The notes under the pieces were generated by a model. The model saw only the letters and a list, made by a program, of their open reading frames with translations, was not told where the DNA came from and searched no databases. The translations under genes and the position numbers were made by a program. A stretch of 33,910 nucleotides of DNA from a virus, in the IMG/VR virus record IMGVR_UViG_3300013126_000120, positions 1 through 33,910 of that record; one strand, 5' to 3'. Below are positions 1-33,910 of the stretch, one piece after another (the first letter of the stretch is position 1; each line of letters begins with the position of its first letter).

Positions 1-611
1 AGAACTTCAGCCTGTTCCAGATGCGTATCAAGAACTCTATCTATGCTCTGAATAGTACAAAGCATAATGTCTTCCTGAATAAATCCCTCTCCGAAACAAA
101 CTCCTACGTTAGGTATTTTACAACTTTTGGTTAGGAAATCATAAGTTTGAGTTAATAGTTGCTTGGCATTAAACAGGATTATCATCTTACGTCCATGCAG
201 AGCTTTTATTAGTCCTGCCATAATTAGCGTTTTACCTGATCCCGTAGGGGACTTGATTACTCCCCTCTTAAGATATAATCCTGCTTCTATAAGTTTTTTC
301 TGATAGTCGTATAAAGTAAAGTTACTTATTTCGTAATCATTTACTTTGTCATCTGATACGAGGTATTTATACTCTACCTCTGGGTGACAGTTAATCTTCT
401 TAAGATCCTCTTGGATCCTAGATAATAAGCCTGTCTTAAACACTCCCGTGTTAGATATGAATCTAGTCTTGCCGTCCCAATGTCTGCGTTTGTATGCTGA
501 CGAGTATTCTGATCCGGGGTTTTTAAAGGCATATCTTTCACACAAAGCCTTTAGAAGATCAGGATTGTCCGTCTGTATTCTTGAATTTAAGTTATCGACA
601 TAAATTTTCAT
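1..611 (-). CDS. uvsW: UvsW-like SF2 DNA helicase, N-terminal part (runs off left edge)
   Basis: The gene starts with ATG at 611 on the minus strand and reads 203 codons before leaving the window. After an N-terminal region of about 95 residues comes YDYQ (101-104), typical of the segment just before the ATP site. A clear Walker A motif SPTGSGKT follows at 121-128, a motif Ia-like NAKQLLTQ at 148-155, and a motif Ib-like TIQS at 186-189. This layout (short N-terminal domain, then a DEAD/DEAH-type RecA core) matches phage UvsW helicases, which unwind branched recombination intermediates and R-loops. The DExH box and second RecA lobe lie outside the window, so UvsW is the best family guess, not a proof. 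The gene is divergent from the gp26-like gene. No Shine-Dalgarno precedes the start; a TATAAT box does. Confidence 0.8.
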   Translation of the reverse strand, partial: MKIYVDNLNSRIQTDNPDLLKALCERYAFKNPGSEYSSAYKRRHWDGKTRFISNTGVFKTGLLSRIQEDLKKINCHPEVEYKYLVSDDKVNDYEISNFTLYDYQKKLIEAGLYLKRGVIKSPTGSGKTLIMAGLIKALHGRKMIILFNAKQLLTQTYDFLTKSCKIPNVGVCFGEGFIQEDIMLCTIQSIDRVLDTHLEQAEV

Positions 612-612
612 T

Positions 613-627
613 ACACTATTATAGTGT
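613..627. repeat. 7-bp perfect inverted repeat between divergent genes
   Basis: ACACTAT-T-ATAGTGT is a perfect palindrome with a one-base centre. It sits in the 34-bp gap between the helicase start (611) and the gp26-like start (646). The one-base centre argues against an RNA hairpin and for a dimeric protein-binding site or symmetrical promoter elements. It contains the minus-strand TATAAT box. Confidence 0.5.
616..623 (-). promoter_or_regulatory. Candidate late-type promoter box for the helicase gene
   Basis: On the minus strand the octamer TATAATAG ends 4 nt before the helicase ATG at 611. T4-late spacing (box at -13 to -6) would put transcription start at about 610-611, on the start codon. 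No -35 element or Shine-Dalgarno is seen. AT-rich background makes a single hit weak, but the arrangement recurs at three other starts. Confidence 0.3.
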
Positions 628-645
628 ATCTATAGGAGATAAAAT

Positions 646-1389
646 ATGATGCAATCTGGTATGAATGACCCAGCAAAACAGCGGGTTATAGAAGAGATAC
701 TAAAGGACCTTCCTGTAAGCACAGATATAGAGGTTACGCTTCCTTCTGAATGTAAGGTATATGAATTGGATGACCCTGCTATGCCAATTACAATAAGACC
801 TATGACATTCGAAGATGAGAAGATGTTAGTGAGTGCTAAGAAAGAGCAGGATCCTATAAATTTGCTATTACAGAGATGTGTTACTAATGTAAAGATTCCA
901 GACCTTCTTTCTATAGATAAACTATATCTATTAATGAAACTTAGAGAAATTTCGTATGGTGATGATTATAAAACTCTTTTAATTTGTGGGCACTGTAAAT
1001 CAGAGAATCCAACTACGGTAAAGCTATCTCAACTTAATGTAAACCCAGTACCTGATGATTTTTGTGATCCTATAGAAGTTTTACTTCCCCAGCTTAACAA
1101 GAAGATAAAAATTAGACTTCCTAGAGTAAGAGACGAGAAACTAATGTCAGAAATTGAAAATCCCATGGAACATCTATGGAGATTTATTCTAGAGGTAGAT
1201 GGTCACGCAGACAAGTCTATTATCGCAGCGGTAATATCTAAGTTGCCAATAAGGGACATTAAAACCATTTTAAAGTGTCTGAAACTAGATTACGGAATCG
1301 ATACAAAGATTAAATTAAAATGTAAAGACTGTGGAGGGGTATCGGTTCTAGACCTGCCAATCGATGCAAATTTTTTCAACGTGAACTAG
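646..1389 (+). CDS. 26: gp26-like baseplate hub/tail assembly protein with two CxxC pairs
   Basis: This 247-residue protein resembles the T4 gp26 family, which acts in baseplate hub assembly. Family features are the acidic N-terminal segment followed by a conserved region around TIRPMTFEDEKML (49-61), and two CxxC pairs, C114/C117 and C226/C229, that probably bind one zinc ion. T4 gp26 is of similar size. The start has a strong Shine-Dalgarno (AGGAG, 634-638, spacing 7). A -1 frameshift signal lies at the 3' end, so this ORF probably makes two products, the 247-residue protein and a 308-residue fusion, like the G/GT chaperones of other tailed phages. Its position ahead of the tape-measure gene fits a chaperone role. 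Family assignment is fairly sure; the chaperone role is inference. Confidence 0.75.
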   Translation: MMQSGMNDPAKQRVIEEILKDLPVSTDIEVTLPSECKVYELDDPAMPITIRPMTFEDEKMLVSAKKEQDPINLLLQRCVTNVKIPDLLSIDKLYLLMKLREISYGDDYKTLLICGHCKSENPTTVKLSQLNVNPVPDDFCDPIEVLLPQLNKKIKIRLPRVRDEKLMSEIENPMEHLWRFILEVDGHADKSIIAAVISKLPIRDIKTILKCLKLDYGIDTKIKLKCKDCGGVSVLDLPIDANFFNVN

Positions 1390-1422
1390 AAGAGATTACT
1401 AATTTAGATAATCTTCTTCTAG
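1368..1422 (+). promoter_or_regulatory. Programmed -1 ribosomal frameshift signal (slippery site plus stem-loop)
   Basis: Two overlapping slippery heptamers lie in the gp26 reading phase: A_AAT_TTT (1368-1374) and T_TTT_TTC (1371-1377). After an 8-nt spacer a stem-loop begins at 1386. CTAGAAGA (1386-1393) pairs with TCTTCTAG (1415-1422), and GATTA (1394-1398) pairs with TAATC (1409-1413), with one bulged T at 1414 and a 10-nt loop. This gives 13 base pairs. The zero-frame stop TAG (1387-1389) lies in the base of the stem. Heptamer, spacer and stem are arranged as in known -1 frameshift sites, and the -1 frame is open to 1571. Confidence 0.8.
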
Positions 1423-1571
1423 AAGCCTATATATTGGTAAATAAGGGACATTTTACTTATACTGATGTAAGGAATATGACCCGTATGGAAAGAACAATAT
1501 TTACCAAAATATTAAAGGAAGATCTGGAAAGACAACAAGATGCTATTAAACGGATACGATCTAGTAGATAG
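1377..1571 (+). CDS. -1 frameshift extension of the gp26-like protein (small chaperone-like domain)
   Basis: The -1 frame is open from 1326 to the TAG at 1569-1571. A shift after F244 of the gp26-like protein adds 64 residues (QRELEEITN... to ...RIRSSR), giving 308 in total. The extension is helical and charged, with EAYILVNKGHFTYTDVRNM (16-34) followed by an E/R/K/Q-rich helix. This matches the style of short proteins found directly after gp26-type proteins in T4-like phages and of the T part of lambda GT. No good independent start exists: the first in-frame ATGs (1476, 1485) would cut off the conserved-looking first half. The end overlaps the next gene's start (1540) by 32 nt. In T4 the next gene is 51; homology to gp51 is not claimed. 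Confidence 0.7.
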   Translation, partial: QRELEEITNLDNLLLEAYILVNKGHFTYTDVRNMTRMERTIFTKILKEDLERQQDAIKRIRSSR

Positions 1572-2559
1572 ACATAGTAGACCAAGTGTTGGTGGAGCAG
1601 TTGCTCTAAGAGCACTTTTTATAAATAACGGTATCTTAGTTGATCCTTACGATGTAAGCTCTTGCACGGTATTTGCAAAACTATCTAATGCTTCTCCATC
1701 TTCAATAATTAATTCTACAGATGGGTTACTTTCCAGTGACTCATCTTCTGTAGTATTAATGAGCTTTGGAATATCGGGGAACCCATATGGTAGTCAACCT
1801 CATGATGGAATAGATACAAGAGTAACAAGCAAAAAACTAGGTTGGGTAAGTCCTAGTGCAACTACAAATCAGGGTGGAGGAACCTCAACTGGCTTCGCAA
1901 CAAACGGGTATTTTCCACATAATAACGCCAGCGGTATTTATAGAGTTGGAATAGGAGATTATGTAGCGGTTCTAGATGGTTCTATTGACCTATCAGGAGC
2001 ATTTGTAAATAGAGGGGGAAGATCAGTAGTAGCTAATGCAGCTTCAGCAGTTTTAGATTATATTGATGTTTGGACAGTAAAACTTTCTCAAGCTTCAGAA
2101 TATCAATTATTTATAAATAGCTTTAGCTTAGATAATAACGTATTTGTAACTTTTACAGAACCTCTAATTATAACTACTAAAAACAGATTGATAAATAAAA
2201 ATATAAAAATAGGTGAGAAAGTAAATTTAACTGTAACAACAGAGATTACAGTTCAAAATAGAGAACTTCCAGAGGAAACTAAAAATTTATTAAAAGATTT
2301 TTCTCTAGTAAGACCTTTAGTTTATATCCAAAAAGTTAATGAGGACTCAACAAATCAACCAGCCAGAGAAGACATAACCAATTTATATACCTCTGTAGGT
2401 GTTCAGACTACTTCCGATAATACAATTCTTTATTTATTCGACACAGCCGATTTTACGACACCTACCACGGGTAAACCCGGAACATATATAATTACAGTAA
2501 AGTATGCATACTTAGATCAGCTATTCGTTAGCTCACCTATGTACTTTACCCTTAGTTAA
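1540..2559 (+). CDS. Unrecognised, probably structural protein (339 aa)
   Basis: I do not recognise this protein. It is rich in Ser, Thr, Asn and Gly, has no Cys-rich, membrane or catalytic motif, and alternates short hydrophobic strands with polar turns. A Gly/Ser-rich stretch lies around residues 85-130. The C-terminal third (about 215-339) looks like an Ig-like or other beta-sandwich domain, ending in YIITVKYAYLDQLFVSSPMYFTLS-type strands. The ATG overlaps the frameshift extension by 32 nt and has a weak GGAA site (1526-1529). Its place between the chaperone and the other tail genes suggests a virion or tail-completion protein; that is inference. Confidence 0.7.
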   Translation: MLLNGYDLVDRHSRPSVGGAVALRALFINNGILVDPYDVSSCTVFAKLSNASPSSIINSTDGLLSSDSSSVVLMSFGISGNPYGSQPHDGIDTRVTSKKLGWVSPSATTNQGGGTSTGFATNGYFPHNNASGIYRVGIGDYVAVLDGSIDLSGAFVNRGGRSVVANAASAVLDYIDVWTVKLSQASEYQLFINSFSLDNNVFVTFTEPLIITTKNRLINKNIKIGEKVNLTVTTEITVQNRELPEETKNLLKDFSLVRPLVYIQKVNEDSTNQPAREDITNLYTSVGVQTTSDNTILYLFDTADFTTPTTGKPGTYIITVKYAYLDQLFVSSPMYFTLS

Positions 2560-2575
2560 CTAATAGGAAAAATAT

Positions 2576-3154
2576 ATGACATTAATAGGAAACTTACCAA
2601 GTAATACTAGAATGTTTGGAGATCCATTTCCCGGAGGAGGAGGAGGAACTCCTTTTGGAGATGTTTCTGCTACACCAAATAACAATTGTAAATATGCTTA
2701 TGTAAAAGCTGAATGTACTGTTTCAAACTTAGGAACTGTTGCCGGAAAAAAGGTCATTCCCGGTAAAACCTACATTGCCACATTAGTAGTTAAAGCATCC
2801 ATAGAGGTTAGATGCTCCTTGTCCGCCGATTGTGCCGGATGCAAAAAATATGTTACTACGGAACTTGTAAATCCTAAGTCTGGAGAGAGATTTGTTACAG
2901 AAGCAGGCCAACAGAATGGTTTACTTTTTAAATTCTACACTCCTTTGGGTTGTTGTAATTGCGCTAAGCAAATAGTTCTAGATCACAAAAATGCAACGAT
3001 TGAGTTTAAAACTACATTCTTACAAGATTATGACGTCGATAAGATAACTGGAGTGGATTGGCATCGATACTTTACAATGAGAGAAATAGGTGAGCTTCTC
3101 GAAGATTGGGTACAGGGAATAAAAGATTTAGAAGATCCTTGTGGTCCTCCATAA
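2576..3154 (+). CDS. Unrecognised cysteine-rich small protein (192 aa)
   Basis: The protein has an unusual cysteine pattern for a phage structural protein: single Cys near residues 38 and 48, then CSLSADCAGC at about 82-91, CCNC at about 122-125, and one Cys close to the C-terminus (CGPP). A Gly/Pro-rich N-terminus (PGGGGGTPFGD) leads into a beta-rich middle and a helical C-terminal part with WHRYFTMREIGELLEDWVQGI. The Cys clusters suggest metal binding or stabilising bonds. The start has AGGA at 2565-2568, spacing 7. It follows the previous gene by 16 nt and is probably cotranscribed. No family is recognised. Confidence 0.7.
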   Translation: MTLIGNLPSNTRMFGDPFPGGGGGTPFGDVSATPNNNCKYAYVKAECTVSNLGTVAGKKVIPGKTYIATLVVKASIEVRCSLSADCAGCKKYVTTELVNPKSGERFVTEAGQQNGLLFKFYTPLGCCNCAKQIVLDHKNATIEFKTTFLQDYDVDKITGVDWHRYFTMREIGELLEDWVQGIKDLEDPCGPP

Positions 3155-3201
3155 GCTTAGAAGATCTCTGCTCATTATAATTATATTTAATTTTTTTACT
3201 A

Positions 3202-3215
3202 AATCACAGGTGATT
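3202..3215. repeat. 6-bp inverted repeat in the gap before the gene at 3243
   Basis: AATCAC-AG-GTGATT lies in the 88-bp gap 3155-3242. It could be an operator or a small hairpin upstream of the Shine-Dalgarno AGGAG (3229-3233). The rest of the gap is AT-rich with a run of seven T at 3191-3197; no convincing GC stem precedes that run, so I do not call a terminator. Confidence 0.3.
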
Positions 3216-3242
3216 ATACTAAATATCTAGGAGATATAATAT

Positions 3243-3833
3243 ATGCCAGCAGCCCCATACGAACCTAGCCTAGTACCTTCAGGATCTGCCTCTGTTAACC
3301 CAGCGGCAGCATTTTTGACAGCTTCTGCCAATAGTCAGGCAACTGAATTTGGTAAATTCTTTAATCATAGCCAAACTTTACAAGGGATATGGAAAAGAAA
3401 ATGGGTATACGATACTCAACCATCCGTATCTAATAGTCAACTATCAGGATGTCCTCAAGTTCTTTTCACATATTGTGATGTGAATGTAACTGAGAATGTA
3501 ACTCAAAAGTTTGAATCGGCATCTTTCTCTGGAGGTACGTTCCAACAATCTCATAATATTACTTACTGGTCGGATTCTGCCAGTGGAGGATGGGGCACTT
3601 CTGGAGCATTCTGGACCTCAAAAGTTGGAACTTTAAGACGAGGTGCTCAAGCGGGGGATGAGGAATCTACAGAGAATTTAAGTTTCAATGTTATTGCAGC
3701 AAAACAACCCGGACCATATAATGCTTCTGTAGACACTAGTGGAGCTTTCTCAGCGCAATTCTTTAGTGATGTTATCTTAGCTGGTGCTGCTGCGGAATCT
3801 ACTAAATTTATACCCGGAATAGTTAATGTCTAA
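3243..3833 (+). CDS. Unrecognised, probably structural protein (196 aa)
   Basis: This protein is small and rich in Ala, Ser, Gly and aromatic residues. The N-terminus is low-complexity (MPAAPYEPSLVPSGSASVNP), followed by a short helix (ATEFGKFFNHSQTLQGIW) and a beta-rich remainder with repeated Ser/Gly turns. There is no catalytic motif, signal peptide or membrane span. It has a strong Shine-Dalgarno (AGGAG, 3229-3233, spacing 9) and the largest intergenic space in this part of the cluster, so it may head or lie alone in a transcript. Its stop overlaps the end of the convergent primase gene by 4 nt. A tail-tube role was considered, but the sequence does not resemble gp19. Function unknown. 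Confidence 0.7.
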   Translation: MPAAPYEPSLVPSGSASVNPAAAFLTASANSQATEFGKFFNHSQTLQGIWKRKWVYDTQPSVSNSQLSGCPQVLFTYCDVNVTENVTQKFESASFSGGTFQQSHNITYWSDSASGGWGTSGAFWTSKVGTLRRGAQAGDEESTENLSFNVIAAKQPGPYNASVDTSGAFSAQFFSDVILAGAAAESTKFIPGIVNV

Positions 3834-4822
3834 ATTAGATTAACTTCACTCATAATCTTATACTCGAAATTGTATAGTGAGCTTTTCTCAGTAACCCACT
3901 GGGAAAGGCTCACACCTTTTACATGGGCATCATTCCAATCCTTGCACTTGTCTGGTAGAGGACAGACATAGAATTCATTCATACGACGCTCTCTACGCAG
4001 CCTATTGAATGCAACAACCCCTCTACTGCCAGCCTCGTCGTTATCAAAGCCTAGAATGATTCTACCCTTGAATGTAGAGAGGATCTCAGCTTGACGAGGG
4101 CTGACGGTGTTCTTCATTGTGGCGGTAGCGTTAACTCCTTGCAATTGAAGTGAGATGGCATCCAAGGGTCCTTCACAAACTACAACGTACTCGGATTCCT
4201 CGTCATAAGGGTACAATATTTCGGAAGGATTTGGAGCGATATCGATTGAAGGGTTGAGGTACTTTGGTCGCTGATCACCAATACTTCGGGCTTGGAAGTA
4301 GAATACAACTCCATTCTGACTGAATGGGATAATAATTCTATCTCGGAATTTTCCCTCAAGGCAGAGGTAATACTCTGGTTTTGTTTCATTTGATTCATTA
4401 AATAGCTTTCTGCTGAATAGTATGTTCCACGCTGTCAAAACGGCAGGATCTTCAGAGAATCCTGATGCAATATTAAGAGGGATAAGCTTTTCTGTGTCTA
4501 GCTCTAGCTGACGTTCTTCCTTGATAGGTTCTGGAATATCATCTCCCAAGAAGCAAAAGTTCTTGATTAGTATATCCTTGTATGCCTTGAAGTAGGGAAT
4601 GTTTTCTGCTTCTGCATATAGTCTGATAAAGTTTCCTGATCTTCCAGACTTGAAGCATTGCCACAGACCACTATCTATATTGACGCTCATGTGTCGCTTC
4701 CAGTCATTATCTGCGAATAGCGACTCCATTATAAACTCTCGGCCATTAGCAGATAGTTTACCAATAGACGAGAACTTTTTGGTAATGTAATCTCTAATAA
4801 AGTGAGGTGCTATATTGTACAT
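3830..4822 (-). CDS. 61: DnaG-type DNA primase (T4 gp61-like) with degenerate zinc site
   Basis: The 330-residue protein makes RNA primers for lagging-strand synthesis with the replicative helicase. The RNA polymerase domain starts near KFRDRIIIPFSQNGVVFYFQ (158-177). The TOPRIM domain shows VVVCEGPLDA (213-222, E217) and FDNDEAG (259-265, D260/D262), with KDWND at 294-298 matching the conserved end of the core. The N-terminal region aligns with the CHC2 zinc domain in pattern (HMSVNIDSGLWQCFKSGRSGNFI, from 44) but keeps only C56; the partner Cys in CFxCG is Ser59 and no Cys-Pro-x-His is visible, so zinc binding is probably lost. The start has GGAGA (minus, 4835-4831) at spacing 8, inside the divergent nuclease gene. 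The length is close to T4 gp61 (342). TOPRIM primase is near certain. Confidence 0.88.
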   Translation of the reverse strand: MYNIAPHFIRDYITKKFSSIGKLSANGREFIMESLFADNDWKRHMSVNIDSGLWQCFKSGRSGNFIRLYAEAENIPYFKAYKDILIKNFCFLGDDIPEPIKEERQLELDTEKLIPLNIASGFSEDPAVLTAWNILFSRKLFNESNETKPEYYLCLEGKFRDRIIIPFSQNGVVFYFQARSIGDQRPKYLNPSIDIAPNPSEILYPYDEESEYVVVCEGPLDAISLQLQGVNATATMKNTVSPRQAEILSTFKGRIILGFDNDEAGSRGVVAFNRLRRERRMNEFYVCPLPDKCKDWNDAHVKGVSLSQWVTEKSSLYNFEYKIMSEVNLI

Positions 4823-4835
4823 ACAAACTATCTCC
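4804..4835. promoter_or_regulatory. Head-to-head overlapping starts with reciprocal ribosome binding sites
   Basis: The nuclease starts with TTG at 4815, preceded by GAGGT at 4804-4808 (spacing 6). The primase starts with ATG at 4822 on the other strand, preceded by GGAGA at 4835-4831 (spacing 8). The genes overlap by 8 bp, so each ribosome binding site lies inside the other coding sequence. No other start in either frame has as good a site. Any promoters must lie within the opposite gene, and the two transcripts are complementary over their 5' ends. Confidence 0.65.
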
Positions 4836-5585
4836 GAATCTAAGTTTCAAACCTTTAAGCAGTGCAAGTTGAAGTATCGTTACCGTTACGTTGAAAGGCT
4901 ACCTGAGCCTGAAGAGGCAAACACCGATGCTCTTCACTTTGGATCTTATATCCACAAAGTGTTTGAGAACGGTGTGAACGCAAAATCATCTGATGAGCTT
5001 GTCCGTATAGCCGAAGAAGTGAAGGGTTCATACGGTGTATCAGAGAAGTACGATGGCAAGGATTTAACGTGTATCAATAATTTTGTTAAGTTCAATAGCC
5101 AGCTAGAGGAGACGGTTGCTACTGAACTTACCTTCGAAGTTCCTGTCAAAGATGATATCTCACTTAATGGTGTTATCGACAGGGTAGTAAAGGGTAAGGA
5201 TGGTGGCTATCTTGTTATTGACTATAAGACTTCCAAGAAGGAGAAGTCCAAGGTAGACCTTTATCAAGACTCACAGCTTAAGGGTTATGTGTATGCTATT
5301 AGCAAGCTATACAACGTACCTATTAGTAAGATTCTTGCCGCACATTACTATCCACTTACTGGAACCTTTGTTCATGTCCAGTATTCACAGCCTCAGATTG
5401 GGTCACACCTTAAGAGTATTGTAGATGAGGTGTGGAAGATCCGTAAGTGCAAGATGGAAGATATGAAGCCTAACCGTAATGATTTCTGTAACTGGTGCGC
5501 TTACAAGTCGGCTTGTCCAGAGTTCAATACCTTGAACGAAGTAACTAAGAAGGTAGAAGAACTAAAAGCTAAGAAGTCTTCTTAA
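4815..5585 (+). CDS. RecB/Cas4-like PD-(D/E)XK nuclease with iron-sulphur cluster
   Basis: The 256-residue protein has the full PD-(D/E)XK exonuclease set of the RecB/AddB/Cas4 type (PDDEXK_1): GxxIH at 43-47, GVIDR at 119-123 (D122), VIDYKTSK at 134-141 (D136, K138), and QLKGYVYA from 154. Four cysteines, C17 plus C225, C228 and C234 (CNWCAYKSAC), match the split [4Fe-4S] cluster of AddB and Cas4. The likely activity is ssDNA or DNA-end exonuclease action in recombination or replication; no adjacent helicase is fused. The start is TTG with an excellent Shine-Dalgarno. Arginine codons are mostly CGT, with AGG and no AGA, unlike the flanking structural genes. The end overlaps the convergent small gene by 17 nt. 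The family is confident; the biological role is inference. Confidence 0.88.
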   Translation: MYIQTISESKFQTFKQCKLKYRYRYVERLPEPEEANTDALHFGSYIHKVFENGVNAKSSDELVRIAEEVKGSYGVSEKYDGKDLTCINNFVKFNSQLEETVATELTFEVPVKDDISLNGVIDRVVKGKDGGYLVIDYKTSKKEKSKVDLYQDSQLKGYVYAISKLYNVPISKILAAHYYPLTGTFVHVQYSQPQIGSHLKSIVDEVWKIRKCKMEDMKPNRNDFCNWCAYKSACPEFNTLNEVTKKVEELKAKKSS

Positions 5586-5865
5586 TATACTTACCATAAA
5601 TAAAAGGTCTATAGATTTCTATATCTATAGACTCAAAAAAGTTATCTACTTGTTCTTGAGAGTACTTACACTTCTTAGTAAGATAATTATATAACATTTC
5701 TACTTTTAATGGCTTCTGTCTATTCATAGCATCTAGAAGCTTTAATTGAAAGTGTTTTATGAATCTCTCAGAATACTTATGTCTCCACTTCTCTATAAAA
5801 GAATAGCTAAGTGTTTCATTAATTAAATCTATAAAATCTATAATATCTACATCTAGGTTGGTCAT
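5569..5865 (-). CDS. Small helical protein (98 aa), possible transcription accessory factor
   Basis: The protein is helical and charged: an acidic N-terminus (MTNLDVDIIDFIDLINE), a basic middle, then KPLKVEMLYNYLTKKCKYSQEQVDNFFESID and an aromatic end (IYRPFIYG). Size, single-gene minus-strand placement and the helix-plus-hydrophobic-end layout would fit small T4-like late-transcription accessory proteins such as gp33, which links polymerase to the sliding clamp, but I see no decisive motif and give this only as a candidate. No Shine-Dalgarno precedes the ATG; an exact TATAAATA late-type box does. It converges on the nuclease gene (17-nt overlap). It is likely a real gene, since it fills the space between two well-supported genes. 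Confidence 0.65.
   Translation of the reverse strand: MTNLDVDIIDFIDLINETLSYSFIEKWRHKYSERFIKHFQLKLLDAMNRQKPLKVEMLYNYLTKKCKYSQEQVDNFFESIDIEIYRPFIYGKYIKKTS
5570..5584. repeat. 7-bp perfect inverted repeat spanning convergent gene ends
   Basis: TAAGAAG-T-CTTCTTA lies where the nuclease (plus) and the small gene (minus) converge. Because of the symmetry both proteins end almost alike, in KKSS and KKTS. The one-base centre makes a strong RNA hairpin unlikely and there is no T-run, so a terminator is not supported. Confidence 0.45.
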
Positions 5866-5872
5866 AAATTAC

Positions 5873-5880
5873 TATTTATA
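5873..5880 (-). promoter_or_regulatory. Exact T4-late-type box TATAAATA before the minus-strand small gene
   Basis: TATAAATA on the minus strand ends 7 nt before the ATG at 5865. T4-late spacing would put +1 near 5867, so the transcript would have about two leader bases. It lies in the 39-bp divergent gap 5866-5904. Confidence 0.4.
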
Positions 5881-5889
5881 TAATTAGTA

Positions 5890-5897
5890 TATAATAT
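5890..5897 (+). promoter_or_regulatory. Candidate late-type box TATAATAT before the gene at 5905
   Basis: TATAATAT ends 7 nt before the ATG at 5905, with a predicted +1 near 5903. The only Shine-Dalgarno-like bases (AAGG, 5900-5903) are one base from the start codon, too close to work normally. It faces the minus-strand TATAAATA box across the same gap. Confidence 0.35.
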
Positions 5898-5904
5898 ATA
5901 AGGT

Positions 5905-6285
5905 ATGGCTAGATTTTCTAAACAAGTTGATTTTTTCTTGGAACAAGTTGGAGTTGATCCTTTTCTTGAGGTAAGTATTGTCCCAAAATCAGACTCCTGT
6001 GCTGTTCCGGGAGACGTTCTATTTTTTAGGTATCAGCTAGGTAGAGGCAAAGGAAGTAGAGCATCCAGAATTTTTCTGATAGTAGAGCCTATAACTAGGG
6101 AGGCTGGAACTGGAAACTTATTAATGACTGGGTTTAAACTTCCTGATAATGGTCAATACACCCCAGATTCTTTAGAATCTCTATATAAAAAAGGAACACT
6201 ACCTAGAGAGAACTATAGAACTTATATCATGGGTAGGGTTTATGGTCCGTTAAGACGGATAAGAAAAAGACTTAAAGTAGGTTAA
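5905..6285 (+). CDS. Small phage protein upstream of the tape measure (126 aa)
   Basis: The protein is compact and basic. After an N-terminal helix (MARFSKQVDFFLEQVG) comes a beta-rich core with PGDVLFFRYQLG (35-46), RIFLIVEPITRE (55-66) and LLMTGFKLPDN (72-82), and a strongly basic C-terminus (GPLRRIRKRLKVG). The core looks like a small SH3- or barrel-like fold. It lies 1 nt before the tape-measure gene and is probably translated with it, which suggests a baseplate hub or tail-assembly role like the small proteins around T4 gp28/gp29. No sequence family is recognised with confidence. Confidence 0.7.
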   Translation: MARFSKQVDFFLEQVGVDPFLEVSIVPKSDSCAVPGDVLFFRYQLGRGKGSRASRIFLIVEPITREAGTGNLLMTGFKLPDNGQYTPDSLESLYKKGTLPRENYRTYIMGRVYGPLRRIRKRLKVG

Positions 6286-6286
6286 T

Positions 6287-8137
6287 ATGGCAGTGCCTCC
6301 ACAATTATTAATGGTTCTAGTAGAAGCTGTAGCCAAGTTTCCTAGCTTAATTGGGGCAACTAATGCTTTAAAAGATAAAATTGACGCTGCCATAGACTTT
6401 GCAGATAAAGCTCAAATGGCTTCGTTACAGTTAGGTAAGACCTACGATGAAACTAGAAAGACTCTAGGAGATCAGATAGAGGGATTAAGGGGTTCTCTAT
6501 CTGATAGATTTAGAGCGGGTATGGAGACTTTGAATGCTGGCTTAACTGGAAACACTATGGGTGTTTCTAGATTAATCAATCAGCAGATGTTAACTGGAAC
6601 TGCATTTAGGGCTACGGCTGATACTTTTGCTAAACTTGAGGTTGCTCTAGGTTTAACTAGAGAAGAAACCAATAGTTTAGCAATATCAATACTGAAGTAT
6701 AATCGTGAATATGGTGTAGCTACTGATAAGCTAGTCCAATCTCTAAACGCTTTAAGAGACACTATGCCAGTTCAGAAGTTAGTAGGACTAGGACAGAATT
6801 TCCAAGAAGCCATAGTTCAGTTACAAGGAATGGTAGGACCTCAACTAGCTCAAGAGCTTACTGGATTTGTTAAAACAGTTCTAGATCCTTCGTTTGAGAA
6901 TCTGTCTAGATTAGCAGGATTAGGAATCCTTGAGCAAAGAGAGCAATTACTAGCTAATAGAAACAATACTGAAGTGTTACTCGATCTTCTACAAGAGATG
7001 ATTAAAACTTCAGCAGATAGACTAAGAATGTTTGGACAAGGTGCAGGGTCAGAATTTTCTCTAGCAGCTATCCCAGCGATGTTGTTCGGTGAGAAAATGA
7101 TGGAAGCTTTGTCTCTAGCGGACGGACTTGGAAGAACAACCAAAGAAATTGGCGAAGTAATTGCTCAATATTATTTAACTATTCAAAGTCTTAAGAAAGA
7201 AATATTTGTTCCTATAGAAAATGCTTTAACAACATTACATGAACCACTAATGGCTCTGTATGAAGTTTTAGTTTTTGTTTCACAAACTATCGGAGTAGGT
7301 GTTGGCAAATGGTTAGAAGATACACTATCTATAGGATCCGACACCCTAAAGCAAATTAAGATAGGATTATTACAATTTTCTAAAGCAGTAGTAGAAATGT
7401 TTTATCCAATAGTAAGTTATATAGGAACTAATGCTAGTGGATTATTTAGATCAATCATTTCGGGAATAGTTGATGGGTTTATAAACTTCACTAAACCCGG
7501 AGGAATTCTAACACAACTAGAAGCAGCTTTTTATTCTTTATATGCAACAATACTGGATGTAGCTGATTTCTTTGGTGCTGATATATATGACGATGATATA
7601 GACGCTATAAGAAAAAAAGGAATTCTAAAAGAGATAGAGGTTTCAATAGCTGAAGGAGCAAAGAGTATAGCTGATTTGACTAAAACCCAGCAAGAAGCTA
7701 TTGAAGATTTTAAGTTAGGGGGCGTAGTAGCAGAGGCTTTTAGAACTTACAGTTTAGAATCTGATAAGAATAAAGCACTAACAAATCTTAGTAAAGCGTT
7801 AGCAGGTGAAGGCGATAAGCCTCAGATGGTTATTGCTTTAGAAAAAGCTGTTCAGAGATTAGATGCCGGATTGCCCTTAGATGAGAAAATGGCAGATCTA
7901 TTAGGAGAGATCGCTAAAAATACAAAGAAAGATCCAGAGCTATCTAAAACGGATTTCATGCGCGAAAGTGCAGAAAATCTTGCTATTGCGCTAGAAAAAG
8001 TTTTTGGAATAGGGACTATGGATTCTTCAGAAGGAATAATAAATGCCATTAATAATTTGAATGGCACTGTTCAGCTACGACAAACTATGGGTAAAATAAA
8101 CCCAGCTAAATTTAGATCAATAGAGGATGGATTCTAA
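6287..8137 (+). CDS. 29: Tail tape measure protein (T4 gp29-like role)
   Basis: At 616 residues it is near T4 gp29 (590), which sets tail length from inside the tube. At the usual 0.15 nm per residue this predicts a tail of roughly 90-100 nm. It is almost wholly helical, with long amphipathic stretches (about 1-300), a hydrophobic segment around 318-410 (ALYEVLVFVSQTIGVGVG, later MFYPIVSYIG and SIISGIVDGFINF) typical of tape measures that contact the host membrane, and a charged helical C-terminus. It follows the small gene at 5905 by one base and is directly followed by the tube-initiator-like gene, the standard place for a tape measure. The call rests on composition, size and position, not on strong identity to gp29. 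Confidence 0.75.
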   Translation: MAVPPQLLMVLVEAVAKFPSLIGATNALKDKIDAAIDFADKAQMASLQLGKTYDETRKTLGDQIEGLRGSLSDRFRAGMETLNAGLTGNTMGVSRLINQQMLTGTAFRATADTFAKLEVALGLTREETNSLAISILKYNREYGVATDKLVQSLNALRDTMPVQKLVGLGQNFQEAIVQLQGMVGPQLAQELTGFVKTVLDPSFENLSRLAGLGILEQREQLLANRNNTEVLLDLLQEMIKTSADRLRMFGQGAGSEFSLAAIPAMLFGEKMMEALSLADGLGRTTKEIGEVIAQYYLTIQSLKKEIFVPIENALTTLHEPLMALYEVLVFVSQTIGVGVGKWLEDTLSIGSDTLKQIKIGLLQFSKAVVEMFYPIVSYIGTNASGLFRSIISGIVDGFINFTKPGGILTQLEAAFYSLYATILDVADFFGADIYDDDIDAIRKKGILKEIEVSIAEGAKSIADLTKTQQEAIEDFKLGGVVAEAFRTYSLESDKNKALTNLSKALAGEGDKPQMVIALEKAVQRLDAGLPLDEKMADLLGEIAKNTKKDPELSKTDFMRESAENLAIALEKVFGIGTMDSSEGIINAINNLNGTVQLRQTMGKINPAKFRSIEDGF

Positions 8138-9226
8138 ATGGTATACTCAAATAATAGCACACAGCCAATAGTAGATAGAAAACTTCCACAACGAAGTTTA
8201 TTAAAGTTTTATTTCCCATTCCCTGAAAAAGGTGCTAATGGAAGGTACTATGTTGTAAATTTACCTTTTTATGAAAATGTATCAGTAAAAGAAAACAAAC
8301 GAGCTAGGTATCAAAAGTATTCTCTTATCTCTAGATCAAGCAATCTGTATACTTACATGGGAGCAGATTCGAGAACTTTTACTGTTGATTTTAATATAAC
8401 TTTACCACACTTACTCGACTTGCATCCAGAAGCAAAACAATTAACTGATAAACAGTTTGTCGCTGAAAGTGTAGAGAACGCAAGCATCGATAAGCAAAGA
8501 TTCAAAGATCCAACAAAAGCCTCCACTGGAATAGGTAGTACTTCTATATCTTTTAAATTAGGTAATAACTATACTAAGAATCAATCCCAAAATTCGGTTT
8601 ATGAATTATTTAAAAGTAATTGGTGGTTAAATTCAAATCTTGTAGATAAGCAGTACATCCTATCTAGATTTGCTTCTCCAGAAGGTGCGGATATTGCCAA
8701 ACAGAGAGGTATTACTCTTTTAGGAGGTAATTCTATAAGGGATCTTAGAGTTAATTCATCCTCAGGAGATATAAATACCCTAGTCTTTAGAACAGAATTA
8801 TTTAAGGCTGATAGAGAGATTGATGATGCTACTTTACTAAGATATAAAATGATAGATCTTATTATCTATTGGATTAATGTTATTAGATCTAGTGTTGTCA
8901 ATAATGCAGAAAACCCAATGTATGGTCCACCCTTAATTAGATTAAGACATGGAATTATGTATCAAGATATTCCATGTATTTGTATGGATTATTCGATAGA
9001 CGCTAATGAGGCTGCTGGATACGATGTTGATACATTACTACCAAGACAGTTAAAAGTTACTTTAAAACTTGAGGAGCTTAGAACTGGAACATTTGGAAAA
9101 TTTGATCCAACATCAAACAATATAATTGAAAGAGATAATCTTACTGGTTGGGAATCTGTTATTTTAGGACCAACAACCTCAATGGATCCCGGATACGGTG
9201 GTATTGATCTGGGAGGAAATCCATGA
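8138..9226 (+). CDS. Baseplate tail-tube initiator-like protein (gp48/gp54-like)
   Basis: This 362-residue protein has two features of tube-like baseplate proteins that join hub to tail tube. The first is an N-terminal strand-rich part (FYENVSVKENKRARYQKY, then SRTFTVDFNITLPHL). The second is a C-terminal part reading PPLIRLRHGIMYQDIPCICMDYSIDANEAAG...RQLKVTLKLEE, the pattern of a tube domain ending in a conserved beta strand before Glu. The end is Gly-rich (DPGYGGIDLGGNP). It sits between the tape measure and gp53-like genes and overlaps the latter by ATGA. Whether it matches gp48 or gp54 cannot be told; only one such gene is present here. Confidence 0.6.
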   Translation: MVYSNNSTQPIVDRKLPQRSLLKFYFPFPEKGANGRYYVVNLPFYENVSVKENKRARYQKYSLISRSSNLYTYMGADSRTFTVDFNITLPHLLDLHPEAKQLTDKQFVAESVENASIDKQRFKDPTKASTGIGSTSISFKLGNNYTKNQSQNSVYELFKSNWWLNSNLVDKQYILSRFASPEGADIAKQRGITLLGGNSIRDLRVNSSSGDINTLVFRTELFKADREIDDATLLRYKMIDLIIYWINVIRSSVVNNAENPMYGPPLIRLRHGIMYQDIPCICMDYSIDANEAAGYDVDTLLPRQLKVTLKLEELRTGTFGKFDPTSNNIIERDNLTGWESVILGPTTSMDPGYGGIDLGGNP

Positions 9227-9528
9227 CTAGTTTAGGAACTAATAGAGGGCCATATAGTATTGATTCGATGGTTGTGTCACATAGAGACGCAGCTATAACG
9301 ACTATTCTAAATTCAGAGCCATTCGATAATTTAGTAAAAAATATAAGTGAAGCTTATGATTATGAAATTGGATACATCCCAGAAGGATATGAGCATAGAC
9401 CAGACCTAATATCTAATTTATTTTATGGAACTCCGGGAAACTGGTGGTTACTTATGATTGTTAACAATATAGAAGATCCATTTGAAGGATTTTATATAAA
9501 TCAAAGAATCCTCATTCCTAAACTATGA
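9223..9528 (+). CDS. 53: gp53-like baseplate wedge protein with LysM-like fold
   Basis: The C-terminal half, HRPDLISNLFYGTPGNWW from residue 57 and NNIEDPFEGFYINQRILIPKL at 81-101, is the hallmark of gp53/LysM-like baseplate proteins (D-x-I-S, YGTP-x-x-WW, NN-x-x-DPF, I-x-IP). These connect the hub to the wedge or hold wedges together. At 101 residues it is about half of T4 gp53 (196), essentially the LysM-like core with a short N-terminal extension. The start overlaps the previous stop (ATGA), so translation is probably coupled. Such domains in baseplates are not thought to bind peptidoglycan. Confidence 0.8.
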   Translation: MTSLGTNRGPYSIDSMVVSHRDAAITTILNSEPFDNLVKNISEAYDYEIGYIPEGYEHRPDLISNLFYGTPGNWWLLMIVNNIEDPFEGFYINQRILIPKL

Positions 9529-12143
9529 CAACATCTATACCTACAGCTAATGTTGCTTTCATGTTTGGCAGGGAAGCAGCTACAAAACTTTTTATAAAAG
9601 GTTCTACGTTTTCTAATCTAATTGAAGAATTAAAAGATGGAGGTCAAGGCTTCGTATTTACTACTCAAGGAAATCCAAACTTTTTATCATTAGAACATAC
9701 AGTAAATATTGGAAAATCCTTTGAATTAACTTTATCACTAATAGATCCGACAGGTGAATTTGAAAAACGATTTTTAACTACTAATGTGTTAGAAGTTATG
9801 GCTAACTCTTATCCAGATGACGGATCAAGATTTTTTGCTGGTAGTTGGAAGGGCAATGAGGCGCAAAAAAAACTACGGCCACCATCACAAAACTTTGAAG
9901 CAAGCTTAAATATAGACATAGAATATCTTAAAAATACTAAAAGAAGAAATATTTATTTGGCATACGGGATCGGTGATCAATTATCCCAGTGGGCAGGACC
10001 CTTTAAAGTTTATATTCAATCTATAGATGTTAAGATTGAAGGTCCTAGAATTCTTACTATAAGATTTGTTGCAACTGAAAATCATTTAGATCCAAAAGAA
10101 AATTATAATGCTTTCGGTAGACCTGCGTATATTGATACTAAGGGTATAAACACTACCTGTGAAGGAAGATCAAAGACTATATTCCTAGATGATATTATTA
10201 ATATATATAATCCTTATAATTTACCTTTAAATCCTTCTGTAGATGTCCACACTTTAGTGGTTGATACTTTAAGAGATTATATAAGAAACGCTACTGGTCA
10301 TAAAAATGTAATGATCTTATTGCCTAATTTAAATAAAGTGTGTAGAAAAGCTACTGCTTTTACTAAGATAAATTCTAGAATAGATAAAAACACTGGTGGA
10401 CTAGGATCACTATTAGGAGGAAATAATGCTGCTGTAGCCGCAACCATAACCCCTTCATATTATGCTAAAGGTAGAATTGAAAAATTTTTAAATGATCTTT
10501 GCTCAGAATTAACCCTAGATTTAGTTTACGAAAATAAACCTGATATTAATAAATATTCAACACCTATTCCAACAGCAACCTATTATATCTGGAACTCTTT
10601 CGACCATAGATCTGATGGGTTAAAAGATCCAAAAACTAGAGTTAATGCAGCCAGCTACCTTAAAGATTATTACGATAATGTCTCCCTATATGCACGATTA
10701 TTTAATAGCACCTCAACTCAGAGTGTTCCAAAACATATAGAATTATTAAATAAATTAATTGGAAAACTAAATGAGATCTCTGGTGGAGAGTACAGCATAA
10801 ACTATGAAATCGTATCGGAAAATAATATTTTAATTTTAGATTTATGGAAATCTGATACAGAACTTAATTGCGAAAACTATCCTTTATTTGCTGAAGTAGA
10901 CATAGAGCCTTCTGAGGAATTCATAATTGTAGGAGATGTTTCTTTAATTAGAGATTATTTATATTCAGGAGATCCTACAAATAACCTAAGCACTTGGTTA
11001 CATCCCATAGACGCACAAATACTTCGTAATCCTAAATATATTGAAAAAATAAGATCTTTAACATTATTTAATACTTCTGAAACTAGATTCCCGTTCGGAG
11101 ACATCTCATTTATACCAGACGAGTTTGCTTTTATACAAGATGATACAAGTACCTCAGGAACTGAATCATTCGGATCCTTGTTGGGTAAGGACAATATTGA
11201 TCTTATAAAAAAATTAAAAGCACCTGTATTTAGATATAATACAAACAATCCTAACGTAACTGAACTTACTATAAAAGAATCGAATCAGTATTGGTCCGCT
11301 TTGTTATCTCATTTTGAAACTGTGGTTCATAGAAAAGCTGCTGGAATACTTGGAGGAATAATTCCAAGTGAGTATACCACTTTAAAACCAAAAACTATAA
11401 CTGAGTTATTGTTGTACGCTACAGAAGCTGGAGTATTTAATGAAGGCATAAGTACAACAAGAAAAAGTGAGATAATGTCTGAGATTAGAAAGATAGTCTA
11501 TGATTCTGATAGTTTTTCAGAAAATAAAAAGTACTCTACTATGTTTGCCGTAACTTTAATGCTTAAATATCTAAGTAAGGAATCTAACATAGGACTAAGA
11601 AGATTATTTAAACAGCAGTATGCTACCGATCCAAGTTTAATTTTACATAATTTTATAAATCAAGTATACAATAAAGCTTATCAAGTTAATATAACAACAC
11701 TTCCAATATTTAATATATCTAATATTATTAATCTTACTAGACCTTGTGTTTTATTAATGCAGAACGTGAATATGCCTATGATAAGACAACCAGACCCTTC
11801 GATATTAAGTATCGTATACTCTGGAATGTACAGCATTATGGGATTTAGACACACTATAGATTTTAATGGATGTCACTCTGAATTTTTCTTACAAAAACTA
11901 ATAGTTGTTAAAGATACTAAAACTAGTGAGCAAAATAAAGAAGTTGATCTTCCTACAACTACATCTGGAACTCCAACTCCATTTACTCCCCTAATAGTTA
12001 AACCTTCAGAACTTACTCCCTTAACAATTAATACTAGATTTAGAGGAAATAAAGAAGAAAGAAGACGAGCTTCTTTGAGAGCACAAGAAACAGCTTTCCA
12101 TGTGTATTATATACCTAAACCTACACTGCCGCTAAAAAAATAA
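9525..12143 (+). CDS. 27: Large baseplate hub protein (gp27-like), 872 aa
   Basis: Position (after gp53-like, directly before a gp5-like spike) and the N-terminal region support a gp27-type hub: MFGREAATKLFIKG, then LEHTVNIGKSFELTLSLIDPTGEFEKRFL at about 65-93, a pattern of hub proteins that define vectors and domains around the spike. A second segment, GPFKVYIQSIDVKIEGPRILTIRFVATE at about 158-185, fits the paired hub domains. At 872 residues it is more than twice T4 gp27 (391); residues about 250-800 hold an insertion or extra domain of unknown role, with mixed helix and strand and no visible glycosidase or peptidase motif. The C-terminus is Pro/Thr-rich, then basic (FRGNKEERRRASLRAQ). It overlaps the upstream gene by ATGA. 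Confidence 0.65.
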   Translation: MTTSIPTANVAFMFGREAATKLFIKGSTFSNLIEELKDGGQGFVFTTQGNPNFLSLEHTVNIGKSFELTLSLIDPTGEFEKRFLTTNVLEVMANSYPDDGSRFFAGSWKGNEAQKKLRPPSQNFEASLNIDIEYLKNTKRRNIYLAYGIGDQLSQWAGPFKVYIQSIDVKIEGPRILTIRFVATENHLDPKENYNAFGRPAYIDTKGINTTCEGRSKTIFLDDIINIYNPYNLPLNPSVDVHTLVVDTLRDYIRNATGHKNVMILLPNLNKVCRKATAFTKINSRIDKNTGGLGSLLGGNNAAVAATITPSYYAKGRIEKFLNDLCSELTLDLVYENKPDINKYSTPIPTATYYIWNSFDHRSDGLKDPKTRVNAASYLKDYYDNVSLYARLFNSTSTQSVPKHIELLNKLIGKLNEISGGEYSINYEIVSENNILILDLWKSDTELNCENYPLFAEVDIEPSEEFIIVGDVSLIRDYLYSGDPTNNLSTWLHPIDAQILRNPKYIEKIRSLTLFNTSETRFPFGDISFIPDEFAFIQDDTSTSGTESFGSLLGKDNIDLIKKLKAPVFRYNTNNPNVTELTIKESNQYWSALLSHFETVVHRKAAGILGGIIPSEYTTLKPKTITELLLYATEAGVFNEGISTTRKSEIMSEIRKIVYDSDSFSENKKYSTMFAVTLMLKYLSKESNIGLRRLFKQQYATDPSLILHNFINQVYNKAYQVNITTLPIFNISNIINLTRPCVLLMQNVNMPMIRQPDPSILSIVYSGMYSIMGFRHTIDFNGCHSEFFLQKLIVVKDTKTSEQNKEVDLPTTTSGTPTPFTPLIVKPSELTPLTINTRFRGNKEERRRASLRAQETAFHVYYIPKPTLPLKK

Positions 12144-12146
12144 ATC

Positions 12147-13328
12147 ATGTCGAACATAGGACCTAAACAAGATCAGCTAGTATGTTTAGCTGAAGTTAGA
12201 GACAGAGCAGATGCTGTGAGGACAGGATCTTTCTTGGCTTGCATCTACGGCTTTGGTAATGAATTAATGAGAATTAATTATGTAAGTCCTTATGGATCTA
12301 ACGCAGGAGGAGCTTTCATTGCTGTTCCTGAAGTTGGAACTCAGATTCTAGTAGTAAGACCTTATAATACTTCTCAGTGGTTTTATCTTGGGACAGCCTT
12401 TACCTTCGAGCCTTTGTATGATACAGGACAAGTTGTTAGAGATGCTGTGGTATCCCCTGTTGATAGATGCGATCCTACAATGTATAAATCTAATGGAGTT
12501 CCAACTCACTATGTTTTTAAATCTCCTACTGGAGCAGGTTTAAGCATGGTGGAAGATGAAAACTCGGAATACATAAAAAAATATACAGAAGTTAAATCAA
12601 CGAATAACAAGAAGATAAGACTAGACGATACGCCTAATTTAGACTCAATAATAATAGACTCAGGTAACGGAGCAAAGATAATGCTTACAAATGCTCCTGA
12701 TAATCCCATAAATGGATTAGCTGCACAATCGGTTCAGGTGCAAACCAATGGACCTCAAAGGTATATAAACTACGATTCTCAAACAGATATATATGTTGGT
12801 GGAGGTGGCAAAGAACTGCAATTACTAAATGCAGCTAATGGAGTTTTAAATGGAACTCCTCCTACTTTTAAACCACAACTAGGTATTCCACCACCATTAA
12901 AACCTAGTGGAAATGTAAACTTACAAAGCACTTGGAGAGACGTAAACTTATTTACAAAAGCACCTAACGGAAGAATTTTTATTGAGTGTCTTAATGCTGC
13001 TGGAGCTAATCAACAAATAGTAATAGAAACAAATGGTGTTGGAGGTGGTATAACAATAAAAACTAATGGAACTGTCATGGTAGATGCTTTAACTGGAGTT
13101 GATATAAATACCGCTGGAAATATAAATATGCAGTGTGCAAGTTTCAATCTTAATTGCGCTACCATGAACGCTAAAGCAGGGGTTATGAATCTTGATGGTG
13201 GAGTGGTTAACCTAGCTCCAGAACCTCCGCTACCTGTAGTAATTCCACAAGTTCCAAGTACTAATCCTTCATTAAAACACGATAGTGATTATGGTAATTT
13301 TGGTATAAACACTTTTGATCTGACATAG
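12147..13328 (+). CDS. 5: Baseplate central spike protein (gp5/gpV-like OB fold and beta-helix)
   Basis: The first 90 residues form the OB-fold of phage spike proteins (baseplate assembly V): LVCLAEVRDRADAVRTGSFLACIYG, then GGAFIAVPEVGTQILVVRPY and WFYLGTAF. A middle region (about 125-190) includes SPTGAGLSMVEDEN and NGAKIMLTN, the gp5 linker style. Residues about 265-355 are a repetitive triple-beta-helix-like needle (GRIFIECLN, QIVIETNG, GITIKTNGTVMVDA, GVDINTAGNINMQC, GVMNLDGGVVNL). The protein forms the trimeric spike on the hub. At 393 residues it is shorter than T4 gp5 (575), and no lysozyme domain with its ExxxxxD region is visible, so cell-wall cutting must come from another protein. 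Confidence 0.75.
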   Translation: MSNIGPKQDQLVCLAEVRDRADAVRTGSFLACIYGFGNELMRINYVSPYGSNAGGAFIAVPEVGTQILVVRPYNTSQWFYLGTAFTFEPLYDTGQVVRDAVVSPVDRCDPTMYKSNGVPTHYVFKSPTGAGLSMVEDENSEYIKKYTEVKSTNNKKIRLDDTPNLDSIIIDSGNGAKIMLTNAPDNPINGLAAQSVQVQTNGPQRYINYDSQTDIYVGGGGKELQLLNAANGVLNGTPPTFKPQLGIPPPLKPSGNVNLQSTWRDVNLFTKAPNGRIFIECLNAAGANQQIVIETNGVGGGITIKTNGTVMVDALTGVDINTAGNINMQCASFNLNCATMNAKAGVMNLDGGVVNLAPEPPLPVVIPQVPSTNPSLKHDSDYGNFGINTFDLT

Positions 13329-13336
13329 AGGGTATT

Positions 13337-16018
13337 ATGGCATCATTCGATTTTGAAACTTTTGCAAAAGCTCAAGGACAAACTGGCACTAATTTTATAA
13401 ACGCTGCTGGAATGGCTTTCGGAGTTCCTAGCTGTATGCTCAGTCTAGGAGCAGCAGCATTATCTTTACTGCCCACACCAGTACTAGCTCAAATAAACAT
13501 AGCTGCTCAACAAGGTAAGGCTAAGGCTAATGAGGTTATTGCTGAGATATTTAGAAAATTAATGTTGAATACAGGTATCGTAGAATTCGATACTGAAACA
13601 GGAACATTTAAATTCAAATCAATAACTTCGTGGATGAACTTAGATGCTGACGGATTACAAGCTCTAGCGGACTTAGGTGGTATTGTTGGAGCTATGCAAT
13701 ATGCTGCATCCTTTGGAGCACAGTTATATCAAAACTACCAAAATGTTGTGAATGAGTTTAATGCCATAGCAGACTGCTTAAACAAGTTTAAAACTATGAA
13801 GCAGTACGAGAGAGGAAACTCAGCCTCTACTAGAAAAACTCCTTTAGATGATTCAACATTTGCTGCTACAAAAGCTGAACTAAAATACGCCACAGACTTC
13901 GTAGCTCAATGTGATAGAGTTATAAATGATATTAGTAATATCTTGCTAGAAAGAGAAGCTAGACCAGAGCTAGAACCAAGTATAAATGATTGCAGAGAGT
14001 TTGATCAATTCTTATCAGGAACTACTTTCTGTAGAGTAAGCATGGAAGATCCTGAATTAGGAATGGATGATGGTGTTTTTAGATTAACTTACGGACCTCC
14101 TATATCAATAGATGGACAGTATGTCTTAACCAACGATGGTCTTTATTATGACTCTAGAAACGGTGGAATAGATATAGCTGTAGCGGCAATTTCTGGCATA
14201 ATACCCTTAGGGGATCAATGGAAATACAACTACGATCCTAACCTCGGTGGTAAAGGTCAGATGGTATCATTAGATTCCTTAAATAAGTACAAGGATAACT
14301 TATTTGATCCTGATATAATTGACGATAGTGCTGGACTACAACTCTACTACGATTCTGATGATTTCTTAATAACTCTAAGACAACAAAGAGATAAGCACAT
14401 TTACGATCTTTCAGCGGACCTTCAAAATTTCATAGATACTGGAGCAGGATTATCAGTAATCACTAATCAGAGACAATTAATAATATCTCAAATCGCTAAT
14501 CACAATAGTAAAATAAATAGAAGGAAAAAGCAAATAGAAGTCGCAGTTAAGGCACCTCAAATTTATGGAGGAGAAACCAATCCCATATTCAGTCCAGGAA
14601 ATGTTCCAATAAATGATTTCTCATATTTAGCAAACAGTAACTTGTCCGTAGATTTAGAGAAACAAAAAGCTTTAATATTTAAACAAGGAGATGTAAATGG
14701 TGTAGTGCTTCCCATAATTCCTATGTTTGTTGATTCATCTGTTAAAGCTCCTTCTTTAAGATTTGATCACCTAAAGATTCCAACTGTAGGAAAGGGGTCT
14801 ATTCTTTATACCCCCTCATCGGCTAACGCTGGAACATTGTTATCTTTAACCGATCAAATAGTTACAAACGGATTATTTGCTAGTTATAACTTCTTGCAAG
14901 CAGATGTAGTTCTCCCTTCCTCCATAGATTTTAATATACTAAATGATGCTACTGAAGGACCGATTAATAACTGTCAGATAGTAGCTCCTTCGAAGAGATC
15001 TGTATTCTTCTCAGGGTTAGGGGTGCCTTATCTAGAAGGGATAGTAAAGAATAAGAGCACCGATCCAGCGGGAGCATCTGGTCTTGGTAGCTTCGTAAGA
15101 CTACCCGATACAAACGAGTTCCGTGATCTAACATATTCTAGAAGCGGATTTACCATGGAGTGCTGGGTGTATGTTCCAAGCATAACTAATGGAGAAGTAG
15201 GTTGGTTAAGTTCTACAACCTCTTCGTTAACTAAAGTTCTATTAGGATGTGAGAATGTTGGTGCTGCTTCTGGTTACATAAATCTAAACTATACTGGTCA
15301 GACAGCAGACCTAGATTATTTGCCAAATGATAGGGGAGATCAAGTCGTTAGAGGTCTTCTCTGTGGGTTTACCAGAGACAGAAGAATAACCCAAGAGAAC
15401 GTAGGATTTAGTGATGTTAATAGTTTAAACAGTCCTACGTCATCTCTTAGCTTCTTCATAGCACCAACACAGTCTAGAGACTTATCATCATTGTCATTTA
15501 TAAACAAGGATGATTGCCAGAACACTGCAACCTACTACAAGATGAAGGTAGATCTATCGTCATCATTAATTGGTAATGTATCGTCTCAGTTTGTTCTGTT
15601 AGATATAACTTGTGAGCCTGATACTGATTCCATTAAAATGTACGCTGATGGAGTTCTGTTAGCTACTTCTTCAATTTCTCAAGTTTTCGGAGTGCCCTAT
15701 AAGTCTTCTCCAAATCTTCCTACATTTAAAAAGAGCAACAGCTTTGAGTATACTAGTACTACAGTTGATGGTCCAAGCACTGTAAAACAAGGTCCCTCTC
15801 TAAACACCTTCTATACTCCTTGGATAGTCGGTGGCGGGTATACTGATGGTATGTATCAATATGGAAACTTCATGGGAGGAGGAGCTAGAGGGGGAGTAGT
15901 TAGCGGGCTTCGTGGACACATAGGAAGCTTAAAATTCTACTCAAGACCTCTAGATAACCTTGAAGTTTCTCAGAACTTTGATGCCCAGAAAGGGTTCTTC
16001 AAGAACATTAAGACTTAA
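13337..16018 (+). CDS. Structural protein with C-terminal LamG/concanavalin-like domain, 893 aa
   Basis: The N-terminal part (about 1-200) is helical and Ala-rich with a hydrophobic stretch at 34-52 (SLGAAALSLLPTPVLAQ-type), then charged helices. The centre has repeated Tyr/Asp/Gly motifs. The C-terminal third (about 560-893) is a LamG/pentraxin-like beta-sandwich: GFTMECWVYVPS near 600, FVLLDITCEPDTDSIKMYADGVLL near 750, and GLRGHIGSLKFYSRPLDNLEV near 865, the classic last strands. Such domains bind sugars or proteins, so binding to a cell-surface glycan or a baseplate partner is likely. It lies between spike and gp25, where T4 has no such gene. The stop overlaps the gp25 start (TAATG). Start Shine-Dalgarno AGAGGGT at about 13325. 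Confidence 0.7.
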   Translation: MASFDFETFAKAQGQTGTNFINAAGMAFGVPSCMLSLGAAALSLLPTPVLAQINIAAQQGKAKANEVIAEIFRKLMLNTGIVEFDTETGTFKFKSITSWMNLDADGLQALADLGGIVGAMQYAASFGAQLYQNYQNVVNEFNAIADCLNKFKTMKQYERGNSASTRKTPLDDSTFAATKAELKYATDFVAQCDRVINDISNILLEREARPELEPSINDCREFDQFLSGTTFCRVSMEDPELGMDDGVFRLTYGPPISIDGQYVLTNDGLYYDSRNGGIDIAVAAISGIIPLGDQWKYNYDPNLGGKGQMVSLDSLNKYKDNLFDPDIIDDSAGLQLYYDSDDFLITLRQQRDKHIYDLSADLQNFIDTGAGLSVITNQRQLIISQIANHNSKINRRKKQIEVAVKAPQIYGGETNPIFSPGNVPINDFSYLANSNLSVDLEKQKALIFKQGDVNGVVLPIIPMFVDSSVKAPSLRFDHLKIPTVGKGSILYTPSSANAGTLLSLTDQIVTNGLFASYNFLQADVVLPSSIDFNILNDATEGPINNCQIVAPSKRSVFFSGLGVPYLEGIVKNKSTDPAGASGLGSFVRLPDTNEFRDLTYSRSGFTMECWVYVPSITNGEVGWLSSTTSSLTKVLLGCENVGAASGYINLNYTGQTADLDYLPNDRGDQVVRGLLCGFTRDRRITQENVGFSDVNSLNSPTSSLSFFIAPTQSRDLSSLSFINKDDCQNTATYYKMKVDLSSSLIGNVSSQFVLLDITCEPDTDSIKMYADGVLLATSSISQVFGVPYKSSPNLPTFKKSNSFEYTSTTVDGPSTVKQGPSLNTFYTPWIVGGGYTDGMYQYGNFMGGGARGGVVSGLRGHIGSLKFYSRPLDNLEVSQNFDAQKGFFKNIKT

Positions 16019-16479
16019 TGGCTGCTAATCTAACGACCAATATTTATGGTTCTGTTCAAACAGACTTTATTTTAGAGTCTCCAAAGAAACATAAAAAAGA
16101 CATTCAAGGGTTTGAATTTCCAGCAGGATCAAACCCTAATTCCTATTTTTGTAGGAAGACTGGGGTTGATTTAATTAAGGGAGCAGTAAAACAACTTCTT
16201 TTGACTGAAAAAGGAGAAAGACTAATGCTTCCAAACTATGGTTGCAATTTAAGAAAATACTTATTCCAACCTTTAGATGAGCAGACTTTTGAGTCAATTA
16301 AAAATGATATAATATTATCTTTTAATAAATATATAGTTGGGGCTAAGATTGCTAAGATAGCTGTTTTACCAACTGGAGAGTTTGGTCCACTAGGAGGGAA
16401 CTCGTTAAACGTAATTTTAACTTTAAAGATAGATTCTGAAGCTTTAAAAATATTTGACGTAGAGGTTAATATACAATGA
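16018..16479 (+). CDS. 25: gp25 baseplate wedge protein
   Basis: The 153-residue protein carries the GPW/gp25 signature: DLIKGAVKQLLLTEKGERLM, PNYGCNLRKYLFQPLDEQTF (about 50-90), followed by a beta-strand end (NVILTLKI). T4 gp25 is 132 residues. It is the sheath-initiating, lysozyme-fold wedge component that binds the gp6-gp53 core bundle. The upstream stop overlaps the ATG (TAATG) and the gene overlaps gp6 by ATGA, so the three are likely coupled. Confidence 0.92.
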   Translation: MAANLTTNIYGSVQTDFILESPKKHKKDIQGFEFPAGSNPNSYFCRKTGVDLIKGAVKQLLLTEKGERLMLPNYGCNLRKYLFQPLDEQTFESIKNDIILSFNKYIVGAKIAKIAVLPTGEFGPLGGNSLNVILTLKIDSEALKIFDVEVNIQ

Positions 16480-18080
16480 ATTTTTCTGGAGGCATATCAT
16501 CTGATTTTATGAAATTGGCTACTGTGCCAATTAATAAAAGACCTACTTTAGTTAATTTTGCTAATAACGATTTCTTAGCTTTGAGAAGCTCACTCATACA
16601 ATATGCTAGGACAGTCTATCCAAACGATTATCAATACTTTACTGAATCAGATTTTGGAATGATGTTGATTGAGCTTGTGGCTTACATGGGTTCTGTAATG
16701 TCCATGAAGGCTGATATGTTAGCTAATGAAAATTTCTTAGCTACAGCTAGACAAAGAGCAAGTGTAAAGAAGTTGTTAGAATTAATTGGAGTTAAGATGC
16801 GCGGTCCTCTATCGGCAGCGGCACAGGCTCAGTTATCTATAACTCAAAACTTAGCAGCTTATACTTCCACAGATGTTGTGACTATAAACCCATCACAAAG
16901 AGTAGTAACAATAGCTTCTCCAGAAGATGGAGTTATCGTATCCTATACTTTATATAAAATTGAAAACGGTCTTGTTGATACTATTAACTCTACAGGAAAC
17001 ATTCTACTATATCCATACTCAGAAGGACTAGGTTCTCAAAAAAGAATATTCCAAAATCTAGTCCTTCAGGAAGGTTCCTTAGTTTCAGAGACTGGAGATT
17101 TTACTGCTACAGAATCAGTAAAGACTATAAAGCTCTCGCAAGGACCTGTCATAGATGGTAGTGTTCAAATATATGTAACCGATCCAGATAAGACAATAGC
17201 TACGGGTGCGTATACTGAGGTTCAAAATATTTATTTTGCGTCTGGTGGTGGAGATAGGATATTCCAAGTTCTATACGATGATAATTATAATGCAACTGTA
17301 GTTTTTGGTGATAACTCTGTAGGGGTTAGTCCAAGTAACGGAGCTTCTTTTATTATTCAGTATAGAGTCGGGGGAGGCACTAGAGGAAATCTAGAAAAGA
17401 ACGTGATATCAGTTAGTGTTCAAGCAACAGGTCTAACTAATTTAACAGGTACATTAACTAATATATCAAAAGCTACAGGTGGAGCTAATGCTGAAACTGT
17501 AGAGCACGCTAAAAAGTATGCGCCACTAACGTTTAGAAGACAAGATAGAGTTGTAACTCTTGAAGACTATTCCGTTTTTGCAAATACATTTATAAGTAAT
17601 TATGGAACTGTCGGAAAAGCTTCGGCTGCTGTAAGAAAAGCTTACTCCTCGGCTAACATAATAGATATTTATGTATTAGAAAAAGCCTCAGACATTCAAC
17701 TACAAAAAGCAACTACTAATTTTAAAACACAATTATTGGATGCTATAAACAAAAAGAAAATGGCTACTGACGATGTAGTTATAGCAGATGGATTAATTAG
17801 AACATTAGATCTCGTAGTAACAATAAAGATTGATAAAGATTTAAAGGATAAAGAAACTTCTATAACTGCTAAAGTTAGAGATGTAGTACTAGATTACATG
17901 AGCGTAGATAATAGAAACTTTGGAGAATCCTTATCTATAGCAGAACTAAACAGAAAGATATTTGAAATAGATGAGGTTAGATTCTCAACTATAGATAATC
18001 TAGACCAAGATGTACCTATAGACTTTAATGAAATTATTCAACTGAATAATTTAACAATTAACGTAGACTTGTTAAGCTAA
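16476..18080 (+). CDS. 6: gp6-like baseplate wedge protein (baseplate J family)
   Basis: The 534-residue protein resembles gp6/baseplate J proteins, which dimerise and form the ring that keeps the inner baseplate together. N-terminal signature: PTLVNFANNDFLALRSSLIQYARTVYP (about 23-49), then ESDFGMMLIELVAYMGSVMSMKADMLANENFLATARQRASV (about 60-100). Middle: GGGDRIFQVLYDDNYNATVVFGD and YRVGGGTRGNL. C-terminal: APLTFRRQDRVVTLEDYSVFA, the usual central J motif, and a wing domain. T4 gp6 is 660 residues. Gene order 25-6-7 is as expected. Confidence 0.9.
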   Translation: MNFSGGISSDFMKLATVPINKRPTLVNFANNDFLALRSSLIQYARTVYPNDYQYFTESDFGMMLIELVAYMGSVMSMKADMLANENFLATARQRASVKKLLELIGVKMRGPLSAAAQAQLSITQNLAAYTSTDVVTINPSQRVVTIASPEDGVIVSYTLYKIENGLVDTINSTGNILLYPYSEGLGSQKRIFQNLVLQEGSLVSETGDFTATESVKTIKLSQGPVIDGSVQIYVTDPDKTIATGAYTEVQNIYFASGGGDRIFQVLYDDNYNATVVFGDNSVGVSPSNGASFIIQYRVGGGTRGNLEKNVISVSVQATGLTNLTGTLTNISKATGGANAETVEHAKKYAPLTFRRQDRVVTLEDYSVFANTFISNYGTVGKASAAVRKAYSSANIIDIYVLEKASDIQLQKATTNFKTQLLDAINKKKMATDDVVIADGLIRTLDLVVTIKIDKDLKDKETSITAKVRDVVLDYMSVDNRNFGESLSIAELNRKIFEIDEVRFSTIDNLDQDVPIDFNEIIQLNNLTINVDLLS

Positions 18081-21000
18081 TGAATAACGTAAATAGGTTT
18101 AAGCCCAACACAAGAAGGTATACAAAAACTAATTTTGTTGAGCTTCTGGAAAGACTAATTCCAGACATTTATACCGATGAGGATTTGGCTCTTAGTGGCT
18201 CTGAGCTTAATCCAGTATCGGAACTCATAAACTGTCACATAAACTTAGCTAACAATATTTCTACAGTTCTATCTATTTCATCAATTCCAAATACTCAAAC
18301 CAAGAACTTAGGAAATATAAGTGGAATATCTCAATACTTTGTAAAACAAAATGATCTTACAGAGATAACTCCTTATGAGTTCGAAACTCAAATTCTATTA
18401 CCTTTAGGAACAAGTTTAGCGAACTTTGATACTAGCTCTGAATTTGTATCGTATCTTTCTTCCAATCTATTACCAAAGATTAGAGTAGCGACTGCGACAC
18501 AGGCTCATGCGTTACAACAGAACATTTCTACATTATCTGCTTTAACATCAAATGTAAATGCCAGCAGCGTCCATAATTACCTAGTTGATACTCTTGGTTG
18601 GTTTTATTTCCTAAATACTTCAGCTAATGGAGGGTTATCATACAGCCCATCTAGTTATGTTCTAGAGTCTTTAAATAGTCTATACTTAGGTAATACCTTG
18701 AATACTGTAGACGGTATTAAGGGACTGACTGAGTATCTGTGGAGAAATAACTCAGTATGTTCTTTCGATAGATTCATACCAACTAACTTCATCTCTGGAA
18801 CTTCTGATGGTATTATGGATCCTAGTGCAGGGATTCCAGCAACCTACACTAGCGGAATTCAAAAACTTGAAAATTTAAAAACCTTAGTTGACGTTGTTTA
18901 CTCTCCATTATATATAGACAAAACAGACTATAGAGTTAAAGAAGCTTTTGACGATTTCATAAGCACTAGATATTATCTAACAGATAGAAGTTCTAAAGGA
19001 CCTTTAAGAAAGTTCTTGAATATGCTAGGTTATAGCATGGCAGACCTTTCTGATCAGATAGAAAACATAGGTCTTATTTATGATTTACAAAATGTTAGAG
19101 ATGAGCACCTAGAGCTTATAGCTGATCTAATAGGATTTAAACTGAAGGGAAGTTCACCCACTAAGTGGAGGCATCAGCTAAGTGTAGCGGTTGATATCTA
19201 TAAAAGCACTGGAACTCTAGAGGCTATTCAAGCAGTTATAAATGCTTTAGTTATAGACTCTGTATTTGATTTAAAAGGTAAAGTTCAGGAGTTGTGGGAA
19301 TCTTATCTTCCACAACTAATTTGGTATTCGTTGTATACTGAATCACCCTTGTTTAAGAATCTAAATACTTGGAATAAATCAATAGCTTTGCAGGGAGGTG
19401 TTTATGAATATAGCACAAGGAATATTGAAGACAATTTAAAGATAGTAACTGATTCTATCCTATTAGATTTATATAAGCAATTCCCTCAAAACTTCTTATA
19501 TGCTGGTAAGACTTTTGATCCACCTAGATTCTATCTATTGGATTCCCAAGGGAATCAGAAGGAATTGTATACGATTGTAGGAGAGCCTAATATGCGTTCT
19601 TTCCGTATGTACGAATTCGGAGGACGAGAATATTTAGGATTAAAGAGATCTGCTATTGAAAATGATGAATCAAAGAGTTTTGAAGCAGCTACTGTATTTG
19701 GTCCACTGGGTTTAGGAGTTTATTTTACAGGACTAGGATCCGCAGACTCTGGATCTAGACCTACCTATATAAAGTTTACAGGTGATTTTAATTTCTTATT
19801 CAATTACAGAAATAAGAATAACTACCCATTACCTCCTTTTGAAGAGTACAAATACTATAAGGATTCTACTATATCACCTGATATGGTAGATTTTCTTGTT
19901 GAAAGATTAAAGTGTTTTAAGGTTAGAAAAGAATTTGCCGATCAGCTTAAATCATTCTTAATAGAAAACGCTGTATCAAATACTACAGATCTATCTGTTC
20001 TAAATGAATGGCTAATGTTTTTCTCTGAAAGAAAGACTCCTCCTAACTTCGATGAAGTAATGAACAACATTACTGCATATGATAAGAACATACTAAGTCT
20101 TTGGAATGGTAAGTCTTCTCACTTATTTGTAGGATTTGAAGATTCTGATTTTGATTTTGGAAAGACTACGTTAGAAAGCGATGGCAAAGACGCGCTTTAT
20201 CAAGCGTCAAGAACAATAAAAGAATTCTCACCAGCGCACGCGATACTAAGAATGAATGTGACTGGTAGATATGCTGATGAAACATTTACGATATCAAGCA
20301 CTGAATATGATTACATCGAATTAGATCAAGACGATCTAAGAACTGGATATACTCAATCTTCTGTTTTAGCTGGTTATCAGTTTAGCGGGGTTGCCATGTC
20401 GTTTGCTGGAGGAGGGGGTGATAGTGCGTCTCTAGGATCTGATAGTGGTCGAGGAGGATTGAATACATTCAAGAGAGATAGAGTTGATCAAATTCTTGAT
20501 AGTTTAGTATCTTCAACACAAGCGGTTCTAACTGCTCCAAGAAGAGATCTTAGAAGAAGAAACTTTAAATACTTACTTCCTAGAGAAAGCTATTATGATA
20601 GAACTGGATTTAATGGACCTGTAAGTTTTGATACCTCAGTTCTTGAGAGATCTTTAGCATCATCCCTAGGTGAACTTACGTTAGGGTATGTCGCTTCAGC
20701 AGGTAAGTTCCATCCGATAGTTGACCCAGTTAATCCATCTGGAGTCTGGCATTTTTGTGAAGACTTAAGTTCTCAAAGACAGTTCTCAGGAATATTTACA
20801 AGCTCGACGTTCCCATACAGAGGTCTTTATACTCTAGGATCTAACGCTAAGATGCCAGAAGAGGGATCTAGAACTTCTAGATATATTGATAGAGGTCAGA
20901 TTCCTGAAATCTATATTACGATGCATGAACTATTTACCGAGAAGGCTAAATCTTATGCATCTAAATTAATAGAAGATAATTCTAGCGAGTATTTAGTTGA

Positions 21001-22498
21001 TCAGTATTGGAAGAATACTGTGGAAAGCCTAGCCAACACTTTGATAGCAAGTGGTTTTGTTTTAAACTCATTAGCTGATTACGAGAACTTTAGTTTTGGA
21101 TCGGGACTGCACAAGTTATTTAAAGATTATTGTATCTATTTTGCAAAGCACGCATTGACGCAAGATGAGAAGGATAAGACTGGTGGAAATATCTTTGCTC
21201 ATGTCTTTGGAAATGGATTATTTAATTGTAATTTCTCCCTAGCTGGGTCTGGCGGAACTTCTTACATATCTAAGACCTTAGATCCCATTAGCTCAATCAG
21301 TACGAGCACAGTTTGGAAATCCAGCACTGTTGGAACATCTATTGCAAGTAGCTTAGGTGATTGTGTTATTCCTTTAAGTGGAACCTTCACTGTAGGAAAC
21401 GCTTTTAATGCTGAATTTAGAAATCCACACATTCTAAGTGGAGTAGAATTCTGTGATATATCTGGAGCAACATCAAGGAATTCGTTTACTATATTTAATC
21501 TAGATCCTTCTACAGCAATCAAAGGAAAAGAAAATTATTTAGTTAACAATACAGTAATTAAATGCAAGTCTTTTGGAGGTCTTCCAAGAATACGATTTGA
21601 TCTATCAGCTTACGGTGAAAGAAGAAATTATCTAATAAAAGATCACCAATTTAAATTAAGAGTTCTAGCTACAGTAGGGGAGGAAACATCTCCAGTGCTA
21701 GGTGGAGGAAAACTAGGAGTCTGGATTCACACCAAACCTCAAAGTGGAGTGTTCTGGTCTTGGACACAGACAGGTCGTTGGGAAAGATTTAATGAGACTG
21801 ATCTGTCTATAGATTCTGTTTTAAACAACTTATGCCACACATACGCATTCTCTACTAAACAAATTTATGATCCATCATCAACTTATAAGTGTTTAGATAC
21901 TTATATTCAAGTAAACGATCCTACAGATAACCCAAGAACAATAAATAATATAAGTAGATCTTATTTAGAAACAGTAGAAGTTAGTTTCGATACTCGTAAT
22001 TACACTACAAATAATAATTACGAGTACCTACAGGTACTACCAATACTGGACAGTGATTACCAGAAGGTTAATCAGGTTCATACAGATAACACTAATTATA
22101 TTGTAGAAGTGTTTTTTATACCTACTGATAATGCTAATAAGTATCTCTTAATTGATTCAGTAGAATTATATGATCTAACCCTATTGGATAATGCAGGTAT
22201 TGGAACTGGATATGGGACTGAAACTGATGGAATTCCTTTAAAGAAATTTGTCAAAGAAGATAAACTTTATCTAACAAAAGATCAACTACTAGATACATTA
22301 AAGTTTTTCACTGGTCTAATAGGACAGAATACTGGAGAATATTATACTAACCTAGCATCTAGAAATGCTACTATAACATCTGGGGTGCTTGAGCTTAGTG
22401 GTGGCAGTAGACTAAATTACAGAATAAGCCCAGACTGGGTTCCTAATACTAAAGCCGCCACCTATAATAACTATACAACTGTGGAGTTTGATAACTGA
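18080..22498 (+). CDS. 7: gp7-like baseplate wedge protein with P2 gpI-like segment, 1472 aa
   Basis: Position right after gp6 and the N-terminal half support a gp7-type wedge protein, which binds the gp6 dimer and gp10-type periphery. Residues about 300-390 contain a Tail_P2_I-like segment: PLRKFLNMLGYSMADLSDQI, VRDEHLELIADLIGFKL, WRHQLSVAVDIYKSTGTLEAIQAVINAL. The rest (about 480-1472) is a string of beta-rich domains with no catalytic motif. At 1472 residues it is well above T4 gp7 (1032). The start overlaps the gp6 stop by one base and the stop overlaps the next ATG (TGATG). A perfect 12-bp inverted repeat lies in its 3' part. Confidence 0.75.
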   Translation: MNNVNRFKPNTRRYTKTNFVELLERLIPDIYTDEDLALSGSELNPVSELINCHINLANNISTVLSISSIPNTQTKNLGNISGISQYFVKQNDLTEITPYEFETQILLPLGTSLANFDTSSEFVSYLSSNLLPKIRVATATQAHALQQNISTLSALTSNVNASSVHNYLVDTLGWFYFLNTSANGGLSYSPSSYVLESLNSLYLGNTLNTVDGIKGLTEYLWRNNSVCSFDRFIPTNFISGTSDGIMDPSAGIPATYTSGIQKLENLKTLVDVVYSPLYIDKTDYRVKEAFDDFISTRYYLTDRSSKGPLRKFLNMLGYSMADLSDQIENIGLIYDLQNVRDEHLELIADLIGFKLKGSSPTKWRHQLSVAVDIYKSTGTLEAIQAVINALVIDSVFDLKGKVQELWESYLPQLIWYSLYTESPLFKNLNTWNKSIALQGGVYEYSTRNIEDNLKIVTDSILLDLYKQFPQNFLYAGKTFDPPRFYLLDSQGNQKELYTIVGEPNMRSFRMYEFGGREYLGLKRSAIENDESKSFEAATVFGPLGLGVYFTGLGSADSGSRPTYIKFTGDFNFLFNYRNKNNYPLPPFEEYKYYKDSTISPDMVDFLVERLKCFKVRKEFADQLKSFLIENAVSNTTDLSVLNEWLMFFSERKTPPNFDEVMNNITAYDKNILSLWNGKSSHLFVGFEDSDFDFGKTTLESDGKDALYQASRTIKEFSPAHAILRMNVTGRYADETFTISSTEYDYIELDQDDLRTGYTQSSVLAGYQFSGVAMSFAGGGGDSASLGSDSGRGGLNTFKRDRVDQILDSLVSSTQAVLTAPRRDLRRRNFKYLLPRESYYDRTGFNGPVSFDTSVLERSLASSLGELTLGYVASAGKFHPIVDPVNPSGVWHFCEDLSSQRQFSGIFTSSTFPYRGLYTLGSNAKMPEEGSRTSRYIDRGQIPEIYITMHELFTEKAKSYASKLIEDNSSEYLVDQYWKNTVESLANTLIASGFVLNSLADYENFSFGSGLHKLFKDYCIYFAKHALTQDEKDKTGGNIFAHVFGNGLFNCNFSLAGSGGTSYISKTLDPISSISTSTVWKSSTVGTSIASSLGDCVIPLSGTFTVGNAFNAEFRNPHILSGVEFCDISGATSRNSFTIFNLDPSTAIKGKENYLVNNTVIKCKSFGGLPRIRFDLSAYGERRNYLIKDHQFKLRVLATVGEETSPVLGGGKLGVWIHTKPQSGVFWSWTQTGRWERFNETDLSIDSVLNNLCHTYAFSTKQIYDPSSTYKCLDTYIQVNDPTDNPRTINNISRSYLETVEVSFDTRNYTTNNNYEYLQVLPILDSDYQKVNQVHTDNTNYIVEVFFIPTDNANKYLLIDSVELYDLTLLDNAGIGTGYGTETDGIPLKKFVKEDKLYLTKDQLLDTLKFFTGLIGQNTGEYYTNLASRNATITSGVLELSGGSRLNYRISPDWVPNTKAATYNNYTTVEFDN
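21991..22037 (+). repeat. Perfect 12-bp inverted repeat with overlapping alternative hairpin
   Basis: TACTCGTAATTA (21991-22002) and TAATTACGAGTA (22015-22026) are exact reverse complements around a 12-nt loop. A second inverted repeat, GTACCT (22024-22029) / AGGTAC (22032-22037), shares bases 22024-22026 with the first stem, so the two RNA hairpins exclude each other in part. Both lie inside the gp7-like coding sequence. Function unknown. Confidence 0.55.
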
Positions 22499-23616
22499 TG
22501 AGAGGCGAAGTAGAGATCTGGAATGGCGATGAGCTATTATTCAAAGAACCCAACATGATTGTTGATGGTGCTGGTGAGCTATTAGCTGATATTATGACCG
22601 TATCTCCTTCGCTATCTGGAATTCAGAATACTTCCACTTCAGCAATTCTAGATGCGTCAAATTATATAATTCAAGCAATATCTTTTGGAACAGGTAAAGA
22701 TGCGTTTAATGCCAACGCTCATGCGATGGATGCTACGAAAGAAGCATTAATCCCATTCTTTGTGAATAGGCTAGCCACTAGCGGAGTCGTACCTGTCGTT
22801 ACCTTTGTATCTTCTATAGAAAATTATACGTTAGCTGGAGATTTTGTTATTCCTCCAAAGGTAGGTTTGCCCGTAGCACCAGATCCAGCACTTACTGTAT
22901 TAGAACCAAATATAGCCATGAACGCTAAAGTTGGTGGATACTTCGTCAGTTCTGTGTTCCCTCCTAATGGACAGTTAACTAATTTTATGCCGTCTTCTAT
23001 TTTCAGTAGCATGGTACAAAATACTGTTTTTAGTTCCACTACGTCTGCTGTGGCTGTAGCATCATTACTAGGGTGTTTCCCTGATGGTAGCGGAGTTCTC
23101 CCAACTGGCTCTAGATATAATAAATTTTATGTTAGGAGAGGAAGTTCTAGTGAGGCTAATCCCTATATTCAAGCTGCTGGAGTTGAGGTAGTAGGAGGCT
23201 TCTTTAATGCAGCAAGCTCAATGGATGTTTCTGGATTCGTTAATTTAGTTATGTCTAGTGTGCCTAGAGTGGGATACTCCATGAGCAGCACAGCCAGTGG
23301 ACTTTGTATGTCCGCTAATTCTAGCTTTTCTTCAAATGGAGTTATAGAATATTCTGTAGCACTAGCTTCAGGTGACGTTGGATTTGCAAATATGTATGGA
23401 GGGATTTATCACTTAGGTCTTTGGACTATAGATATGAATAAGTCTCTACAGAGTGGCAACCGTCCTCCTTTCGCTTTTACAAGAGTAAATAATCCAAGAA
23501 AATATAAATTATTTTGTAGAAAAGGATTAAGTAAAAACTTAGGATTCATAGAGGGCTTCAACGGTGATCTTAATAATACTCAGTTGTCAATAAAATGGAG
23601 ACTTAGATTCCTATGA
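22498..23616 (+). CDS. Baseplate-peripheral structural protein, family member 1 (372 aa)
   Basis: The ends resemble the two following genes. N-terminal: GEVEIWNGDELLFKEPNMIVDGAGELLADIM (3-33) matches the GHLxIxKxxKDGTExxLxDxxNxIVSGMG region of both. C-terminal: GGIYHLGLWTIDM...NRPPFAFTRVNNPRKYKLF...LSIKWRLRF matches INEIGMLMRNP...PVLVCYKTF...DDFSLIFRWT. The middle (about 60-290) is an Ala/Ser/Gly-rich insertion absent from the others. It is coupled at both ends (TGATG and ATGA overlaps). Role inferred as a baseplate rim or fibre-connecting protein from its place after gp7. Confidence 0.65.
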   Translation: MRGEVEIWNGDELLFKEPNMIVDGAGELLADIMTVSPSLSGIQNTSTSAILDASNYIIQAISFGTGKDAFNANAHAMDATKEALIPFFVNRLATSGVVPVVTFVSSIENYTLAGDFVIPPKVGLPVAPDPALTVLEPNIAMNAKVGGYFVSSVFPPNGQLTNFMPSSIFSSMVQNTVFSSTTSAVAVASLLGCFPDGSGVLPTGSRYNKFYVRRGSSSEANPYIQAAGVEVVGGFFNAASSMDVSGFVNLVMSSVPRVGYSMSSTASGLCMSANSSFSSNGVIEYSVALASGDVGFANMYGGIYHLGLWTIDMNKSLQSGNRPPFAFTRVNNPRKYKLFCRKGLSKNLGFIEGFNGDLNNTQLSIKWRLRFL

Positions 23617-24233
23617 ATTTATTATCCGACAACATTAATCTTCATGGTCATTTACAAATAATTAAAAAGGCCAAAGACGGAACAGAGACTGTTTTAGTTG
23701 ATGACAAAAATATGATAGTCTCTGGCATGGGTTTTGGTCTATCCCATGCTTTTACTGGTGATGGGTCAGACGATGTTGATGATTACTTGATAGACAGATT
23801 TCAGGTAGGGGTTTCTGGTCCTACTACTGGTATAGTAAGCTCTCTTTCCGAACTCTATGGCCCATTAACATCCATATCAGAATATGGGGCTGGTAGTAAT
23901 AATGTGATAGAGTTCGCCCAGCAGATAACAAACACCACAATAAAAATTTTACCATCAGTTATAATTCCTAGACACCGAGTTAAAAGATACGACTCTAGCA
24001 CCTGTGTAGAATATATCCTAGTTCTAGATGAGGAGTCTTGTAATAATATAAAGAGGAACGGTAAAGAGGTTTATATTAATGAGATAGGTATGCTCATGAG
24101 GAATCCTACTGGTAACTATGAGTTAGATAGCCCTGTGTTAGTTTGCTATAAGACTTTTAATCAAATTAAAAAGACTGATGATTTTAGCTTAATCTTTAGA
24201 TGGACTATCTTCAACGAGACTAATTTTAGTTAA
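23613..24233 (+). CDS. Baseplate-peripheral structural protein, family member 2 (206 aa)
   Basis: This protein is clearly paralogous to the gene at 24262. Shared blocks are GHLQIIKKAKDGTETVLVDD (about 13-32), MIVSGMGFGLSHAFT, DYLIDRFQVGVSGP, IPRHRVKR, YILVLDEESCNN, INEIGM and DFSLIFRWT. The fold is probably all-beta. It overlaps the upstream gene by ATGA. The family is not named by any motif I know; T4 gp8/gp9/gp11-type positions are the nearest analogy by location. Confidence 0.7.
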   Translation: MNLLSDNINLHGHLQIIKKAKDGTETVLVDDKNMIVSGMGFGLSHAFTGDGSDDVDDYLIDRFQVGVSGPTTGIVSSLSELYGPLTSISEYGAGSNNVIEFAQQITNTTIKILPSVIIPRHRVKRYDSSTCVEYILVLDEESCNNIKRNGKEVYINEIGMLMRNPTGNYELDSPVLVCYKTFNQIKKTDDFSLIFRWTIFNETNFS

Positions 24234-24249
24234 ACATAAATTATAACTA

Positions 24250-24257
24250 TATAATAA
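24250..24257 (+). promoter_or_regulatory. Candidate late-type box TATAATAA before the gene at 24262
   Basis: TATAATAA ends 4 nt before the ATG at 24262; T4-late spacing would put +1 at about 24263, on the start codon. It lies in the only gap (24234-24261) between 9 kb and the right edge that breaks the chain of overlapping genes. The AAAGAG next to the ATG is too close to act as a Shine-Dalgarno. Confidence 0.35.
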
Positions 24258-24261
24258 AGAG

Positions 24262-24870
24262 ATGAGAGAAAAAGATAAAAATTCTGTATTAGGAATAACA
24301 GGGCATCTTTCAATCGTAAAAAGAATGAAGGATGGTACTGAAGAAGTCCTATTGGATGATTCCAATATTATAGTATCAGGAATGGGGGTGGGTCTTTCCT
24401 ATCTTTTTACTGCATCTGGATCTAGAAGTATATTAGATTATCAAATAGACAGATTCCAAGTCGGAGTTTCTGGGCCTCCCACAGGAGGGGTTACTAGTTC
24501 TATATTTCAACTTTCTGGAGCGTTGACTGGAACTGAATACGGAACTAATAGTAATCTATATCTAGACACTAGGGATCAGCTTACTGGAACCAATGTAACC
24601 TCTAATAGATTATTTGCATTAATTCCTAAACATAAAATAACTAGAGTAGGTAACGCCTCGGTACGGTACACTTTAGTGCTAGATGAAAATGCTTGTAATA
24701 ATCTTTCCAGAAGTGGACAGACCTTAAACTTAAATGAGATAGGAATGTTTATGAAGAATCCTACAGGGAACGCTTCTCCAAGACCTATCCTAGTTTGTTA
24801 CAGAACATTTAGCAATATACGAAAGACTAGTGATTTTAGTCTCATCTTCAGATGGACCCTGAACTTCTAA
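24262..24870 (+). CDS. Baseplate-peripheral structural protein, family member 3 (202 aa)
   Basis: A paralogue of the preceding gene over its whole length: GHLSIVKRMKDGTEEVLLDD, IIVSGMGVGLSYLFT, DYQIDRFQVGVSGP, IPKHKITR, YTLVLDENACNNL, LNEIGMFMKNPTG and DFSLIFRWTLNF. The middle differs most (SSIFQLSGALTGTEYGTNS). Tandem position and similarity show a gene duplication. Different middles with constant ends suggest different partners on a common mounting. Stop at 24870 and the next ATG at 24872 are one base apart. Confidence 0.7.
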   Translation: MREKDKNSVLGITGHLSIVKRMKDGTEEVLLDDSNIIVSGMGVGLSYLFTASGSRSILDYQIDRFQVGVSGPPTGGVTSSIFQLSGALTGTEYGTNSNLYLDTRDQLTGTNVTSNRLFALIPKHKITRVGNASVRYTLVLDENACNNLSRSGQTLNLNEIGMFMKNPTGNASPRPILVCYRTFSNIRKTSDFSLIFRWTLNF

Positions 24871-24871
24871 A

Positions 24872-27800
24872 ATGCCATTTAATAGAAACGATATTTACAC
24901 AAGTAGCGGTAGCGTAAAACTTTATAACGCTTGGACTCCTTATGTTTCCAAGTATGATACTAGTTCTTTCTACAATTGGGAACAAGATAACCTACCTCTT
25001 TACGATCTAGAGGAGCGAACATACGAGCTATGGGAACAGAATGGATTTGCTACTTCAGCAAATGTTCCCGGATTAGCACTAACAGTCTCTGCTGATGCTC
25101 CTGCATCCGTTCTTGCTGCTAATAGAAATGTGTTTACTACACTTAGTTCTTGTATTGCCGCCATTCCAAAGATCGTTAGATTCCCTGTACTAATTGAAGT
25201 AGGTAGCTTCGGTGATTTAGGAAAGCTTGAATTACATAATTTTAGAATAGAAGAAAATGGATCGATTGAAATCATCAATAGAGGTTTCGGTAGAGCATTA
25301 GCAGCATCTTCTATAAATGCAGGTAGAGATATTTCACCAGAATTCAATGAATTTAACGCTACCCCAAGTTATTTATCCTCTGTCGATTTAACAAATACCT
25401 TAATAGATGCCTCTTGTTTAAATATATCTACTAAAGTTTTAAGTTCTACAACAGATATAAGACTACAGAATGGAGGTGCAGCAGCATTTACAGTCTCTCA
25501 CGAAACAAGAAAAGGTATCCTTTATTCAGTTATAGATTCAAGTTCTGTATATGACCTAACTGCAAATGCCTTTTGTTATAGCAATTTTCCTGAAGTTACA
25601 GGAATTACATTGGATTCAACTTTACTTATTTTAGATACTAGTGCATTTAGACAATCTACAAATGCAATATTTCCACAAGCACAAAGAAGAAACATAGATG
25701 CTAATGGAAGTCCACTAACTGGAAATATCTATACTAATACAGTAACTAAGATATCGGTTAAAAACTGTGATGGACCTATCTACATTAGAAATTTCTTTGT
25801 AAACGGAAAAGGTTCTACAGTAAACGGTATTGAAATAGTAAACTCAGATGTAGTATTAGAAAATTGTGCTGCTGCTAGATGCCAAGAAGCAGGATTTAAA
25901 TTTAATAACTCAAGAGTTATATTATCTAGATCCGCTTTTTCTTATAGAAATTATAAACTAACATCTACAACTACTAGACAAGCACAAACTGGTTATGGAT
26001 TTCACATCATAAATAGTGATGTAACTTTAAGCTCTAATCCAACTTCATTAGGATCCACGACAGTTGGAGATACTGGAGCCTCTAATGCGGATGCAGTATT
26101 TAAATCATCTAAAAATCATGCTGGATTTGTTTTAGAAAACTCTAAATTAAATGGAGGACTTAGTAGATCTTCAAATATTCAAGCCTCTTCTTGTAGCGTG
26201 TTAAGCACTGAACTTAATACGGGATTTGGAATTATATTACAAAACTCAGTTTTACAGACTAAAGGTTTAATAGACGTATTCTGTAACAACACAGGAATCG
26301 ACGCTGAAGGATCTACTTTTAGATTTGAAGAGCTTTGTGTAGAGCTTCATAATAATGAAGGATTGATAGGAAAGAATTCTACATTCATATGGGATTCTTC
26401 TGCTGGTCCAACTCAAGCAGGGCAGGATACCAGAGTACAACTAGATTTCTTAAGAAACGGTCAACACATAAACTTATTAAATAATAGTTACTTTGGATTT
26501 GCTAGAAAAAATAACATTCCATCACTTTATGGAAATAGTAAATTTAATATAGCTCACGGAGTTATTAATTGGGGAGAAGCTAGCAAAGCTAATCTACCTG
26601 CAATCTCGGTTGATCAAGGATCAATGATTGATTTGCTTCATGCCAATATTGGTGTAGATGCCATAACAGATACAATAGCTAATGCAGCCTCTTACGGCAG
26701 AGCTTTGAAAGTTACAAACTCTTCAAAAGCTAGTTTATTTGGTAGTAAGACAGGATGCACTTTCGTGTATGGTCCTTCTGGAATAACGAACCAAACCAAG
26801 ATGGCAGGATTGTATGCCGACAATAATTCTAAAATAAATATACATGGACCAACAGCCATAGCTCAATTTGGTGTTGATGTTCTAGTGGAGAATAATTCAG
26901 TCCTAAACATAGAACCTCCTAGAGTTAGAGATTCATTCGCACCAGAGGTTAGTGGATTTAATTTAGGAGAAGGTGAAAACCATACGGCTGTAGAACTTCA
27001 TTCTACCAGAGCCTGTCTTGTAGCAAATAAAAACTCTGTTATAAATATAAATGATTTGGGTGCTTTCCCTAGCAACTGGGGTAGAACTTCTAACGGACAA
27101 ACTTTCCTAGGATTTGGAATAGATTATCCAGTCGATACTCTTGACATTAGCTCTTACACTTCCTCTGGATGCTTACAATTCTATCCAAACCCACAAGATA
27201 CCACTGCGATAGAACATTTCTATCTTGACCAGATAGAAAATTCACTAGGACTACAATTTACAGCACCAACAGCAATAACTCCAACTTATGCAACATTTAC
27301 TGCTCAGAATGGACTTCTTCAATATTTTGTAGTTGATAATCCATTAAATAATACTACAGACTTTACTAAGAGATCAAAAATAACTCAAGGTGGAGTTTGT
27401 GTAAGAGCTACAGAAGATAGTGTTGTCAATGTTAAGAATGTTCACTTCCCTGTGGGAACAAACTCATCTCCATTAGATGGATTAATTTACACTACCAGTG
27501 GAAGTGAATGCGATAGATTTATGATATGGAATATAGCAGATACCTCAAGATTGAATGCTTCATTCCTTTCAATAAGCGGAACACACCCTGTTGACTCTAA
27601 GTACCACGGTCCTAGCGCCATTTGGGTTTCCTCAGTTAATGGTATAAGCACTACGAGCGTGGTCCCGGCCTCTGGTGCTCCTGCTGGCACACCTGATACA
27701 GGATCACTCAGTATTCTGGATGTATTTGGTGCAGGAAGCTCGGTGTGGATACTTCCATCAGGTCTTACTATAAACAATCCCTTCAATGCATTCTATACGT

Positions 27801-28438
27801 TCTCTGGAACACTAAACACAGCAACACTAAGGGCACTAGGTTCTGCTGGCATCAACTACAACGATTCAACAAGATATCCAATAGGAGTATTAGGTTCTTA
27901 CGCTAATACAGGACCATTTAGAATTTATTGGTCGCCTAAACCAAGTGCAAGGATTTTACAAAATGATAGAGGAGGATTCTTTAAAGGATCTTTCCCGTAT
28001 GCAACAGGAGGATCCTTCTCTGGTGTGGTAGGAGTTGCTTATCAAGTATTTGCACAAGGCTATAACTGCTCTGGACCTTTATCTGCTGTTGTTCCTACTG
28101 GAGCAGCTAATGCAAGCGGAAGCTATCCAGATCTCCTTAAGTTTAGTCACGATTCTAACTCAAATGGAATTCCTGATTCTTTATGGACATCTGGATTCTA
28201 TTATTGTTCAGAGATGTTAGAAGAAAATCCAACTCAGTGTATGCTTGATGAGTCTGCTGCTAGAGCTTTTGCTAATGCACAAAATGCTAGCGTGGGATTA
28301 GCAGGTAGACCTAAGAAGGTTACTGTCTATTCATCAAGAGGTAATAGTTCAATACAAGCAGAATCTTATATAGGAAATGTTTCTGGAAGTATAGGATTTA
28401 AATCCGCTTCAATCTTTGATCTTTCGAGAGATAACTAA
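24872..28438 (+). CDS. Tail fibre/spike-like protein with parallel beta-helix, 1188 aa
   Basis: The N-terminus (about 10-60) holds YNWEQDNLPLYDLEERTYELWEQ, a motif also present in the next gene and probably the baseplate-attachment domain. Residues about 95-720 show the short repeated strand-turn units of a right-handed parallel beta-helix (VKNCDGPIYIRNFFVNG, VNGIEIVNSDVVLENCAAARCQEAGFKFNNSRVIL, then SVLNIEPP and SVININDLG), as in phage tailspikes and pectate-lyase folds. The C-terminal part (about 780-1188) is Gly/Ser/Thr-rich, with a patch of different base composition near 27585-27745. No clear enzyme motif is visible, so it may bind or cut a surface polysaccharide. The TAATG overlap with the next gene couples them. 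Confidence 0.7.
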   Translation: MPFNRNDIYTSSGSVKLYNAWTPYVSKYDTSSFYNWEQDNLPLYDLEERTYELWEQNGFATSANVPGLALTVSADAPASVLAANRNVFTTLSSCIAAIPKIVRFPVLIEVGSFGDLGKLELHNFRIEENGSIEIINRGFGRALAASSINAGRDISPEFNEFNATPSYLSSVDLTNTLIDASCLNISTKVLSSTTDIRLQNGGAAAFTVSHETRKGILYSVIDSSSVYDLTANAFCYSNFPEVTGITLDSTLLILDTSAFRQSTNAIFPQAQRRNIDANGSPLTGNIYTNTVTKISVKNCDGPIYIRNFFVNGKGSTVNGIEIVNSDVVLENCAAARCQEAGFKFNNSRVILSRSAFSYRNYKLTSTTTRQAQTGYGFHIINSDVTLSSNPTSLGSTTVGDTGASNADAVFKSSKNHAGFVLENSKLNGGLSRSSNIQASSCSVLSTELNTGFGIILQNSVLQTKGLIDVFCNNTGIDAEGSTFRFEELCVELHNNEGLIGKNSTFIWDSSAGPTQAGQDTRVQLDFLRNGQHINLLNNSYFGFARKNNIPSLYGNSKFNIAHGVINWGEASKANLPAISVDQGSMIDLLHANIGVDAITDTIANAASYGRALKVTNSSKASLFGSKTGCTFVYGPSGITNQTKMAGLYADNNSKINIHGPTAIAQFGVDVLVENNSVLNIEPPRVRDSFAPEVSGFNLGEGENHTAVELHSTRACLVANKNSVININDLGAFPSNWGRTSNGQTFLGFGIDYPVDTLDISSYTSSGCLQFYPNPQDTTAIEHFYLDQIENSLGLQFTAPTAITPTYATFTAQNGLLQYFVVDNPLNNTTDFTKRSKITQGGVCVRATEDSVVNVKNVHFPVGTNSSPLDGLIYTTSGSECDRFMIWNIADTSRLNASFLSISGTHPVDSKYHGPSAIWVSSVNGISTTSVVPASGAPAGTPDTGSLSILDVFGAGSSVWILPSGLTINNPFNAFYTFSGTLNTATLRALGSAGINYNDSTRYPIGVLGSYANTGPFRIYWSPKPSARILQNDRGGFFKGSFPYATGGSFSGVVGVAYQVFAQGYNCSGPLSAVVPTGAANASGSYPDLLKFSHDSNSNGIPDSLWTSGFYYCSEMLEENPTQCMLDESAARAFANAQNASVGLAGRPKKVTVYSSRGNSSIQAESYIGNVSGSIGFKSASIFDLSRDN

Positions 28439-30876
28439 TGGCTGAAAAAATATATCAGGATAGCACCTACAGATTCACAGATCCAATTCGCTTCTTCAAA
28501 GCGAACGATCCCTACTATTTTGAAGTTGATAATATTCCATTAAAACAACTTCAAGAAAACTGTTTATGGTTGAAAGATCAAATTAGAAAAGAAATAACTA
28601 ATAAGATCTCTTCCGTAAAAAGAGTAGACATTGATGAGCTACGTCCCTATGCTAATGGATCAGATAGAGTAATCAGAGTAAAGCCCGGAAGATATACTGC
28701 TAGAATTAATGATGCCTCCACAAGAAAACCCTTGGCTTATCTTAGAAAAGTTATGGGACAATCTATTGGAGATGTTGATGCATGGGATGCTGCTTTGCCA
28801 AATCCCGGAAACTTTCCAAATGGAAAAAACGCTATATTAGAAGCTGCCTTAGATACGTTTAAAACCAGCCTAGCCCAAGATGCCATAGGAATGAACGGTC
28901 TAGCTGAAAGAGCTTTCACTTGGCCTGTAGTTAACTCTGACACTCCAATAGACATATCTGGAGTAAACATAAAAGTAGGAAGCACACTTTTACAGTATGG
29001 TAGTTACGATGAAAACATTCCCGGAGGAGGAGCATCCTTTTCTCCATTCATAATAACTCAAGCACTATTGTGGGCCAAAGCTCAAGGATCCTCTGCTGCT
29101 TCTATAGTGTTACCCACCTATGAGACTACTAACGAAGATAATGGATTTGCTAAACTTCCAAAGACAGAAAACTACTTTATAAAAGCTTGGAGAGGTATTT
29201 CACGATTAGCCATAGTTGATGTGGATGATGAATTAACTGTGGAAGTCCCTAGATTTGACGTAGATGATTTTACTTATACTGATTCAGATGGCTTGGAAAC
29301 TTCAGTTGATGGGGTTACTCAAAGAATAGATTTGGTGTTTATCTATAGCAAACCAATAGATATGAGTTCTGTAAACCTACTTCAAACTAATGGTGTTACA
29401 GCTATAACAAAACCAACACTAGGAATTGTTCGTGGTGCAGGAATTAAAGTAAACCTAGCTCCTACCAACAATTTTACAACTGAGTATCTAGTTCAATCAA
29501 ATAATTCCATCCTAGCTCATCCTTCTGATCAGAACAATGATAGTATGGGATTTAACTCAACTTCGGCTAATGATATATTTTATCCAATAAGAGGAAGCTT
29601 TCCAAGCCCAGATGACCTCCTAAATCTAGCTCCTCTAATCTCAGAAAGATTAGAGGATAATGCTTATGAGTTAGTAGGACAATCTATCCTACCAGTAGCT
29701 TACGTTTTTGTGTCTAATGATTCTCAAGTTGTACTACCTATAGACGTTGTAGACATAAGACCGTTCTTTAGAACTGCGGAACTAAGTTACAATGAACGTG
29801 CTGGTATTGCTGGTGCGTTTCCACAATTATCTTTAGCTAATCCTGCTGTAGGAAAAGCTCAAATGGATTTAGAGATAAAAAAAGCATACGATGATTTGCT
29901 TGGTAGAATTACTCAAATTTCAACAACAATAACAGGCCCAATACAGGGGACAAATACATTAGCTACAGGATATGTTTTTGGTGGATTTAATTTTGGACCA
30001 GAAGGTGCTCTCTATAGTTTCTACCAAAGAAGATTTGCTCCCGATAATATAAATACTAATGATAGTAAAGAATATATTTCAAATTATATAGCAGTTAGAT
30101 ACGGCTTTGGATCTGTTGCTGCTGGCATTAACATTCCAGACTACCCAGACTGGGACTTATCTAGATGGTGTGTTTTGCAAGATATCCAAGATAAAGGAGC
30201 TTATGTAAATGATTACATGAATACTTTTATTGGTGGTGTAGTCGCAGGAAGTAAAATTGGTAGCGTAGGAACTTCAGGTTTAGCTATTGATGGGTCAGTC
30301 CCTCCTGAGTTTCAATCATTCCCATTCGGTGATTCTAGCTACGAGAAACAATTTAATTTTGTTAGTAAAAAAATTAATTTTGTAAGACCAACGTGGTTAG
30401 CTGACTATAAAGTACACGTTGATTTGTTAAATTGTTTACCAGCTACTGGTAGCTTAGGTAAGTATCAAGGAGTTTGGGTAGAAAAGGGTTTTGATAGTTT
30501 TACTATTTATGTAGCTTGGCCTAGAATAGTAAATGAAACCAGTGGAGATAGATTCAAAAATTACCCAGCAGGTTCTGTGATCACTACACAAACAGTTAAT
30601 GTTGCTGGTAAAAAAAATAACTATAGTATTAATGTAAGCATTTCAAATAGAGGACTTAATAAATACTCAGCATTTGTGGTTCCTGTAGATGATATCCTTT
30701 ATACAAATGCTCAAACTCCAGTGGACAGTTTAGGATATGCCGGAAATCCTAGAATAGGAATATGCACATATCCAACAGTGATGTGGTCACTAGAGGGTGT
30801 ACCATTAGCAGATAAGAATTTCTTATACGGAAATCTTAACAGCACTAATCCAACAATAACTTTAAAGGAAAGTTAA
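28438..30876 (+). CDS. Baseplate structural protein sharing the fibre's anchor motif, 812 aa
   Basis: The N-terminal 50 residues (YRFTDPIRFFKANDPYYFEV, DNIPLKQLQENCLWLKDQI) repeat the anchor motif of the upstream fibre: aromatic-rich stretch, DN-[IL]-PL, then L-x-E and L-W/Q. The rest is a large beta-rich, Asn/Asp/Ser-containing protein with LVGQSILPVAYVFVSNDSQVVLPIDVVDIRPFFR (about 415-445) and no catalytic motif. It is most likely a wedge-periphery protein in the gp10 position that helps mount fibres; this is inference. TAATG-coupled start; AAAGGAA near its end serves as Shine-Dalgarno for the next gene. Confidence 0.65.
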   Translation: MAEKIYQDSTYRFTDPIRFFKANDPYYFEVDNIPLKQLQENCLWLKDQIRKEITNKISSVKRVDIDELRPYANGSDRVIRVKPGRYTARINDASTRKPLAYLRKVMGQSIGDVDAWDAALPNPGNFPNGKNAILEAALDTFKTSLAQDAIGMNGLAERAFTWPVVNSDTPIDISGVNIKVGSTLLQYGSYDENIPGGGASFSPFIITQALLWAKAQGSSAASIVLPTYETTNEDNGFAKLPKTENYFIKAWRGISRLAIVDVDDELTVEVPRFDVDDFTYTDSDGLETSVDGVTQRIDLVFIYSKPIDMSSVNLLQTNGVTAITKPTLGIVRGAGIKVNLAPTNNFTTEYLVQSNNSILAHPSDQNNDSMGFNSTSANDIFYPIRGSFPSPDDLLNLAPLISERLEDNAYELVGQSILPVAYVFVSNDSQVVLPIDVVDIRPFFRTAELSYNERAGIAGAFPQLSLANPAVGKAQMDLEIKKAYDDLLGRITQISTTITGPIQGTNTLATGYVFGGFNFGPEGALYSFYQRRFAPDNINTNDSKEYISNYIAVRYGFGSVAAGINIPDYPDWDLSRWCVLQDIQDKGAYVNDYMNTFIGGVVAGSKIGSVGTSGLAIDGSVPPEFQSFPFGDSSYEKQFNFVSKKINFVRPTWLADYKVHVDLLNCLPATGSLGKYQGVWVEKGFDSFTIYVAWPRIVNETSGDRFKNYPAGSVITTQTVNVAGKKNNYSINVSISNRGLNKYSAFVVPVDDILYTNAQTPVDSLGYAGNPRIGICTYPTVMWSLEGVPLADKNFLYGNLNSTNPTITLKES

Positions 30877-33800
30877 TTGCCATTAGTAAAGACATTTGAA
30901 TGCGGAACCTTTCTTCCCGGAATAGGTCCAGTAAATATCCCCGACTTTACTTGGGGGAGTACCGTGGATATTATCGATCCACCTCCCCCTCCTCCACCAC
31001 CTCCTCCCCCACCTCCGTCTACAGATACTGGAACTCCAATATTCCCCGATAACAGCACAAATACCACAACACAAATAACACTAGTTCCTACTACATTTGT
31101 TCCTATAAAATCTAATAGAATATCTTATACATATCAAGGACAGAATGGAGACTTGTATTTCTATACATTCTCTCAAACTTGTCAGATAATAGCATCTTTA
31201 TCATTATCCCAAACTATTACTAATAACCGAAACTTAGTAGTATCTAAAATTAATCAAGACTTAGGAACCACAAATTGGACTTTGATTGAGTCTGTTACTG
31301 CTGGGGGATTATCTACTACTGGGTCTATAGGAAGTCCTTGTAACGCTTTAAACACAAATCAAACGTATCTCTACAGAGTCGCTGCATTTATTCCAACAGT
31401 GCCACCTCCACCAACCACTTACGGATTTAGTTTAATTAGAAACGCTGATTATGATGAGGTAGTAAATAATTATACATATGGAACAAACGATTTTGGACAG
31501 CCGTTGGTGGGTAGATTATACATAGTTGCTTTTGAAAAAGTTTGTAGTGACGTAACAAATAATCCTAGTTGGCAAGCACAAAATCAAAATAATTTAAATA
31601 ATGAAGTTAACAGTTTCATAAAGAATAATGGATTAACGAATTATACTATAATACCTGCCGTAGGAGATTTAAATCACAACTGTCAAGCAGCTTCTCAAAT
31701 AGCTTTTGATTATTACACTGCTCGTATTTTTGTACCTATTTCAAATTTAGGAGCATTACAAGGAGGTTCCTCTGGAGGAGGATTAACGGATCCTACCATA
31801 CAATCTCAAAACTCTAGAGGAGTTAAATCTGGTAGCTCTAGACCCAGAGAATCTGGTCGAGGTCTTGTAACCAACAAAGCTCTTAGCTCAAAGTTATCAA
31901 CTCTGTCTATTAAGGATACAAATCCTTCTGTAAGCAACAAAGGACTATCCTCAGGATTAGGAGTAGTAAGCCGCTCTGATACTAGAACAGATTATAATCT
32001 AGTAAACTCTTTGAGATATGGAGAAATTGATCTTACAGATCCTTCAGTTGCAGCTTCCATAGTTCACAAGTTCCCAGCAGGTGCCCAAGATCCTAAAGCA
32101 TTTCTTGATGTATTTCCAGCAGATGCTGGTCTTATTAAAAATGATGTGGGGTATTCTGAAGTTCTAGCGCCATTCATAGATAGAAATATTCATTATGTAT
32201 TAAAACATACTTTAGATACTTCTTTTTGGAGCACCAAGGCTGCTAATAGCATTACAGAAGTTGCTTTATATAGAAGTCTTAAGCCTGAAGTTATAAAAAT
32301 ATTAGATAGAATAAGAAACTACGATGGTAGTGTCTTGAGTAAATCTCAAGTATTTAATCTAATAGGAAGTAGAATAATTGACGGAACTCTGCATCAAATA
32401 ACTTTAGGTATGCTGGAGTCATTAGCTGTTGACAGTGAGCGAAGGGCTTCAGTAACATTTAAAAATAGTTTAGACGATAGAGTAAATGAAATAGCAGCCC
32501 TTTCATTTATAGAAAAAAATATGTTCCCACTTGATCCAGAAGCGTCAAATGGGAAAATGTCAGTTGTGCTTCCTAACTGGAAAACTTTATCTTCGGATGT
32601 AGATCGAAACTTTTTAATTGAGGTTGATGGATCATTAAAGAAATATTATATAAGAGATGATGATACTTTTATAAGTAATTCTTCCTATGCTTTAGAAGAT
32701 GGAGAATATTTTAACATCGATGTAAGTGGAACCATGAACAGGTTCTATACACAGTCAGAAAAAGATCATGCATTTATAATATCAGAAGATGTAAGACAAA
32801 AGGCTGTAACCCTATTAGGGGGAGATATTTACAGAACTTTAGAAGTTAGTGCTCCAATAGCCTCTGGCTTAGAGTATAACTATTCCTTATCTTCTAGTAG
32901 AGAAAACTTTTATGTATTAAAAGTTATTCTAAGTTCTCTTGAATCGCTCCCAAGCGATACTGGTTCTTTCTTGTTAAAGAATACGAGAGTTAGATATGAT
33001 CTAATGGACAGTAAAACCTCTAGTGGCATCGACGAAATAAACGAATATATAAAATACAAAGTTAATCACAGAGTGTTTGTTTTAGACGATGAAGATTTAA
33101 TGTTAGATTACATAGAACAAACTTCTTCAGTATATCTAACTCAGACAGATATAACATTTGATTCATTAAAAGAAAACAAAACAGTACCTCTATTAACTAG
33201 ACAAATACCTTGGTATGTTTTAGTTTATCCAACCAATAGACCTGATTATAATTTATTCAATGGCAAGTCTCAGATTACGGTTCTAGAACCTTCTGGATCT
33301 GTTGTTAGAAAGTCTAGATTTAGATCTTCAATAACTCCAGAGTTTACTGTAGCAAATCTTAATAAGTTTGTGACCATGACCACTAACGGAACTCAGGCTG
33401 TAAACGTGTATGGTGAGACTGATCCCCAAACTAGAATCATGAAATTAAATACAACAGACGAAGTATTCCAGACAGGATACAAGACTGGTATCACTACTTT
33501 ACCTGCGAAAACTTTTACTCCATCTAGAAAAAAGACAGGATTAAGAGTGCTAAAAGAAACAATAGAGAGCCTAGACTCTGCTTACTATTTAAATGTTGAC
33601 GGTGCTGGGCAAACTATAACTGAGTATGAGGTTTATAACAGATTGACGTTCCCTGAGTTTAATAGATTAGTTAGATTAGAGAACTTCAAAGAAATTAGAA
33701 AAAAGTTACGCGCTGGTTTAGTTAATGGAATCAAGGTTATTCCAACTATAAATAGAGCTAGCCAAAAAGTAACCCTAACCTCTACTACCACGGCTGGGAC

Positions 33801-33882
33801 TAAGAGCTTTGATGCTACAATGACTATAACTCCCGTGCCCCCTAGACCTCCAATAGACCCAGATATCTTATCTCCCTTATAA
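30877..33882 (+). CDS. Poly-proline structural protein with duplicated Cys-pair domain, 1001 aa
   Basis: The start is TTG immediately after the upstream TAA, with AAAGGAA (30864-30870) at spacing 6; no ATG lies near. A short N-terminal peptide (1-34) leads into 13 consecutive prolines (35-47). Two related modules follow: about 91-174 (C102, C155) and 213-288 (C223, C269), both of the form Leu-Tyr strand, Cys, Asn-rich helix, NWT/NYT-I strand, Cys, then Tyr and FIP/FVP. They are joined by a linker containing PPPP (176-179). A Ser/Gly-rich linker (about 290-345) leads to a long mixed C-terminal region ending in a Pro-rich tail (PPRPPIDPD). It is likely a peripheral baseplate or fibre-type protein. 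No family recognised. Confidence 0.65.
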   Translation: MPLVKTFECGTFLPGIGPVNIPDFTWGSTVDIIDPPPPPPPPPPPPPSTDTGTPIFPDNSTNTTTQITLVPTTFVPIKSNRISYTYQGQNGDLYFYTFSQTCQIIASLSLSQTITNNRNLVVSKINQDLGTTNWTLIESVTAGGLSTTGSIGSPCNALNTNQTYLYRVAAFIPTVPPPPTTYGFSLIRNADYDEVVNNYTYGTNDFGQPLVGRLYIVAFEKVCSDVTNNPSWQAQNQNNLNNEVNSFIKNNGLTNYTIIPAVGDLNHNCQAASQIAFDYYTARIFVPISNLGALQGGSSGGGLTDPTIQSQNSRGVKSGSSRPRESGRGLVTNKALSSKLSTLSIKDTNPSVSNKGLSSGLGVVSRSDTRTDYNLVNSLRYGEIDLTDPSVAASIVHKFPAGAQDPKAFLDVFPADAGLIKNDVGYSEVLAPFIDRNIHYVLKHTLDTSFWSTKAANSITEVALYRSLKPEVIKILDRIRNYDGSVLSKSQVFNLIGSRIIDGTLHQITLGMLESLAVDSERRASVTFKNSLDDRVNEIAALSFIEKNMFPLDPEASNGKMSVVLPNWKTLSSDVDRNFLIEVDGSLKKYYIRDDDTFISNSSYALEDGEYFNIDVSGTMNRFYTQSEKDHAFIISEDVRQKAVTLLGGDIYRTLEVSAPIASGLEYNYSLSSSRENFYVLKVILSSLESLPSDTGSFLLKNTRVRYDLMDSKTSSGIDEINEYIKYKVNHRVFVLDDEDLMLDYIEQTSSVYLTQTDITFDSLKENKTVPLLTRQIPWYVLVYPTNRPDYNLFNGKSQITVLEPSGSVVRKSRFRSSITPEFTVANLNKFVTMTTNGTQAVNVYGETDPQTRIMKLNTTDEVFQTGYKTGITTLPAKTFTPSRKKTGLRVLKETIESLDSAYYLNVDGAGQTITEYEVYNRLTFPEFNRLVRLENFKEIRKKLRAGLVNGIKVIPTINRASQKVTLTSTTTAGTKSFDATMTITPVPPRPPIDPDILSPL

Positions 33883-33910
33883 TTTATATATCAAAAAAAA
33901 TAAAAAAATA
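33883..33910. other. AT-rich tail of the window
   Basis: Only A and T runs plus one C follow the last stop. No terminator stem or promoter can be judged in 28 bases. Confidence 0.5.

Follow-up and report, generated by a model that had tools for sequence, protein, structure and literature searches.

The window analyzed here, a stretch of 33,910 nucleotides from the IMG/VR virus record IMGVR_UViG_3300013126_000120, carries near its 5' end a gp26-like gene, followed by an open -1 frame extension and, further downstream, by a 339-aa gene and the gene of a likely tape measure protein (Table 1). In profile searches, the gp26-like gene matched Pfam T4_baseplate (E=1e-19) and phrog_150 (E=3e-26), and its score of 71.4 bits for PF12322 T4_baseplate was above the curated cut-off of 24.5. 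Its zero-frame product contains two CxxC pairs, C114/C117 and C226/C229, as well as a C-terminal Phe-Phe. The zero-frame 3' end of the gene reads GCA AAT TTT TTC AAC GTG AAC TAG. As described in the first-pass annotation and confirmed here from the sequence, two overlapping in-phase slippery heptamers are followed by an 8-nt spacer and by a hairpin with the zero-frame stop inside its stem, the stop being located there because the 5' arm begins at 1386. We found AAATTTTTTC only once in the window, both strands counted; by chance, the final 20 codons of a gene would contain about 0.10 in-phase heptamers. We examined 23 ORFs of the window, and only the gp26-like gene combined a heptamer in phase within its final 60 nt with a long open -1 frame; -1 extensions that merely represented the following gene, with an ATG of its own, were excluded.

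Table 1. Features of the gp26-like locus and of the likely tape measure gene in the window.
Feature	Position	Strand	Remark
gp26-like gene	646..1389	+	zero-frame product is the putative short form (TAC-N, 247 aa)
Slippery heptamer A_AAT_TTT	1368..1374	+	in phase
Slippery heptamer T_TTT_TTC	1371..1377	+	in phase; overlaps A_AAT_TTT
-1 frame extension, 64 residues and stop	1377..1571	+	TAC-C, gp51-C-like; putative C-terminal domain of the long form
8-nt spacer	1378..1385	+	from sequence
Bulged hairpin of about 13 bp	1386..1422 (arms about 1386-1398 and about 1409-1422)	+	candidate stimulator
Zero-frame stop TAG	1387..1389	+	from sequence
GAAGCCTATATA block (Glu-Ala-Tyr-Ile)	1422..1433	+	just 3' of the hairpin; nearly no synonymous change
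Next gene, 339 aa	1540..2559	+	ATG inside the -1 ORF, 32-nt overlap
Likely tape measure protein, 616 aa	6287..8137	+	helix-rich composition; candidate client

The -1 frame of the window is open up to the TAG at 1569-1571, the 64 residues being counted from the CAA at 1377, and contains no ATG, GTG or TTG upstream of the conserved domain. The -1 ORF matched phrog_634 (gp51) with E=5e-4, and a direct hhalign comparison with T4 gp51 alone gave a weak match. Modelled as its own chain in AlphaFold2, the C-terminal domain was predicted to be helical with a pLDDT of 90. An open -1 frame encoding a 64-residue helical domain, as first proposed from the sequence, was thereby confirmed. We then compared selection in the three frames of the same DNA among 51 distinct main-clade sequences: pN/pS was 0.30 in the -1 frame, compared with 0.87 and 1.52 in the other two. 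Judged by these ratios, the -1 frame is under purifying selection as protein.

An IMG/VR profile search provided 79 relatives with a complete gene end (43-90% identity), giving 80 loci with the window included. The window is a member of an uncultivated T4-like clade without a close isolate, the best INPHARED match of this clade being about 33% identical. All 80 loci had T_TTT_TTY in phase and a -1 frame that stays open for 158-188 nt beyond the zero-frame stop, and 58 of them carried the exact AAATTTTTTC. The zero-frame stop 9 nt 3' of T_TTT_TTY was TAG in 71 loci and TAA in 4. The two Phe codons of the slippery site were invariant in the distinct main-clade sequences (TTT in 51/51 and TTC in 51/51). 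By contrast, at two Phe positions of the -1 ORF itself, TTT and TTC each made up about half. Relatives that keep the downstream ORF with the slippery site lost and an in-frame start, which the first-pass annotation had named as evidence against a frameshift, were not what we observed: the heptamer was universal, and an ATG, GTG or TTG upstream of the conserved domain in the -1 frame was absent from 77 loci and present in 3. Together, the heptamer and the near-absence of starts across the 80 loci and the selection on the -1 frame leave little doubt, as far as sequences can tell, of a programmed -1 frameshift at the end of the gp26-like gene, where the ribosome almost certainly slips back one base.

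RNA polymerase slippage on runs of T or A is known in bacteria, a topic reviewed in PMC5009743, and most members of the clade carry three A followed by six T, with seven or eight T in some relatives. One alternative is that transcriptional rather than ribosomal slippage, on the T run of AAATTTTTTC, gives the extended product. However, the phase and the X_XXY_YYZ pattern are kept throughout, even with an upstream GTC or GAG where only T_TTT_TTC remains, and in the window and close relatives a hairpin follows at the distance typical of ribosomal frameshift sites, which makes this origin very unlikely.

The downstream domain might also be a protein of its own, translated by reinitiation at the gp26 stop or from an internal start, with no functional frameshift at all. 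Some data from cyanophages point in this direction. An independent set of 80 IMG/VR loci related to a cyanophage gp26 favors the frameshift in that every locus had a -1 frame open at a TTTTTTC near the stop, the exact pattern being scored in 78. Yet in 76 of the 78 scored loci an in-frame ATG follows the heptamer and precedes the conserved domain, meaning that independent initiation is possible in that group. In Synechococcus phage S-SCSM1 (L013, 3678-3720), extra bases are present past the gp26 stop (AATCCTAATAG, by comparison with L092); they place gp51 in a different frame, so that a start of its own would be needed, and gp51 is called from an in-frame ATG in the annotation of this phage. 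By contrast, at least one cyanophage-like locus, L127, keeps the heptamer with no ATG upstream of the domain, and in the window clade the 77 loci devoid of starts and the invariance of the heptamer at the codon level argue against separate proteins. Overall, we consider this explanation very unlikely and retain the ribosomal frameshift.

We analyzed the region 3' of the slippery site for elements that could assist the shift. In the window, the hairpin had an MFE of -14.6 kcal/mol (z -3.7), and only 1 of 200 shuffles was equally good. The relatives closest to the window likewise had a strong hairpin, and the mean MFE at this position over 51 sequences was -10.2, stronger on average than at most other positions. 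In 38 aligned sequences, 85.5% of the cells were compatible with the pairing; no covariation beyond that of shuffles was detected in these sequences, and RNAalifold predicted no consensus structure at the hairpin. Some relatives that keep the heptamer have either no such hairpin or a different one, and in L054, L071 and L072 the window-type hairpin was weak or absent. Of the three elements whose conservation the first-pass annotation had linked to the frameshift, the heptamer and the -1 ORF were thus kept in every locus; the stem was neither universal nor covarying. Within the window clade, the hairpin may act as a stimulator of the shift. In L060 and L062, the position just 3' of the heptamer is taken by GAGCTTATAAGCTC, a short inverted repeat unlike the usual hairpin that it replaces.

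The GAAGCCTATATA block, just 3' of the hairpin, showed nearly no synonymous change among 51 distinct sequences, its codons being GAA in 48/48 of the Glu codons, GCC in 51/51, TAT in 50/51 and ATA in 51/51, with less constrained flanks. The motif was not enriched in the window; an RNA element that serves the frameshift is one possibility for this block. We also considered whether GCCTATATA could be a late promoter and rejected this, the motif being single and not enriched in the window.

The first-pass annotation had further related the locus to the separate genes 26 and 51 of T4. The T4 genes for gp26 (208 aa) and gp51 (249 aa) lie on opposite strands. We observed that residues 1-201 of T4 gp51 match PF12322 (E=4e-52), as gp26 does, and that gp51 reaches the C-terminal part of phrog_150 and phrog_634, a region also matched by the -1 ORF of the window and by the 54-residue gp51 of cyanophage S-SCSM1. 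These matches indicate that gp51 consists of a gp26-like domain and a C-terminal domain. As a paralogue of gp26 with an equivalent C-terminal domain, gp51 would provide the long form in T4, and the short and long forms would be separate genes; the proposed link to genes 26 and 51 is thus borne out. T4 gp26 ends in Glu-Phe-Phe-Glu-Leu-Leu and keeps the Phe-Phe that corresponds to the slippery site elsewhere.

Given these data, the gp26-like gene very probably encodes a tail assembly chaperone in two forms, a short TAC-N and a frameshifted long TAC-NC. The majority of ribosomes would end at the TAG at 1387 and release TAC-N. A minority would slip to the -1 frame on AAATTTTTTC, the hairpin just 3' probably helping, and would read on to 1571, adding the 64-residue helical domain of TAC-NC. 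We infer the role of these forms as tape measure chaperones by analogy with lambda gpG/gpGT, two products that both take part in assembling the tail but do not end up in the virion (PMC5009743). In the same way, many short copies and a few long ones would coat the tape measure protein, and the long ones would recruit tail tube subunits through their C-terminal domain. T4 would obtain the equivalent two forms from its paralogous genes 26 (short) and 51 (long).

The likeness to lambda G/GT lies in the short and long forms. No relation of sequence or fold was detected between lambda gpG/gpGT and the gp26 family, which is also set apart by its CxxC pairs. The short form, modelled as its own chain (pLDDT 87), matched gp26-type proteins from many phages in a BFVD fold search. 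When the N-domain model was compared with the PDB for a chaperone fold of the HK97 gp13 / YqbN type, none of the solved tail chaperones matched significantly, YqbN (3klu) appearing only at E 5.5; no solved relatives were found by sequence, and the proteins had no NCBIfam names. The two systems also differ in gene order, as the G/GT-type gene of lambda adjoins the tape measure gene and the window gene does not. In the window, the 339-aa gene that follows had no confident family in Pfam and phrog profile searches. The likely tape measure gene, located about 4.7 kb 3' of the frameshift site, encodes 616 aa, compared with 590 aa for T4 gp29, and gave no family match in the same searches.

Another possibility, in line with this distance, is that the frameshift is real and that its long product serves the baseplate hub as a structural or regulatory part instead of being a tape measure chaperone. 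In a review of T4, gp26 and gp51 are listed with hub assembly, and reports on the presence of gp26 in the hub are contradictory (PMC3004832). However, the same review tabulates both proteins as hub assembly chaperones and describes gp51 as essential, of unknown function and absent from the final particle. In addition, the chaperone genes of T4-like phages were reportedly identified by Vladimirov et al. The architecture of short and long forms also fits tail chaperones, as does the position of the gp26-like gene in Bacillus phage SP-15 and Listeria phage LIS04, directly 5' of the annotated tape measure gene, which is the lambda G/T position. A role as a hub part therefore appears unlikely, and we favor the tape measure chaperone.

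The abstract of Vladimirov, Gautam and Davidson (Virology 2022, 566:9-15) reportedly names genes 26 and 51 and describes a frameshift conserved in several T4-like groups. The frameshift reading for T4-like phages was published in 2022; the present finding is correct and largely known, and the contribution of the window is to add an uncultivated clade to these frameshift chaperones. Among the papers citing the 2022 work, PMC10274946 mentions some T4-like phages with separate short and long genes, and PMC12846349 mentions poly-T frameshift signals in the TAC-N genes of T4-like phages. On this description, the T4-like chaperones and the window have in common the gp26 family, the short and long forms and a poly-T slippery site where the short gene ends (PMC12846349). 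T4 itself has two genes and no frameshift, whereas the window has a frameshift site whose two heptamers overlap and which is followed by a stretch of conserved nucleotides; in 2016, T4 was presented as an exception to the conserved G-T frameshift (PMC5009743). In the Vandenendeviridae and Andersonviridae (phage Adele), all genomes examined were described as having a conserved GTTTTT where TAC-N ends, with the -1 frame open (PMC12846349). As in the window, the slippery site of the Adele system is thus located at the end of TAC-N and followed by an open -1 frame; unlike in the window, the gene lies directly 5' of the tape measure gene, and the phage families are different.

The strongly conserved frameshift site of this uncultivated T4-like clade is easy to test. 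For T4, it independently strengthens the case that gp26 and gp51, catalogued for years among the hub proteins without a clear role, would be the short and the long tail assembly chaperone. The annotation of these genes is corrected as well, since databases label them 'baseplate hub', with the -1 domain either omitted or made a separate gene.

We also examined gp26-type genes of other phages. An open -1 frame was observed in Xanthomonas phage XacN1 and Stenotrophomonas phage RAS14, at T_TTT_TTT, and in a 595-kb metagenomic phage, at G_GGT_TTT followed by T_TTT_TTC; no XacN1-type relatives were found in IMG/VR. These phages were grouped in the -1 direction with the window clade and the cyanophage-like set. 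The SP-15/LIS04 group and GXN1 form the other direction: in SP-15, in LIS04 and its relatives and in Streptococcus phage GXN1, the matching extension is present in the +1 (or -2) frame. It is conceivable, although rather doubtful, that the gp26 family retains a recoding site at the same Phe-Phe across very distant phages, with a direction that varies (-1 versus +1/-2), and that the nearly invariant 12-nt block of the window clade represents a new kind of stimulator. As a separate observation, the zero frame of the SP-15/LIS04 group and GXN1 contains xCC followed by CGA or AGA just upstream of the stop (L008, 3640-3700; L010, 3630-3690; L006, 3700-3760; L172-L176).
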